From Thermomonas sp. (GTDB lineage Bacteria; Pseudomonadota; Gammaproteobacteria; Xanthomonadales; Xanthomonadaceae): a stretch of 64,000 nt of DNA. The DNA lies in NCBI RefSeq assembly GCF_029945965.1, contig NZ_JAQSDO010000020.1, positions 267,007-331,006 of the forward strand. Direction: 5' to 3'. Made by a program: the position numbers and the translations under genes. Below, in pieces: positions 1-64,000 of this stretch. Position 1 is the stretch's first letter. Every line of letters begins with the position of its first letter. The notes under the pieces were generated by a model that was not told the origin of the DNA, ran no database searches, and was given only the letters and a program-made list of their open reading frames with translations.

Positions 1-1
1 G

Positions 2-55
2 TTGAGCCAGTTGAGCCAGTTGAGCCAGTTGAGCCAGTTGAGCCAGTTGAGCCAG
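2..55. repeat. 9-bp tandem repeat, six copies
   Basis: Six exact copies of TTGAGCCAG run head to tail at the left edge of the window, and the array may continue outside it. The unit is three codons long, so it could be the tail of a gene ending just inside the window. On the plus strand it reads Leu-Ser-Gln repeats (stop at 80-82) or Val-Glu-Pro repeats (stop at 133-135). Which reading, if any, is translated cannot be decided here. Confidence 0.9.
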
Positions 56-131
56 ATGCCAAGGGCACCTGTTGTAGGGTAAACGTAAAGACTCGGAAAT
101 ACGGCCACGGCTCGTCTCGCTTTCACATGCG

Positions 132-160
132 CTGACGCCGCTCGGCCCGCCTGCTACCCT
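132..160 (+). promoter_or_regulatory. candidate sigma-70 promoter of the xps operon
   Basis: CTGACG at 132-137 and TACCCT at 155-160 are separated by exactly 17 bases and lie about 40 bases before the xpsE start. Both boxes are imperfect matches to TTGACA/TATAAT, so this is a suggestion based on spacing and position only. Confidence 0.3.
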
Positions 161-198
161 CGCGCTTCCGCGTAAGCAACGCCAGATTCGACCCCCGC

Positions 199-1923
199 AT
201 GAGCGCAGTCCTTTCCGATCCCAGCTCCGACAGCGCCGATGAACGCATCGTTGCGGCGTTGCTGCAGCGCGGCAAATTGAAAGAACCCGACCTGGTTCGC
301 GCCCGCCGCCTGCAGGAGCAAGACGGCGGCAGCCTGCTGGCCCTGTTGGGTCGGTTGGGGCTGGTGTCCGAACGCGACCATGCCGAAGCCTGCGCATCGG
401 AAATGAACCTGCGGCTGCGCAGCGCGCGCGACGTGCCGGAATTGCCGCCGGAAGACGCGGCGCTGGGCCAGCTGTCAATCAGCGTCAAGTTCATGAAGCA
501 GTTCCACGTGGTCGCAGTGGCTGCCGATGCCGGTGCAGTGGACGTGCTGATGGCCGATCCGCAGGACGTGTACGTGATGGACGCGGTGCGACTGGCGACG
601 GCGCGCGAGGTGCGCCCGGCGGTGGCGTTGCGTTCGGAGATCGACGAGTTGATCGAGCGTTGGCACGGCCAGGGCCGCAGCGCGATGGAAGGCATCGTGG
701 ACACGGCTGAAGGAGAAGAAGGGTTCGACGATGTCGAGCACCTGCGCGACTTGGCTTCGGAAGCGCCGGTGATACGGCTGGTGAACCTGATCATCCAGCG
801 TGCAGTGGAGCTGCGCGCCTCGGACATCCACATCGAACCATTCGAGAACCGGCTGAAGGTGCGCTACCGCATCGATGGCGTGCTGGAGGAAGGCGAAAGC
901 CCACCACCAAACCTGACCGCGGCGGTGATCAGCCGCATCAAGATCATGGCCAAGCTCAACATCGCCGAGCGCCGCCTGCCGCAGGATGGGCGGATCATGC
1001 AGCGCGTGCAGGGCAAGGAACTGGACCTGCGCGTGAGCACGATTCCCACTGCGCATGGCGAGTCAGTGGTGATGCGCCTGCTGGACCGCGAAACCGTGGT
1101 GCTGGATTTCCACCGGCTGGGCTTCACCGACAACTTCCTGCCGCGTTTCCAGCAAGTGCTCGAACAGCCGCACGGGATCCTTCTGGTGACCGGGCCGACG
1201 GGTTCGGGCAAGACCACCACGCTGTACACGGCGCTGAGCAAGCTCAACACCCCGGACGTCAAGATCATCACGGTCGAGGACCCGATCGAATACCAGATCG
1301 AGGGCATCAACCAGATCCAGGCCAAGCCGCAGATCGGGCTGGATTTCGCCAATGCGCTGCGCAGTATTGTTCGACAGGATCCGGACATCATCATGATCGG
1401 CGAAATGCGCGATCTGGAAACCGCGCGTATCGCGATCCAGTCCGCGTTGACCGGCCACCTGGTGCTGAGCACGCTGCATACCAACAACGCGGCTGGTGGT
1501 ATCACCCGCTTGCTGGACATGGGCGTGGAGGACTATCTGTTGACCTCCACCATCAACGGCATCCTGGCCCAGCGCCTGGTGCGCAAGCTGGAACCGACGC
1601 ATGCCGAGCTTTACGCGGCGTCGCCAGAGGAAATCGAGAAATTCGGCCTGCGCAAATACCAGCCGGAAGGCGAGATCAGCCTGTATCGGGCGCGGGCGTC
1701 GGCGTTGTCGCCGACCGGTTACCTGGGCCGCACCACGATCATGGAATTCCTGGTCATGAACGACGAACTGCGTCGCGCGGTGATGCGCCACGCCGGCATG
1801 GGCGAGATCGAAAAACTCGCGCGTGATGCCGGCATGCGCACCATGTACGAGGACGGCATCGCCAAGGCGCTGGCCGGGCTGACCACGATCGAGGAAGTGC
1901 TGCGCGTGAGCGAGGACGCCTGA
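199..1923 (+). CDS. xpsE: type II secretion ATPase GspE/XpsE
   Basis: Cytoplasmic hexameric ATPase that powers pseudopilus assembly in the type II secretion system, docked to the inner membrane through GspL and GspF. The 574-residue protein has an N-terminal GspL-binding domain (roughly 1-160), then the RecA-like core. The Walker A motif GPTGSGKT is at 332-339, the Asp box ITVEDPIEYQ follows, the Walker B region DPDIIMIGE is at 394-402, and the His box is STLHTN. The zinc-binding pair of CxxC motifs usual in GspE is absent: the stretch after LVRKL has no cysteines. As I recall, Xanthomonas XpsE shares this lack. It is the first gene of an eleven-gene xps run, with a 4-base gap to xpsF. PilB, the paralogous pilus ATPase, is encoded separately near 57 kb, so this is the secretion ATPase by context. 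Confidence 0.96.
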   Translation: MSAVLSDPSSDSADERIVAALLQRGKLKEPDLVRARRLQEQDGGSLLALLGRLGLVSERDHAEACASEMNLRLRSARDVPELPPEDAALGQLSISVKFMKQFHVVAVAADAGAVDVLMADPQDVYVMDAVRLATAREVRPAVALRSEIDELIERWHGQGRSAMEGIVDTAEGEEGFDDVEHLRDLASEAPVIRLVNLIIQRAVELRASDIHIEPFENRLKVRYRIDGVLEEGESPPPNLTAAVISRIKIMAKLNIAERRLPQDGRIMQRVQGKELDLRVSTIPTAHGESVVMRLLDRETVVLDFHRLGFTDNFLPRFQQVLEQPHGILLVTGPTGSGKTTTLYTALSKLNTPDVKIITVEDPIEYQIEGINQIQAKPQIGLDFANALRSIVRQDPDIIMIGEMRDLETARIAIQSALTGHLVLSTLHTNNAAGGITRLLDMGVEDYLLTSTINGILAQRLVRKLEPTHAELYAASPEEIEKFGLRKYQPEGEISLYRARASALSPTGYLGRTTIMEFLVMNDELRRAVMRHAGMGEIEKLARDAGMRTMYEDGIAKALAGLTTIEEVLRVSEDA

Positions 1924-1927
1924 GCCG

Positions 1928-3145
1928 ATGGCGCTTTACCGCTACAAGGCACTGAACGCGCGCGGTGAAATGCTGGACGGGCAGATGGAGGCCGCCAGCG
2001 ATGGCGAGGTGGCGCTGCGCCTGCAAGAGCAGGGCCACCTGCCGGTCGAGGCAAAGCTTGCCAGCGAAAGCAGCGGCGAGTCCGCCTGGCGCGCGCTGTT
2101 CAAGCCCAAGCCTTTCGCCGGCGCACGCCTGGTGCAGTTCACCCAGCAGCTGGCGACCTTGCTGGGTGCCGGGCAGCCGCTGGATCGTGCGCTTTCAATC
2201 CTGCTGGAGTTGCCCGAGGACGACGTCGCGCGGCGCACCATCCATGAAATCCGCGAGGCGGTACGCGGCGGTGCATCGTTGTCGGCGGCGCTTGAACGCC
2301 AGCACGGCGACTTCGGCCGGCTGTACGTCAACATGGTTCGTGCCGGCGAGGCTGGCGGCAACCTGCACGACACCCTGCAGCAGCTTGCGGATTACCTGGA
2401 GCGCTCCAGCGCGATGCGGGCGCGGGTGATCAATGCGCTGGTGTATCCGGCGATCCTGCTGTTCATGGTTGGCCTGTCGCTGCTGTTCCTGCTGGGCTAC
2501 GTGGTGCCGCAATTTTCGTCGATGTATGAAAGCCTGGACGCCGACCTGCCGTGGTTCTCAAAATTGGTGCTGGGGCTGGGCGAATTCGTGCGCAGCTGGT
2601 GGATCATCATTTTGGCTATCCCGGTGCTGGCGCTGCTGTGGTTGGACCGCAAGCGCCGCGACCCCGCGTTCATGCTTAAGTTCGATGGCTGGCTGCTGCA
2701 ACGCAAGCTGGCCGGCACCCTGGTGGCCCGGGTCGAGACTGCACGGCTGGCACGCACCCTGGGCACCTTGTTGCGCAATGGCGTGCCACTGCTGTCCGCG
2801 CTGGGCATCGCCCGCAACGTGCTCGACAACCGCGTGCTTGCCAACGATGTGGATGCCGCCGCCGCCGACGTCAAGAACGGCGTTGGCTTGTCGCTGGCGC
2901 TGGGCAAGGGCAAGCGCTTCCCGCGGCTGGCCCTGCAGATGATCCAGGTTGGCGAGGAATCCGGCGCACTCGATACGATGTTGCTCAAGACTGCCGACAC
3001 CTTCGAGCAGGAAACCTCGGTCGCGATGGACCGCTTGCTGGCCGCGCTGGTACCGGCGGTGACCCTGGTGCTGGCGCTGGTGGTCGGCATCGTGATCCTG
3101 GCGGTGCTTTCGCCAATTTATGACCTGACCAGTGTCATCGGGTGA
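1928..3145 (+). CDS. xpsF: type II secretion inner-membrane protein GspF/XpsF
   Basis: Polytopic inner-membrane platform protein of the type II secretion machine and relative of PilC. The 405 residues contain two repeated T2SF domains (about 65-190 and 265-390), each followed by hydrophobic segments; three membrane spans are visible near 165-195, 220-240 and at the C-terminus. The family pattern of Gly-rich turns, such as QVGEESGALDTML, is present. Length matches GspF. It follows xpsE by 4 bases. Its stop codon overlaps the left end of a large palindrome that separates it from xpsG. Confidence 0.95.
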   Translation: MALYRYKALNARGEMLDGQMEAASDGEVALRLQEQGHLPVEAKLASESSGESAWRALFKPKPFAGARLVQFTQQLATLLGAGQPLDRALSILLELPEDDVARRTIHEIREAVRGGASLSAALERQHGDFGRLYVNMVRAGEAGGNLHDTLQQLADYLERSSAMRARVINALVYPAILLFMVGLSLLFLLGYVVPQFSSMYESLDADLPWFSKLVLGLGEFVRSWWIIILAIPVLALLWLDRKRRDPAFMLKFDGWLLQRKLAGTLVARVETARLARTLGTLLRNGVPLLSALGIARNVLDNRVLANDVDAAAADVKNGVGLSLALGKGKRFPRLALQMIQVGEESGALDTMLLKTADTFEQETSVAMDRLLAALVPAVTLVLALVVGIVILAVLSPIYDLTSVIG

Positions 3146-3285
3146 ACCTGCCTGAAACCCTGCTGCGCTCGATGCTTTGGCGCCGTCCGCTGCTCGGAAT
3201 CCTCGTGTACTCGCACGTACACTCCGGTTCCTGCGCTGCGGGCGACGCCAAATCCTCATCGCTCGCACGGGTTTGAGGCAGGTTC
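3144..3285. repeat. 142-nt imperfect palindrome between xpsF and xpsG
   Basis: The left arm starts GAACCTGCCTGAAACCC and the right arm ends GGGTTTGAGGCAGGTTC. The two arms are complementary over most of their length with scattered mismatches. The centre is a perfect GTGTAC/GTACAC pair (3205-3210 and 3217-3222) around a 6-base loop. It can fold into one very long hairpin in RNA or cruciform in DNA. It fills most of the 228-base gap, and no gene is apparent in the gap. It looks like a dispersed intergenic repeat; I cannot assign it to a named family. Confidence 0.85.
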
Positions 3286-3373
3286 AAAGTCCAAGCGCCA
3301 TTCCGTGGCAGCATTACCCATCGTCGGGCCATTACCAGCCATCATCGGCTCAACATCGAAATCGGGAAATTCC

Positions 3374-3805
3374 ATGCGTAACCGTTCATTGACCAGTTCA
3401 CCTGCTGCCGCTGCACAGGCCGGCTTTTCGCTGATCGAGATCATCCTGGTGGTGGTGTTGATCGGTGGCATCGTCGCGTTCGCGGCATCGCGCATCCTCG
3501 GCGGCGGCGATCGCGCCAAGGTCAATCTCACCAAGGCGCAGGTACAGACGCTGGCGGAAAAGATCCAGCAGTACGAAGGCGATACCGGGTCCTTGCCGGG
3601 TAGCCTCGGCGACATGGTGAAAGCACCGAGCGGTGCGGCGGGATGGCTGGGCCCGTATGCCAAGGACGCCGAGATGAAGGACCCGTGGAACCACCCGTAT
3701 ATCTACACGGTGCCGGGTGAGGGCAAGCCCTTCGACCTGATCAGCCTGGGCGCGGATGGCAAGGTCGGCGGCGACAGCGTGAATGCCGACATCCGCTACG
3801 AATAA
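3374..3805 (+). CDS. xpsG: major pseudopilin GspG/XpsG
   Basis: Major pseudopilin that polymerises into the periplasmic piston of type II secretion. From the ATG at 3374 the protein has 143 residues. A short basic leader ends QAG, and the prepilin site is G/FSLIEIILVVV with the conserved Glu at +5, so it is a substrate for PilD (53558-54421). The C-terminal domain has the GspG pattern DPWNHPYIY...GKPFDLISLGADG, which includes the calcium-loop region. A GTG 69 bases further upstream is in frame but would add 23 residues before a normal leader, so the ATG is preferred. It is separated from xpsF by the palindrome. Confidence 0.95.
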   Translation: MRNRSLTSSPAAAAQAGFSLIEIILVVVLIGGIVAFAASRILGGGDRAKVNLTKAQVQTLAEKIQQYEGDTGSLPGSLGDMVKAPSGAAGWLGPYAKDAEMKDPWNHPYIYTVPGEGKPFDLISLGADGKVGGDSVNADIRYE

Positions 3806-3850
3806 TCGCGTCGAATACAACGCGCCCGAGCCGTCGACGAGTCTGCCGCG

Positions 3851-4330
3851 ATGACGCATCTGCGCCAGCGCTCATCTGGATTTTCGTTGCTGGAGATGAT
3901 CCTGGTGATGGCCTTGATCGCTGCGGCCAGCCTGCTCGCGGTGGCGGCGTTCGGTGGCGGTATGCAGGGCATGAAATTGCGTGCCGGGGCGAAGAATGTC
4001 GCGGCGCAGATGCGCTTCGCGCGCGCGGTGGCGATCAGCTCTGGCCAGCCGCAGGACGTCATTATCGATCCCGCGGGCCGACACTGGCAGGGTGCCAAGG
4101 GCCGCAGCGGCGACCTGCCGAATGTCGGCGAGGTCGTGTTCACTGGCGCGCGTGCCACCCAGTTCGCGCCGGGCGAACAGAATGATGCCAAAGGCACTGT
4201 GCGCTTCTTTCCGGATGGCGCGGCAACCGGCGGACGCGTGCGGCTACTCGCCAACGGCGGTGGCTGGGACGTGGACGTGGCCTGGTTGACCGGCGAAGTA
4301 AAGCTCAAGCGCGTGCGGGCTTCAGAATGA
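3851..4330 (+). CDS. xpsH: minor pseudopilin GspH/XpsH
   Basis: Minor pseudopilin thought to sit near the tip of the type II secretion pseudopilus. The 159-residue protein starts MTHLRQRSSG/FSLLEMILVMALIA, a classic class III leader with Glu at +5. The remainder is a GspH-like globular domain with MQGMKLRAGAKNVAAQMRFARA following the helix. The stop codon overlaps the xpsI start as ATGA at 4327-4330. Confidence 0.92.
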   Translation: MTHLRQRSSGFSLLEMILVMALIAAASLLAVAAFGGGMQGMKLRAGAKNVAAQMRFARAVAISSGQPQDVIIDPAGRHWQGAKGRSGDLPNVGEVVFTGARATQFAPGEQNDAKGTVRFFPDGAATGGRVRLLANGGGWDVDVAWLTGEVKLKRVRASE

Positions 4331-4812
4331 ACAAAACCCGGCTTTTCATTCGCACAAGCCGTGGTAACGGCATCGTTGCAAGGACACCAGGGCGCGCGCG
4401 GCAGCGTGGTTACACGCTGATCGAAATCATCGTGGCGTTCGCGATCCTCGCGCTCGGCCTGACCTTGCTGCTTGGCACGCTGTCCGGTGCGACTCGCCAA
4501 GTGCGCGCCGCAGGCGATGCCGGGCGCGCGGCCTTGCATGCGCAATCGCTGCTGGACGAGTTCGGCAACCTGCCGCAGCCGCAACATCGCGATGGCGAAC
4601 TGGAACAGGGCCGCTACCGCTGGCGACTGGATGTCGAGCCCTGGCAGGATCCATCGCCGCGGACCGCCGCGTCGCCCACCGATCCCAATGGCGCGCACCT
4701 GGTGCACCTGCGCCTGCAGGTGGAATGGGGCGATGGCACGCCCGCGCAGCGCATCGAGGTAACGTCGCTGCGGTTGGTGTTGCCGCCGGCCGAAGGGGTT
4801 TCAGCGCCATGA
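4327..4812 (+). CDS. xpsI: minor pseudopilin GspI/XpsI
   Basis: Minor pseudopilin and initiator of the tip complex with GspJ and GspK. 161 residues with an unusually long leader of about 28 residues before the site RQRG/YTLIEIIVAFAIL; position +1 is Tyr rather than the more common Phe or Met. The start overlaps the xpsH stop (ATGA), and the stop overlaps xpsJ in the same way. A later start would shorten the leader, but no other in-frame ATG is seen before the cleavage site. Confidence 0.9.
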   Translation: MNKTRLFIRTSRGNGIVARTPGRARQRGYTLIEIIVAFAILALGLTLLLGTLSGATRQVRAAGDAGRAALHAQSLLDEFGNLPQPQHRDGELEQGRYRWRLDVEPWQDPSPRTAASPTDPNGAHLVHLRLQVEWGDGTPAQRIEVTSLRLVLPPAEGVSAP

Positions 4813-5531
4813 ACAAGGCAATCGTGCGGCCGCGTGGATTCAATCCGGCCCTCGGGCATAGCCCTCGGGCGTTCAGCCGGCTTGGCGGCAGTGCCGCCAA
4901 GGCAGCCGGCTTCACCCTGATCGAGGTGCTGTTGGCGACCATGCTGCTCGCGGCTGGCCTGGCGCTGGGCTTCGCCACCGTGCGTGCGGCCGGTGCCACC
5001 GCCGAGCGTGGCGAGGCAATGGCCGCGCGCAACGAACGCATGCGCGCGGTGTCGCAATTCCTGCGCAGCCGCATCGGTGGCGCTCAGGGCATCGTATTCA
5101 ACCTGGATCAGGCCAGCGGGCAGGCGCAGCGTTTCATCGGCGATGCGCGCAGCATGCGTTTCGTTGCCGATCTGCCGGACTACCTTGGTCGCGGCGGTCC
5201 ACACCTGCATGAGCTGGGCGTCGATGGTCGCGACAGCGAGCAGGCGCTGCTGGTCGATTTTCGCATGGTGGTCGCGGGCCAGACCCTGGCCACGCCTGAT
5301 GCGCGTCCGCCGGAACCGTTGGCGGATGGCCTGCGCAGCGTGCGTTTCGCTTATCGCACCAATGCACATGACGGCAAGCCAGGATCATGGCAACCGCAAT
5401 GGGACTTTCCGGAGTCGTTGCCGTTGCAGGTGCGCGTGCAGATCGCCGATGCACGGGGGCCATGGCCGGATCTGGTCGTCGCGCTGCCGCTTGCGGCCAA
5501 TGCCGGCATCGCGGTGGAGCGCGACAAATGA
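4809..5531 (+). CDS. xpsJ: minor pseudopilin GspJ/XpsJ
   Basis: Minor pseudopilin of the tip complex. From ATG 4809 (ATGA overlap with xpsI) the product is 240 residues. An extended leader of about 40 residues ends SAAKAAG before FTLIEVLLATMLLAAG, with Glu at +5. The C-terminal part carries the GspJ-like pattern around GLRSVRFAYRTN. The upstream in-frame extension to 4725 lies inside xpsI and is rejected. Confidence 0.9.
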   Translation: MNKAIVRPRGFNPALGHSPRAFSRLGGSAAKAAGFTLIEVLLATMLLAAGLALGFATVRAAGATAERGEAMAARNERMRAVSQFLRSRIGGAQGIVFNLDQASGQAQRFIGDARSMRFVADLPDYLGRGGPHLHELGVDGRDSEQALLVDFRMVVAGQTLATPDARPPEPLADGLRSVRFAYRTNAHDGKPGSWQPQWDFPESLPLQVRVQIADARGPWPDLVVALPLAANAGIAVERDK

Positions 5532-6397
5532 TGCGCGTGCCGGCCAGGCGCGCCATCAGCACGCGCGCCCTGTCCGTGCGCAGCCAACACGGTGCCGCGC
5601 TGCTGCTGGTGATGTGGATGATTCTGCTGCTCAGCGGGCTGGTCGCCGGTTATGCGATGTCGGCGCGCATCGAATCGATGCAAGGCAATGGACTTGCCCG
5701 CAGCGTGGCCGCGCGCGAGGCCGCGCGTGCCGGCGTCGAATATGCGGTCTCGCGGCTGCTGGATGCCGACCCCGCGCAGCATTGGGTACCGGATGGACGC
5801 ACCTATCGCTTCAGTTTCGACGGTGCACAAGTCGAGGTGTCGATGCGCGACGAGACCGGCAAGGTCGACCTCAACGTCGCGACCCCGAATTTGCTTGCCA
5901 GCTTGCTGCGTGTTCAGGGTGAGCCGGCCGAATCAGCCACCCGGCTAGCCGGCGCGATCGTCGACTGGCGCGACGAAGACAGCCTGGTGCAGGTAGCTGG
6001 GGGTGCCGAAGATCCCAATTACGCAGCCGCGGGCTTGGCCTGGGGCGCGAAGGACGCACCGTTCGAAACCGTGGCGGAACTCGAGCAGGTGCTGGGAATG
6101 CGTCCGGATCTGTTCCGGTCCGTTGCGCCCTACCTGACCGTGCACGGTGGCTTGCCGATGCCGGATGCGACCTTTGCGGACGGTCCGGTGTTGCAGGCGA
6201 TAGGCGTAGAACGTCCGCAACCGAGCGGCGACACCCTGCCGGTCAATGGCAGCGGCACGTATAGTATCGACAGCCGTGCACGACTCGCGAATGGTCGCCG
6301 CGCGCATCTTTCGGTCATTCTGCGGGTGGGGGGTAACGGGTTGACTGGATCCAGCTACACGCCACTGCGCTGGCAGGATGGGGAGATCGCGCCATGA
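5528..6397 (+). CDS. xpsK: minor pseudopilin GspK/XpsK
   Basis: Large minor pseudopilin that caps the pseudopilus tip. Start chosen at ATG 5528, which overlaps the xpsJ stop, with a second ATG immediately after. 289 residues: a basic leader, then QHGAALLLVMWMILLLSGL, the GspK type of helix without the Glu at +5. It is followed by the long alpha-helical insertion typical of GspK, including EVSMRDETGKVDLNVATPN and a VDWRDED stretch. The product ends in an ATGA overlap with xpsL. Confidence 0.93.
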   Translation: MMRVPARRAISTRALSVRSQHGAALLLVMWMILLLSGLVAGYAMSARIESMQGNGLARSVAAREAARAGVEYAVSRLLDADPAQHWVPDGRTYRFSFDGAQVEVSMRDETGKVDLNVATPNLLASLLRVQGEPAESATRLAGAIVDWRDEDSLVQVAGGAEDPNYAAAGLAWGAKDAPFETVAELEQVLGMRPDLFRSVAPYLTVHGGLPMPDATFADGPVLQAIGVERPQPSGDTLPVNGSGTYSIDSRARLANGRRAHLSVILRVGGNGLTGSSYTPLRWQDGEIAP

Positions 6398-7524
6398 GCG
6401 AGGCAGCGCTGTCCTTCGAACGGTTCCAAACCGCTGGTCGGGGCATCCGTGGTTTCCTTGCGTGGTGGGGCGCAGGCCTTGCCAGCTGGCTGCCGCCGCG
6501 TTGGCGGCAATTGCTGGGAACTTCCGCCGATCGAATGTTGCTGCAGGTCGAAGCCGATGGCATCCGCCTGCGTCGCCAGGTGGCAGGCGAACTGCAGGAC
6601 CTGGCGACCCTGCCGCTTCCAGCATCGCGAGGCAGGCAGGACGATCCGCTGGCGAACGTGTTGCTGGGCAATGCCGCCGAGTTGCCGCGTTGGTTGCTGT
6701 TGCCGGCCGCAAGTGGCCTGCGCCGCACCCTGCAACTGCCGGGCGCCGCACGTGAACGCCTGCGCGAGGTGCTCGGCTTCGAGATCGAACGCCAGACACC
6801 GTTTGCCGCCAAGGATGTGGTGTACGACGGTCGCGTGCTGCACGTCCGCGACGATGGCCAGTTGCAGGTGGAGCTCGTGGTCGTGCCGCGCACCCGTTTC
6901 GATGCTGCCAACGACGCATTGGCGGGGCTGTCCACGTGGCTGGCGGGCGTCGACTTGGCCGATGCCGATGGCCGGCCGCTCGGCATCAATCTTTTGCCTG
7001 TGGTGCAGCGCCATGCCCGCGCCAATCCCTGGCGCTGGTGGAACCTGCTGCTGGTGCTTGTGTTCATGTCGGGATTGACCTTGGGCCTGGCCCAGATCCT
7101 GGCCAATCGGCGCGATGCCGCGCAGCAATTGCAGGCCGATGTCGGCGCTCGCAGCGCGCAGGCGCGGACTGTCGCCCAGCAGCGCCAGCGTCTGGTCGAT
7201 GCCGTGGAAGGTGGCATCTACCTGCAGCAGCAACGCAATGCGCGGCCTTCGGTGGTGGAGGTGCTGGACGAATTGGCACGACGCCTGCCGGATGGCACCT
7301 ACCTGGAGAAGACGGGGATCGAAGGCAGTCAATTGACTGTCGTTGGCTTGTCCAACCAGGCCGCAGCACTGGTGGGCAAGCTGGAAGGTGCGCGCCAATG
7401 GCACGCACCGGCCCTGAGCGGTGTGCTGCAGCCGGATTTGCGCACGCGCAGCGACCGCTTCACCTTGGTGGCGCAGCTCAACGATGCCTCGGCGACGGAG
7501 GGCCAGACCCATGCCGCGCGCTGA
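6394..7524 (+). CDS. xpsL: type II secretion protein GspL/XpsL
   Basis: Inner-membrane assembly protein that recruits the ATPase XpsE and pairs with XpsM. The 376-residue product has a cytoplasmic actin-like region (about 1-205), one transmembrane helix near 212-234 (WWNLLLVLVFMSGLTLGLA), then a periplasmic coiled-coil and a ferredoxin-like domain. The sequence is divergent, as GspL usually is, so the call rests on topology and position in the operon. Start ATGA overlaps xpsK. Confidence 0.88.
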   Translation: MSEAALSFERFQTAGRGIRGFLAWWGAGLASWLPPRWRQLLGTSADRMLLQVEADGIRLRRQVAGELQDLATLPLPASRGRQDDPLANVLLGNAAELPRWLLLPAASGLRRTLQLPGAARERLREVLGFEIERQTPFAAKDVVYDGRVLHVRDDGQLQVELVVVPRTRFDAANDALAGLSTWLAGVDLADADGRPLGINLLPVVQRHARANPWRWWNLLLVLVFMSGLTLGLAQILANRRDAAQQLQADVGARSAQARTVAQQRQRLVDAVEGGIYLQQQRNARPSVVEVLDELARRLPDGTYLEKTGIEGSQLTVVGLSNQAAALVGKLEGARQWHAPALSGVLQPDLRTRSDRFTLVAQLNDASATEGQTHAAR

Positions 7525-8131
7525 ACGCGACCGTCTGCTGGCCATGATTTTGCTGCTGGCAGTACTTGGCCTGTTGTACCTGGTAGTCGTGCATCCGTTG
7601 TTCACCCAGCCGTTGCGTGCAACAGATGCGCGCATCGCCGACTTGCGCGACCGCGATGCGCGGGTGCGTGCGCTACTCGCGCAAGCACCCCAGATCAACA
7701 AGCGGCTGGCCGAACTGGATGCCCGCGGCAACGCTGCCGGCTTCCTGGTCGAGCCCACCACCGAACTGGCCACTGCTGCGCTGATCCAGGAACTGGAGCG
7801 GGTGGTGGAAGAAGTCACCCCCGGCAATCGTGGATGCGCCATTACCAACCGCGCGCCGCTCAGCGGCGAGCCGCCGCCGGGCCGCTTCCACCGGGTCACC
7901 GTGCAGGTGCGCCTGCGTTGCGGCAACGCGGAGACGTTGGCCGTGCTGCATGCGCTTGAGTCGGCACGGCCGTATCTGTTCGTGGATACGTTGAACATTT
8001 CATCGCAGCGTTATTTCGCGATCCCGGGCAACAATCCACCACAGGAAGGCGGGCTGGACGTCAGCTTCGATCTCTACGGTTACCTGCGTCCTGCCCCGGG
8101 CGCTGCAGGCAATGGCGCGCCCCATGGCTGA
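7511..8131 (+). CDS. xpsM: type II secretion protein GspM/XpsM
   Basis: Bitopic inner-membrane partner of XpsL. From ATG 7511 the protein has 206 residues. A single N-terminal membrane helix (LLAMILLLAVLGLLYLVVV) follows a short basic cytoplasmic tail, then a periplasmic helical and ferredoxin-like region matching the GspM type II assembly domain. It overlaps xpsL by 14 bases. The in-frame extension to 7421 lies inside xpsL and is not used. Confidence 0.87.
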   Translation: MPRAERDRLLAMILLLAVLGLLYLVVVHPLFTQPLRATDARIADLRDRDARVRALLAQAPQINKRLAELDARGNAAGFLVEPTTELATAALIQELERVVEEVTPGNRGCAITNRAPLSGEPPPGRFHRVTVQVRLRCGNAETLAVLHALESARPYLFVDTLNISSQRYFAIPGNNPPQEGGLDVSFDLYGYLRPAPGAAGNGAPHG

Positions 8132-8888
8132 GCGTAGCGTGCTGCATCGCTTCGAACAGGCCGGGCCGCTGACCTGGCTGCTGGCTGGCTGCGCGGGTTG
8201 GGCCTTGCTGCTGTGGTTGGCGGCATTGCTGGGCCTGGGCAATGCAGTGGCGCCTACGCCCAGCATCGCGTCTGATGTGCCGCTGCCGCAGGCCAAGCCT
8301 GCCAGCCCCGACCGGATCGGTCCGTTGGCCCAATATGCGGAAGCGGCCGCGCGCCCGGTGTTCACCTCGGATCGGCGTCCGCACAGCTTCATGGCAACCG
8401 GACCCGACGGTGGTGCTGCGATGGGTGCGCAAAGCCAATCGCTGGATTTCATCCTGACCGGCGTGTTGATCAGCCCGCAGGTGCGGCTGGCGATCCTGCA
8501 GCCCACCGGTGGCGGTGAGTCCATACGTGTGCGCGAAGGCGCGTCTCCGGAAGGCGCGTCCGGTTGGCGCCTGGTGGAAGTACAGCCGCGCCGGGCGATC
8601 TTCGCAGGCAGTGACGGTGAGTCGAGCCTGGATTTGCGCGTGTTCGGCGAAGCCGCCAATCCAGGCAAGGCTGGTATGGTCCGCGATGCCGCTACGGCCG
8701 CCAATGCGGCTGCCGATGCAGCGGACGCCGCCGCGAAAGACGCCGCCGCCGCGGCCCCGATTCCGATCAGTGAAGCCGCCAGGATCGAGACGATCCGCAA
8801 CCGCATCGAAGCACGTCGCGCGCAGATGCGCAGCAACACACCCAACAGCAGTGCACCGACATCCTCGAGCGCACGACCAACGCAATGA
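8112..8888 (+). CDS. xpsN: type II secretion protein GspN/XpsN (GspC-like)
   Basis: In Xanthomonas the xpsN product links the inner-membrane XpsL-XpsM complex to the secretin XpsD, a role like that of GspC. The 258-residue protein has a short cytoplasmic tail, one membrane helix (WLLAGCAGWALLLWLAALLG), a low-complexity linker, and an HR-like beta domain near 105-180 (LDFILTGVLISPQVRLAIL). An Ala/Asp-rich stretch, likely helical, lies near 198-216. ATG 8124 is an alternative start four codons later. No PDZ domain is visible. Confidence 0.82.
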   Translation: MARPMAERSVLHRFEQAGPLTWLLAGCAGWALLLWLAALLGLGNAVAPTPSIASDVPLPQAKPASPDRIGPLAQYAEAAARPVFTSDRRPHSFMATGPDGGAAMGAQSQSLDFILTGVLISPQVRLAILQPTGGGESIRVREGASPEGASGWRLVEVQPRRAIFAGSDGESSLDLRVFGEAANPGKAGMVRDAATAANAAADAADAAAKDAAAAAPIPISEAARIETIRNRIEARRAQMRSNTPNSSAPTSSSARPTQ

Positions 8889-11038
8889 AGCTGGAGTTCC
8901 GAATGAACCTGCGTCCGTTCCTGATCGCACTGATGACCGCCCTGCTTGCCGCATGCGCCAGCCTGCCGCCTCCGCAGATGCGACATGCCGATCGCCTGCC
9001 CGGTGCCGATGGTGTTCAGCAGGAGCGCCTGCCGGAGGCATTCGGCAATTCGGGGCCAATGCCGGTGATACGGCGTGGTAGCAGCGCTACGATCAACCAG
9101 GCTGCAGCCAGTGCAGCGCCTCCATCACTGGGTAGCAGCGGCCAGGCCCGTTTCAACTTCGAGGGCGATTCCCTGCAGGTGGTGGTCAAGGCCATCCTGG
9201 GCGACATGCTCGGGCAGAGCTACAGCATCGCACCCGGCGTGCAAGGCATTGTGACCATCAATACTCAGCAGCCGGTCGGCGCCGCGGGCGCGCTGAGCCT
9301 GCTGGATGACGTGCTGGCGCAGAACAATGCGCGCATGGTCTACAGCAATGGCCGCTACAACATCGTGCCTGCCGACCAGGCAATGACCAGCGGCGTGGTT
9401 CCGCGCACCGGCTCGCCGGCGCTGGCACGCGGCTTCGAGACGCGGGTGGTGCCACTGCGGTTTGTTTCCGCCAGCGAGATGGAAAAGATCCTCAAGCCTT
9501 ACGCCAGGCAGGGCGCGATCGTCAGCGCGGATGGTTCGCGCAACATGATCACCATTGCCGGTACCCGTGCAGAACTCGAAAATTACCTGCGCACGATCCA
9601 GGTTTTCGACGTGGACTGGATGGCCAGCATGTCGGTTGGCGTGTATCCACTCCAGTCGGGGCGTGCCAGTGCGGTGGTGCAGGACCTGGAACGCGTATTC
9701 GGCGAACAGGGCAAGTCACCGACCGCCGGCATGTTCCGCTTCATGCCGCTGGACAGCAGCAATTCGGTAATGGTCATCACCAGCCAGCCGAAGTACCTGG
9801 ACGACATCCAGCAATGGATTGACCGCATCGAAGGCGGCAGCGGCGATGGCCGCCTGTTCTCCTACGAGCTGAAATACATCAAGGCGCGCGACTTGGCCGA
9901 TCGCCTGTCCGAAGTCTTCGGCGGCGGCCGTGGCAGCAGCAGCGATGCGCCCTCGATGATGCCTGGCGTGGACTCCACCGAAATCCGCGACTCCGGCGTT
10001 GATGACAAGTCCAGCACCTCCAGCGCGCAGGTGGCCAATGGGCTGGGCGATGGCGGAAGCCTGCCGAACAAGTCCAATGGCAATGGCAGGGTGACGCTCA
10101 AGGTGGACGGCACCGAGGTGGGTGTCTCCGCGGTTGAGGACACCAACGCCTTGCTGGTTCGCGCCAGCCCTGCGCAGTGGAAGTCGATCCGCGAGGTCAT
10201 TGACCGCCTGGACGTGATGCCGATGCAGGTGCACATCGAGGCGCAAGTGGTCAGCGTGACGCTGAAGGGCGCGCTGCAATATGGCGTCAGCTGGTACCTC
10301 GACAATGCGATCAACGATGTCCCCGGCCTGCAGTACCCGAACACCCGCAACAGCTTTGGCAGCTTTGCCGGTTCGCTGGCGCCCATCGTGGGCGGTGGTA
10401 GCGCGCTGAGTTACAAATTCCTCGGCAAAAGCGCTGCGGCGATCGTGAATGCACTCGACAGCGTGACCGACGTGCGCACGCTGTCCGCGCCTTCGGTGTT
10501 TACCCAGAACAACAAGGAAGCCAGCCTCAACGTCGGCCAACGCATCCCGATTTCCTCGGTCAGTTTCAATCCCAACACCGGTGGTACCAACAACGGCACC
10601 TATAGTCAGGTGCAGTACCTGGAGACCGGCATCATCCTGAAGGTGCGTCCGCGCATCACCCGTGATGGCATGGTGTTCCTCGACATCGTTCAGGAAGTCA
10701 GCAAACCCACAACTATTGAAGGTGTTAATGGCAATGTGCGCATTGACACCAATAAAGTGCGTACCAGCGCGGCGGTGCCCAGCGGCGAGACCATCATGCT
10801 GGCTGGCCTGATCTCCGACAGCACAGGACGTACCTCGTCCGGCATTCCCGGTCTGAGCCGGATCCCGATCATCGGTGGCTTGTTCGGCCAGCAGGGCAGC
10901 AGCACCACGCGCGACGAGCTGATCGTGTTGATCACACCGACCGTGGTCCGCAACCCCCAGGAAGCGCGCGAGATGACTGACGATTACGGCCGCCGTTTCC
11001 GCGCGCTGGATCCGCTGTACCGCCCCAAGGCGAAGTGA
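8885..11038 (+). CDS. xpsD: type II secretin GspD/XpsD, lipoprotein
   Basis: Outer-membrane secretin, the exit channel for folded type II substrates. 717 residues. The N-terminus has a lipoprotein signal ending ALLAAC with the lipidated Cys at 24, as known for XpsD. N0-N3 periplasmic domains cover roughly 85-430, with a Ser/Gly-rich insertion in N3 (near 345-400). The secretin domain carries the family signature VPSGETIMLAGLI and the SGIPGLSRIPIIGGLFG lip. The start overlaps the xpsN stop (ATGA); an internal ATG at 8903 is possible. The stop overlaps the next gene as GTGA. Confidence 0.96.
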   Translation: MKLEFRMNLRPFLIALMTALLAACASLPPPQMRHADRLPGADGVQQERLPEAFGNSGPMPVIRRGSSATINQAAASAAPPSLGSSGQARFNFEGDSLQVVVKAILGDMLGQSYSIAPGVQGIVTINTQQPVGAAGALSLLDDVLAQNNARMVYSNGRYNIVPADQAMTSGVVPRTGSPALARGFETRVVPLRFVSASEMEKILKPYARQGAIVSADGSRNMITIAGTRAELENYLRTIQVFDVDWMASMSVGVYPLQSGRASAVVQDLERVFGEQGKSPTAGMFRFMPLDSSNSVMVITSQPKYLDDIQQWIDRIEGGSGDGRLFSYELKYIKARDLADRLSEVFGGGRGSSSDAPSMMPGVDSTEIRDSGVDDKSSTSSAQVANGLGDGGSLPNKSNGNGRVTLKVDGTEVGVSAVEDTNALLVRASPAQWKSIREVIDRLDVMPMQVHIEAQVVSVTLKGALQYGVSWYLDNAINDVPGLQYPNTRNSFGSFAGSLAPIVGGGSALSYKFLGKSAAAIVNALDSVTDVRTLSAPSVFTQNNKEASLNVGQRIPISSVSFNPNTGGTNNGTYSQVQYLETGIILKVRPRITRDGMVFLDIVQEVSKPTTIEGVNGNVRIDTNKVRTSAAVPSGETIMLAGLISDSTGRTSSGIPGLSRIPIIGGLFGQQGSSTTRDELIVLITPTVVRNPQEAREMTDDYGRRFRALDPLYRPKAK

Positions 11039-11934
11039 GCCAGGCCGGCGCGCCCATGCCGGCCACCAGCCAGCCCGCCGCCGCCCAGCTGGCGGCCGTT
11101 CAGCCCGTCGTGTTGGTGCCAGTTGGCGTCGACGAGGATGCGCTGGATGCCTGCCTGGCGGCGCTTGAGGCGTCCACCCCGGCCGGTACGCGGGTGTGGC
11201 TGGCCGACGATGCACAGGCTGGCCCACGTGCCGGCGCGATTATCGAAGGTTGGCTGGCGCGCACGCGCCTTCAGGCTGCGCATACCCGCCGTGTGCGCAG
11301 CATCGGTGAAGCTGCGCACCTGGACGAAGCACTGTGCGCCTGTGGCGATGCGGACGTGGCTATTCTTGCCGCCGATGCGCGCCCGACACCCGGTTGGCTG
11401 CAGCAACTCATCGCCTGCCTGGCGCACGATCCGACGATTGCGACTGCCACGCCCTGGAGCAATGCCGGCGAAGCCGCTGCATGGCCGCGGATCGGCGAGA
11501 TAGTGGCGCTCGACGAGGAACCGTCGCGGCTCGCGCGCGCTTGCGCGCAATTGCCGGCGACCCATCCCGACCTGCCGGCGGCAGTCGGTCACGCGGTACT
11601 GGTGCGTGGCACTGCGCGCAAGCGCGCCGGTGGATTGGACGCCGCGAGTTTCCATTCCTGGTACGCGGCGTTGACCGACTTTTCGCTGCGCCTGTCCGGC
11701 CTGGGTTGGCGGAATGTCCTGTGCGAAAAAGCCTTTGTCTTGCGCGACGATGAAGGCCATTCCAGTAACGGCGACATGGACCGGTTGTCGGTGCGCTGGC
11801 CGGGCTGGCATGCGCGGCTCGCGCAGTGCCTGATGGACGATCCCTTGCGTGGATTGCGCACGCAGTTGGGCGACACGCTGGCCGGGCTCGACAGCGGTTC
11901 ACCGCAGGCCGACCTGTTTCGGTTCCCGTCATGA
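11035..11934 (+). CDS. GT2-like glycosyltransferase, degenerate
   Basis: Begins with GTG inside the xpsD stop (GTGA), so it is probably co-translated with the secretion operon. 299 residues. The first third resembles a GT-A nucleotide-sugar fold: a beta strand PVVLVPVGVDED, a second strand VWLADDA, and ILAADARPTPGWLQQLIACL where family 2 enzymes have the acidic metal-binding motif followed by GWL. The usual DxD or NPD is replaced by AAD, so activity is doubtful. The C-terminal part includes FSLRLSGLGWRNVLCEKAFVLRDD, like GT2 proteins that end in an Asp/Arg-rich helix. The role is unknown. Confidence 0.6.
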   Translation: MSQAGAPMPATSQPAAAQLAAVQPVVLVPVGVDEDALDACLAALEASTPAGTRVWLADDAQAGPRAGAIIEGWLARTRLQAAHTRRVRSIGEAAHLDEALCACGDADVAILAADARPTPGWLQQLIACLAHDPTIATATPWSNAGEAAAWPRIGEIVALDEEPSRLARACAQLPATHPDLPAAVGHAVLVRGTARKRAGGLDAASFHSWYAALTDFSLRLSGLGWRNVLCEKAFVLRDDEGHSSNGDMDRLSVRWPGWHARLAQCLMDDPLRGLRTQLGDTLAGLDSGSPQADLFRFPS

Positions 11935-12782
11935 GCGTGCCGGATATTGCTGGCATTGCCGCGATTGTTGTATCCCACGACAGCGAGGAAACCCTCGACG
12001 ATTGCCTGCAGCGCCTGCGCAATGCAGATGGCGTGGCCGAAATTCGCGTGATCGACAACGATTCCAGCGACGCGTCGCTGGAGATCGTGCAGCGGCATGC
12101 AGTGGCCGATCCGCGCCTGCGCTTCATTGCCAATCCGGACAATCCCGGCTTTGCGGTGGCCTGCAACCAGGGCGCGGCCGACAGCAGTGTGCCGTGGCTG
12201 GCCTTCGTCAATCCGGATTGCCTGGTCGAAGTCGACACGCTGGCGCGGCTGCGCGAGCATGCCGAGCAGGAAGCGCCTGCGCTGGTTGGTGCCGATCTGG
12301 TTGATGAGGATGGCGTGCGTGATGTGGCTGCGCGCCGCCACGACCCGGACTTCGCGGCGATGCTGCGTTCGCCTGCGGCGGCCAGGCTAGGGGTTGAAAT
12401 CGATACTACGGCATCGTTGCAGCATGTCGATGCAGTCTCCGGTGCATTGATGTTGCTGCCGCGCTGGTTGTTCGAACGTGTGGGAGGTTTCGACGTCGGC
12501 TATCGTCTGCACGCCGAGGATCTCGACCTGTGTCGGCGCGTGCGCGATGTCGGCGCGCGGGTTGCGGTCGCCAACGAGGTGCGCGTGGTGCATGTGCGCG
12601 GCGTATCCAGCCGCTCGCGCCCGGTGTTCGTGGAATGGCACAAGCATCGCGGCCTGTGGCGTTATTTCGGCAAGTTCGAAGCGCCACGGCGCAGTGGCTT
12701 CGTGCGTGCAGCTGTGTTCGCGATGATCTGGGTGCGTTTTCCATTCGCGGCGTTGCGGGCGTTGCTGCGCACTCAGCGGTAG
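11931..12782 (+). CDS. GT2 family glycosyltransferase (rhamnosyltransferase-like)
   Basis: 283 residues from ATG 11931, overlapping the preceding gene as ATGA. The GT-A features are clear: [43 protein letters not shown], then FVNPDC (metal-binding motif of this subgroup), [20 protein letters not shown], and [14 protein letters not shown], the acceptor/base region. The last 30 residues are hydrophobic, suggesting membrane association. The donor and acceptor cannot be told. It overlaps convergent pyrF by 10 bases at the 3' end. Co-location with xps may mean only shared transcription. Confidence 0.82.
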
Positions 12783-13585
12783 CGGTTGATCTCGTCGCGC
12801 AATGTCTTGGCCGCAGCGGCGGCGGCACTCGCAAAATCGCTGCCTTGCGACGCATACAGAATGCCGCGCGAGGAATTGATCATCAGGCCGCTGCCATCGG
12901 CCGTCTTGCCACTGCGCACGGTGGCTTCGACATCGCCACCCTGTGCACCGATGCCGGGAATCAGCAGCGGCATGTCGCCGACGATGCCGCGGATCACCTT
13001 GAGTTCTTCCGGGAATGTGGCGCCAAGCACCAGCGCGCAGTTACCGCTGTCGTTCCAGTGCTGGCTGATCACCTCGGCCACGCGCTGGTAGAGCGGCTGG
13101 CCCGCTGCATCGAGCTCCTGGAAATCGCGCGCACCGGGATTGGAGGTATGGCACAGGAACACGCAGCCCTTGCCCGCGCGATCCAGGAACGGCTGCGCGG
13201 AGTCGCGACCCATGTACGGATTCAGCGTGACCGCATCGGCAGCGAAGCGATCGAACGCTTCGATCGCGTACATCGATGCGGTGCTGCCGATGTCACCGCG
13301 CTTGGCGTCCAGAATTACCGGGATGCCCGGATGCGAATCGTGGATGTACGCGATCAGGCGAGTCAGTGCGTCTTCGGCGGCGTGCGCGGCGAGGTAGGCA
13401 ATCTGCGGCTTGAACGTGCAGGCGTAACGCGCAGTGGCGTCGACGATGTCGCGGCAGAATTCGAAGATCGCGTCATCGCGTTCTTTGAACATTGCCGGGA
13501 ATCTCGATGGATCCGGATCCAGACCGACGCAGACCAGTGAGTTGCTGGCTTGCCAGCGAGCGCGAAGTTGTTCGATGAAGGTCAT
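12773..13585 (-). CDS. pyrF: orotidine 5'-phosphate decarboxylase
   Basis: Last step of de novo UMP synthesis: OMP to UMP plus CO2. The 270-residue product starts [12 protein letters not shown] and has the group 2 type sequence: [14 protein letters not shown], then the catalytic block [14 protein letters not shown], then [16 protein letters not shown] and [11 protein letters not shown] near the phosphate site. The upstream in-frame extension to 13672 lies in a repeat and is not used. Minus strand, convergent with the GT2 gene, downstream of ettA but separated by a REP-like element. Confidence 0.94.
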
Positions 13586-13606
13586 TGCGGACTCCAATCC
13601 AGATTT

Positions 13607-13685
13607 TAGGAGCGCCCGTGCCGTATTGAGCATGGGCGCGATTGGGATGCCGACGCCATGATTGCGCCCCAAGGGGCGCTCCTAC
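13607..13685. repeat. REP doublet with GTAG termini
   Basis: TAGGAGCGCCC at 13607-13617 is mirrored by GGGGCGCTCCTA at 13673-13684. The right unit, read on the minus strand, is GTAG followed by the hairpin GCGCCCC-tt-GGGGCGC, the layout of GTAG-type REP elements found with RAYT transposases. It occupies the gap between ettA and pyrF and may also act as a transcription stop or mRNA stabiliser. Confidence 0.75.
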
Positions 13686-13695
13686 ATTGCTTCGG

Positions 13696-15360
<1,665 letters not shown>

Positions 15361-15430
15361 CGGGGGCTCCGCAGGCATGCAGCAGCGCCTGCACAGGGCA
15401 GGGCCGCGAAAGGGGTGTTCGGAAGCCGCG

Positions 15431-15436
15431 ATTATA
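15431..15436 (-). promoter_or_regulatory. candidate -10 box of ettA promoter
   Basis: A perfect TATAAT on the minus strand lies 70 bases before the ettA start codon. No convincing -35 hexamer is seen at 17 bases, so recognition would depend mainly on the -10. Position in the short gap between the yeiH-like gene and ettA supports it. Confidence 0.45.
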
Positions 15437-15494
15437 GCGGTTCGCGCTGCGTGTATCGTGCAGCCCACGTGCGGGTGCGAGCGTTACGCCAGTT

Positions 15495-16532
15495 TCAGGT
15501 CAGGCCCATCGCCTGTTGCGCGAGCAGGCTGCCGGCCGCGACCGCGAACCAGGTGCCGAGGCCGAGCAGGATCGGGCGCGGGCCGGTTTCGCGCATCTGC
15601 CTGAGGTCGGCTGACAGGCCGATGCCGGCCAGCGCTGCCACGATGCAGACCTGCGCGGCCACGTGCAGGAGGTGCAGGAGCATGGGCGGCAAGAAGCCTG
15701 TGCTGCCGATGGCGGCTGCGGCCACGAAGCCAAGAATGAACCACGGGAACGCGCTGCCGACCGAAGTGTTGCCGGTCGTGCCGCGGTTGCGCCGGGCCAG
15801 CCACATCGCCAAGGCCAGGGTCACCGGCACGATCAGGCTGGCACGGGTGAGCTTGACCACGGTGGCCAGTTCACCAGCGGCTTGGCTGTACTGATAGCCG
15901 GCGGCGACCACCGAGGAGGTGTCATTGATCGCAGTACCTGCCCACAGCCCGAAGCCGTGGTCGCTTAGCCCCATCAGGTGTCCCAGTGGCGGAAACAGCA
16001 GTGCACCGGCGACGTTGAACAGGAAGATCGTGGTCATCGACAGGGCGATTTCGTGGTCGCGTGCGCCAATCACCGGCGCGGTTGCGGCGATCGCCGAGCC
16101 ACCACAGATCGCGGTGCCCACGCCGATCAGCACCGGCAGCGCGCCACTCAGGCGCAGCAGTCGGCTGAGCCCCCACGCAGTGAGGAAGGCGATTGCGAGC
16201 GTGACGAGGGTCAACGGTAGCGACGCCAGGCCGGTCTTCGCCACCTGTGACAGCGACAGCCCGAACCCGAGCATCACCACTGAGGCGCGCAGTATGGGTC
16301 CTTGCGCAAACTTGATGCCTGGCTGGTGCTGCGGTCGAACGATCCCGGCTGCGCCCAGCGCAAGCCCTAGCAGCAGGGCCGACACCGCCCCGCCCACCAC
16401 CGGCACCCACGCGCCGACCAGCATCGCCGGCGCCACCACCAGTGCTACCAGCAGCAGTCCACTGGACCGTGCACGCCACTCCTGGAGCAGGATCGGGCGG
16501 ATTGGCAGGGAGGCGTGGGATGCGGCGTTCAT
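15495..16532 (-). CDS. yeiH: YeiH/UPF0324 family membrane transporter
   Basis: 345-residue polytopic membrane protein with about ten hydrophobic segments. Family features include GAWVPVVGGAVSALLLGLALG, SVVMLGFGLSLSQVAK, IGVGTAICGGSAIAATAPVI and the C-terminal IGLSADLRQM. The family has been called a putative sulfate exporter; in E. coli yeiH is next to and controlled by the LysR regulator YeiE. Here it is likewise divergent from a LysR gene. The start is ATG 16532. Substrate is unproven. Confidence 0.85.
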   Translation of the reverse strand: MNAASHASLPIRPILLQEWRARSSGLLLVALVVAPAMLVGAWVPVVGGAVSALLLGLALGAAGIVRPQHQPGIKFAQGPILRASVVMLGFGLSLSQVAKTGLASLPLTLVTLAIAFLTAWGLSRLLRLSGALPVLIGVGTAICGGSAIAATAPVIGARDHEIALSMTTIFLFNVAGALLFPPLGHLMGLSDHGFGLWAGTAINDTSSVVAAGYQYSQAAGELATVVKLTRASLIVPVTLALAMWLARRNRGTTGNTSVGSAFPWFILGFVAAAAIGSTGFLPPMLLHLLHVAAQVCIVAALAGIGLSADLRQMRETGPRPILLGLGTWFAVAAGSLLAQQAMGLT

Positions 16533-16576
16533 TGCGATGCACGAGTTTGGAATGGCAAAAGTGTGTGCCTCGCTAC

Positions 16577-16605
16577 GAATAAAAAATAGTTTCGATTATT
16601 TATTC
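16577..16605. promoter_or_regulatory. candidate LysR-type operator between yeiH- and yeiE-like genes
   Basis: An AT-rich inverted repeat, GAATAAAAAAT (16577-16587) against ATTATTTATTC (16595-16605), with one mismatch and a 7-base centre, stands out in the 91-base divergent gap. LysR regulators usually bind such dyads between divergent genes. No footprint can be claimed. Confidence 0.5.
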
Positions 16606-16623
16606 ATGCGATAAGATTATTTG

Positions 16624-17541
16624 ATGCATTACGCTAGCCCGCGCCAGCTCGAAGTCTTCGTGCAGACCGTTGCCTGCGACAGCCTGCGGGGCGTTGCCGA
16701 GCTGCTGCACATGACCCAGCCGGCCGCCAGCATGGCGCTGGCGGAACTCGAGCGCCTGGTCGGAGGCGAACTGTTCGAACGCCGCCGTGGTCGCCTGCAC
16801 CTGAACTCACGTGGGCGTGCTCTTTTGCCATTGGCCAAGGAATTGCTGGAACGCCATCGCGAGTTCATTGGTTTCGATACGCACGGCATCGCCCCGGGTA
16901 GCGAGTTGCGCATCGGCGCCAGCAATACCGTGGGCAACTACCGGATTGGTGAATTGCTGGGACCATTCGCCCGCGCGCAACCCGACGTGCGCCTGCGGCT
17001 GCGGGTGGAAAACACCCGCGTGATTGCCGCCGCCGTGCTCGATGGCAGCCTGGACGTGGGCTGCGTGGAGGGTCCGGTGATGCATGCGGAACTGCAGCGC
17101 CGGCGCTGGGGCGATGATCTGTTGGTGGTCTGCGCCGCCGCTGACCACCCACTCGCTGGCCGCCGCGGCTTGGTGCCCGACGACTTCCGCGACGCGCGCT
17201 GGGTGTTGCGCGAACCGGGTTCGGCGACCCGCGAAATGAGCGAACGCCTGCTGGCGCAATTACCGACGCCGGCTGGCCTGCTGGAACTGGACCAGACCGA
17301 AGCAGTGAAGCAGGCGGTGGTCGCCGGCTTGGGCCTGGCCTGTCTACCGGAAGTGGCGCTGGCCGACGCCGTCGCCGCGGGCAGGTTGGCGGTGCTGGAT
17401 ACGCCATTCGCGCAATTGCGCCGAACCCTGTCGCTGCTCTGGCAACGCGATCAATACCAAGGGGCAGCGTTGCGCACCTTTCTGGCATCAATCACGCCAT
17501 CAGCTAAACCATCGCCCAAGGCAGCCCAACCCGCGCGTTGA
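16624..17541 (+). CDS. yeiE: LysR-family regulator, YeiE-like
   Basis: 305-residue transcription regulator with an N-terminal winged helix (RQLEVFVQTVACDSLRGVAE, then the recognition helix MTQPAASMALAELERLVGG) and a LysR effector-binding domain. LRIGASNTVGNYRIGELLGP is characteristic of the CysB/YeiE branch. The divergent YeiH-like gene fits the E. coli yeiE-yeiH pair, where YeiE responds to sulfite. TTG 16621 directly before the ATG is an alternative start. Recognition is from domain pattern and context, so the exact ligand is inferred. Confidence 0.8.
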   Translation: MHYASPRQLEVFVQTVACDSLRGVAELLHMTQPAASMALAELERLVGGELFERRRGRLHLNSRGRALLPLAKELLERHREFIGFDTHGIAPGSELRIGASNTVGNYRIGELLGPFARAQPDVRLRLRVENTRVIAAAVLDGSLDVGCVEGPVMHAELQRRRWGDDLLVVCAAADHPLAGRRGLVPDDFRDARWVLREPGSATREMSERLLAQLPTPAGLLELDQTEAVKQAVVAGLGLACLPEVALADAVAAGRLAVLDTPFAQLRRTLSLLWQRDQYQGAALRTFLASITPSAKPSPKAAQPAR

Positions 17542-17574
17542 CGTCGGCCTGACCGCCTCCGGCCCGGCCTCCGG

Positions 17575-17580
17575 CTACAA
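17575..17580 (+). promoter_or_regulatory. candidate -10 box of glyA promoter
   Basis: TACAAT lies 30 bases before the glyA ATG, in the only spacer before this gene. The matching -35 is poor (CTGACC about 20 bases upstream), so this is a weak call. Confidence 0.3.
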
Positions 17581-17610
17581 TTGGAATCCCCACCTGATGC
17601 CGGAGCTGCG

Positions 17611-18897
17611 ATGTTTTCCCGTGCCCACCTGATTGCCGGATACGATCCTGAGCTGGCCAAGTCCATCGCCGATGAAACCCGCCGACAGGAGGACCACGTC
17701 GAGCTGATCGCCTCGGAAAACTACGCCAGCCCGCGGGTGATGGAAGCGCAGGGCAGCCAGCTGACCAACAAGTACGCCGAAGGCTATCCGGGCAAGCGCT
17801 ATTACGGCGGCTGCGAATTCGTTGACGTCGCCGAGCGTTTGGCGATCGAACGTTGCAAGGAATTGTTCGGGGAAGGTTCTTCAGAAGGGATGTATGCGAA
17901 CGTGCAGCCGCATTCAGGCTCGCAGGCCAACCAAGCAGTGTATTTTGCGCTGTTGCAGCCGGGTGACACCATTCTCGGCATGTCGCTGGCCCATGGCGGT
18001 CACCTGACTCACGGGGCCAAAGTCAACTTCAGCGGGAAACTCTTCAACGCCGTGCAGTACGGCGTCGATGAGAACGGCATGATCGACTACGACGAAGTCG
18101 AACGGCTGGCGCTGGAGCACAAGCCGAAGATGGTGGTTGCCGGCTTCAGCGCGTATTCGCAGATCGTGGACTGGGCGCGCTTCCGCGCCATTGCCGACAA
18201 GATCGGCGCCTACCTGTTCGTGGACATGGCGCATGTGGCCGGCCTGATCGCCGCCGGCGTTTATCCGAATCCGGTACCGCATGCGCATGTGGTGACGTCG
18301 ACCACCCACAAGACGCTGCGCGGTCCGCGCGGCGGGATTATTGTTGCGAGCCGCGTCGGCATGGGCGATGCAGCGGAAGAGATCGAGAAGAAGCTGCAGT
18401 CGATCGTGTTCCCCGGCATCCAGGGCGGCCCGCTGATGCACGTGATCGCGGCCAAGGCGGTGGCGTTCAAGGAAGCACTCGAACCCGGATTCAAGACCTA
18501 CCAGGCGCAGGTCGTGAAGAACGCGCAGGCGATGGCGAAAACGATCATTGCCCGTGGTTACAAGATCGTTTCCGGCGGCACCGAAAATCACCTGATGCTG
18601 ATCGACATGATTGGCAAGGGCGTGACCGGCAAGGCGGCCGAGGCCGCACTCGGCAAGGCCCACATCACCGTCAACAAGAACGCGGTGCCGAACGACCCGG
18701 AAAAGCCCTTCGTGACCTCGGGCCTGCGCATCGGAACCCCTGCAGTGACCACCCGTGGTTACGTCGAAGCCGACTGCGTGGCACTGGCCGAATGGATCTG
18801 CGACGTGCTCGACAACCCGAACGACGAGGCCGTGATCGCCGGCGTGCGCGAGAATGTGACCAGGCAGTGCGCGCAGTTCCCGGTATACGGCGACTGA
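17611..18897 (+). CDS. glyA: serine hydroxymethyltransferase
   Basis: PLP enzyme that converts serine and tetrahydrofolate to glycine and methylene-THF, the main one-carbon source. 428 residues from ATG 17611, preceded by GGAG. The conserved blocks are visible: [43 protein letters not shown], and the PLP-lysine block [13 protein letters not shown]. The in-frame TTG at 17581 would add ten residues and is not used. It leads the run glyA-nrdR-ribD-ribE-ribBA-ribH-nusB-thiL. Confidence 0.96.
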
Positions 18898-18904
18898 CGC
18901 TGGC

Positions 18905-19435
18905 GTGCATTGCCCGTTCTGCCAGCACGAAAACACCCGTGTGATTGATTCGCGTGTCAGCGATGACGGCGTGACGATTCGTCGGCGCCGCGAGTGCGAG
19001 GCTTGCGGCGAGCGTTTCTCCACGCTGGAAACGATCGAACTGAAACTGCCGACGATCATCAAGTCCGATGGTCGGCGCGAGAATTTCGACGCGCGCAAGT
19101 TGCGGCTGGGTTTTGATCGCGCGCTGCAGAAGCGGCCGGTATCGGAAGAGCATGTCGAAGCCTCGGTGCGCGCGGTCGTGCACCAATTGCGGATGACCGC
19201 CGAACGCGAGATCGCCTCGCGCCGACTGGGTGAATTCGTGATGGGCGAGCTGCGCAAACTCGACCATGTCGGCTACGTGCGCTTCGCGTCGGTGTACCGC
19301 GCGTTCGAGGACGTGGCCGATTTTCGCGAGGAACTGGATCGGTTGGAACATGACCTGCCCGGAGAAGGCCAGCTGTCACTGCTTGGCGGCGCGAGTCCGG
19401 GCACGGAATCGACCGAGAAGGGCCGCAAGCGATGA
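18905..19435 (+). CDS. nrdR: ribonucleotide reductase repressor NrdR
   Basis: ATP/dATP-sensing repressor of ribonucleotide reductase genes. The 176-residue product starts at GTG 18905. It has the zinc ribbon CPFC...CEAC within the first 35 residues and an ATP-cone domain ([15 protein letters not shown] through [11 protein letters not shown]). Length is slightly above the usual 150-170 because of a Gly/Ser-rich tail. It sits 7 bases after glyA and overlaps ribD as ATGA, the conserved nrdR-rib-nusB arrangement. Confidence 0.95.
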
Positions 19436-20553
19436 GTCAAACCGCGAAATTCTCCACGACCGATCACGAGATGATGGCGCGTGCACTGCGGCTGGCAGAA
19501 CGCGGCGCATTCACCACCCGTCCAAATCCCATGGTCGGCTGCGTGATCGCGCATGGCGAGGAGGTCGTAGGCGAGGGTTGGCACCAGCGCAAGGGTGGCC
19601 CGCATGCGGAAGTTTTCGCACTGGAAACGGCCGGTGACCGCGCGAAGGACGCGACGGCTTATGTGACGCTTGAGCCGTGCGCGCACAGTGGTGACACCGG
19701 TCCGTGCGCAGATGCACTGATCACGGCAGGCGTGGCGCGCGTGGTCTGCGCGATGCGCGATCCGTTCCCGAAAGTGGATGGTGCCGGCATCGACATGTTG
19801 CGTGCGGCCGGCATCGAGGTCGAGGTTGGCCTGATGGATGCACAGGCGCGCGAACTCAACCGTGGCTTCGTGTCGCGGATCGTGCGCGGCAGGCCATGGC
19901 TGCGGGTCAAGCTGGCGACCAGCCTGGACGGGCGCAGCGCGCTCGCGTCCGGCGATTCCAAATGGATCAGCAGCGAAGCCTCGCGGCAGGACGTGCAGCG
20001 CTGGCGTGCGCGCAGCGGCGCATTGCTAACCGGCGCCGGCACTGTGCTGGTGGACGACCCACGGCTGACGGTTCGTTTGGAAACTGGCGATGACTTCGTG
20101 CCGCCGTTGCGGGTGGTGCTGGACCCTGGCTTGGCGACGGTCGCGCGTGGTCGCGTGCGCGAAGGCAATGCACCAACCCTGTACCTGCACGCGCCCGACG
20201 CCAAGCCGCCCCGCCTGCTAAGCACAGGGCACGGGGCCGAGCACGCCGCCGTGCCGGTCCAGCGCGGCCTGTTCGACTTGCACGCGGTGCTGCGCCTGCT
20301 CGCCGAGCGCAGCATCAACGAAGTCCAGCTGGAAGCGGGCGCTACCCTGGCCGGCAGTTTTCTCGCCGCCGGGCTGGTCGATGAACTGCTTCTTTACATC
20401 GCACCAGTACTACTCGGCGAACGCGCGCGTCCGCTGTTCGACGGCCTGCACATCGACGAGATGACCGAGCGCCTGCAACTCAAGCTGGTCGATACACGCC
20501 ATGTCGGCGACGACCTGCGTTTGCTGTTGCGGCCACCTGCGGACGCAAGCTGA
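19432..20553 (+). CDS. ribD: bifunctional riboflavin deaminase/reductase RibD
   Basis: Catalyses the second and third steps of riboflavin synthesis. 373 residues. The N-terminal deaminase domain has the zinc motif HAEVFALE and [15 protein letters not shown]. The C-terminal NADPH reductase has [30 protein letters not shown] and the end block [21 protein letters not shown]. Start overlaps nrdR (ATGA) and stop overlaps ribE by one base. Confidence 0.95.
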
Positions 20554-21155
20554 TGTTCACTGGATTGATCGCGGGCGTTGGCCGCCTGGCCGCGCGCGAA
20601 CCGTGCGGCGGTGATGTGCGCTTGACGGTCGATGTCGGCAACCTGCCATTTGACGACGTGGCGTTGGGCGAGAGCATCGCGGTCAATGGCGTGTGCCTGA
20701 CCGTGGTCGAATTCGATGCCGTGTTGTTTGCCGTGGATGCTTCGAACGAGACATTGGCATTGACCACGCTCGGCAGTTTGGCCATCGGCGCACCGCTCAA
20801 TCTTGAGCGCGCGATGCTGCCGACCGATCGCCTCGGCGGCCATCTGGTCAGTGGGCATGTCGATGGCCTCGGCCATGCCGTGCGCCGTTGGGACGATGCG
20901 CGCGCGGTGCGCTGGCGGATCGAAGCGAGCATGGATGTACTGCGCTACATCGCGCACAAGGGCTCGGTCTGTGTGGACGGCGTCAGCCTGACAGTGAATG
21001 CGGTGGATGACACTGGCTTCGAGGTCGCCCTGATCCCGCACACGGTCGAACACACCGCATTCCGCGCATTGCGCGAAGGCGATGCGGTCAACCTCGAAAT
21101 TGATCTGCTGGCGCGTTATGTCGAGCGCCTGCTGGCTACCAAGGATGCGCAATGA
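20553..21155 (+). CDS. ribE: riboflavin synthase alpha chain
   Basis: Converts two 6,7-dimethyl-8-ribityllumazine molecules into riboflavin. The 200-residue protein has the expected internal duplication of two lumazine-binding barrels: [10 protein letters not shown]...SIAVNGVCLTV and HLVSGHVDGLG...SVCVDGVSLTVN. It starts MFTG as the family does. It overlaps ribD and ribBA, consistent with one operon. Confidence 0.95.
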   Translation: MFTGLIAGVGRLAAREPCGGDVRLTVDVGNLPFDDVALGESIAVNGVCLTVVEFDAVLFAVDASNETLALTTLGSLAIGAPLNLERAMLPTDRLGGHLVSGHVDGLGHAVRRWDDARAVRWRIEASMDVLRYIAHKGSVCVDGVSLTVNAVDDTGFEVALIPHTVEHTAFRALREGDAVNLEIDLLARYVERLLATKDAQ

Positions 21156-22258
21156 GTTTTGCTTCAATCCCCGAACTACTGGAAGAACTGCGCGCCGGGC
21201 GCATGGTGGTGATCGTCGATGACGAGGATCGCGAGAACGAGGGCGACCTGATCATGCCGGCCGAACTCGTGCGGCCAGCCGACATCAATTTCATGGTCAC
21301 CCATGCGCGCGGATTGGTCTGCCTGTCGCTGAACCGTGAGCGTTGCGCGCAACTTGGGCTCAATCCAATGGTGCGCGACAACACCTCACAGCACCACACC
21401 AACTTCACCGTCAGCATTGAGGCTGCCGAAGGCGTGACCACCGGCATCAGCGCCTACGACCGTGCGCATACCGTGCGTACTGCGGTGCGGCCGGATGCGA
21501 AACCTCAGGACCTGTCGCAGCCTGGCCACATCTTCCCGCTGATGTCGCAGCCCGGCGGTGTGCTGACCCGTGCCGGGCATACCGAAGCTGCCGCAGATTT
21601 GTCCCTGCTCGCGGGCTTCGAGCCGGCTGGCGTGCTGGTGGAAATCCTGAATGCAGACGGCTCGATGGCGCGGCGCCCGCAACTGGAAGCCTTCGCTGCC
21701 GAGCACGGCCTGAAGATCGGCTCGATCGAGGATCTGATCCGTCACCGCTCGGAAACCGAGCACACGGTCGAATGCATCGACAGTCGCGCGGTCGACACTG
21801 ACCACGGCGGCTTCGTCCTGCATACCTACCACGACCGTCTGAGTCGCGCCCTGCATTACGCGCTGGTGCGCGGCGAGGTCGGTGGGGCAGAACCGGTACT
21901 AGTGCGGGTGCAGGCGCAGAACCCGCTGGCAGACGCGCTGCACTGGCGGCGCAGCGATTTCGGTCCACTGGTCGGCGACGTGCTGGCATTGATCGATGCG
22001 CAAGACCGCGGCGTGCTGGTCCTGCTGGGCGAACCTGAAGACACCGAGGCGACCCTGGCCCGGATCCGTGAACAACCCGAACCGGCTGCCGGCAAGACTG
22101 GCGCGCTGGCGCAATGGCGGCGGACGGGCGTGGGCTCGCAGATCCTGGCCGACCTAGGGCTGTCGAAACTGCGTGTGCTCGGCAGCGCGCGCCGGCAGGT
22201 CGGAGTGGCCGGGTTCGGGCTTGAGATCGTGGAGTACGTGGCGCTGCCACCGCGCTAA
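21152..22258 (+). CDS. ribBA: DHBP synthase with degenerate GTP cyclohydrolase II domain (RibBX type)
   Basis: The N-terminal half (about 1-200) is a full 3,4-dihydroxy-2-butanone 4-phosphate synthase: [43 protein letters not shown], and [15 protein letters not shown]. It makes the four-carbon unit from ribulose 5-phosphate. The C-terminal half (about 205-368) has the length of GTP cyclohydrolase II. However, the zinc site of that enzyme (SECLTGD...RCDCG) is replaced by [20 protein letters not shown], with no cysteines. It therefore matches the RibBX variant without cyclohydrolase activity, and a separate ribA should exist elsewhere. ATGA overlap with ribE. Confidence 0.9.
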
Positions 22259-22302
22259 ACTGCACGACCCCGCTACGACCGGATGTCTCCGGACTAACCT
22301 CG

Positions 22303-22788
22303 ATGCCGCATCTAGAAGGCGAGCTGCGTGCCCCGCAAGGCGCACGCTTCGCGATCATCGCCAGCCGCTGGAACCCGCGCATCACCGATACGCTGGTGGC
22401 CGCCGCGCGCCAGACCTTCGCTGCCAATGGCGTGGACGAAGCCGCACTCGACGTGATCCGCGTGCCGGGTGCATGGGAATTGCCGATGGCCGCACGGACT
22501 TTGGCCATGGCCGGCCGGCATGCGGCGCTGGTGGCGCTGGGTTGCGTGGTGCGTGGCGACACCCGCCATTACGAACATGTCGCCGATGGCGCCGCCGAAG
22601 GCCTGATGCGGGTTGCGCTGGATACTGGCGTGCCGGTGATCAATGGCGTGCTGGCGGTGGAGCGCTTCGAGGATGCCGCGGCGCGCGCTGGCGGCAGTCA
22701 TGGCAACAAGGGCGAGGAAGCCGCGCTGGTGGCGATCGAGATGGCCGACCTGGCGCAAAAACTGCAGACACAAGGAAATCCGCGATGA
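22303..22788 (+). CDS. ribH: 6,7-dimethyl-8-ribityllumazine synthase
   Basis: Penultimate step of riboflavin synthesis, condensing the RibB and RibD products. 161 residues with family blocks [50 protein letters not shown] and [10 protein letters not shown]. It is 44 bases after ribBA and directly before nusB. No FMN riboswitch was recognised upstream of it or elsewhere in the rib run. Confidence 0.94.
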
Positions 22789-22803
22789 ATCGACATAGGC
22801 ACG

Positions 22804-23301
22804 ATGGCATCGATGGCCAAGACACGGGATCGAGTCATGCATAAAAAACATCGGAGTGATGGGGTTGATCCCGTCGCACGTTCGCGTTCACGGCGACGCG
22901 CGTTGCAGGCGATCTACGCCTGGCAACTGAACCACCCGAACGAGCAGGCCCTGATCGCGGAGTTCGCGCATGAGCAGGCGCATGAAGTTGCCGACCTCGA
23001 ATACTTCGAGGACCTGGTGCGCGGCGTACTGCGCCATGTCGCCGAACTCGATGCCGCGCTTGCTGGCCACCTGGACAGGACGGTCGAAGAGGTCGACATG
23101 ATCGAACGCGCCGCGCTGCGCATCGCCGCCTATGAACTCATCCACCGGCCCGACGTGCCGTACCGGGTGGTGATCAACGAGGCGATCGATTCGACCAAGC
23201 GTTTCGGTTCCGAGCACGGCCATACCTATGTCAACGGCGTGCTCGACAAGGCCGCGCTCGCGCTGCGCGGTAGCGAAGCGCAGGCACCGCGCACGCGCTG
23301 A
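22804..23301 (+). CDS. nusB: transcription antitermination protein NusB
   Basis: RNA-binding factor that works with NusE in rRNA antitermination. The NusB core begins ARSRSRRRALQAIYAWQLN and ends NEAIDSTKRFGSEHGHTYVNGVLDKAA. Three in-frame ATGs (22804, 22813, 22837) are possible, giving 165, 162 or 154 residues; the last is closest to the usual NusB length. The neighbours ribH and thiL match the common gammaproteobacterial order. Confidence 0.93.
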   Translation: MASMAKTRDRVMHKKHRSDGVDPVARSRSRRRALQAIYAWQLNHPNEQALIAEFAHEQAHEVADLEYFEDLVRGVLRHVAELDAALAGHLDRTVEEVDMIERAALRIAAYELIHRPDVPYRVVINEAIDSTKRFGSEHGHTYVNGVLDKAALALRGSEAQAPRTR

Positions 23302-23313
23302 GCGCGCATCTCT

Positions 23314-24303
23314 GTGAGCACCAGGGAATTCGAACTGATCGCCCGCATCCGTGCACGCGTTGCGCTGCGCGACGATGTGGTGCTGGGCATCGGCGACGAT
23401 GCTGCCCTGTTGCAGGTGCCCGCCGGCCAGCAGCTTGTGGTCGCGATGGACACGCTCAATGCTGGCGTGCACTTTCCGGAGGACACCGCGCCGGCCGATA
23501 TCGGCTGGAAGGCGCTGGCGGTGAACCTATCCGATTTGGCCGCGATGGGTGCGCAGCCAGCATGGTGCACCTTGTCGCTGTCGATGCCGGAGGCTGATAC
23601 CGCGTTCGTCGACGGGTTCCTGGATGGCTTCCTTGCGCTTGCCAGCCAGCACGATGTCGCATTGGTCGGTGGCGACACCACGCGCGGTCCATTGTCCATC
23701 TGCGTGACCGTGCATGGCTTCGTTGAAGCGGGCACTGCATTGCGCCGCGATGCAGCACGCATCGGCGATGACATCTGGGTCAGCGGTACATTGGGTGATG
23801 CGGCGGGTGGATTGCAGCAGTGGAGAGAAAGAACCGTAAAAGGGGGTCAGAGTGGCCTTTCGCTTGCTAACGGCCACTCTGACCCCCTTTTACGTGCACG
23901 GTTGGATCGACCAACCCCTCGGATCGTACTGGGCCGGGCCCTTCAAAGCATCGCCCATGCCTGCATCGACGTGTCCGATGGCCAGCTCGCCGACCTCGGT
24001 CATCTGTGCAAAGCCAGCGGCGTTGGTGCACAGGTCAATATCGATGCATTGCCTGCTTCCGAAGCGCTTTGCGCGGCCTTCGATCAACAGGTGCGCCAGC
24101 GCCTGCAGGCGACCGGCGGCGACGACTACGAACTGTGTTTCACCGTGGCGCCGGATGCGCGCGCTGCGGTTGATGCGGTTGCGCGCGAGATGGAATTGGA
24201 ACTCACCCGGATCGGCGTGATCATCGCCACGCCGGGCGTGGCAACGCGGACGGCTGAAGGCGCGTGGTCAGCGCCCGCGGCCGGGTGGGTCCATTTCGGT
24301 TGA
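23314..24303 (+). CDS. thiL: thiamine-monophosphate kinase with in-frame hairpin insertion
   Basis: Phosphorylates thiamine monophosphate to the diphosphate cofactor. 329 residues from GTG 23314. Conserved AIRS-family blocks include VVLGIGDDAALL, ALAVNLSDLAAMGAQP, LVGGDTTRGPLSI, ACIDVSDGQLADLGH and TGGDDYELCFTV, so the enzyme looks intact. Between GDAAGGLQQW and RLDRPTPRIVLG, residues about 174-194 are encoded by a perfect 22-bp stem palindrome. It keeps the frame and adds net length to a linker that varies in the family. The 3' end overlaps the opposite-strand SGNH hydrolase gene by 36 bases. Confidence 0.94.
   Translation: MSTREFELIARIRARVALRDDVVLGIGDDAALLQVPAGQQLVVAMDTLNAGVHFPEDTAPADIGWKALAVNLSDLAAMGAQPAWCTLSLSMPEADTAFVDGFLDGFLALASQHDVALVGGDTTRGPLSICVTVHGFVEAGTALRRDAARIGDDIWVSGTLGDAAGGLQQWRERTVKGGQSGLSLANGHSDPLLRARLDRPTPRIVLGRALQSIAHACIDVSDGQLADLGHLCKASGVGAQVNIDALPASEALCAAFDQQVRQRLQATGGDDYELCFTVAPDARAAVDAVAREMELELTRIGVIIATPGVATRTAEGAWSAPAAGWVHFG
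23835..23894. repeat. GGGGTCAGAGTG palindrome inside thiL
   Basis: Arms 23836-23857 and 23872-23893 are exact reverse complements (22 of 22), extended by one more C-G pair to 23835/23894, around a 14-base loop. Each arm contains AGGGGGTCAGAGTGGCC. The whole is 60 bases, or 20 codons, and is open in the thiL frame. The core GGGGTCAGAGTG occurs three more times at 53432-53553 in a gene-free spacer, so this is a dispersed element rather than thiL sequence. Confidence 0.95.
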
Positions 24304-25122
24304 GCCAGGGGCCGGCAAGGCCTGGATGAGTGGTTCAACCAGGCTGGCCGGGATCACCGTGGCCTTGCCGTCGCCGGCAAGGCCAGGTTGCGATTCCATT
24401 GCAGTGTCTGCCGAGACTGCAGCGTTCTGCGGCAGAAAGGGTGCAGTGATGAGCAGGTCCTTGGCGACAGGTGCGGTGTCGGTGATCTCGCGGTAGAGGG
24501 CCAGTGCAATGATCAAGGAGCCACGCGTGCTTGGATGGATGCCATCCGGCAACAGATTCGCCTTTGGATCGGCCTTGCGCAATGCGTCCAACACGCCTGC
24601 CGCGTTGAACACCTTCGCCGACGTCTTTACCGCAATCATGCGCGCGCTGCGGTTCAAGCTCCCTTGCCAGCGATCATCAGGTGCCCAGGTGGTAAACACC
24701 AATGTCCTGGCGCCGCTTGCCTTGGCCAGTGCCGCAAGTTCCGTGTAGGCATGCACGCTTGCCGCGCACGGCGCCTTGCGTGCATCTGGCGTTGCCATGC
24801 ATGCCGCGAGCTTGCCGCCTATCTCCTGCAGCACCACGACATCGAACTTGCGCGTGCGCAAGGCCTCCGCGGCATGGCCATCGTGCAAGCGTTCGGACAG
24901 CATGCCGTTTGGCGCGGCATAGGTTTCGGTGGTGATCGTGGTGCCTTGCGAGGCGCCGACTGCACGCAGCAAGGCAGGCAGGTTGTTGGTGTAGGTCAGG
25001 CTGTTTCCCACCATCAGCACGTGATATTCGCGGGGCGATGGGGCTTGCTGTGCATTGGATCGCAGTGGAGTGGCGAACAGCACCGCGCAGGACAGGAGCA
25101 GAACGAAGCGCGGCAGGGACAT
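24268..25122 (-). CDS. secreted SGNH-family hydrolase
   Basis: 284 residues from ATG 25122. The N-terminal signal peptide (FVLLLSCAVLFATPLRSNAQQ) indicates export. The SGNH hydrolase blocks are present: HVLMVGNSLTYTNNLP with the nucleophile Ser, VVLQEIGGK as a possible block III region, and DGIHPSTRGSLI with the catalytic Asp and His. Likely an esterase or acyl hydrolase, substrate unknown. The last 36 bases overlap the end of thiL on the other strand. ORF extension to 25212 would add residues before a normal signal peptide and is rejected. Confidence 0.8.
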   Translation of the reverse strand: MSLPRFVLLLSCAVLFATPLRSNAQQAPSPREYHVLMVGNSLTYTNNLPALLRAVGASQGTTITTETYAAPNGMLSERLHDGHAAEALRTRKFDVVVLQEIGGKLAACMATPDARKAPCAASVHAYTELAALAKASGARTLVFTTWAPDDRWQGSLNRSARMIAVKTSAKVFNAAGVLDALRKADPKANLLPDGIHPSTRGSLIIALALYREITDTAPVAKDLLITAPFLPQNAAVSADTAMESQPGLAGDGKATVIPASLVEPLIQALPAPGSTEMDPPGRGR

Positions 25123-25233
25123 GACGACAACCGATGGGTGGGTATATGGACATAGCAGACTAAGGAGTCGCAGCGTCAGATGCGAGTGCCATTGGTTGGG
25201 CATCGATGCCAATTGGATGCGTGATTCCGCCGG

Positions 25234-25611
25234 TCAGGCCTCATCTGCACGGAACGCATCACGCAACCATTGCAGGCACGGGGCTGCCGGATCACCGGAG
25301 GCATCGACCACGTCAAACCGGCAGGCGGCCTGCGCATGCTTGGGGTTACGCATCAGGAATACCTGCGCTGCATGCACCAGTTTGCGGCGCTTGCGCGCAT
25401 CCACCGATGCGATGCCGCCACCGAACGCGGCGCTGGCGCGATAGCGCACTTCGACGAAGACCACTACATCGGCATCGAGCATCACCAGGTCGAGTTCTCC
25501 GCCTCGCGAATGCGCGTTGCGTGCGAGCAGTTGCAGACCATGCGCCTGCAGGTGGGAGAGGGCGACAGCCTCGACTGCGTCGCCGCGGGCGCGGCCCGCA
25601 GTTATAGGCAC
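25234..25611 (-). CDS. yraN: YraN/UPF0102 family protein
   Basis: 125-residue protein of the endonuclease-like YraN family, function unproven. The conserved blocks are visible: [37 protein letters not shown] (the Gly-Glu-Leu-Asp-Leu motif of the nuclease-like core) and [11 protein letters not shown]. The start is a GTG at 25611. It follows lpoA by 12 bases in the lpoA-yraN order seen in E. coli, next to rsmI. Confidence 0.92.
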
Positions 25612-25623
25612 GCTGTCATCGGC

Positions 25624-26979
25624 TCAGTGGGCGTCGTCAGCGACCGGTACGGCGACGCCGCCGGTGAAGCGTGACCAGCTTGGCCGGCGCAGCACGTTGC
25701 CGAAACCGTCCAGGCTCAGGCGGCCGGTCGCGCCGGCGATGTCGCTGTTCGGCGACAGCGCCAGGCGTTCCAGGTAGGCGGTCAGCAGCCAGGCGTCATA
25801 GCCGAATGCGAACAACCGGGCGGCCGGCCCCCTGGCGCTGTTGGTGCGGGCTGCCGCGCTGGCCTGGGACGGGATGCCGGGCACGTCGCGCACACCCCAG
25901 GTCTCGGTGGGATAAACGATGCCGTCCAGCAGCAGGTCTTCGCTGGCCTTGCCGGTGCCGGACACGATCTGCGAGGTCGCCACGCGTGGTTTCCCGGCTA
26001 GCCCGGCCGCAGCCAGTCGAGGCGCGAGTTCGTGTGCCTGGCTGCCCTTGAGGGCGAGGAATACCGCATCGATGTTGCTGTCTGCAGGCAGCACGAGGGT
26101 GGCGCCGGGACGGTAGTCGAGGCGTGCGGCGACTTGCCCGCCACGCTGCAGCAGGTGTTCGGCCAGCGCTCCGGAGGCGCGACGTTGGGCATCGTCATTG
26201 CCACTGATGATCAGGACCCGGCGTGCGCCGCTGTCGAGGATGTATTCGGCGGCAGTGATGCCTTCGTCCTCCGGCGACAGCGAAAAACTGGCGCTGCCCG
26301 GGGGCGGCATCCGACTGCCGCGGTTCAAGGCCAGCAGCGGAACGGGTGGCGCGGCGTTGGCGAACACCGCGTCGACTTCCTCGCGGCTGAGCGGGCCGAC
26401 CACGAAATCGTTGCCTTCGGCCACTGCGCGCGCATACGCCAAGCTGGCACCTGCCGTGGTGTCGTAAAAGCGCAGTTCCGGGCGATGCCGGCGTTCGCCG
26501 TAATAGCCGGTCAGGAAACCGTCGCGCACGGGTTCGGCCGCCGCCGCCAGGTTGCCGCTCAGCGGCAGCAGCAACGCGACCTTGACCGGTGGGCGATAGC
26601 CATCGCGGTCCGCGGGTGGGCGATTGGCGGCATCGAATTGCCAGTCGCCGCGATCAAACGCGCGCGGCAACGGCAGGCCGCGATTGAGCAGGGCGCGGCC
26701 TGCAAAGTTGTAGAGCGGGTCGCCGGTGGGCAGATCGCTGGCGCCACGGCTCAGGCTGGCATCGTCCAGTTGTGCAAGCAGGGTCTCGATCCGCGCGGCA
26801 TTGGCGGCGCGCGCCGCTGCCGGCAGGCTGGCCTGCTGGCTGGCAAGCGTGCGCGCCTCGGCGAAGACAGGGTTGTGCGCGACTACGGGCGCGATGTGTT
26901 GAACCTCGACACTGGCACAGCCGGCGACCGCGGCCATGATGGCCAGCAGCAGGGCGATTGCAAGGTGTTTCAAAGCCAC
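25624..26979 (-). CDS. lpoA: penicillin-binding protein activator LpoA-like lipoprotein
   Basis: Outer-membrane lipoprotein that activates PBP1A in E. coli. From GTG 26979 the protein has 451 residues, with a lipoprotein signal LLLAIMAAVAGC (lipidated Cys about residue 20). A TPR-like N-terminal region comes next, then a periplasmic-binding-type domain (KVALLLPLSGNLAAAAEPVRDGFLTGYYG, FVVGPLSREEVDAV). An in-frame ATG at 27078 would overlap the start of rsmI and lengthen the signal peptide, so GTG is preferred. Divergent from rsmI and followed by yraN, the conserved arrangement. Confidence 0.88.
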   Translation of the reverse strand: MALKHLAIALLLAIMAAVAGCASVEVQHIAPVVAHNPVFAEARTLASQQASLPAAARAANAARIETLLAQLDDASLSRGASDLPTGDPLYNFAGRALLNRGLPLPRAFDRGDWQFDAANRPPADRDGYRPPVKVALLLPLSGNLAAAAEPVRDGFLTGYYGERRHRPELRFYDTTAGASLAYARAVAEGNDFVVGPLSREEVDAVFANAAPPVPLLALNRGSRMPPPGSASFSLSPEDEGITAAEYILDSGARRVLIISGNDDAQRRASGALAEHLLQRGGQVAARLDYRPGATLVLPADSNIDAVFLALKGSQAHELAPRLAAAGLAGKPRVATSQIVSGTGKASEDLLLDGIVYPTETWGVRDVPGIPSQASAAARTNSARGPAARLFAFGYDAWLLTAYLERLALSPNSDIAGATGRLSLDGFGNVLRRPSWSRFTGGVAVPVADDAH

Positions 26980-27041
26980 GGCAGCGGTGCTCGTTCGGGA
27001 ACCCGCTAGGATTCTACCCGTGACGTCAGTGAAGGAATGCA

Positions 27042-27899
27042 ATGCAGCATCCGGGAATAACAGGTTCTGGAAAGCCAACCGCTGGAAAACTCCATGTCGT
27101 TGCCACCCCGATAGGCAACCTCGGCGACCTCAGCCCACGGGCGCTGGAGACATTGAAAACGGTGGCTGCGATCTGCGCCGAGGACACCCGACATACGCGC
27201 CAGCTGCTGTCGCACTTCGGCGTCGAGCGCCCGCTGATTGCCCTGCATGAGCACAACGAAGGCGAGGCGGCTGCAGCCCTGGTCACGCGCATGCTGGCGG
27301 GTGATTCGTTGGCGTTGGTGTCCGATGCCGGCACGCCACTGGTTAGCGATCCCGGTTTCCGGCTGGTGCGCGCCGCGCGCGCGGCCGGGATCAAAGTCAG
27401 CCCGGTACCGGGCGCCAGCGCATTGATTGCTGCGCTCAGCGTGGCAGGCCTGCCGAGCGACCGATTCGTGTTCGAGGGTTTCCTGCCTGCCAAGGCCAGT
27501 GCGCGGCGCGAGCATCTGATACGCCTTGCCAGCGAGCCGCGCACATTGATCTTTTACGAATCCGCGCATCGCATCGAAGATTCTCTGGACGATGCAATCA
27601 CTGCATTTGGCGCGGAGCGGCATGCGGTGATCGGCCGTGAGTTGACCAAGCTGTTCGAGACCGTGCTGGATGGCTCGCTGGCCGAGCTTGCCGAACGCGT
27701 GCGCGCGGATCCTAACCAGCGCAAGGGCGAGTTCGTGCTGCTCGTGCAGGGCGCAGGCGAGGATGCCGATGCCAAGGTGGCCGAAGGCCAGCGCATGTAC
27801 GCCAAGCTGGTCGCACACCTGCCGCCCTCGACCGCCGCGAAATTGGCGGCCGAACTGAGCGGGGCGCCACGCAAGGCGCTTTACGGCGGGCAAGGCTAA
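27042..27899 (+). CDS. rsmI: 16S rRNA 2'-O-ribose C1402 methyltransferase RsmI
   Basis: SAM-dependent enzyme that methylates the ribose of C1402 in 16S rRNA, the partner modification to that of RsmH (30391). 285 residues with the tetrapyrrole-methylase fold: LHVVATPIGNLGDLSPRAL, AEDTRHTRQLL, LVSDAGTPLVSDPGFRLV, and PGASALIAALSVAGLP. Preceded by GAAGGA. The stop is 25 bases before the end of the convergent integrase gene, so any insertion there landed immediately outside the gene. Confidence 0.95.
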   Translation: MQHPGITGSGKPTAGKLHVVATPIGNLGDLSPRALETLKTVAAICAEDTRHTRQLLSHFGVERPLIALHEHNEGEAAAALVTRMLAGDSLALVSDAGTPLVSDPGFRLVRAARAAGIKVSPVPGASALIAALSVAGLPSDRFVFEGFLPAKASARREHLIRLASEPRTLIFYESAHRIEDSLDDAITAFGAERHAVIGRELTKLFETVLDGSLAELAERVRADPNQRKGEFVLLVQGAGEDADAKVAEGQRMYAKLVAHLPPSTAAKLAAELSGAPRKALYGGQG

Positions 27900-27924
27900 C
27901 CTTGGTCAGCTAGAGCAAGAGCAG

Positions 27925-28866
27925 CTACAGCAAATCCACCGGACTGCGCGTGCTCTGGACGGGTCTCAGCAGATGGGTGTAACGCATGGTGGTGTCCAGG
28001 TGCTTGTGCCCTAGCAAGGCCTGAATCGTGCGTATGTCCGTGCCAGCGGCCAGCAAATGGGTCGCGAATGCGTGCCGGAGGCCGTGCAGGCTTGTTTGCT
28101 TGTGGATCCCTGCACTCAGCAGGGCCTCACGAAAGGCGACCTGCAAAGTGGATGGCGACAGATGCCAGCGCTGGTGGCGGCCTGAATGCGGACACGTACG
28201 AATGAATTGCGAGCCGAACAGGAACTGCCAGCCAGTCGCGCGTGAGGCAGATGGATGTTTGCGCTGCAGGGCGCTGGCCAGTGGCGCGTATCCGGCGCCG
28301 TTGTTGACGTCCAGTCGGTGGCGCGCGACCACTTGCTGCAGATGCTGCTGCAGTCGAGGCAACAGGCGCTCGGACAACATCGCATTGCGGGATTTCCCGC
28401 CCTTGCCCGCAGCCACGCGGACCAACCGATTGGCGGCATCGATGTCATGCACGCGCAGGGTCACGCATTCCATGACACGCATGCCGCTGCCGTAGATCAA
28501 CAGGCAGGCCAGGCGCGGAATGCCCTGCAACCGCAGCAACACTGTGCGCACCTCATCCTTGGTCAGGATTACCGGCACCGTGGCCATGCGCCGGACGTTG
28601 CGCAACCCTTTCAGGTGCCCGACATCCTTGCCGTACACGTCCCGATACAGGAACAACAGGGCGCTCAAGGCCTGCATATGGGTCGATGCCGAGATCCGAC
28701 GCACCTCTGCGCAATGGGTGAGGAACGGCGCGATGCCGTCCACCCCGAGATCCCGTGGGTGTCGGCCTTGATGGAACCGGATGTAGTGCCGGATCCACAG
28801 TTTGTAGGCATCTTCGGTGTTGGGGCTGAGGTGGCGGCGGCGACAGGTGGCCGTGACCACGTCCAT
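27925..28866 (-). CDS. intI: integron-type tyrosine recombinase (IntI-like)
   Basis: 313-residue tyrosine recombinase. The catalytic residues are complete: R130 (GSGMR), K158 (GKGGK), H261 and R264 (HGLRH), H287 (LLGHKHL), Y296 (MRYTH). Integron signatures are present: YKLWIRHYIRFHQGRHPRDL near the N-terminus and, between the two halves of the catalytic domain, LASALQRKHPSASRATGWQF. The latter corresponds to the IntI-specific inserted patch, and the C-terminal RSPVDLL also fits. It lies between rsmI and rnpB in an otherwise ordinary chromosomal order, with no cassette array, attC-like repeat or LexA box noticed. The family similarity begins a few residues before M1, so a non-canonical start slightly upstream is possible. 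Confidence 0.85.
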   Translation of the reverse strand: MDVVTATCRRRHLSPNTEDAYKLWIRHYIRFHQGRHPRDLGVDGIAPFLTHCAEVRRISASTHMQALSALLFLYRDVYGKDVGHLKGLRNVRRMATVPVILTKDEVRTVLLRLQGIPRLACLLIYGSGMRVMECVTLRVHDIDAANRLVRVAAGKGGKSRNAMLSERLLPRLQQHLQQVVARHRLDVNNGAGYAPLASALQRKHPSASRATGWQFLFGSQFIRTCPHSGRHQRWHLSPSTLQVAFREALLSAGIHKQTSLHGLRHAFATHLLAAGTDIRTIQALLGHKHLDTTMRYTHLLRPVQSTRSPVDLL

Positions 28867-28967
28867 CAGTCGCTGCGGGGGAAACAGACTCGGTGAGTCA
28901 CCCCATATGCTTGGCTCCGGTGGAGGACAAAAACATCATCCTAGCGGGCATGCGTGACACAATGAGC

Positions 28968-29334
28968 GTGGCGGAGTCGGCCAGACAGTCGCGTCATCCA
29001 CATGCAAATGTGCGATGCCGAGGAAAGTCCGGGCTCCACAGGGCACGGTGCCAGGTAATGCCTGGGCGGCGCGAGCCGACGGAAAGTGCAACAGAAAGAT
29101 ACCGCCTTCAGATCCTTCGGGATTCGTCGGTAAGGGTGAAATGGTGCGGTAAGAGCGCACCGCGAGCCTGGCAACAGGCCGGTACGGCAAACCCCACCGG
29201 GAGCAAGACCGAATAGGGACCCCATGACGTTGCCCGCGTCAGGTCCGGGTAGGTTGCTTGAGCGTATCGGTGACGATGCGCCTAGAGGAATGACTGTCCA
29301 CGACAGGACCCGGCTTATCGGCCGACTCCGCCAC
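28968..29334 (+). ncRNA. rnpB: RNase P RNA, bacterial class A
   Basis: Catalytic RNA of RNase P, which trims the 5' leader of pre-tRNAs. The universal blocks are easy to see: GAGGAAAGTCCGGGCTCC near the 5' end, GTAAGGGTGAAATGGTGCGG and AAGAGCGCACCGCGAGCC in the middle, and GACTGTCCACGACAGGACCC and CCCGGCTTATCGG near the 3' end. The P1 helix is perfect: GTGGCGGAGTCGGCC (28968-28982) pairs with GGCCGACTCCGCCAC (29320-29334) and is followed by a TTTTT stop. The size is normal. It lies opposite in direction to the integrase gene. Confidence 0.97.
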
Positions 29335-29620
29335 TTTTTCGGCACGCAGTGCCGAAAAACCCCCAAAGTCGGCTTCGCAAACTTTGGGCCCCGGGCAGAC
29401 GCCTCCAAATCCCCGCCGCTTCGCGGCGCCCCCTTTACTAAAGGAGGCTAGGCATTCTGAAAGATTCTGGCGAATCCAAGCGCACCTGACTTGGGGCTGG
29501 TGCTTCTCCAAATGTCCACGCAAGTGCCCGCGTAGCCTCGATCAACCACTCGGTTGGAAGCTGCGCACTCGCTCGTCATCCCAGCGTAGGCGGGGATCCA
29601 GTGACTTCGCTTGCCAATCC
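29335..29620. repeat. repeat-rich spacer between rnpB and mraZ
   Basis: A gene-free stretch with several hairpins in a row: TTTTTCGGCAC/GTGCCGAAAAA (29335-29359), CCCAAAGT/ACTTTGGG (29362-29388), GCCTCC...GGAGGC around a GC-rich hairpin (29401-29448), and CGTCATCCCAGCG followed by GGCGGGGATCCA (29574-29600), which resembles a repeat widespread in proteobacteria. From 29621 to about 29760 I see nothing recognisable. No ORF here looks real. Confidence 0.7.
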
Positions 29621-29765
29621 CCGCCTCTATATGCCCAATCTTGGGCCGAAAGCGCCATCTCTGGTTTCGCTGCGCTGCAGCACGGGATCCTGGCCCTCGC
29701 GGGCGCTTCCACCGAAATCGAGTCAATGGTCACGCATTCTCAAAATTTGAGACGAAACAGCAGCT

Positions 29766-29774
29766 TGTGGATAA
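29766..29774 (-). promoter_or_regulatory. consensus DnaA box upstream of mraZ
   Basis: TTATCCACA on the minus strand, a perfect consensus DnaA box, lies about 80 bases upstream of the mraZ promoter. One isolated box does not make an origin. It could link dcw transcription to DnaA or be chance. Confidence 0.45.
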
Positions 29775-29844
29775 AGCTTGAACAAGTCTCTGAAGTTCAT
29801 TGCAAGTCATTGACCTGCAAAGTGAAAGTTCCGTTGTGGAGTTG

Positions 29845-29873
29845 TTGACAACCCCCAAGGCCGTGCCTACTGT
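29845..29873 (+). promoter_or_regulatory. sigma-70 promoter of the dcw cluster
   Basis: TTGACA (29845-29850), a 17-base spacer and TACTGT (29868-29873) form a strong promoter, predicting a start near 29880, just before the MraZ boxes. It is the best promoter match in the window and should drive mraZ and much of the dcw operon. Confidence 0.8.
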
Positions 29874-29882
29874 GGTGTCTCG

Positions 29883-29907
29883 TGGGAAAACCGGGGAATA
29901 CGTGGTT
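29883..29907 (+). promoter_or_regulatory. MraZ operator (three direct repeats)
   Basis: TGGGA, GGGGA and TGGTT start exactly ten bases apart (29883, 29893, 29903). This fits the known MraZ binding pattern of TGGGN direct repeats with 5-base spacers. The boxes lie just downstream of the -10 box, so MraZ binding would repress its own operon. Confidence 0.75.
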
Positions 29908-29947
29908 TTCTCTTACTTAAAACCCGCGCAGACGGGCGAGGCAGGGC

Positions 29948-30394
29948 ATGTTCCAGGGCGAAACCGCCATCACCATCGACGACAAGGGCCGGCTGGCCAT
30001 TCCGACCAGCTACCGGGACCTTGTTGAGCGTGAGTGTGGCAACCGGCTGGTCATCACTTACAACCCGTTCGAGGTTGGCTGCCTGTACCTGTATCCAATG
30101 CCGGTTTGGGAAAAAGTGCGCGACGAAGTCAACAAGCTACCGCGCACCAAAAAGACCAGTCGCCTGTTGCAGCTGAAGCTGGTCGGCGCGGCGGCGTTCG
30201 CGGAGCCCGATGGCAACGGACGCATTTCCATCCCGGCCAGTCAGCGCAATGCGGTCGGCATCGAGAAGAAAGCAGTGCTGCTGGGCATGGGCGACAAATT
30301 CGAATTGTGGAGTGAGCAGGCTCATCACGCCCAGATCCGGCAGACGCTTGGCGATGCCGACCTGGGCGAGGACCTGCTGGGCCTGGCGTTGTGA
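29948..30394 (+). CDS. mraZ: transcriptional regulator MraZ
   Basis: DNA-binding protein of the AbrB-like fold that represses the dcw cluster. 148 residues with the two SpoVT/AbrB repeats: [23 protein letters not shown] and [20 protein letters not shown], and the RSRL-like helix region in the middle. First gene of the dcw cluster, downstream of its own operator. The stop overlaps rsmH as GTGA. Confidence 0.96.
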
Positions 30395-31365
30395 CCACCG
30401 GTGGCGCGGGCCCGGTGCCTGCCCACCTCCCGGTGATGTTCGCCGAGGTCATGGAGGGCCTGGCGGTGAAGGCGGATGGAACATATCTGGATGGCACCTT
30501 CGGGCGTGGCGGACACGCCCAGGGCGTATTGGACAAGCTGGGGCCTGGAGGCCGCATGCTGGTGATGGACAAGGATCCCGAGGCGATCGCCGTGGCCGAA
30601 AGGTTGTGTGGCGATGATGCGCGCGTGTCCCTGCGTCGGGGCAGCTTCGCCGACCTCGCCGCTTGGCCTGCAGCCAATGCGGGGCTGGATGGCGGCTTGG
30701 ATGGAGTACTACTGGATCTTGGAGTGTCATCGCCACAACTCGATGTGGCCGAGCGCGGGTTTTCGTTCACCAAGGATGGTCCGCTGGACATGCGCATGGA
30801 TCCGGACAGCGGCGAAAGCGCCGCGCAGTGGCTGGCGCGTGCCGACGAAAAAGAGATCGCCGACGTGCTGTGGACCTGGGGTGAGGAAAAACAGTCACGC
30901 CGGATCGCCCGCGCGATCGTGCAGGACCGCGTCGCCCAGCCGTTCACCCGCACCGCGCAGCTGGCTGGATTGATTGCCCGGCTGATGCCGCGCAATGACA
31001 AGAAAGCGCATCCGGCGACGCGCAGCTTCCAGGGCATCCGCATCCATATCAATCGGGAACTGCTCGATCTGGAAGCTGGATTGGATGCCGCGTTGGCCTG
31101 CCTGAAGCCTGGCGGCAGGTTGACGGTGATCAGCTTCCATTCGCTGGAAGATCGCATCGTCAAGCAGTTCATGGCCCGGCTTGCGAAGGCGCCACCGGCC
31201 AATCGACGCATGCCAGTGGCAATTGAGTTCACCCCGACCCTGCGCTTGCTGGGCGGCGCGCAGAAAGCCGGCGCTGCCGAACTGGCTGCAAACCCGCGCG
31301 CGCGCAGTGCGGTGTTGCGCGTGGCCGAGAAGTTGCAAGCCGACAACGCTGCGGTGGCCGCATGA
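30391..31365 (+). CDS. rsmH: 16S rRNA N4-C1402 methyltransferase RsmH
   Basis: SAM-dependent methyltransferase acting on the base of C1402, complementary to RsmI. 324 residues from GTG 30391. Blocks: [29 protein letters not shown] (SAM loop), [18 protein letters not shown], and [21 protein letters not shown]. The inserted helical domain is present. ATGA overlap with ftsL. Confidence 0.96.
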
Positions 31366-31628
31366 GCCGCTACGTGCTGCTCGCCGTGCTGGTGTTGGCA
31401 AATGTCGCCACGGCATTGACCTTGGTGCGCGATCGCCACGAACACCGTGTGCAGTTCATTGCCCTGAGCAAGCTGGAGAAGGCGCGCGACGAACTGAACA
31501 TCGAATTTGGCCGCCTGCAGTTGGAGCAGGCGACATGGGCCGAAAGCAATCGCGTCGACCAGGTCGCGCGTGAGCGTCTGGGCATGTTGTTCCCGCGTAC
31601 TGAAGACATCGTGGTGCTGCGCCCATGA
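31362..31628 (+). CDS. ftsL: cell division protein FtsL
   Basis: Small bitopic divisome protein that joins FtsB and FtsQ and helps activate FtsWI. 88 residues: membrane helix [19 protein letters not shown] at the N-terminus, then a periplasmic heptad coiled coil ([20 protein letters not shown]) and the ARERLGM end typical of FtsL. Overlaps both rsmH and ftsI as ATGA. Confidence 0.92.
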
Positions 31629-33511
31629 ACATCTTCGGCCGCCACGTCCCCGGCACCCGCCAACATGATTCACGCGAGCGCAATCGGCGCGAGGCTTCGC
31701 GAGCAGCCAACAATCGCCCACGCGCGCGCAGCCAGCAGTTCGACCTGCGCCGCCGCCTGATGCTGGTCGGCGGCACCCTGGCGCTGTGTTCGGCGGCGCT
31801 GCTGGCGCGCGCGCTGGACCTGCAGGTGATCGACAACGAGTTCTACCAGCGGCAGGGCGCAGCGCGCTTCCTGCGCGAAATCCCGATCGCTACTTCGCGC
31901 GGGATGATCACCGACCGCAATGGCGAGCCGCTCGCGGTCAGCTCGCCGGTGGAATCTATCTGGGGCAACCCGCAGGAACTGCTGAAGGCGCCGCAACGGC
32001 TGCCGCAGCTGGCTGAAGCGCTAGCCATGCCGCTGGACGAATTGAGCCGTCGCCTGAGCCAGCGCGCGGACAAGGAATTCATCTACCTCAAGCGCCGGAT
32101 CAACCCGGACGAAGCGCACAAGATCCTGTCGCTGGACATCCCCGGCGTGGCGTCGCAGCGCGAATACCGCCGCTTCTACCCGCAGGGCGAGGCGATGGCG
32201 CATGTGCTGGGCTTCACCAACATCGACGACCGCGGCCAGGAAGGCCTGGAACTGGCATTCGACGACTGGTTGCGTGGCACCCCGGGCGCCAAGCGCGTCA
32301 TCCGCGACCGTCGCGGCCGCATCGTCGAGAACGTCGACCTGGTGCGCGCTGCGCAACCGGGCCACGACCTTACCCTCAGCATCGATCGCCGCATCCAGTA
32401 CCTGGCGCATCGCGAGCTGCGCAACGCGATCAACCAGTTCGGTGCCAGCAGCGGGTCGGCGGTGGTGCTCGATGTCGCCACTGGCGAGGTGCTGGCGATG
32501 GTGAATTTCCCGACATTCAATCCGAACGCAGTGGGCAGCAGTCCGCGTGACGCGCACCGCAACCGCGCGGTCACCGACCTGTTCGAGCCGGGTTCGACGA
32601 TGAAGCCGCTGACCGTGGCCGCCGCATTGGAAGCGGGCGTGATTACGCCGACATCCTTGTTCAACACCAGCCCCGGTTCGATTGCCAACGGTCGCTACCG
32701 CACCACCGATACCCACAATTACGGTGTGCTGGACACCACCGGGGTGATCCGCAAGAGCTCGAACGTCGGCGCGTCGCTGATCTCCAGGCGGCTGAGCAAT
32801 CAACAGTTCTACGACTTCGTGAGCCGCTTCGGCTATGGCCACAAGACCGGCAGTGGCTTCCCTGGCGAATCGGCTGGCGTGTTCCCGGCGCCGGACCGTT
32901 GGGATGGCACCAGCAAGCAGACCATGAGCTATGGCTACGCGCTGTCGGTCACCCCGCTGCAGATCGCCACGGCGTATGCCGCACTGGGCAACGGCGGCAT
33001 GCTGACGCCGCCCAGTTTCATCAAGGGCCAGCACGCGAAGCCGCATCGGGTGCTGGATCCGATGGTTACTGATGAAATCCTGCACATGATGCAGACGGTG
33101 ACCGAACCTGGCGGCACCGCGACGCGTGCGGCGATCCTGGGTTACCACGTGGCCGGCAAGACCGGGACCTCGCGCAAGGCGAGCGCGGGCGGTTATTCGC
33201 GCCGCTACATCGGCTATTTCGCAGGCCTGGTGCCGGTGGAGAACCCACGGTTCTCGATGGTGGTGATGGTCAATGATCCCGATCCCGCCAAGGGCTACGT
33301 GGGTGGCACGGTGTCTGCGCCGGTATTCCGCAACGTCATGGAAGGCGCACTGCGTCTGATGGACGTGGCGCCGGACGACCTGGATGCCTGGCTGGCCGCA
33401 CAGGCCGAAGCCGAAGCCAAGCGCCGCAAGGCCAGTGGCCATGCAGCGCCGCCACTCGCCAGCAATACCGCATCGATTCCGGCTGCCGCCACCGCGAGGG
33501 CGCCGCAATGA
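31625..33511 (+). CDS. ftsI: septal peptidoglycan transpeptidase FtsI (PBP3)
   Basis: Class B penicillin-binding protein that crosslinks septal peptidoglycan with FtsW. 628 residues: a basic cytoplasmic tail of about 40 residues, one membrane helix near 50-70, the dimerisation domain, and the transpeptidase domain with S324-T-M-K327, S378-S-N380 and K512-T-G-T515. The C-terminal 40 residues (Ala/Lys-rich) extend beyond the E. coli protein. ATGA overlaps at both ends. Confidence 0.96.
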
Positions 33512-35097
33512 CCCGTGCGATGCTGCTGAGCGAGTTGCTGCCGGAGCTCGAGGGCCTGTCCCGGGACCTCGCCATCACCGGGCTGGTGCAGGACAGCCGC
33601 GCAATCCGTACTGGCGATGCGTTCGTGGCGATCGGTGGATTCGGCACGCATGGCCTGGCCTTCACCGAGACCGCGCGCGCCGCGGGCGCCGCAGCCATCC
33701 TGTTCGAGCCACCCGCACCGGACGACCTGTCGGCACCTGACGATGCGATCCCGGTGGTCAACTTGCGCGCGCGCATGGGCGCGATGGCCGATGCTTTCCA
33801 TGGCCAGCCCAGCGCGGCGATGACCACGGTTGGCGTGACCGGCACCAACGGCAAGACCTCGACCGTGCAATTGCTAGCCCAGGCGTGGACGCTGCGCGGC
33901 GAACGCTGCGGCACCATTGGCACGCTCGGCGCCGGCATCTATCCCAATATCGTGCCGACCGGTTTCACCACGCCGCTGGTGCTGCGCCTGCACGAACTGC
34001 TGGCCGAGCTGCGCGACGAAGGCGCATCGACCGTGGCGATGGAAGTGTCCTCGCACGCGCTCGACCAGGGCCGCGTGGACGGCGTGCATTTCGACGTGGC
34101 GGTGTTCACCAACCTCACCCGCGATCATCTGGATTACCACGGCGACATGGCCAGCTATGGCGCGGCCAAGGCACGGTTGTTCGACTGGCCGGGCTTGCGC
34201 TCGGCGGCGGTGAATCTCGACGATGCGTATGGCCGCGAACTGTTCGCTGCGGTCAGCCCGCGCCTGCGCGTGGTCGGTTTCAGTTCGCGTGGCGCCAGTG
34301 GCGCCAGCATCCGCGCCGAAGAGGTGATGCTGGATGCGCGCGGCATCCGCTTCATGCTGCATGTCAGTGGCCAGGCGCACCTGGTGCGCTCGCCGTTGCT
34401 GGGCCGGTTCAATGTCGACAACCTGCTCGCCGTCGCTGCAACCCTGTCGGCGCTCGGCATGGCGCCGGCCATGGTCGCCGAGATCCTGTCGCAACTGCAT
34501 CCCATCGATGGCCGCATGAATCGGTTGGGTGGCGAAGTGTCGGAGAACGGCATTGTCCTACCGCTGGTCGTGGTGGATTACGCGCACACACCGGACGCGC
34601 TGGAGCAGGCGTTGTCTTCATTGCGTGCGCACACCGCCGGCAAGCTGGTCTGCGTGTTCGGTTGTGGCGGTGAACGCGACACCGGCAAGCGCCCGCAAAT
34701 GGCCGCGATCGCCGAGCGCGGCGCGGACGTGGTGATCGTCACCGACGACAACCCGCGTAGTGAAGATGGCGATGCGATTGTCGCCGACATCCTGGCCGGC
34801 TTTGCCGACGCATCACACGCCATCGTGCAGCGTGATCGCGCACGTGCGATCTCTGATGCGATCGTCATGGCCGATGCAGATGACGTGGTGCTGATCGCTG
34901 GCAAGGGCCACGAGCCTTACCAGGAGGTCAACGGTGTTCGCCATCCATTTGCGGATACTTTGGTCGCCCGCGATGTGCTGGGCAAGCGCGCGCAGCACAT
35001 GGATGTGCAAGTGCTGCGTCCGCAGGACGCGGAGAAGCAGCCGCAGCACATGCATGTGCAAGTGCTGCGTCCGCAGGACGCGGAGAAGCAGCCATGA
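33508..35097 (+). CDS. murE: UDP-MurNAc-tripeptide synthetase MurE with duplicated tail
   Basis: Cytoplasmic ligase adding the third residue to the peptide stem. The specificity motif DNPRSED predicts meso-diaminopimelate. 529 residues. Mur domains in order: N-terminal UDP-binding, the ATP loop [12 protein letters not shown] (about 110-121), middle domain with [15 protein letters not shown], and ligase domain with [11 protein letters not shown] and GKGHEPYQ. After the normal end (ARDVLGKRA) it carries two 17-residue repeats, QHM(D/H)[13 protein letters not shown], encoded by a 51-nt tandem duplication. ATGA overlap with ftsI and murF. Confidence 0.95.
34993..35094 (+). repeat. 51-nt tandem duplication at the 3' end of murE
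   Basis: Copies 34993-35043 and 35044-35094 differ at two positions of 51 (G/C giving Asp/His, and the last base). Each contains the short hairpin GCGTCC-gca-GGACGC. The unit is 17 codons, so the frame is kept and murE gains a repeated tail. Confidence 0.95.
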
Positions 35098-36569
35098 CGC
35101 CGCGCACGCTGGCTTGGATTGCGCAGGCTACGGGTGGCCAGTTGCATGGCGCCTATGCAGATCAGCATGTCGATGCGGTTGCGATCGACACTCGCGTATT
35201 GCGCCCCCACCCCAACCCTCCCCCGCTCGCGGGGGAGGGAGGCGAGCGCATCGCGCAAGCGGGTGGGGGAACACTGTTCGTAGCGCTGAAAGGCGAGAAC
35301 TCCGATGGTCATGAGCATGTCGCCGCAGCGGCAGCGGGTGGCTGCATCGCCGCGCTGGTCAGCCGTTGTGTCGATGTCGACCTGCCGCAGGTGTTGGTCG
35401 CTGACACCGAACGCGCGCTCGCCGCTATTGCCGCGGCAATGCAGCGGGAACGCGTCACTAAAATACTCGCGATCACTGGCAGCAACGGCAAGACCAGCGT
35501 CAAGAGCATGCTGTTGCCGATCCTCGAGCGCTGCGGCAAGGCGTATGCGAATCCCGGCAACCGCAACAACGAGATCGGACTGCCGTTGGCGGTGATCGAT
35601 GCGCCGGAAGATGCCGATTTCGCGATTTACGAAATGGGTGCGGGCAAGCCCGGCGACATCGCTTATCTGACCGCGATTGCACGTCCGGATGTGGCCTTGG
35701 TCAACAACATCGCGCCCGCGCATCTGGAGCGTCTTGGTAGCTTGCTCGGTGTGGCTGATACCAAGGCGGCGATTTACGATGCGCTGCCCGGACATGTCGA
35801 TGAAAGGCCGGGCGTGGCAGTGGTCAATGCCGACGACGCGTTTGCGCCGTATTTCATCGAGCGCGCGGCCGGTCGTCGTGTGTTGCGCTTCGGACTGGAT
35901 GCCAGCGCCGAGATCAGCGCGCGCGATGTCCAGCTCGATAGTGATCGCACCCGTTTCATGCTGGTCGCGCCGGATGGCGAAGTCGCGATTACCCTTTCGA
36001 TGCCGGGTCGCCACAACCTGCGCAATGCGCTGGCCGCCGCCAGCATGGCGCTTGCCGTTGGGGCCAGCTTGCAGGAGGTCTGTGACGGTCTGGACGCCGT
36101 GCAACCGGTCGCTGGGCGGCAGGTCAGCCATCGCCTGCGAAGCGGCGCGGTGCTCATCGACGACAGTTACAACGCCAATCCAGGTTCTCTGGATGCAGCG
36201 ATCGAATCATTGGCGGCAGCGACCTCGGCCAAAGACGGCAACGAAGCCTGGTTGGTACTAGGCGACATGCGCGAACTCGGTGCGGATGAAATGGCGCTGC
36301 ACCTGCAGGCCGGCCAGCGCGCGAAGGCGGCCGGCATTGCGCATCTGTATGCGCTCGGTCCGCTGAGTGCAGCGGCGGTGCAGGGCTTCGGCGATGGCGC
36401 GCGTCATTTCGATAGTCACGCAGAACTCGCCGATGCGTTGATCGCCGGACTCGGTGCCGGCATGCGCGTATTGGTCAAGGGTTCACGCGGCAGCGCGATG
36501 GACCGCATCGTCAAACAACTGTTGCAGCACGACGCCGCGAACGAAAAGGGAGAGGTCGATGCTGCTTGA
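35094..36569 (+). CDS. murF: UDP-MurNAc-tripeptide-D-Ala-D-Ala ligase MurF with repeat insertion
   Basis: Adds D-Ala-D-Ala to complete the UDP-MurNAc-pentapeptide. 491 residues, against about 450 for E. coli. The ATP loop [13 protein letters not shown], middle-domain [11 protein letters not shown] and [10 protein letters not shown], and ligase-domain [15 protein letters not shown] are intact. In the N-terminal domain the usual [17 protein letters not shown] is split: DTRVLRP is followed by about 22 extra residues ([20 protein letters not shown]) before [11 protein letters not shown]. The extra segment is exactly a 66-nt nested palindrome (35204-35269). ATGA overlap with murE; 11-base overlap with mraY. 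Confidence 0.95.
35204..35269. repeat. C/G-rich nested palindrome inside murF
   Basis: The outer arms CCCCCACCC (35204-35212) and GGGTGGGGG (35261-35269) and the inner stem CCCTCCCCCG (35216-35225) with CGGGGGAGGG (35230-35239) are all perfect. Total length is 66 bases, 22 codons, open in the murF frame. The left half, CCCCCACCCCAACCCTCCCC, is matched in pieces in the gene-free spacer at 46091-46137, marking this as a dispersed element. Confidence 0.93.
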
Positions 36570-37644
36570 GCTGACACGCTGGCTGGAACAACTGCAGCAC
36601 CATTTCGGCCTGTTCAACTACCTGACTTTCCGGGCGATCCTGGGCGCGTTGACCGCGCTTGCGTTGTCGCTGTGGTGGGGGCCGGCGACGATCCGCAAGC
36701 TGGCCACGCTCAAGGGCGGCCAGCCGATCCGCAGCGATGGCCCGCAGTCGCATTTTGCCAAGGCCGGCACGCCGACCATGGGCGGTGCGTTGATCCTGCT
36801 GACCATCGCCGCATCAGTGCTGCTGTGGGCGGACCTGCGCAACAAGTACGTCTGGGTGGTGATGGCGGTGATGCTGGGCTTCGGCGCGATCGGCTGGTGG
36901 GACGACTGGATCAAGATCGTCAAGCGTGATCCCAACGGCATGCGTTCGCGCACCAAGTACGCGCTGCAATCGATTCTCGGTTTGGCCGCGGGCATATACC
37001 TGTACGCCTATGCCGACGTGCCGGCGGCTACGACTTTTTATGTGCCGTTCTTCAAGTCGGTGGCGTTGCCATTGGTCGGGATCAGTTTCGTGGCGATCGC
37101 CTATTTCTGGATCGTCGGATTTTCCAACGCGGTCAACCTGACTGACGGCCTCGATGGTTTGGCGATCATGCCGACCGTGCTGGTGTCCTGCGCGCTTGGC
37201 GTATTCGCCTACGCCTCGGGCAACGCGGTGTTTGCCGAGTACCTGCAGATCCCGCGAGTGCCGGGCGCGGGTGAACTGGTGGTGTTCTGCGCGGCGATTG
37301 CCGGCGCGGGTCTTGGTTTCCTGTGGTTCAACACGTATCCGGCGATGGTGTTCATGGGCGACATCGGTGCGCTTGCGCTTGGTGCGGTGCTCGGTACCGT
37401 CGCGGTGATCGTGCGCCAGGAACTGGTACTGGTGATCATGGGCGGGATCTTCGTGATCGAAACCCTGTCGGTGATGATCCAGGTCGCCAGCTTCAAGCTG
37501 ACCGGCAAGCGCGTGTTCAAGATGGCGCCGATCCACCACCACTTCGAACTCAAGGGCTGGCCGGAACCGCGCGTGATCGTGCGCTTCTGGATCATCTCGG
37601 TGGTGCTTGTGCTGGTCGGTCTGGCCACGTTGAAGGTGCGCTGA
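36559..37644 (+). CDS. mraY: phospho-MurNAc-pentapeptide translocase MraY
   Basis: Integral membrane enzyme that makes lipid I from UDP-MurNAc-pentapeptide and undecaprenyl phosphate. 361 residues from ATG 36559, preceded by GAGG. About ten membrane helices. The catalytic Asp block GWWDDWIKI, the [13 protein letters not shown] loop, and the cytoplasmic HHHFELKGW motif near the C-terminus are all present. The start lies 11 bases inside murF. The in-frame extension to 36454 is rejected. Confidence 0.96.
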
Positions 37645-37645
37645 G

Positions 37646-38998
37646 ATGAGTGCCGTCGCCAACGGATACACCGGATACGGCAGCCGCCAGGCCACGCGTG
37701 TCGACGACATCAGCGGCCGCTATGATCCGTGGCTGCTGGGTTGCTGCATCGTGCTGGCTTGCATGGGCGTGGTGATGGTCGGGTCGGCCGCCGTGGCCGG
37801 CGCCGGCATGAATGTTGGCCCGTGGTACTTCCTGATCCGCCACGTGATGTTCCTGGCCGGAGGCTTGGTGCTGGCCGGCGTGTTGATGCGTACTGAACTC
37901 AAGTTCATCGAACAGCGCAGCCAGTTGCTGCTGTTGGCCTGCTTTGCGTTGTTGTTGTTGGTGTTCGTACCCGGGATCGGCAGCTCGGTGAATGGCGCCA
38001 AGCGCTGGATCAACCTGGGCATCTCGAAGTTCCAGGTGGTGGAGGCGGTCAAGCTGCTCTACATCGTGTGGTTGGCCAGTTACCTCAAGCGCTACAGCGA
38101 GGACGTGGCGGTTACCTGGATGGCGATGCTCAAGCCGGTAGGCGTGGTGGGTATGCTGGTCATCCTGCTGCTGTTGCAGCCGGATTTCGGTTCTTCGGTA
38201 CTGCTGCTGGGCATCACGACCTGCATGCTGCTGTTGGGTGGCGCCCCGATCCGACGGATCATCCTGCCACTCGTGCTGTTGGTGCCGGCGCTGGTGGCGC
38301 TGGTGGTGTTCGAACCTTACCGCATGCGCCGCGTGACGTCGTTCATGGATCCGTGGCAGGACCAGCTCGGTGCCGGTTACCAGCTGAGTAATGCGCTCAT
38401 GGCGATTGGCCGAGGCGAATGGTTCGGCGTGGGCCTGGGCGCTTCGGTACAGAAGCTGTCCTACCTGCCGGAAGCACATACCGATTTCATCTTCTCGGTG
38501 ATTTCCGAGGAGCTCGGTTTCGCAGGCGCCTGCCTGGTGGTCGGCCTGTACGCGCTGCTGACTGCGCGCGCGTTTTGGGTGGGACTGAAGTGTGTGGAAA
38601 TGAAGCGCCACTTCGCCGGCTACTGCGCGTTCGGGATCGCCCTGTGGATGGCGCTCCAAAGCGTGGTCTCGATCGGGGTGAACCTGGGCTTGTTGCCGAC
38701 CAAGGGGCTCACCTTGCCGCTGATTTCATCTGGCGGTTCCAGCGTGCTGATGACCTGCGCGGCGCTCGGCCTTCTGCTGCGGGTGTCCTACGAATATGAG
38801 CGCGCGGCACGACAAGTCGCGAAGCTGCGAGGCGTTGGTTCGGCGCCGCCAGTGGGCAGCCCGCCGGCCACGTCGCAGCCGCCCATTCCGGCCGACGCCA
38901 GCGCGCGCGGCACCAGCCGCCTGCGCCAGCGGGTCGAGCCGAGCCTGGGTTCGCGTGACGTGGTCGATGCCATCGCAACCTTGCGGAGGCAGCGTTGA
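37646..38998 (+). CDS. ftsW: lipid II polymerase FtsW
   Basis: SEDS-family glycosyltransferase that builds septal glycan strands with FtsI. 450 residues with about ten membrane helices. Motifs include [22 protein letters not shown] (near the catalytic Asp loop), [41 protein letters not shown] and SSGGSS. A cytoplasmic Pro/Ser-rich tail of about 60 residues follows the last helix. The stop overlaps murG as TTGA. Confidence 0.95.
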
Positions 38999-40146
38999 GC
39001 GCGCCCGCACCCATGACCGCATTCCTGGCAGAACCGCTGGTCATGATCCTGGCCGGTGGCACCGGTGGGCATATTTTCCCCGGCCTTGCAGTCGCGCATG
39101 CCTTGCGTGCGCGTGGCGTGCGGGTTGGTTGGTTGGGCGCGGATGGCGGCATGGAAACCCGGCTGGTGCCGCAACACGACATCGTCATCGACACCATTGC
39201 GGTCAAGGGTTTGCGCGGCAAAGGCGTGGGTGCGTTGCTCACTGCGCCGCTGCGGGTATTGCGTGCGGTGCGCGATGCTGCGCGCGTGCTGCGCAACCGG
39301 CGGCCGGCTGCGGTGGTGAGTTTCGGCGGCTATGCAGCGGGACCAGGCGGTATTGCCGCGCGCATCGCCGGCATCCCGCTGCTGGTGCACGAACAGAACC
39401 GCGCTGCCGGCCTGACCAACAAGGTGCTGGCCAAGGTCGCGCGGGTGGTGATGACCGGTTTCCCGCAGACGTTCGCGCATGAAATCGTCGTCGGCAATCC
39501 GGTGCGCGAGGCGATCACCGCCGTCGCTGCGCCGGCACAGCGCGACTTCCACCATGACGGCGCGCTGCGCCTGTTGGTGCTAGGCGGCAGCCAGGGCGCG
39601 CGCGCCTTGAACAACGCGGTGCCACAAGCAGCGGCCGCGCTTGGTCAGTCACTCGACCGGCCATTCGAAATCGTCCACCAGTGCGGCGAAAAAATGCTTG
39701 AAGAAGCACGCCGTGCGTATGCCGAAGCCGGGATCAAAGCGCATGTCGAACCCTTCATCGCCGACATGGCCGGCGCCTATGCCTGGGCGGACCTGGTCGT
39801 GTGTCGCGCCGGCGCATTGACCCTGGCCGAGTTGTGCGCAGTCGGCGTGGGCAGCGTGCTGGTGCCGTTCCCGCAAGCCGTCGATGACCATCAGACCCGC
39901 AATGCCGAATACCTGGTCGAGCGCGGCGCAGCGCTGCTGCTCAAGCAGGACGACACCTTGCCCACACGCCTGCGCGAAGTGTTGGCTGAACTTGCGGCCG
40001 ATCCGGACAAGCGCTTCGCCATGGCCGACGCCGCGCGCGCGCTAGCCAAGCCAGATGCCGCCGAGCACGTCGCCGATGCGGTGCTAGCCACTATTTCGAC
40101 CTCAACCCGGCCTCAATCAAGAGGGCTGCCTGATGCCCGTGCATAG
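38995..40146 (+). CDS. murG: lipid II synthase MurG
   Basis: Peripheral membrane GlcNAc transferase that converts lipid I to lipid II. 383 residues if started at TTG 38995, which overlaps the ftsW stop and is preceded by GGAGG at 38985-38989. ATG 39013 six codons later is the alternative. Blocks: [59 protein letters not shown], and [14 protein letters not shown] with [11 protein letters not shown]. The end overlaps murC by 14 bases. Confidence 0.95.
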
Positions 40147-41575
40147 CCTGCGCCTGCAGCAAATTGGTGACCTTGCGAAAGCGTTCCCGCGCGTGCATTT
40201 CGTCGGCATCGGTGGCGTCGGCATGAGTGGCATTGCCGAAGTGCTGTGCACGCTCGGCTACCAGGTCAGCGGTTCCGACAGCGCCGACAACGCAGTTACC
40301 CGCAGGCTTGCCGGCCTCGGTATCAATGTCTGCAAGGGTCACGCGGCAGCGAATGTGTTGGACGCCGACTGCGTGGTGGTCTCCAGCGCGATCAAGCCGG
40401 ACAATCCGGAGTTGCTGGAAGCACGTTCGCAGCGCATCCCGGTGGTGCCGCGCGCGGAAATGCTGGCCGAGCTGATGCGCTTTCGCCACGGCATTGCAGT
40501 TGCCGGCACGCATGGCAAGACCACCACCACGTCGTTGCTTGCCAGCGTGCTGGCCGAAGGCGGCATGGATCCGACTTTCGTGATTGGCGGGCAGTTGCTC
40601 GCGGCCGGCGCCAACGCACGGCTTGGCAGTGGCAAGTGGCTGGTCGCCGAAGCCGATGAGAGCGATGGCAGTTTCCTGCGCTTGAACCCGGCGGTCGCCA
40701 TCGTCACCAATATCGATGCCGACCATCTGGAGAACTACGGCGGTGATTTCGAACGGGTCAAGCAGGCGTTCTCCGAATTCCTGCACCGGCTGCCGTTCTA
40801 TGGGCTGGCGGTGCTGTGCATCGACGATCCCGAGGTTGCCGTGCTGGCCGAAGCCACGCCGCGCCACGTGGTGACCTATGGCTTCGCTGCCGAAGCCGAC
40901 ATCCGTGCCGAAGACGTGAGCCAGCAGGGCGGGCGCATGCACTTCACGCTGTGCCTGCCAGATGGCACCCGCACACAAGTCACGCTGGCCTTGCCGGGTC
41001 GCCATAACGTGCAGAACGCCTTGGCCGCGTCGGCGGTGGCATGGCAATTGGGCGTTGGCAATGACGCGATTGCACGCGCGCTGGAAAACTTCGCCGGGAT
41101 TGGCAGGCGCTTCAACCAGCTGGCGAAACTCTCGCTGGCCACCGGTGGCGACGCCATTCTGGTCGACGACTACGGCCACCACCCGAAGGAACTCGCGGCA
41201 GTGTTCGAGGCCGCACGCGGCGGTTGGGCTGAACGCCGCCTGGTGGTGGCGTTCCAGCCACATCGCTATTCGCGCACACGCGATCTGTTCGATGAATTCG
41301 CGGCGGTGCTTTCCACTGTCGATGCATTGGTGCTGACCGAGGTCTATCCGGCTGGCGAAGCGCCGATTGCGGGCGCCGATGCCAAGTCGCTGGCGCGCTC
41401 GATCCGCACCCGCGGCCGAGTTGATCCGGTAGTAGTCGGCAGTGCGGTGGAGTTGCCGGATGCACTAGTTGGCGTGCTTCGCGATGGCGACCTGCTGCTG
41501 ATGATGGGCGCCGGCGACATCGGCCAGATCTCGCAATTGCTGGCCAGTGAAGGCCTGCAGGGAGACGCGTCATGA
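40133..41575 (+). CDS. murC: UDP-N-acetylmuramate-L-alanine ligase
   Basis: First amino-acid ligase of peptidoglycan precursor synthesis. 480 residues. N-terminal Rossmann part [20 protein letters not shown] loop [14 protein letters not shown], middle domain [10 protein letters not shown], and ligase domain [14 protein letters not shown], with FQPHRYSRT afterwards. Start overlaps murG; stop overlaps ddl as ATGA. Confidence 0.96.
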
Positions 41576-42558
41576 CCGTCGCTCAAGACAACGTGTTCGC
41601 GCCGCTGCGCACCACCGATCCGCGCGCGTTCGGTCGCGTCGCTGTGCTGATGGGCGGCAGCAGTGCAGAGCGCGAGGTCTCGCTGGATTCCGGGCGCAAG
41701 GTTCTTGCCGCGCTACAGGAACGCGGCGTGGACGCGCATGCGGTGGACGGCATCCCGGAACTGATCGATGGACTGGTGCACGGGAAGTTCGATCGCGTGT
41801 TCAACATCCTGCACGGCAACAAGGGTGGTGGCGAAGACGGCGTACTGCAGGGCCTGCTGGAGGCGCTGGAAGTGCCGTGTACGGGTTCTGGCGTACTCGG
41901 CACCGCGCTGGCAATGGACAAGATCCGCACCAAGCAGGTTTGGATGAGCATGGGTTTGCCGACACCGCGCTTCGTGCGTCTGGCGCCGGGAGCAGATCTG
42001 CGCAGCGCGGCGTTTGAGCTTGGCTTGCCGGTGTTCGTGAAGCCGTCCAGTGAGGGCTCCAGCGTGGGTGTGGCGCGGGTGACCGATGAAGCGGGCATCG
42101 ACAACGCCATCCAGGTCGCTCGCGCATACGGCGGCGAGATGCTGATGGAACAGATGATCGTCGGCGATGAACTGACCGTCGGCATCCTCGGTGATATTGC
42201 GCTACCTTCGATTCGGATCGTGCCCAAGGGCGAGTGGTACGACTACAACGCCAAGTACGTGGCCGACGACACCCAATACCTGTGCCCCGGCCTGCAGGGC
42301 GACGACGAGGACGAGATCCGTCGCATGGCGCTGGCCGCGTTCCGCGCTGCCGGCTGCAGCAGTTGGGGCCGGGTCGACGTGATGCGCGACCGCCAGACGG
42401 GCGCGATGCACCTGCTGGAAGTGAACACCGCGCCGGGCATGACCAACCATTCGCTGGTGCCCAAGGCTGCTGCGCAAATGGGCATCGACTTTGAAGAACT
42501 GTGCTGGCGCATCCTCGAGCAGAGCTTGCCGGCATCGACCCATGAGGCGGGCACATGA
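41572..42558 (+). CDS. ddl: D-alanine-D-alanine ligase
   Basis: ATP-grasp enzyme that makes the D-Ala-D-Ala substrate of MurF. 328 residues. Motifs: [30 protein letters not shown] (HGxxGEDG pattern slightly altered), [31 protein letters not shown], and the metal-binding end [20 protein letters not shown]. DdlB type by position between murC and ftsQ. ATGA overlaps at both ends. Confidence 0.95.
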
Positions 42559-43361
42559 GCGCGATGCTGCGTTTGATGGGCTGGATCCTGGCGCTAGCGC
42601 TGGTGGCGCTGCCGGTGGTCGCCGTTGTCAACGGTTGGGTCGGCGGTGAGCGCTGGCCGCTGCGCACCCTGCGCGTACAGGGCGACCTGCATCGCGTGGA
42701 CGAAACCAAACTGCGCGCCACGGTATTGCCGTTCGCCAAGCGCGGCTTCTTCGCGGTGCAACTGGATCGCATCCAGGCCGCAGTGAACGTGTTGCCCTGG
42801 GTCGAGCACGCGGAAGTGCGCAAGCACTGGCCGGACGTGCTGGAAGTGCGCATCAGCGAGCATCGCCCATATGCGCGCTGGGGCAAGGATCGATTGCTGT
42901 CGGAACAGGGCAAGTTGTTCGCGGCGATTAACGCGGTGGATGTGCCCAAGGGCTTGCCGCTGCTGGATGGCCCCGATGCACGTGTGCCGGAGGTCGTGGC
43001 GCTCTACAACCAGGCACGCGAGCGCTTGGCCAATGCCGGTGGCGTTCGCGGGGTGGCGGTAGACCGGCGGGGTAGCTGGTCGATCACGCTGGCTAGCGGC
43101 ACCGACGTGGTGCTGGGCCGCAACGATTCCGATACACGCCTGCAACGCTTCGCGCACTTGTTGCCGCGGCTGGTCGCGCAGCACCCGGGTCAGCGGTTGG
43201 CACGCGCCGACCTGCGCTACACCAATGGCTTCGCCCTGGTTTGGGCCGAGCTTCCGGAAGCAGGCGACGTCAAACCGGCAACGCCTGCCATGCCACCTCT
43301 CCCCAAGCCCATCACCGCACTGCAATCGGGTGACGGGCGTTCGCTGCAAGGAACCACATGA
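42555..43361 (+). CDS. ftsQ: cell division protein FtsQ
   Basis: Bitopic divisome protein that recruits FtsL, FtsB and later proteins. 268 residues: a very short cytoplasmic tail, membrane helix [19 protein letters not shown], a POTRA domain ([24 protein letters not shown]), and the beta domain with [19 protein letters not shown]. Overlaps ddl and ftsA as ATGA. Confidence 0.94.
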
Positions 43362-44593
43362 ATCGCAAGGGCGACAAATCATTGATCGTCGGCCTCGACG
43401 TCGGCACCTCCAAGGTCACCGCGTTGGTTGGCGAATATTCGCCGGGCGAGCCGATCGAAGTGATCGGCATCGGCAGCCATGAGTCTCGGGGCCTGCGCCG
43501 GGGCGTCGTGGTCGACATCGACTCCACCGTGCAGTCGATCCAGCGCGCGGTGGAGGAAGCCGAATTGATGGCCGGCTGCGAAGTGCGCAGCGTGTACGCA
43601 TCGATCTCCGGCAACCACGTGCAGTGCCGCAATTCGCAGGGCATCGTTCCGATCCGCGATGGCGAAGTGACCTATGCAGACCTCGACCGCGTGCTGGATG
43701 CGGCCAAGGCCGTCGCGATCCCGGCCGACCAGCGCATCCTGCACGCAATCCCGCGCGACTATGTGCTGGATGATTCGCAGGAAGGCATTCGCAACCCGGT
43801 CGGGATGAGCGGCGTGCGCCTGGAAGTGCATGCGCATCTTGTCGTGTGTGCGCAATCGGCGGCGGCCAACATCACCAAATGCGTGCAGCGCTGCGGCCTG
43901 CAGGTGGATGACCTGGTGTTGTCCTCGCTGGCATCGAGCACCGCGGTGCTGACCCCGGATGAGCGCGAACTGGGCGTGGTGCTGGTCGATATGGGCGCCG
44001 GCACAACGGACTTGGCGGTCTACGTGCATGGCGCGATCAGCCATACCGCGTCGCTGCCGGTGGCCGGCGACAAGGTCACCGAGGACATCGCGCACATGCT
44101 GCGCACGCCCACGCCCGAGGCCGAGCAGATCAAGGTTCGCTACGCCTGCGCATTGGCACAGATGGCGCGCGCAGAAGAATCAATCCAGGTGCCGAGCGTC
44201 GGCGACCGACCACCACGGCGGTTACCACGGCATGCATTGGCGCAGGCCGTGCAGGCGCGCTACGAGGAAATCTTCGAGATGGTGCAGGCCGAACTGCGCC
44301 GCAGCGGCTTCGAGCAGCACGTACGTGCCGGCATGGTGCTGACCGGTGGAGCTTCGAAGATGGAAGGCGTGGTCGAACTGGCCGAGGAAATGCTGCAGAT
44401 GCCGGTGCGCATCGGCATCCCGCAGCATGTCAGCGGGCTGGGCGAGGTGACTGGCAACCCGGTGCATGCCACTGGCGTGGGCCTGCTGCTGATGGGCAGC
44501 CAGATCGAGAATCCGCGGCGCTCGATGATGCCGGCCGGCAAGGTCGGCGGGCTGTTCGGGAAATTGTCGAAGTGGTATCGCGGCGAGTTCTAG
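43358..44593 (+). CDS. ftsA: cell division protein FtsA
   Basis: Actin-like protein that anchors FtsZ to the membrane. 411 residues. Phosphate-1 block LIVGLDVGTSKVTALV, 1C subdomain (GCEVRSVYASISGNH), phosphate-2 block VVLVDMGAGTTDLAVY, adenosine block GMVLTGGASKMEGVVEL, and a C-terminal amphipathic tail ending FGKLSKWYRGEF for membrane targeting. A 145-base spacer with short repeats separates it from ftsZ. Confidence 0.96.
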   Translation: MNRKGDKSLIVGLDVGTSKVTALVGEYSPGEPIEVIGIGSHESRGLRRGVVVDIDSTVQSIQRAVEEAELMAGCEVRSVYASISGNHVQCRNSQGIVPIRDGEVTYADLDRVLDAAKAVAIPADQRILHAIPRDYVLDDSQEGIRNPVGMSGVRLEVHAHLVVCAQSAAANITKCVQRCGLQVDDLVLSSLASSTAVLTPDERELGVVLVDMGAGTTDLAVYVHGAISHTASLPVAGDKVTEDIAHMLRTPTPEAEQIKVRYACALAQMARAEESIQVPSVGDRPPRRLPRHALAQAVQARYEEIFEMVQAELRRSGFEQHVRAGMVLTGGASKMEGVVELAEEMLQMPVRIGIPQHVSGLGEVTGNPVHATGVGLLLMGSQIENPRRSMMPAGKVGGLFGKLSKWYRGEF

Positions 44594-44670
44594 TGATGAA
44601 AACGATTGATCCAGGATCAAGGCAATACGCAGGACGACGAAGACGGTGATGCGGCATCAGGCAAGGCATC

Positions 44671-44714
44671 CAATACAAGCCGATTCAATACAAGCCGATT
44701 CAAAACAAGAAATT
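44671..44714 (+). repeat. 15-nt tandem repeat in the ftsA-ftsZ spacer
   Basis: CAATACAAGCCGATT occurs twice head to tail (44671-44685, 44686-44700), followed by a degraded third copy starting CAAAACAAGAAATT. It lies 25-70 bases before the ftsZ start, in the leader that carries the ftsZ ribosome-binding site. It is AT-richer than the neighbouring genes. Confidence 0.85.
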
Positions 44715-44738
44715 CATGAATAACAAGAGGACACGGAC

Positions 44739-45995
44739 ATGGCGCATTTCGAACTGGTTGAAAAGATGGCCCCCAACGCGGTCATCAAAGTTGTAGGTGT
44801 GGGCGGTGGCGGCGGCAATGCCGTGGCACACATGGTCAGCAGCAATGTCGACGGCGTGGAATTCATCACCGCCAACACCGACTCGCAGGCGATCAAGAAC
44901 TGCGGCGCGAAGCTGCAACTGCAATTGGGCGGCAACGTCACCAAGGGCCTGGGCGCGGGTGCTAATCCGGAAGTCGGCCGCCAGGCCGCGCTGGAAGACC
45001 GCGAGGTGATCATGGACGCGCTGCAAGGCGCCGACATGGTATTCATCACCGCCGGCATGGGTGGCGGCACCGGCACCGGCGCCGCGCCGGTAGTGGCGCA
45101 GCTGGCCAAGGAAATGGGCATTCTCACGGTTGCCGTGGTCACCAAGCCGTTCCCGTTCGAAGGTCGCCGGCGCATGCAGGTCGCGCTGAAGGGCATCGAG
45201 GAACTGAGCCAGCATTGCGACTCGCTGATCACCATCCCGAACGAAAAACTGATCACCGTGCTCGGCCGCAACGCGACCATGATCCAGGCTTTCCGCGCCG
45301 CCAACGACGTGTTGCTGGGCGCGGTGCAGGGCATCGCCGACCTGATCGTGCGTCCGGGCCTGATCAACGTCGACTTCGCCGACGTGCGCACCGTCATGTC
45401 CGAAATGGGCCTGGCGATGATGGGCACCGGCAGCGCTCGCGGAGACGACCGCGCGCAGGCTGCCTCCGAGGCGGCGATCCAGAACCCGTTGCTGGACGAC
45501 GTCAACCTGCAGGGCGCCAATGGCATCCTGGTCAACATCACCGCCGGCCCCGACTTCACCATGGCCGAGTTCGACGAAGTCGGTCGCACCATCGAAGCGT
45601 TTGCCTCGGAAGACGCGACCGTGGTCATCGGCACCGTGCTGGATCCGGATATGCAGGACGAAGTCCGGGTGACTGTCGTGGCTACCGGCTTGAACCGGGT
45701 TACCGGCCGCCAGACGGCGGGCCGCGACCGCCCCGAAGCCCGCTTCGACACCGGCTTTGATGCGCCGCGTCGTCCGCAAGTGCAGCTGGTCAGCACCCAG
45801 GGCAAGCGCGACGGCACCACCGGCCTGATGATCGACGAAGTGTCCGATCCGTTCGTGCCGGGCGCCGGCGGCAGCTTCGTCAGCGGCTTGCGTCGCAGCG
45901 CCGAAACGGCGTCGTCCGCGCCTGCCATTGCGGAGTTGCCACAGGATGGCGGCTATCTGGATATCCCGGCGTTCCTGCGTCGCCAGGCGGATTGA
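44739..45995 (+). CDS. ftsZ: cell division GTPase FtsZ
   Basis: Tubulin-like GTPase that forms the division ring. 418 residues. GTP-binding block VVGVGGGGGNAVAHM, tubulin signature GGGTGTGAAPVVA, T7 synergy loop region NVDFADVRTVM, a linker near 320-400, and the conserved C-terminal peptide YLDIPAFLRRQ that binds FtsA and ZipA. Preceded by AGAGGA at 7 bases. Last gene of the dcw run before a terminator-like hairpin. Confidence 0.97.
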   Translation: MAHFELVEKMAPNAVIKVVGVGGGGGNAVAHMVSSNVDGVEFITANTDSQAIKNCGAKLQLQLGGNVTKGLGAGANPEVGRQAALEDREVIMDALQGADMVFITAGMGGGTGTGAAPVVAQLAKEMGILTVAVVTKPFPFEGRRRMQVALKGIEELSQHCDSLITIPNEKLITVLGRNATMIQAFRAANDVLLGAVQGIADLIVRPGLINVDFADVRTVMSEMGLAMMGTGSARGDDRAQAASEAAIQNPLLDDVNLQGANGILVNITAGPDFTMAEFDEVGRTIEAFASEDATVVIGTVLDPDMQDEVRVTVVATGLNRVTGRQTAGRDRPEARFDTGFDAPRRPQVQLVSTQGKRDGTTGLMIDEVSDPFVPGAGGSFVSGLRRSAETASSAPAIAELPQDGGYLDIPAFLRRQAD

Positions 45996-46021
45996 GACCG
46001 AGCTGACATCCCGGCATTGTC

Positions 46022-46145
46022 ATGCCCCTTCCCCCGCCAGCGGGGGAAGGCTGGGATGGGGGCAACGGGCGCTCTCCTCCCTCTCAACTCACCCCCACCC
46101 CAACCCCAACCCAACCCCAACCCTCCCCCGTAAACAGGGGAGGGA
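46022..46145. repeat. C/G-rich palindromic repeats after ftsZ
   Basis: The first unit has an 11-bp stem CCTTCCCCCGC/GCGGGGGAAGG (46027-46050) with outer TGCCCC/GGGGCA. The second (46091-46145) starts ACCCCCACCCCAACCCC, repeats CAACCC several times, and ends in CCCTCCCC...GGGGAGGG. The second matches the element inside murF. No gene is visible from 45996 to 46390. Confidence 0.85.
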
Positions 46146-46197
46146 GCTGGAACTGCTCCATGTCCCCATCCGGGCCACGCCGGCCCGGACGGTCTTG

Positions 46198-46234
46198 CGG
46201 TCGACTGGCGATCATTCGCCAGTCGACCGGTTTT
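46198..46234 (+). terminator. rho-independent terminator after ftsZ
   Basis: A perfect 14-bp stem, CGGTCGACTGGCGA (46198-46211) with TCGCCAGTCGACCG (46216-46229), a TCAT loop and then GTTTTC. The T tract is short but the stem is strong. It fits the end of the dcw transcript before lpxC. Confidence 0.65.
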
Positions 46235-46390
46235 CGTTCCGCTGCGTTGCGCCAGCGTGACTTCCGCTCGCGTTCAGCTTGGTGCATGCTAGGCTCGCAG
46301 ACTGTGCCCGGGCGCCATTTCCGATAGCGATCAGGCCCAAGCAATCCAATCCCAGATCGTCCCTGACTTTGCAGGACCCCACTTCCGACG

Positions 46391-47314
46391 ATGCTGCGCC
46401 AACGCACCCTCAAGAACCTGATCCGCGCCACCGGCGTGGGCCTGCACAGCGGCGAGAAAGTCTTTCTCACCATGCGCCCGGCCCCGGTGGATACCGGTAT
46501 CGTGTTCCGTCGCACCGACCTCGAACCAGTGGTGGACATTCCGGCACATGCCGGACTAGTCACTGAAACCGTGCTGTGCACCGGGCTGTCGCGCGATGGC
46601 GGCAAGGTGATGACGGTCGAGCATTTGATGTCGGCGCTTGCCGGGCTTGGCATCGACAATGCCTATATCGAGCTGACCGCGCCCGAAGTCCCGATCATGG
46701 ATGGCTCGGCTGGCCCGTTCGTATTCCTGCTGCAGTCTGCCGGTATCGCCGAGCAGAATGCGGCCAAGAAATTCATCCGCATCCTGCAACCAGTCGAGGT
46801 GCGCGAGGGCGACAAGTTCGCACGCTTCACTCCGCACCAGGGCTTCAGGATCGGCTTTACGGTCGAGTTCAACCACCCGGCGATCCCGAGCTCGCGGTCG
46901 CGCGCGGAAGTGGATTTTTCCACCAGCGCCTATATCAACGAAGTCAGTCGCGCCCGCACGTTCGGTTTCATGCACGACCTGGAATACATGCGCGAGCGCA
47001 ATCTCGGGCTTGGCGGATCCATGGACAACGCCATCGTGCTGGACGAATTCCGGGTGCTGAACGAGGACGGCCTGCGTTACGCCGACGAGTTCGTCCGCCA
47101 CAAGATCCTCGACGCGGTCGGCGACTTGTATCTGGCGGGCCACGCGATTATCGGCGCCTATGAAGGCTTCAAATCCGGCCACGCGCTGAACAACCGGCTA
47201 GTGCGCGCCTTGCTGGCTGATGCCAGTGCCTGGGAAGAAATCAGCTATTTGGACCCCGAAATAGCCCCGCCACTGCTGTATTCCACGGCAACCCCTGCCG
47301 GCGCGATGGCCTGA
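46391..47314 (+). CDS. lpxC: UDP-3-O-acyl-N-acetylglucosamine deacetylase
   Basis: Committed step of lipid A synthesis, zinc-dependent. 307 residues, starting [24 protein letters not shown]. Zinc and catalytic motifs are [16 protein letters not shown] (His), [10 protein letters not shown], and [20 protein letters not shown] with the second His-Asp group. The Asp/Lys hydrophobic passage region [19 protein letters not shown] is intact. The gene has its own long leader after the ftsZ terminator. Confidence 0.97.
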
Positions 47315-47452
47315 GTGAGATGCCACGGGCTGTGACCCCACGCACGTATTCAGCTTGCTGATTACGGGTTTTTTAACAAAATCACATACTTATGACGTTA
47401 GGATGCCCCGTTGGCCGGTTGGGTGATCGTTTTGCGTGCCTGTCCGGCTTGG

Positions 47453-47938
47453 TCATCGGTCTTCCCCAGCGCTTGGTGCTATGTCATCGGGCGCGTCAGA
47501 CCGCAGCAATGCCAAGGCAGTCGCCAATCCTGATCGGGTGGCCGCCGACATCGGTGGAGTGGAGCGTGCGGCCGGCGGTAACGGTCGCAACGGCTGCAGC
47601 GTCGTCTTGACGTGCAGCGCCGCCACATCGAGCCCGATGGAGCGGGCGGCGGTGAGCAATTCGGATGTGGCCAGCCGCAATTTGGCATGCCAGACCGGCG
47701 CATCAACGACGTAAACGAGCTTGTCGCCACGCACATTCGCCAATCGCGAGTGTGCAGCCAGTGAAGGCGGCAGGCAGGGACGCAACAGTTGGTCCATTGC
47801 ATCGAGCCACAAGGCGCGGCGCAACGGGTCTCCGGTGCTTCCAGCGAACAGCGCATCCAGCGCGGCGCGGGGCCCGGCAGGCGGCTTGGCTTCTTTGTCG
47901 AAGGACATGGAGCGGGGCGTGGACCGCGAACGAGACAT
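47453..47938 (-). CDS. dciA: DciA-type DnaB helicase loader (DUF721)
   Basis: DUF721 proteins, renamed DciA, load the replicative helicase DnaB in bacteria without DnaC or DnaI. 161 residues: the KH-like core spans LRPCLPPSLAAHSRLANVR and LVYVVDAPVWHAKLRLATSEL, the conserved DUF721 patch, followed by a basic Pro/Ser-rich tail. Context between lpxC and an M23 peptidase near secA matches the Pseudomonas locus as I recall it. It is on the minus strand here; the start is ATG 47938 or ATG 47908. Confidence 0.85.
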   Translation of the reverse strand: MSRSRSTPRSMSFDKEAKPPAGPRAALDALFAGSTGDPLRRALWLDAMDQLLRPCLPPSLAAHSRLANVRGDKLVYVVDAPVWHAKLRLATSELLTAARSIGLDVAALHVKTTLQPLRPLPPAARSTPPMSAATRSGLATALALLRSDAPDDIAPSAGEDR

Positions 47939-47944
47939 GACTCA

Positions 47945-48904
47945 ATGACCGAAACAACCAGTCCACACCATAACGCCTCGACTCGCCCAAGCACGCAGAC
48001 AAGGGTGCTGACGCAGATTCGCGCACTGGGCTACCGGCTCCGTTTCTGGTCGATGCAGCATCCGCTGGCCGCTGCCGGCGTGGTGCTCGCCGTCGGCATC
48101 CTGGCCGGCGCAGGGGTGCGTAGCGCCGCCGGCATGGCCCAGGTCGAAGCGATGCAGACGGCCGACGCCGCACGCCAGGCCGAGTTGAAGCAGGTGCGCC
48201 GCAATGCCCAGCATGAGGTCAATGCGCTGGCCGCACGGCTGGCTGAACTGCAGGCACAGGCCAACCGCCTGAATGCGCTCGGTGCACGCCTGACCCAGGC
48301 GGGCCAGTTGCAGGACGGTGAGTTCGACTTCGACAAGCCTGTCGGCCAGGGTGGCGTGGGACGCGCCAGCGACATGCCACCGGGCGAACTGCACCAGCGC
48401 CTGGCAGGCCTTGAAGGCCAGTTCCATGATGCCGACACCCAGCTGTCGGTGCTGGAGAGCCTGTTGTTCAACCGCGAACTGGATCGAAACGCGATTCCAT
48501 CCGGCGATCCAATCGCCAACAGCTACATCACTTCGGGCTTCGGCGGGCGCGCAGATCCGTTTGGCGGCGGCCACCAGTTCCACAAAGGGATCGATTTCGA
48601 GGCCAGCGTTGGCGACCCGGTGCTGGCCGTCGCCGATGGCGTGGTCAGCTTTTCCGGCGTGCGCTCGGGCTATGGCAACGTGATCGAGATCGACCATGGC
48701 AACGGTTACGTGACGCGCTACGCCCACAACTCCCGGCTGGAGCGCACGGTCGGCGACCTGGTGCGCAGCGGCCAGGAAATCGCCAAGGCCGGTTCCACTG
48801 GACGATCCACCGGCGCGCATGTCCATCTGGAAGTGTGGCAAGACGGCCGAGTGATCAATCCGCTCAAGTTCCTGGCCAGTGCGTCGCAGGGCCGTCGCGG
48901 CTGA
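47945..48904 (+). CDS. membrane-anchored M23 (LytM) peptidase
   Basis: 319 residues from ATG 47945. A cytoplasmic Thr/Arg-rich tail, one membrane helix (AAAGVVLAVGILAGAGV), a coiled coil near 70-125, then a LytM domain with the intact zinc motifs FHKGIDFEA (HxxxD) and HVHLEVW (HxH). An active periplasmic peptidoglycan endopeptidase is likely, though some relatives act only as amidase activators. Its start codon is only 6 bases from the start of divergent dciA, so the promoters must lie inside the neighbouring genes. The in-frame extension to 47789 is antisense to dciA and rejected. Confidence 0.88.
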   Translation: MTETTSPHHNASTRPSTQTRVLTQIRALGYRLRFWSMQHPLAAAGVVLAVGILAGAGVRSAAGMAQVEAMQTADAARQAELKQVRRNAQHEVNALAARLAELQAQANRLNALGARLTQAGQLQDGEFDFDKPVGQGGVGRASDMPPGELHQRLAGLEGQFHDADTQLSVLESLLFNRELDRNAIPSGDPIANSYITSGFGGRADPFGGGHQFHKGIDFEASVGDPVLAVADGVVSFSGVRSGYGNVIEIDHGNGYVTRYAHNSRLERTVGDLVRSGQEIAKAGSTGRSTGAHVHLEVWQDGRVINPLKFLASASQGRRG

Positions 48905-48992
48905 TTTTTCGTTTGAACCAAGCTCACCTTTTCCGGTCACAACTTACCTTGTAAACGCCGGCCGTCGCCTCCAGCTACACTATTGGACTGCC

Positions 48993-49017
48993 AAAACGGG
49001 CGCATGGCGCCCGTTTT
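48993..49017 (+). terminator. strong hairpin in the secA leader
   Basis: AAAACGGGCGC (48993-49003) pairs perfectly with GCGCCCGTTTT (49007-49017) around an ATG loop: an 11-bp stem whose right arm ends in four Ts. It is about 80 bases before secA and 90 after the peptidase gene. It could end the peptidase transcript, or sit in the secA leader as a control hairpin. Confidence 0.7.
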
Positions 49018-49099
49018 CATTCGCCCGTTTTCATTGATCGCCACGTGATGCCGCTGCATTTCCGGATGCGCGCATCCCCCAGACCGGATTCCTCGCACC

Positions 49100-51838
49100 A
49101 TGCTCAACAGCTTGCTCACCAGCGTCTTCGGCAGCCGCAACGAACGCCTGCTCAAGCAACTCAACAGCCAGGTCAAGAAGATCAATGCGCTGGAACCGCA
49201 AATGCAGGCGTTGTCCGACGAAGTCCTGAAAGCCAGTACCGAGGAGTTCAAGGCACGCATCGCCAAGGGCGAGTCGCTGGACAATTTGCTACCGGAAGCC
49301 TTTGCGGTTTGCCGCGAGGCCTCGGTCCGTGTGTTCGACATGCGCCATTTCGACGTCCAGCTGATCGGCGGCATGGTGCTGCATCTGGGCAAGATCGCGG
49401 AAATGCGCACCGGCGAGGGCAAGACCCTTATGAGTACGCTGGCGGTCTACCTCAATGCGCTGGAAGGCAATGGCGTCCATGTCATTACGGTCAACGACTA
49501 TCTGGCCCGTCGCGACGCCGCCTGGATGGGCAAGCTCTACACCTGGCTGGGACTGAGCGTGGGTGTGGTGTATCCGGGCATGCCGCATTCGGACAAGCAC
49601 TCTGCGTACGCCGCCGACATCACCTACGCGACCAACAACGAGATCGGCTTCGACTACCTGCGCGACAACATGGCGCTGGCCAAGGAAGACCGGTTCCAGC
49701 GCGGCTTGCACTACGCGATCATCGATGAGGTCGACTCGATCCTGATCGATGAGGCGCGTACACCGCTGATTATTTCCGGCCCATCGGACGACTCGCCGGA
49801 GCTGTACCTGAGCGTCAACAAGATCGTGCCTTCGCTGGTCCGGCAGAAGACCGAGGAAGATGAAGGCGATTTCTGGGTGGACGAGAAGGGCAAGCAGGTT
49901 CACATGTCCGAAGAAGGCCAGGAACACGCCGAGCACCTGTTACGCGGCGCAGGCATCCTCGGCGAGGACGACAGCCTGTACGCCCCGCAGAACATCCACG
50001 TTGTCCACCATCTCAACGCCGCGATGCGCGCGCATGCGATCTACCAGCGCGACGTGGACTACATCGTGCGCGATGACGAAGTGATCATCGTCGATGAATT
50101 CACCGGTCGCACCCTGCAGGGCCGGCGCTGGTCGGATGGCCTGCACCAAGCGGTGGAGGCGAAGGAAGGCGTGCAGGTCCAGCGCGAGAACCAGACCCTG
50201 GCATCGGTCACGTTCCAGAACCTGTTCCGCATGTACGACAAGCTGGCCGGCATGACCGGCACCGCTGACACCGAGGCCTATGAGTTCCAGAACATCTATG
50301 GGCTGGAAGTGACCGTGGTGCCGACCCACCGGCCAATGGTCCGCAAGGATCATTCCGACCTGGTGTTCCTCAATCGCGCCGGCAAGTACCGCGCAGTGGT
50401 CAAGGACATTATTGATTGCGTAGAGCGCGGTCAGCCGACGCTGGTCGGCACGACCTCGATCGAAGTGTCGGAACTGCTCAGTGAAGAACTGAAGGTTGCC
50501 GGCATCAAGCATGAGGTACTCAATGCCAAGCAGCACGAGCGCGAAGCAATTATTGTCGCCAACGCAGGCGCGCCGGACGCGGTGACGATCGCCACCAATA
50601 TGGCCGGTCGCGGCACCGACATCGTGCTGGGCGGTTCGCTGGAAACCGAAATGGCCGACCTCGAAGCGCAGGGCGAAGTCGACGACGTCACCCGCGCGCG
50701 GCTCAAGGCCGAATGGCAGGTGCGCCATGACACGGTCAAGGCTGCAGGCGGTCTGCACATCATCGGCACCGAACGCCACGAATCGCGGCGCATCGACAAC
50801 CAGCTGCGTGGCCGCTCCGGCCGCCAGGGTGACCCGGGTTCGTCCCGCTTCTACCTGTCGCTGGAAGACAATTTGATGCGCATCTTCGCTGCCGACTGGG
50901 TGCAGAAGGTGATGCAGCGGATGGGCCTGAAGGAAGACGACATCATTGAAAGCCCGTTGGTGACCAAGCAGATCGCCAATGCGCAGCGCAAGGTGGAAGC
51001 GCACAACTTCGACATCCGCAAGAACCTGCTGGAGTTCGATGACGTCAACAACGACCAGCGCAAGGTGATCTATTCCCAGCGCAACGAACTACTGGAAGCC
51101 GAAAGCATCCAGGGCAACGTCGACGGCATCCGTTCGGACGTGGTCGGCGAGATGGTCGAGCGTTTCATCCCGCCCAATTCTGTCGATGAGCAATGGGACC
51201 TGGCCGGCCTGCAGGCGGAACTGGTCGCCGAGTACGGCGTGCAGATGGACCTGGTGAAGCTGCATGCCGAACACGAGGAACTCGACACTGAACAGATCGA
51301 GGAGAAAGTGCAGGAAACCGTCTCCGGCATGTTCGCCGAGAAAGAAACACAGGTCGGCGGCGAGACCATGCGCATGCTGGAAAAGCACGTCATGTTGAAT
51401 GTGCTGGACCAAACCTGGAAGGAACACCTTGCGCGCATGGATTATCTGCGCCAAGGCATCCACCTGCGCGGCTATGCGCAGAAGCAGCCGAAACAGGAAT
51501 ACAAGAAGGAAGCGTTCGAGCTGTTCTCCGAGCTGCTGGAGAAGGTCAAGCGCGAAGTGATCTCCTTGTTGGCCCGCGTGCGCATCCGTGACGAAAACGA
51601 GATCGCCAATGCCGAAGCCGCAGAGCGTGCACAAGCCGAATCAACCGCGCAGCAGATGCAGTTCCAGCATGCCGACATGGGCGGCCTGGGCGCAGACGAA
51701 GAAGCTGCGGATGTCGCTTCGCCAGGTGGCCAGGGCTTCCAGCAGACGGCCCGCGCCATGCCCAAGATTGGCCGCAATGAGGCTTGCCCATGTGGTAGCG
51801 GGAAAAAGTACAAGCACTGCCACGGGCAGCTGACCTGA
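49100..51838 (+). CDS. secA: preprotein translocase ATPase SecA
   Basis: Motor that drives secreted proteins through SecYEG. 912 residues. NBD1 Walker [11 protein letters not shown] (near residue 105), DEAD-box variant [13 protein letters not shown], the preprotein crosslinking domain, NBD2 with [14 protein letters not shown], helical scaffold and wing domains, a variable linker, and the C-terminal zinc finger [14 protein letters not shown] that binds SecB and lipids. The TGA stop is overlapped by the probable CTG start of the next gene. Confidence 0.97.
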
Positions 51839-52788
51839 CACAAATCCACGTCGTCGCCGGCGTCATCCGCGACCCGCGCGGGCGCATCCTGCTGGCGCGA
51901 CGCACCGAAGGCCGTGACTTGGCCGGACTGTGGGAATTTCCCGGCGGCAAGGTCGAGCCCGGCGAATCGTCCGAACGGGCGCTCCAGCGCGAACTGCACG
52001 AGGAACTCGGCATCCATGCCAGCGTAGGCACGCCCCTGATCTGCGTGCCGCAGCAATACCCGGACAAGCGACTGGTGCTGGACGTGCGTGAGGTGCATGC
52101 CTACGAAGGCACGCCCAAGGGTCTGGACGGCCAGGCACTAATCTGGGCTCCGCCGCATTTGCTGGCCAGCTATCCGATGCCACCTGCAGATCGTCCGGTG
52201 GTCGCGGCGTTGCGGCAGCCAGATCGCTACCTGATCACGCCCGAACCAGGCGCCAGTGACGATGCAGCGTGGCTTGCAGCTCTGCAACATGCATTGGCCG
52301 CCGGCATCCAGCGCGTGCAATTGCGCGCGCGCGATTGCGAAACCGGGCGTTGGGAACGACTGGCTGCCAGTGCAGCCGAGTTGTGTCGGGATGCACGGGC
52401 CGAACTGCTCATCAATGGCGACATCGCGATGGCAGCGCGCCTTGATTGCGGCGTGCACCTGCGTTCGACACAGTTGCATGATCGCGAATGTGCGCCAGCG
52501 ATCAAACAACACGCCAGCGCCGGGCGCGTGCTGGCGGCGTCTTGCCACGCAACGCAGGATCTGGTGCGTGCGCAGGAACTGGACTGTGGCTTCGTCGTGC
52601 TCGGCCCGGTGCAGGCCACGGTGACGCATGCGGACATCAGCGGTATCGGGTGGGATGTGTTCTCGCGGATGCGCGAGCAGGTTTCACTCCCGATCTATGC
52701 ATTGGGTGGCATGCGCGTGGACGATATCCCGGCTGCGCGCAATTACGGTGCGCAGGGTATCGCCGCGATCCGCGGGCTATGGGTGTAG
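51835..52788 (+). CDS. mutT: Nudix hydrolase (MutT) fused to ThiE-like domain
   Basis: The N-terminal domain is a MutT-type 8-oxo-dGTP pyrophosphatase with the Nudix box [24 protein letters not shown] complete in its key residues. The C-terminal half (from about 145) is a thiamine-phosphate-synthase-like barrel ([47 protein letters not shown]). The first Nudix strand, [20 protein letters not shown], lies upstream of the first TTG (51919) with no ATG, GTG or TTG in frame. The likeliest start is CTG 51835, overlapping the secA stop as CTGA, giving 317 residues. If TTG 51919 is used the product is 289 residues and lacks that strand. The symbol refers to the Nudix part. Confidence 0.8.
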
Positions 52789-52809
52789 ACGCGCGCTAGA
52801 GCGCGACAC

Positions 52810-53421
52810 TTACCCGCCAGCGAGTGCCCGATACAAGCGATCCAGCGCTTGCACATGCGCATCCAACTGCCTTGGCGGGCCATCGTTGACCAGCACATCG
52901 TCGGCGATTGCCAGGCGCTGCTGACGGCTGGCTTGCACCGCCATCATCCGCCGGGCCAATGCTTCATCGATGCCGTCGCGCTGCAGCAAGCGCTGCAGTT
53001 GCACGGCTTCGGGGACATCGACCACCAGGATACGCTGCAGCCACGGGTAGGCCTTGCGCCCGCCGCTTTCGGCCAACAGCGGCACGGCGGCGATCACGTA
53101 GGGGGTGTCTGCGCTGGAGCACGCCGCATGAAGCAACTCGCGCACATGCGGGTGGATGATGCCCTCCAGCCGCTTGCGGGCATCCGTGTCGTTGAACACG
53201 CGGCGGCGCATCGCCGGGCGATCCAGATTGCCATCGGCAGCCAGCACACCAGCGCCGAACATGTCGACGACATCGGCCAGGCCATCACTGCCGATCGCCA
53301 CCGCTTCGCGCGCGGCCAGGTCGGCATCCGCAACCACGATCCCCAGCGCCTCGAAGCGTCGGGTGACTTCGCTTTTGCCAGAGGCGATGCCGCCGGTCAG
53401 GCCGATGACATAGTTGTTCAT
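52810..53421 (-). CDS. coaE: dephospho-CoA kinase
   Basis: Last step of coenzyme A synthesis. 203 residues with P-loop VIGLTGGIASGKSEV at the N-terminus, the lid region DTDARKRLEGIIHPHVREL, and AAVPLLAESGGRKAYPW plus VVDVPEAVQLQRLLQRDGI. It lies downstream of pilB-pilC-pilD in the order common to Xanthomonads and Pseudomonads, but a three-copy repeat cluster separates it from pilD. Confidence 0.95.
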   Translation of the reverse strand: MNNYVIGLTGGIASGKSEVTRRFEALGIVVADADLAAREAVAIGSDGLADVVDMFGAGVLAADGNLDRPAMRRRVFNDTDARKRLEGIIHPHVRELLHAACSSADTPYVIAAVPLLAESGGRKAYPWLQRILVVDVPEAVQLQRLLQRDGIDEALARRMMAVQASRQQRLAIADDVLVNDGPPRQLDAHVQALDRLYRALAGG

Positions 53422-53431
53422 GGGCAGCAGA

Positions 53432-53553
53432 AAAAAGGGGTCAGAGTGAAGTTTCCTGACGTAAATCTGGAACGACCGGGTGAAGTAGGCAGGAAATTCA
53501 CTCTGACCCCTTTTTCGGTCAAGTGGTCAGGAAACTTCACTCTGACCCCATTT
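53432..53553. repeat. three-copy GGGGTCAGAGTG repeat cluster
   Basis: Copy 1 on the plus strand at 53432-53458; copies 2 and 3 in the opposite direction at 53490-53515 and 53528-53553. Each contains GGGGTCAGAGTGAA followed by (G)TTTCCTG. Copies 1 and 2 form a long hairpin with one bulge. The core is the same as in the thiL palindrome. It fills the coaE-pilD gap. Confidence 0.92.
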
Positions 53554-53557
53554 CTCT

Positions 53558-54421
53558 TCACGCTAATCCTGAAAACCGCATGTACGCACCGACCAACTGT
53601 CCGCCCCAGAAAAAACTGATCCAGCCGGCGATGGCAAGGTAGGGCCCGAATGGAATCGGCGTGGCTTTGTCCTTGCCCTTGGCCATCAGCCAGATCGAAC
53701 CGATGACCGCGCCCACCAGCGATGAAATCAGTACCGTCGGCAGTACACCGGCCAACCCGGTCCAGGCGCCCAGTGCTGCCAGCAGCTTGAAGTCACCGTG
53801 GCCCATGCCTTCCTTGCCGGTCAGCTGCTTGAACAGCCAGTACACCGACCACAGGCTCAGATAGCCGGCCATCGCGCCCAGCATCGCAGCTTTCTGGCCG
53901 ACGTAGAGGTTCTCCACCGATGCGACCAGACCAAGCCATAGCAGCGGGAGGGTCAGCTGGTCGGGTAGCAGGCGGGTCCGAAAGTCGATACCGGACAGCG
54001 CAACCAGATAACTGGTCAGCAGGATTGCGCCAAAGCCCTTCCAACCGAACCCGAATCGCCAGACGCAGGCCAGGAACAGCAGACCCGTCAGCAGTTCCAC
54101 CAATGGATACTGGATGGAAACCGGCGCCTTGCAGCCACGGCACTTGCCGCCCTGGATCGCCCAGCTGAATACCGGGATGTTCTCGTACCAATGCAGCGCC
54201 CTCTTGCAGTGCGGGCAGTGCGAGCCTTCGACCACGATTCCCGGTGGCGGTGGATCGTACAGCTCGGGCTCGTCGAGGATCTCGCGGGCATCGCGCTTCC
54301 ACTCCCACTCCAGGCGACGCGGCAGGCGCAGGATCACCACATTCAGGAAACTTCCGACCAGCAAACCAAGCCCAGCCGCAGCTGGGTAGCCGAGGCCGGG
54401 GTGTGCATCCAGGAAAGCCAT
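53558..54421 (-). CDS. pilD: prepilin peptidase/N-methyltransferase PilD
   Basis: Integral membrane aspartic protease that cuts and N-methylates type IV prepilins and the Xps pseudopilins. 287 residues. N-terminal GSFLNVVILRLP, the two zinc-type pairs HCPHCKR and CRGCKAP in the cytoplasmic domain, and catalytic aspartates in GIDFRTRLLPD and GMGHGDFKLLAALGAW. About eight membrane helices. Located 4 bases after pilC; its stop is 5 bases from the repeat cluster. Confidence 0.96.
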   Translation of the reverse strand: MAFLDAHPGLGYPAAAGLGLLVGSFLNVVILRLPRRLEWEWKRDAREILDEPELYDPPPPGIVVEGSHCPHCKRALHWYENIPVFSWAIQGGKCRGCKAPVSIQYPLVELLTGLLFLACVWRFGFGWKGFGAILLTSYLVALSGIDFRTRLLPDQLTLPLLWLGLVASVENLYVGQKAAMLGAMAGYLSLWSVYWLFKQLTGKEGMGHGDFKLLAALGAWTGLAGVLPTVLISSLVGAVIGSIWLMAKGKDKATPIPFGPYLAIAGWISFFWGGQLVGAYMRFSGLA

Positions 54422-54425
54422 CCGG

Positions 54426-55691
54426 TTACATCACCGTCGAGGCGAGCTTGAAGATCGGCAGGTACATCGCGATCACGATGGACCCAACCAACGTGCCGAT
54501 CACCACCATCACCAGCGGTTCGATCAGGCTGGACATCGCGTCCACCGCATTGGCGACCTCTTCCTCGTAGAACTCGGCGACCTTGAACAGCATCGTGTCC
54601 AGTGCGCCGGCTTCTTCGCCGATCGCGGTCATCTGCACCACCATATGCGGGAATACGTTGACCTGCTTCATCGCGACGTTAACCGGGTAACCAACCGATA
54701 CGTCCTCTTTCATGCGCCGTACGGCCTTTTCATAGACCGTATTGCCGGTGGCACCGGCTACGCTGTCGAGGGCTTCCACCAATGGTACGCCGGCCTGGAA
54801 GGTCACTGCCAGGGTACGGGCGAAACGCGCGACCGCTGAATTGTGCAGCACCTGTCCGATCACGGGAATTTTCAGCATCATCCGGTCGATAAAGTGCTGC
54901 AACGGCACCGAGCGCTTGTAGAAGAACAGGAAGGCGAATACGGCGGCACCAACAATGATTGCGACCAGCCACCACCATTCCACCAGTTTTTCGGATATCC
55001 CGAAGACCAGCTTGGTGAAGGCGGGCAGGTCGGCGCCGAATGACTGGAAGGCTTCCTCAAACGTAGGCACCACGAACACCAAGAGGATGCCGCAGACGAT
55101 GATGGCCACGGCAACAATGGACGCTGGATAGAATAGGGCCTTCTTGATCTTGCCCTTGATCGATTCCATGTTTTCTTTATAGGTCGCGATCGTCTCAAGT
55201 ACCGTTTCCAGCACGCCGGAAGTCTCGCCGGCACTGACCAGGTTCCGATACAGCTCATCGAATTGAACCGGGTAGCGCTCCAGCGCCTCGGAGATCGACG
55301 CGCCGCCCTCGATGTCGTTGCGCAAGCCTTGGACCATCTTCTTCATGGTCTGGTTCTTGTTGCCGCCACCAATGATCTCCAGCGCCATCACGATCGGCAC
55401 GCCGGATTTCATCATGGTCGCCAGCTGGCGGCTGAAGATCGCGATGTCACGCGGTGAGATCTTCTTGGCGCCTCCAAAAAAGGGCTTTGATTTGGTTTTA
55501 ACCACCGTAGGAGTGATGCCCTGCTTGCGCAGCTCGGCGCGCAGCAGGTTGGCGTTCTTGGCCAGTTGTTCGCCCTTCATCACCACGCCCCGCTTGTCGC
55601 GGCCCTGCCAGATGAACTCCACCATCGGGTTCAACCGGCGCGATTCGGCCTGGGTCCTGGCTTTGCTGATTGCGGTTCTGCGTGCGGCCAT
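54426..55691 (-). CDS. pilC: type IV pilus inner-membrane platform PilC
   Basis: Platform protein for type IV pilus assembly, relative of XpsF. 421 residues from ATG 55691, preceded by GAGGGAG. Two T2SF domains (about 90-210 and 295-415) with the hallmark AIFSRQLATMMKSGVPIVMAL and FARTLAVTFQAGVPLVEALD, and three membrane helices. The in-frame extension to 55832 lies inside pilB and is rejected. Follows pilB by 10 bases; no pilA gene lies between them. Confidence 0.96.
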   Translation of the reverse strand: MAARRTAISKARTQAESRRLNPMVEFIWQGRDKRGVVMKGEQLAKNANLLRAELRKQGITPTVVKTKSKPFFGGAKKISPRDIAIFSRQLATMMKSGVPIVMALEIIGGGNKNQTMKKMVQGLRNDIEGGASISEALERYPVQFDELYRNLVSAGETSGVLETVLETIATYKENMESIKGKIKKALFYPASIVAVAIIVCGILLVFVVPTFEEAFQSFGADLPAFTKLVFGISEKLVEWWWLVAIIVGAAVFAFLFFYKRSVPLQHFIDRMMLKIPVIGQVLHNSAVARFARTLAVTFQAGVPLVEALDSVAGATGNTVYEKAVRRMKEDVSVGYPVNVAMKQVNVFPHMVVQMTAIGEEAGALDTMLFKVAEFYEEEVANAVDAMSSLIEPLVMVVIGTLVGSIVIAMYLPIFKLASTVM

Positions 55692-55701
55692 GTTGGCTCC
55701 C

Positions 55702-57420
55702 TCAATCCTTGGTGACGCGGTTGATCTCGACAAGACTGGTGACGCCGGCCTTGACCTTGTCCAACGCCGATCGGCGCAGGTCGCGGACGCCGCTGACCAG
55801 AGCCGCCTGGGTAATCTGTTGCACGTTACCACCGGCCAGCACGATCTGCTGGATCTGGTCGGTCATCGGCATCACCTGGTAGATACCGGCACGGCCCTTG
55901 TAGCCTTCCGTGCAGTCCTCGCAACCTACCGGCTCGAACAGGGTGATACCCGCATGCACCTCATCGTCAGTAAAGCCCTCGGCGAGCAGGGCATGTTCGG
56001 GCAGATGCACCGCGCGCTTGCAGTCGTGCAGGCGGCGCACCAGACGCTGGGCGATGACCAGACTGACTGAACTGGTGATATTGAAGGGCGCGATGCCCAT
56101 GTTCATCAAGCGCGCGATCGTCTGGGGGGCGTCGTTGGTATGCAGGGTGGACAGCACCATATGGCCAGTCTGCGCCGCCTTGATCGCGATCTCAGCGGTT
56201 TCAAGATCGCGGATTTCGCCCACCATGATGATGTCCGGGTCCTGGCGCAGGAAGCTGCGCAGCGCAGCGGCGAAGGTCATGCCGCGCTTGACGTTCTGCT
56301 GCACCTGGTTGATGCCGTTCAGTCGGATTTCGACCGGGTCTTCCACGGTGGAAATGTTGCGGGTTTCGTCGTTCAGGATGCCGAGCGCCGTATACAGCGA
56401 CACGGTCTTGCCGGAACCGGTCGGGCCAGTCACCAGTACCATCCCGTAAGGCTTGTGGATGGCGTCGATGAATAGCTTCTGCTGGTCCGGCTCATAGCCC
56501 AGCTTGTCGATGCCCAGCTTGGCCGCGCTGCCGTCCAGGATGCGCAGCACGATCTTCTCGCCAAACAGGGTCGGCAGGGTGCTGACGCGGAAGTCGATCT
56601 GCTTGCTCTTGGACAGGTTGAGCTTGATGCGGCCGTCTTGCGGCACACGCTTCTCGGCAATGTCCAGCTGGGCCATGACCTTCAGGCGCGCCGCGATGCG
56701 CTGGTGCAGCTTGTTCGGGATCTTCTTGACCGTCTTGAGGATGCCGTCGATGCGCAGGCGCACCCGGTAATCGGTCTCGTAAGGCTCGAAGTGGACGTCC
56801 GAGGCACCCTTGCGGATGCCGTCCACCAGCACCTTGTTGATGAATTTGACCACCGGCGTGTCTTCGCCGCTGGCATCGATGCCGGTGTCGTTCGACAGGT
56901 CCTCATCGCCACCGCTGACTTCCAGTCCTTCCAGGCCGTCCCCGTCTCCATCATCGAATGCCTCGGCGGCTTCCAGCCACAGATCCAGGCAGCGCTTCAG
57001 GCCGTCCGCATCAACCAGGATGGGCTCGACGGTCAGGTTGGTATGGAATTTGATCTCTTCCAGCGCGCCAATGTCGGTGGGATCGGCGATACCGACGAAC
57101 AGCCGGTTACCGCGCTTGTGCAGCGGCAAAATCTGATGCTTGCGCAGCAATTCTTCCTTGACCAGGTTGATCGCCGACTGCGTCGGATCCACGGACAGCG
57201 GATCGATCAGCGGCATCCCGAATTCCAGCGAATGCGCAGCGGCCAGCGCGCGCGTCGGGACCAGCTTGTGGTCGGCAATGTAAGTGGCCAGCGGCACCTT
57301 TGCCTGGGTGGCCGCGTCCATGGCCTTGCGCGCGTCAGCTTCCTCCATGGCGCCATCCAGCACCAGGCGCCGGGCGATGCCGGTGATTCCCATCAGATTG
57401 GCGGCATTTACTGCACTCAT
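55702..57420 (-). CDS. pilB: type IV pilus extension ATPase PilB
   Basis: Hexameric ATPase for pilus extension. 572 residues from ATG 57420. N-terminal MshEN-like domain, then the core with Walker A GPTGSGKTVSLY near residue 332, Asp box STVEDPVEIR, Walker B DPDIIMVGEIRD, and STLHTNDAPQT. Of the usual tetracysteine zinc site only CKR and the second pair CEDC remain (RRLHDCKRAV instead of RRLCxxCK), so zinc binding may be altered. It heads pilB-pilC-pilD and faces away from the glycan cluster. Confidence 0.95.
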   Translation of the reverse strand: MSAVNAANLMGITGIARRLVLDGAMEEADARKAMDAATQAKVPLATYIADHKLVPTRALAAAHSLEFGMPLIDPLSVDPTQSAINLVKEELLRKHQILPLHKRGNRLFVGIADPTDIGALEEIKFHTNLTVEPILVDADGLKRCLDLWLEAAEAFDDGDGDGLEGLEVSGGDEDLSNDTGIDASGEDTPVVKFINKVLVDGIRKGASDVHFEPYETDYRVRLRIDGILKTVKKIPNKLHQRIAARLKVMAQLDIAEKRVPQDGRIKLNLSKSKQIDFRVSTLPTLFGEKIVLRILDGSAAKLGIDKLGYEPDQQKLFIDAIHKPYGMVLVTGPTGSGKTVSLYTALGILNDETRNISTVEDPVEIRLNGINQVQQNVKRGMTFAAALRSFLRQDPDIIMVGEIRDLETAEIAIKAAQTGHMVLSTLHTNDAPQTIARLMNMGIAPFNITSSVSLVIAQRLVRRLHDCKRAVHLPEHALLAEGFTDDEVHAGITLFEPVGCEDCTEGYKGRAGIYQVMPMTDQIQQIVLAGGNVQQITQAALVSGVRDLRRSALDKVKAGVTSLVEINRVTKD

Positions 57421-57528
57421 TGGCTGTTGCTCTCCCCAGCGAGTATCGACTTTACCGCAATCCGGCCAGAGCGCGAACAGTGACGACTGCCCCTGCACGA
57501 CTCCTGACAATCACGCTAGTCTTGATGC

Positions 57529-58398
57529 ATGGGTATTCAGACATCTGCGATCAGCATCATCCTGCCAGCGCGTAATGAAGCGGCTGGCCTGGCCCTGACA
57601 TTGCCGCGCCTGCGGCAGATCTATCCGGATGCCGAGTTGATCGTGGTTGATGATGGCTCTACGGACGAGACCCTACAGGTGGCGGAGGCACACGGTGCGC
57701 GGGTTCTTCGCAGTCCGTATGGAATGGGCAACGGCGCCGCCATCAAGCGCGGTACGCGTGCGGCGACCGGCGACATTCTCGTCTTCATGGACGCCGACGG
57801 CCAGCACGACCCCGCCAATATTCCGGAATTGCTCGCGAAGCTGGAAGCCGGCTACGACATGGCGGTAGGTGCGCGCGCCCGCGGAGGCCAGGCCAACGCC
57901 GGGCGCAGTCTGGCTAATGCGTTTTACAACAGATTGGCCAGCTGGATGACCGGGCACAAGGTGCTGGATCTGACTTCGGGCTTTCGCGCCGTTAATGCGG
58001 GCAAGTTCCGCGAATTCCTGCACCTGCTTCCCAACGGCTTCAGCTACCCCACGACCAGCACCATGGCGTTCTTCCGCAGTGCCTATGCAGTGGCCTACGT
58101 CCCGGTTCCGGTGGCATCGCGAGTCGGCACTGGCAGCCATATCCGCCCCATCAGGGATGGCATCCGCTTCCTGTTGATCATCTTCAAGATCGCCACCCTG
58201 TATTCGCCGGTCAAGCTGTTCGCGCCAACCGCGTTGGCGTTCTTCGTGACCGGGATCGGATACTACGGATGGACCTTCTTCACTCAGCACCGGCTCACCA
58301 ACATGAGCATGCTGCTGTTCAGTGCTTCGGTCATTATCTTCCTGATCGGGTTGGTGTCAGAGCAGATCACTTCGCTGACTTATCGCAGGCATGACTGA
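57529..58398 (+). CDS. membrane GT2 glycosyltransferase, DPM1/polyprenyl-phosphate type
   Basis: 289 residues. The N-terminal GT-A domain is clear: SIILPARNEAAGLALTLPRL, ELIVVDDGSTDETL, GNGAAIKRGTRAA, and the metal motif FMDADGQHDPANIPELL. Two hydrophobic C-terminal helices (ALAFFVTGIGYYGW and LLFSASVIIFLIGLVS) anchor it in the inner membrane. It probably transfers a sugar to undecaprenyl phosphate. First gene of the plus-strand glycan block; overlaps the methyltransferase by 8 bases and is divergent from pilB. Confidence 0.88.
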   Translation: MGIQTSAISIILPARNEAAGLALTLPRLRQIYPDAELIVVDDGSTDETLQVAEAHGARVLRSPYGMGNGAAIKRGTRAATGDILVFMDADGQHDPANIPELLAKLEAGYDMAVGARARGGQANAGRSLANAFYNRLASWMTGHKVLDLTSGFRAVNAGKFREFLHLLPNGFSYPTTSTMAFFRSAYAVAYVPVPVASRVGTGSHIRPIRDGIRFLLIIFKIATLYSPVKLFAPTALAFFVTGIGYYGWTFFTQHRLTNMSMLLFSASVIIFLIGLVSEQITSLTYRRHD

Positions 58399-59140
58399 AG
58401 CGAACGTACTCCTGCGCAATCGGTTGCGTCAGGTCCTGGGGCCAATACTCGCTACACCGCTCCATCCCCAGTGGCTGATCGTCAAACACGGGCGTGAGCG
58501 AACTGATTGGGTGTCACGGCGTGCTGTCGGGATAGTCCTGGACATTGGCTGTGCCGATGGGAGTATTCGTAAATCATTGACGCGAATCAGCGAATACCAC
58601 GGCCTGGATTACCCGAGTACGGCCGAGGGTCTATATGGGACGCGTCCGGAGATATTCGGGGATGCCAGGAGGCTTCCTTTCCAGGACCGTTCATTCGATA
58701 CGGTCATGCTGCTAGATGTCCTGGAGCATGTCCCGGATCCCGAACTCGCATTGAATGAAGCCAGCCGGGTGTTGCGCCTGGGTGGGCATTTACTCCTCAC
58801 GATACCTTTCGCCTATCCGCTACATGACCAGCCGCATGATTATCAGCGTTTGACTGAACATGGCCTTGCACGCCGCATTCACCAGGCAGGCCTACACCTT
58901 GAGTTGATTCAGCCGGTCGGGCTAACAGCGGAAGTGGCATCAGCCAATTTATCGATGGCTCTTGCCCAAGGGGGGATTGATGCGATCACGAACAGGAGTT
59001 GGCGCATGCTCTGGCTGCCACTGCTTCCATTTGCAATTGTCTTGGTCAATGTATTGGGATGGTGCTTCGGCAGGATGTGGCCAACGCAACAAATGATGCC
59101 TGGAGCCTATTTCGTCGAAGCTGTACGCCTGAATGATTAA
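58391..59140 (+). CDS. class I SAM-dependent methyltransferase
   Basis: 249 residues. Methyltransf_11-type fold: VLDIGCADGSIRKSL (SAM motif I), YHGLDYPSTAEG, DARRLPFQDRSFDTVMLLDVLEHV (motifs II and III), and VLRLGGHLLLTIPF. The C-terminal 60 residues contain a hydrophobic stretch (LPLLPFAIVLVNVLGWCFG), suggesting membrane attachment. Overlap with both neighbours indicates one operon with the glycosyltransferases. The substrate is probably a glycan or lipid-linked sugar; not determined. Confidence 0.85.
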   Translation: MTEANVLLRNRLRQVLGPILATPLHPQWLIVKHGRERTDWVSRRAVGIVLDIGCADGSIRKSLTRISEYHGLDYPSTAEGLYGTRPEIFGDARRLPFQDRSFDTVMLLDVLEHVPDPELALNEASRVLRLGGHLLLTIPFAYPLHDQPHDYQRLTEHGLARRIHQAGLHLELIQPVGLTAEVASANLSMALAQGGIDAITNRSWRMLWLPLLPFAIVLVNVLGWCFGRMWPTQQMMPGAYFVEAVRLND

Positions 59141-60350
59141 ACCGGCTAGCGATCGACGTCCGCGCTTGTTGGTCCTCGCGTCCACTTATCCACGTTGGTT
59201 GGGCGACCCTGAGCCCGGGTTCGTGCATGAGCTGTCTCGACGCCTGACAGACAAGTTCGATGTCACCGTGCTTGGTCCGCATGCACCGGGCGCCGCGACT
59301 GAAGAAATGTTCGATGGCGTTCGCGTCATGCGTTATCGGTATGCGCCAATGCGGCTTGAAACCCTAGTGAACGATGGTGGCATCGTCACCAATCTGAAGC
59401 GGCACCGGTGGAAATGGTTTCTGCTGCCAGGTTTCCTGCTGATGCAGGCCTGGTCGACTTGGAGGTTGATCAGACAGTTCCGGCCCGATGTGGTGCATGC
59501 GCACTGGTTACTTCCGCAAGGTCTGATCGTCGCACTCATCGGCTTAATCGAGCCGCTGACGCCGCCGATGGTGGTCACGTCGCACGGGGCCGACCTGTTC
59601 GCGCTGCGGGCGAAGCCATTGCAGGTGCTCAAGCGATTTGTCGCTAGGCGAGCCGCAGCGCTGGCGGTCGTCAGCGCCGCGATGCGGGACGAACTCACGC
59701 GAATGGGTATCGATCTGGGCAAGGTCCATGTCGAACCGATGGGCGTGGATTTGAATGGCCGATTCTCGCCGGATCCCACCATCGAGCGTTCCCGAGACGA
59801 GATCCTCTTTGTTGGCCGTCTTGTGGAGAAGAAGGGCCTCCGGCATCTTGTCGAGGCGATGCCGGCGATCCTGCGCGTCCATCCCACGGCGCGGCTGACG
59901 ATCGTCGGATTCGGGCCCGAGGAGCAGGCCTGCCGCGAGCAGGTCAGGCAATTTGGCTTCGTCGACCGGGTGACATTTCTCGGCGCGGTGCCGCAGGATG
60001 GCTTGGCCCCGCTGTACCAACGAGCAGCGGTATTCGTGGCACCGTTCGTGCGCACACAGGGCGGCGACCAGGAAGGGCTGGGACTGGTGCTGATCGAGGC
60101 CGCGGGTTGCGGCTGTCCGATCGTCGCCGGTAATCTGCCGGCCGTGCGCGACGTGGTGAAGGACGAAACCATTGGCCTCCTCGTCCAATCGGACGACATC
60201 GCGGAGTTGGCGGGTGCAGTGTGCGCTGCGCTGGAGGTGCCCGTTACTGACCATGCTGTCGCTGAGAGGGTGCACGCAGTTCAGCACTTCGACTGGCGAA
60301 TGCGGGCAAAGGCCTACGCGGCTCTGCTCGGCGCCCAGGTGGCCGAATGA
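59133..60350 (+). CDS. GT4 family glycosyltransferase
   Basis: 405 residues, GT-B fold. The N-terminal Rossmann half begins PRLLVLASTYPRWLGDPEPG and has DVVHAHWLLPQG; the C-terminal half has EILFVGRLVEKKGLRHLVEA and the donor-site block QEGLGLVLIEAAGCGCPIVA. A retaining enzyme is expected. It overlaps the methyltransferase by 8 bases and the next GT4 gene as ATGA. Confidence 0.88.
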   Translation: MIKPASDRRPRLLVLASTYPRWLGDPEPGFVHELSRRLTDKFDVTVLGPHAPGAATEEMFDGVRVMRYRYAPMRLETLVNDGGIVTNLKRHRWKWFLLPGFLLMQAWSTWRLIRQFRPDVVHAHWLLPQGLIVALIGLIEPLTPPMVVTSHGADLFALRAKPLQVLKRFVARRAAALAVVSAAMRDELTRMGIDLGKVHVEPMGVDLNGRFSPDPTIERSRDEILFVGRLVEKKGLRHLVEAMPAILRVHPTARLTIVGFGPEEQACREQVRQFGFVDRVTFLGAVPQDGLAPLYQRAAVFVAPFVRTQGGDQEGLGLVLIEAAGCGCPIVAGNLPAVRDVVKDETIGLLVQSDDIAELAGAVCAALEVPVTDHAVAERVHAVQHFDWRMRAKAYAALLGAQVAE

Positions 60351-61372
60351 TGCGTGTCTGGTTGCCTACCATTCGCGCGGGAACCGGCGCTGATGTATTC
60401 ACCGAACGGCTGGCGGCAGCATTGCGCGCTCGAGATATTGAGGTCGACATCACTTGGTTCCCGGCCTGGTACGAGTTCCTGCCGGAACTGATGCGCCTGC
60501 ATCGCGTGCCGGAGGGTACCGATGTCATCCATGCGAACGGCTGGCTAGCCTTGCCCTTCGTGGGGCGTGGCATACCGGTGGTGGCCACCGTGCTCCATCT
60601 CGTGCACGATCCGGCCTACGCGCCCCATCGTTCCTTCGGCCAGACGCTTTACCATCGCTGGCACATCCGCTGGCGCGAGCAACGCGCTCTGCAGGGGAGC
60701 CAGGCCGTCACCGCGATCTCGGCCTATGTCGCTGGCACCGTGCGCTCTTTCTGCGGTCACGCCAACGTATTGGCAATCCCCAACTGGGTCGACACCACGC
60801 GGTACGTTCCAGATCCGGGTTACGTCCCGGACCCGGCTCGACCGTTCCGCTTGTTGATGGTCGGCAACCACAGTCGGCGCAAAGGGTTTGACCTTCTCCC
60901 GGGATTGGCTGTCGCGCTCGGTCCGCGTTTTGCATTGCGCTGCACGGGTGGATTGCGCGGCGTGAGCGTCGCCACGATGCCGGGCGTGCACATGCTCGGC
61001 CGGCTGACGGAGGATGAATTGGTCCGCGAGTACCAGCACTGCGACGCGGTGATCTCGCTGTCACGGTATGAGGGCTTCGGTTACACCGCGCTGGAAGGCA
61101 TGGCGTGCGGGAAGCCGGTCGTTGCGTTTCAAACCAGTGCGGTGACCGAGGTCGTCGATGATGGCGTCACCGGATTACTTGTGTCTGTCGACGATGTGCC
61201 CTCGTTTGCCGCGCGGTGTCGGCAACTGGAGAGCGATCGCGGGCTGGCGCGCCTGATGGGTATCGCAGGAAGGCAGCGCGCAATCGAGGTGTTCGGCGAG
61301 GCGGCTGCAATCGGTGCGTACCTGCGCGTTTACGCGGGACTGGTTGGTTGGCCCCTAATCAGCGGTGAATAA
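60347..61372 (+). CDS. GT4 family glycosyltransferase
   Basis: 341 residues. Starts MMRVWLPTIRAGTGADVFTE; GT-B fold with DVIHANGWLALPF, NHSRRKGFDLLPGL, and the donor-binding SLSRYEGFGYTALEGMACGK (Glu-x7-Glu pattern). Coupled to the upstream GT4 gene by ATGA. It converges on the next gene and overlaps it by 18 bases. Confidence 0.85.
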   Translation: MMRVWLPTIRAGTGADVFTERLAAALRARDIEVDITWFPAWYEFLPELMRLHRVPEGTDVIHANGWLALPFVGRGIPVVATVLHLVHDPAYAPHRSFGQTLYHRWHIRWREQRALQGSQAVTAISAYVAGTVRSFCGHANVLAIPNWVDTTRYVPDPGYVPDPARPFRLLMVGNHSRRKGFDLLPGLAVALGPRFALRCTGGLRGVSVATMPGVHMLGRLTEDELVREYQHCDAVISLSRYEGFGYTALEGMACGKPVVAFQTSAVTEVVDDGVTGLLVSVDDVPSFAARCRQLESDRGLARLMGIAGRQRAIEVFGEAAAIGAYLRVYAGLVGWPLISGE

Positions 61373-62428
61373 CGCCGCGAACGCGCGTTTGCTTTCGGCG
61401 TTGTAGTCACGTGGCAGCGGGTCTGGCCGCTGCTGCAGCAGCGACTGTTCTATGCCGCTCGCGATCGATGCTGCGTCTGGGTCCACCAGTACCGCCCGTC
61501 CGTGCGCGGCCTCGCGCAGCTCCGGGATATTGGTCGCCACCACCCTGGTGCCGCAGGCAAGTGCCTCCGCAACCGGCATGCCGTAGCCTTCGTAAATCGA
61601 CGGAAACACAAACGCATCGGCACCCGCGTACAGCGGTGGCAGGTCCGCATCGTCGACGAAGCCCAGGCGACGTATGCCGGGAATGCCCTGTTCCAGTTGG
61701 CGCGCCAGCCCGGACTGGCCCCAGCCCCCGGCCCCCGCCAGCACCAGCGTGTGGTCGCGCAGTCGTCCCGCGGCCTTCAATGCCAAAAACGCGTCGATCA
61801 GGGCACCGATGTTTTTTCGTGGCTCGAAGGTCGCCACGCTTAACAGATATGGGCCATTCAGGCCGTGCTTGGCGCGTACGCGATCAATTTCGTTCGGGTG
61901 TTGAACGCCAAAATGCGGTGCGATGCCGGGGTGCACAACAAGGTCAGCGCGACGGCCGGTATAACGGGCGAGTCTTGATGCGGTACCCGCAGAAATGGCG
62001 ACCACACGGGTGGCGCGCCGCACATCATGGCGCAAGAAGAGTGTGTGGGCGAGCCGGTTCGCTGGCGTCATGGTACGAGGCACTATGACATGGTTCAGGT
62101 CGTAGGCTACGCTTATCGAACGGAGGTTCTCAGGTAGCGAAGGTAGTAATGTCCGTGTACCCACGAACCAGTCCAGGCGATCATGGGCAATGAGGCTGGG
62201 AGCTAGATACTTAAGCCAAAAATATCCGCCGAGATGAGTAAGTTGCCATTCGTGCTGCCGCTCGATCCAGCGTTGCGATGGTAGTGCTACCGAAGGTGAA
62301 TACGGCGAGTAGGCAAAGAACTCGGCGTCAGGAAACGCGGCGTCCAATGTATGGCATAACTCTAGAACGTAGCGGCCTATGCCCGATAATTGCCCTGCCA
62401 ACGGACGGGCATCGATTCCGATCCTCAT
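61355..62428 (-). CDS. GT4 family glycosyltransferase
   Basis: 357 residues from ATG 62428. Begins MRIGIDARPLAGQLSGIGRY, the start typical of GT4 mannosyl- or rhamnosyltransferases, with LLSVATFEPRKNIGALIDAF and SIYEGYGMPVAEALACGTRV. Minus strand, ending 18 bases inside the convergent GT4 gene. In-frame extension to 62488 lies in the AT-rich spacer and is not used. Confidence 0.87.
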   Translation of the reverse strand: MRIGIDARPLAGQLSGIGRYVLELCHTLDAAFPDAEFFAYSPYSPSVALPSQRWIERQHEWQLTHLGGYFWLKYLAPSLIAHDRLDWFVGTRTLLPSLPENLRSISVAYDLNHVIVPRTMTPANRLAHTLFLRHDVRRATRVVAISAGTASRLARYTGRRADLVVHPGIAPHFGVQHPNEIDRVRAKHGLNGPYLLSVATFEPRKNIGALIDAFLALKAAGRLRDHTLVLAGAGGWGQSGLARQLEQGIPGIRRLGFVDDADLPPLYAGADAFVFPSIYEGYGMPVAEALACGTRVVATNIPELREAAHGRAVLVDPDAASIASGIEQSLLQQRPDPLPRDYNAESKRAFAALFTAD

Positions 62429-62453
62429 GTTGAAGCTCGCAGAATCTGTATAT

Positions 62454-63668
62454 TCATGAAAGCCAGTCGAGAACGGTTTCGAGAACAAAATTTCTTGCTC
62501 TTTCGATCCGGTGACGTGTTTCTCGAGCGATGGTGGACAGCAAATAGCGAAATGTAAAAACCGTGTGGTGTAGTGTGCGAAGTGTATGGGCTAGTATTGC
62601 GGCGTCCGCAACGTTTGAAGCCGCATAAATGTGCGTGTTTATGGTGGTTAGTAAATATCTTTCGGGTTTTAACGGCAGGCGTTTGGCCAAACGCAATTGA
62701 CGATTAATCGTCTGCTCCGAAATCGAATTGATCGACGCGATTCTCATGCAATCTGCACGCGTTTGTTCAATATCAGTGCTGGGCGCCACACGTATTGCTA
62801 GTGCAAGTTGACTCTCAATGTCGTCTTGTGGAGTCTTTCTTCGAAGATGAGCAGCTTGCAAGTAGCACTCATATGTGAGGAGCGAAAGTGACTTGACAGG
62901 AATATCGCCAAGCATGGCGTGAAACGGAATGGTATTTTCGGACAGGTATTGATTGGAGGCTGCGGGATTTTCACAGCCGAAAAAAGAAGCGCCATTACTG
63001 TGGTGAGAAACGCCTGCTACGCTTACGGGCTCATCGACCATGAGATAATCCCCTGCAACCGAGCTGATCGCGATCGCAGAATATATATCAGGGGTAATGG
63101 ATAGAAAGAAAGATCCGTTATTGACACGAGCAGAATTGACTAGGGAGATTTCCACAAAACCCCCGGTATAAAGCCAGGGGAGTTCCATGTAAGAAGCGCT
63201 ACCACGCAATAACTTTCCAAGCCAAGCTTGCCCATTCCGTCTTTCGACTTTTCGCCCAAGCGGAACAGACAGGCGATTTTCATTGCCTCCGGTCCCCGGC
63301 CAATAATAATGACACCAACGTGTTGTAATCGCTTTGCAGTCGGTTTGACCAATGAGTGCGCCAATTCGCTCCAATCCACCTGGTAGAAGTCCGTCGTCGT
63401 CGCCGAGGAAAGTAACCCAGCCATGAGTTACATGCGACAGCGCAAACTCCCAGTTGTGCGACATACTGATGCGGCGCCCAGTGTTGAGGTACCTGATGCG
63501 CGAGTCTCCGAAGGACTCCACCACCTGCCGGGTCTGATCCTGACTGAAATTATCACTGACGATGATTTGTACGTCATCGTAGTCCTGCTGGACGACGGTG
63601 CGCAGTGCATGGACCAAGGTATCGGCGCGTTCCCTGGTGGGAATGATTACGTTGATTCGAGGGCGCAT
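62454..63668 (-). CDS. GT2 family glycosyltransferase in AT-richer DNA
   Basis: 404 residues. The N-terminal GT-A domain reads NVIIPTRERADTLVHALRTV, IIVSDNFSQDQTRQVVE, RRISMSHNWEFALSH and TFLGDDDGLLPGGLERIG, with the Asp cluster as metal site. The C-terminal 200 residues are not recognised. Base composition and codon use are clearly more AT-rich than neighbouring genes (about half GC in lines sampled), a sign of transfer. 25 bases upstream of the GT4 gene on the same strand. Confidence 0.82.
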   Translation of the reverse strand: MRPRINVIIPTRERADTLVHALRTVVQQDYDDVQIIVSDNFSQDQTRQVVESFGDSRIRYLNTGRRISMSHNWEFALSHVTHGWVTFLGDDDGLLPGGLERIGALIGQTDCKAITTRWCHYYWPGTGGNENRLSVPLGRKVERRNGQAWLGKLLRGSASYMELPWLYTGGFVEISLVNSARVNNGSFFLSITPDIYSAIAISSVAGDYLMVDEPVSVAGVSHHSNGASFFGCENPAASNQYLSENTIPFHAMLGDIPVKSLSLLTYECYLQAAHLRRKTPQDDIESQLALAIRVAPSTDIEQTRADCMRIASINSISEQTINRQLRLAKRLPLKPERYLLTTINTHIYAASNVADAAILAHTLRTLHHTVFTFRYLLSTIARETRHRIERARNFVLETVLDWLS

Positions 63669-63699
63669 GTCGTCAGTGTGGCGGCTGCGAGCGAGCTTG

Positions 63700-64000
63700 T
63701 CAGCTCTGAATCGATTCTGGGACTCGCGACCTCTTGGATCGAAGTACAGCGGTCGCCGTCGCGCTTGCCATAACTACCAGACTCGCCGTCCCGGCCAATA
63801 GCAAGAGGCCGGAGAGGGTGCGAGGAAGGGGGGCAATAAAAATACGCGCGCAACCCGCGGTTACTCCTGCCGTCAAGGCCGCCGGCAATACGTCAAATTT
63901 GTACCACCGCGCCATCTCACGCGGCAGCAGTCGCCGGTGCATCAGCGGAATGCTGATCAGCACGTAGGCCAAGTTGAGCGCGACCCACATTATTGCGGCG
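63700..64000 (-). CDS. C-terminus of a polysaccharide flippase-like membrane protein (partial)
   Basis: Open to the right window edge; about 100 residues seen. At least three hydrophobic helices (ALNLAYVLISIPLMH, VLPAALTAGVTAGCA, LSGLLLLAGTASLVVMASATA) with RRLLPREMARWYKFDVL between them. This is the layout of the last helices of Wzx-type O-antigen or exopolysaccharide exporters. The family call is tentative because only the end is present. Confidence 0.6.
   Translation of the reverse strand, partial: AAIMWVALNLAYVLISIPLMHRRLLPREMARWYKFDVLPAALTAGVTAGCARIFIAPLPRTLSGLLLLAGTASLVVMASATATAVLRSKRSRVPESIQS

Follow-up and report, generated by a model that had tools for sequence, protein, structure and literature searches.

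The murF gene of a Thermomonas strain (genome of 3.24 Mb in 20 contigs) lies at 35094–36569 (+) of the window analyzed here, a stretch of 64,000 nucleotides, and encodes a protein of 491 residues with the Pfam Mur ligase middle and C domains, for which E. coli MurF (1gg4) is the best solved homologue. Early in the gene sits a palindromic stretch that an initial annotation read as a 66-nt nested palindrome splitting the protein by 22 extra residues, and in which, together with a different repeat in a second gene, it saw a hint that repeats turn into protein segments by a route taken more than once. The questions raised by this locus are what the stretch is, how much of it was added to murF, and whether the same has happened elsewhere in the genus. 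The original observation is partly confirmed, being right in substance and wrong in its boundaries.

The extra segment of MurF

The distance from the DTR/DSR motif to ALKG is 36 residues in the MurF of our strain, whereas it is 17 or 18 in all 19 sister species examined (those of 24 whose murF locus was compared), from which the insertion is thus absent; the distance from DTR to the VAL-type end is 34 residues, against 14–21 in the other MurFs caught by the pattern. When 110 MurF loci were aligned, our gene and 109 others with some genomes present twice, none of the 109 showed a stretch of seven or more residues at the insertion point, which rules out a family-wide conserved insert. Conserved MurF sequence stands on both flanks, including D32, T33 and R34, invariant across 35 MurFs; the insert is therefore internal, and the conserved residues ahead of it rule out an upstream extension or a misannotated start. 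The N-terminal Mur domain (Pfam PF01225) is missed in this protein, which says little since it is also missed in seven others of the 35. Relative to the sister proteins the net excess is 18–19 codons (54–57 nt) and not the 22 residues first proposed. Of this, 39 nt are explained by the repeat unit described below, and about 12–15 nt remain around 35242–35253; the roughly 12 extra nucleotides there, past the repeat, are 83% complementary to 35171–35182, which may be chance. We found no very close sister species, and so no empty site in a close relative that would prove the exact insertion boundaries. Judged from these comparisons, the insertion is a recent one on this Thermomonas lineage. The next match listed in the strain's own genome after murF scores 70.8 bits, against 1051.8 for murF, and the strain therefore presumably lives with the insert-bearing MurF.

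The repeat unit itself, which we call REP-A, spans 39 nt rather than 66 (GCCCCCACCCCAACCCTCCCCCGCTCGCGGGGGAGGGAG, 35203–35241, +), with its register taken from the other genomic copies. It consists of an unpaired C-rich head of 13 nt (35203–35215) followed by a hairpin of 11 perfect base pairs around a 2-nt loop (35216–35239), the arms of which are CCCTCCCCCGC (35216–35226) and GCGGGGGAGGG (35229–35239). The inner palindrome of the initial annotation is thereby real, and none of 200 dinucleotide shuffles folds as well as the 86-nt segment that contains it, with z −3.64 as DNA and z −4.31 as RNA. A known RNA family was ruled out, the best Rfam match, at 19.5 bits, falling short of the gathering score of 71. 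The REP-A consensus is free of stop codons in all six frames, but so are 63–73% of shuffles of the same letters; the property is therefore an ordinary by-product of GC content, and a special stop-free design is ruled out.

By open reading frame, murF runs across the repeat uninterrupted by a stop codon. In an AlphaFold model built on a 35-row alignment (mean pLDDT 90.3), the insert lies between a strand at residues 25–30 and another at 59–63, and pLDDT falls below 50 only at residues 41–56, the insert, and at 487–491; low pLDDT at the insert is expected for any stretch with no counterpart in the aligned relatives. The low-confidence loop thus appears where the initial annotation had guessed it, at residues 37–59, and the repeat very probably encodes a floppy extra loop.

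Two further features of this region deserve mention in their own right. A second variable MurF loop, near residue 456, holds SPITNHQSPIT-like residues in four loci (L057, L086, L117 and L128) and looks like translated repeats, and the 3' end of murE (34992–35093) consists of two tandem 51-nt units in frame, with 17 residues repeated just ahead of the stop codon.

Repeat copies in the Thermomonas genomes

The best further REP-A copy in the genome of the strain is 95% identical over 41 nt (E 2.8e-12, BLASTN with a 73-nt query), and strict patterns find seven hairpins of REP-A type and seven of a sister type with AAGG stems. A covariance model built from 13 REP-A copies gives at least 22 matches with E 0.0011 or better, distributed over at least 14 places, besides three weaker places with E values up to 1; these counts are a lower bound, 150 of 1526 first-look candidates having been scored, and the copies used for building necessarily match the model. 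Inverted pairs in the order (−) then (+), with the heads facing, account for nine of the 14 places, one partner of the pair in the gene of a 2-oxoacid dehydrogenase E2 acyltransferase reaching only E 0.0025; in three of the nine, the copies are separated by 16 nt and the pair spans 94 nt. The murF copy is single. The relative previously placed after ftsZ is found at 46108–46146 (+; G000:C20:313114-313152) and has an inverted partner at 46025–46063 (−; G000:C20:313031-313069).

Scanning the genome for intragenic copies yielded four internal in-frame cases among the at least 14 places, namely murF and, as pairs, hrpA, mfd and the E2 gene; by open reading frame the rest are intergenic or at gene ends, as in an RND adaptor gene whose last residues are encoded by REP-A with the stop directly after. 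The names hrpA, mfd and E2 come from NCBIfam and Pfam, with mfd and E2 scoring under the NCBIfam cut-offs, which for mfd reflects a locus that stops short of the end of the gene. At least 16 of 25 genomes of the genus have a REP-A match at E 0.001. C-rich copies lie in frame in the genes of MetG, an IcmF-type mutase, an olefin beta-lactone synthetase and an ABC-F protein of four sister species; these are four of the best 24 readable sister copies, a set that leaves out four loci too short to read (L177, L185, L188 and L198). Beside two Y1_Tnp genes of the strain there is no REP-A copy within 400 nt per side (one flank being partly masked), and other repeats occur there; with no copy seen flanking either gene, we infer the mobility of REP-A from its copies alone. 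A pattern for the ATTCCCGC repeat, which we take to be a multicopy family, matched only one locus (L208) among 310.

A second family, GGGTCAGAGTC...GACTCTGACCC, is represented by 28 strict palindromes in the same genome and flanks a Y1 transposase gene of RAYT type (locus L148). One of its palindromes (GGGTCAGAGT, 60 nt, 23835–23894) lies in frame in thiL (23314–24303; NCBIfam TIGR01379). This is evidently the first palindrome of the initial annotation, RAYT-linked and distinct from REP-A, and the claim of two different repeat families holds. An in-frame second-family insert of 28 residues is also present in ispA, the gene of farnesyl diphosphate synthase (L315, G000:C6:339394-339465), where it splits an otherwise continuous alignment to the solved homologue 7lbj (query residues 166/195 against chain residues 175/176). 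Among 22 second-family palindromes in 20 stretches of the genome, ispA is the only host gene identified, the identification having left out five more open reading frames that span palindromes at four sites (L314, L319, L322 and L323).

Other repeats were seen as well. Three arms of the GGGTCAGAGTGAAGTT family lie at 53432–53550 of the window, those at 53432–53453 and 53494–53515 pairing over 22 nt, and a second Y1 transposase-like gene (L149, G000:C15:810115-810429) stands amid repeated GTAGAGCGCGGCTTGCCGCGC elements, with one stretch masked.

Loops filled or empty in sister species

The loops that carry repeats in our strain were followed through the sister species (genomes G001 to G024, with G000 our own). 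Of 11 species compared for ThiL, four have this loop filled and seven have it empty; among the filled loops of sisters, the palindrome is matched in the DNA of G024 and G017, while that of G011 is read from the protein only, and the stretches from G018, G007 and G016 are without recognizable thiL. In Mfd one loop accounts for 63% of the residues in variable-length blocks (1087 columns). Twenty such loops are readable, of which seven are short (G008, G009, G001, G006, G003, G002 and G013) and 13 longer; six of the 19 delimited in DNA contain perfect stems of 11–22 bp. As judged by eye, there are at least three kinds of filling: C-rich pairs in our own genome, G015, G016, G007 and G005, a TCATTCCCGC...GCGGGAATGA kind in G018, decayed in G010, and an element common to G017 and G011.

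HrpA (loci L231–L253) has in-frame perfect palindromes in three separate loops in several sister species, and these loops hold 37, 29 and 22% of the variable-block residues over 1193 columns. The loop near residue 558 (numbering of L231) contains perfect stems of 11–28 bp in eight of 22 delimited cases, its fillings being, by eye, the C-rich family, the GTCAGAGTC/GTCAGGTTC families and a GGGGACGGAGGGAATTAAG element; the loop near 199 contains stems of 20–27 bp in six of 23, and that near 1098 stems of 19 and 26 bp in two of 22. The other HrpA loops either are shorter or, though longer, have no long stem. In the E2 linker, C-rich repeat peptides occur in five of 21 proteins (protein reading only). 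Left out of these counts are the masked Mfd loop of G024 and three cases that the pattern did not delimit: the Mfd stem of G022, the loop near 558 in the HrpA of G018, and the end loop in that of L236.

Placed on a tree of 24 genomes, computed from four joined protein alignments (2986 columns; four of 21 node supports below 0.5), the loop-filling labels, assigned by eye, scatter, as exemplified by the filled Mfd loop of G007 and the short one of its sister G008. This scatter suggests repeated gain or loss of loop repeats. Strict GGGTCAGAGTC palindromes fall in hrpA or thiL in three of three cases in G017, two of three in G024, one of two in G005, two of 12 in G022 and one of 14 in G001; the corresponding counts are none of three in each of G020 and G021, none of one in each of G002, G010, G011, G012 and G014, and none of eight in G009, the single strict match of G004 being left out. 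A refuge effect, by which intact palindromes would survive mainly in genes, is unsupported, with seven low-copy genomes against it.

The earlier proposal of a recurrent route from repeats to protein segments is borne out by REP-A in hrpA, mfd and the E2 gene, by the RAYT-linked family in thiL and ispA, and by the filled loops of the sister species.

Interpretation and comparison with known systems

We consider it likely that murF has undergone a recent in-frame insertion of REP-A into a loop of the MurF N-terminal domain, and that the insert is translated as a tolerated, flexible loop. REP-A, with copies scattered over the genome, would be mobile, and one copy would have recently entered the loop between two strands of this domain. 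The frame would have survived because the net gain in length is divisible by three and the repeat, being rich in GC, is stop-free in all frames. The cell would then translate the insert as a flexible loop rich in proline and glycine, which MurF would tolerate. Selection would remove insertions that break the frame or fall where the protein cannot bend, and survivors would hence be met where conserved proteins have flexible loops or linkers.

The extent of the element allows another reading, in which the whole 66–68 nt (35203–35270) form one nested palindromic element whose right outer arm is the remnant of a second, inverted copy. The nested palindrome of the initial annotation stands insofar as its outer right arm, GGGTGGGGG (35261–35269), is perfectly complementary to the REP-A head over 9 bp, and GCGGGTGGGGGA moreover resembles the reversed head, TGGGGTGGGGGC. 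Such a remnant would, however, stand in the opposite order to all nine paired places, and GGGTGGGGG is absent after all nine other REP-A copies displayed. Its surrounding codons (CAA GCG GGT) have counterparts in the sisters, for example CAG GCC GGG in G017, and in the protein alignment LPQAGRPLF of G017 faces AQAGGGTLF here; the arm lines up with the codons for Q-A-G of sister murF. Removal of 66 nt would furthermore leave a loop 3–4 residues shorter than that of any of the 19 sisters examined. We hold this reading to be unlikely, and GGGTGGGGG probably belongs to the Gly-rich loop of the host murF, as its own Gly codons, its match to the head being fortuitous.

Bypass of hairpins by ribosomes is known from other systems, and the segment might be missing from the protein by such a bypass or by removal. 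Only the strength of the hairpin speaks for this, while the frame is open and in phase and needs no bypass, and we regard the idea as highly improbable. An assembly or sequencing artifact at a GC-rich hairpin, conceivable for a single assembly in 20 contigs, seems just as far-fetched: the insert belongs to a family found elsewhere in the genome, keeps the frame and has murF on both flanks, and several independent assemblies of sister species contain insertions of a related kind. Somewhat less improbable, and still doubtful, is that the insertion is kept for a function, either by a loop that alters MurF or by an mRNA hairpin that adjusts how strongly the dcw cluster is expressed. In favor of this, the segment has good folding as RNA (z −4.31), more than one species has repeats in several of the loops, and the authors of PMC3733652 speculate on altered activity of REP-tagged repair proteins. 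Against a function, the MurF insert is present in one species only, other loops are empty in sister species, and the target genes have unrelated roles. A tolerated insertion is the likeliest reading.

More tentatively, and with a little less than an even chance of being right, we propose that three loops of HrpA, one of Mfd, one of ThiL, and the E2 linker may be landing sites where unrelated palindromic families settle in frame repeatedly, replacing one another between species and feeding new segments into conserved proteins, with MurF as the newest target. Loops that are empty, freshly invaded with perfect stems, or decayed can be compared across about 20 species for which the donor repeats are available, which amounts to a natural experiment on how proteins gain segments. 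Such a comparison could tell a preference of insertion for loops from survival only there, and could show if the protein sequence contributed by mobile repeats endures.

In-frame insertions of GTAG- and CGTC-tagged REPs in conserved genes are catalogued in PMC3733652, the main text of which also describes different REPs at about the same recB site in two Xanthomonas species; murF, mfd and hrpA are unnamed in that main text, its list of target genes being placed in an additional file. As described there, these REPs and REP-A are alike as short multicopy hairpins, in frame in conserved genes and often in inverted pairs, and REP-A, with its 39 nt and 11-bp stem, agrees with the definition of a hairpin-forming palindrome of 20–40 bp. 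Unlike them, REP-A carries neither tag, the 13-copy alignment ending in GCCCCCA... and ...GGGAG, and it has an unpaired C-rich head of 13 nt. Tagged REPs usually exceed 100 copies per genome, according to PMC2817692, compared with at least 22 matches at at least 14 places for REP-A among the 150 of 1526 candidates scored. The RPE of Rickettsia, an older case of such insertions, about 150 bp long and translated in frame inside unrelated conserved genes (passages of PMC10969869 and PMC3733652), resemble REP-A as palindromic repeats in frame inside open reading frames, here murF, hrpA, mfd and E2; in length they differ from REP-A, whose unit is 39 nt and whose pairs with a 16-nt gap span 94 nt.

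REPINs or BIMEs, inverted REP pairs moved by RAYT transposases as the passages of PMC2817692 on them state, are matched by the two inverted copies at nine of the 14 REP-A places, the murF copy being single. A transposase gene flanked by two inverted copies, the trait of RAYT-associated REPs, was not found for REP-A within 400 nt per side of the two Y1_Tnp genes of its own genome, where one flank is partly masked; the second family, GGGTCAGAGTC, does flank the Y1 transposase gene of L148, as RAYT-linked repeats do. REP-A behaves like a REP, and we do not file it under GTAG/CGTC or RAYT REPs because it has neither tag and no copy was shown in the flanks of the Y1 genes. Among the best matches in the open-licence PMC literature, neither Thermomonas nor the HrpA and Mfd loops are reported on; the peptide PHPNPLP has no literature match there, and the best matches to CCCTCCCCCGC look unrelated by title. 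In-frame insertions of REPs and RPE are thus already published, and what seems new is the untagged REP-A and, as the interesting part, the finding of the same loops filled again and again by unrelated repeat families.
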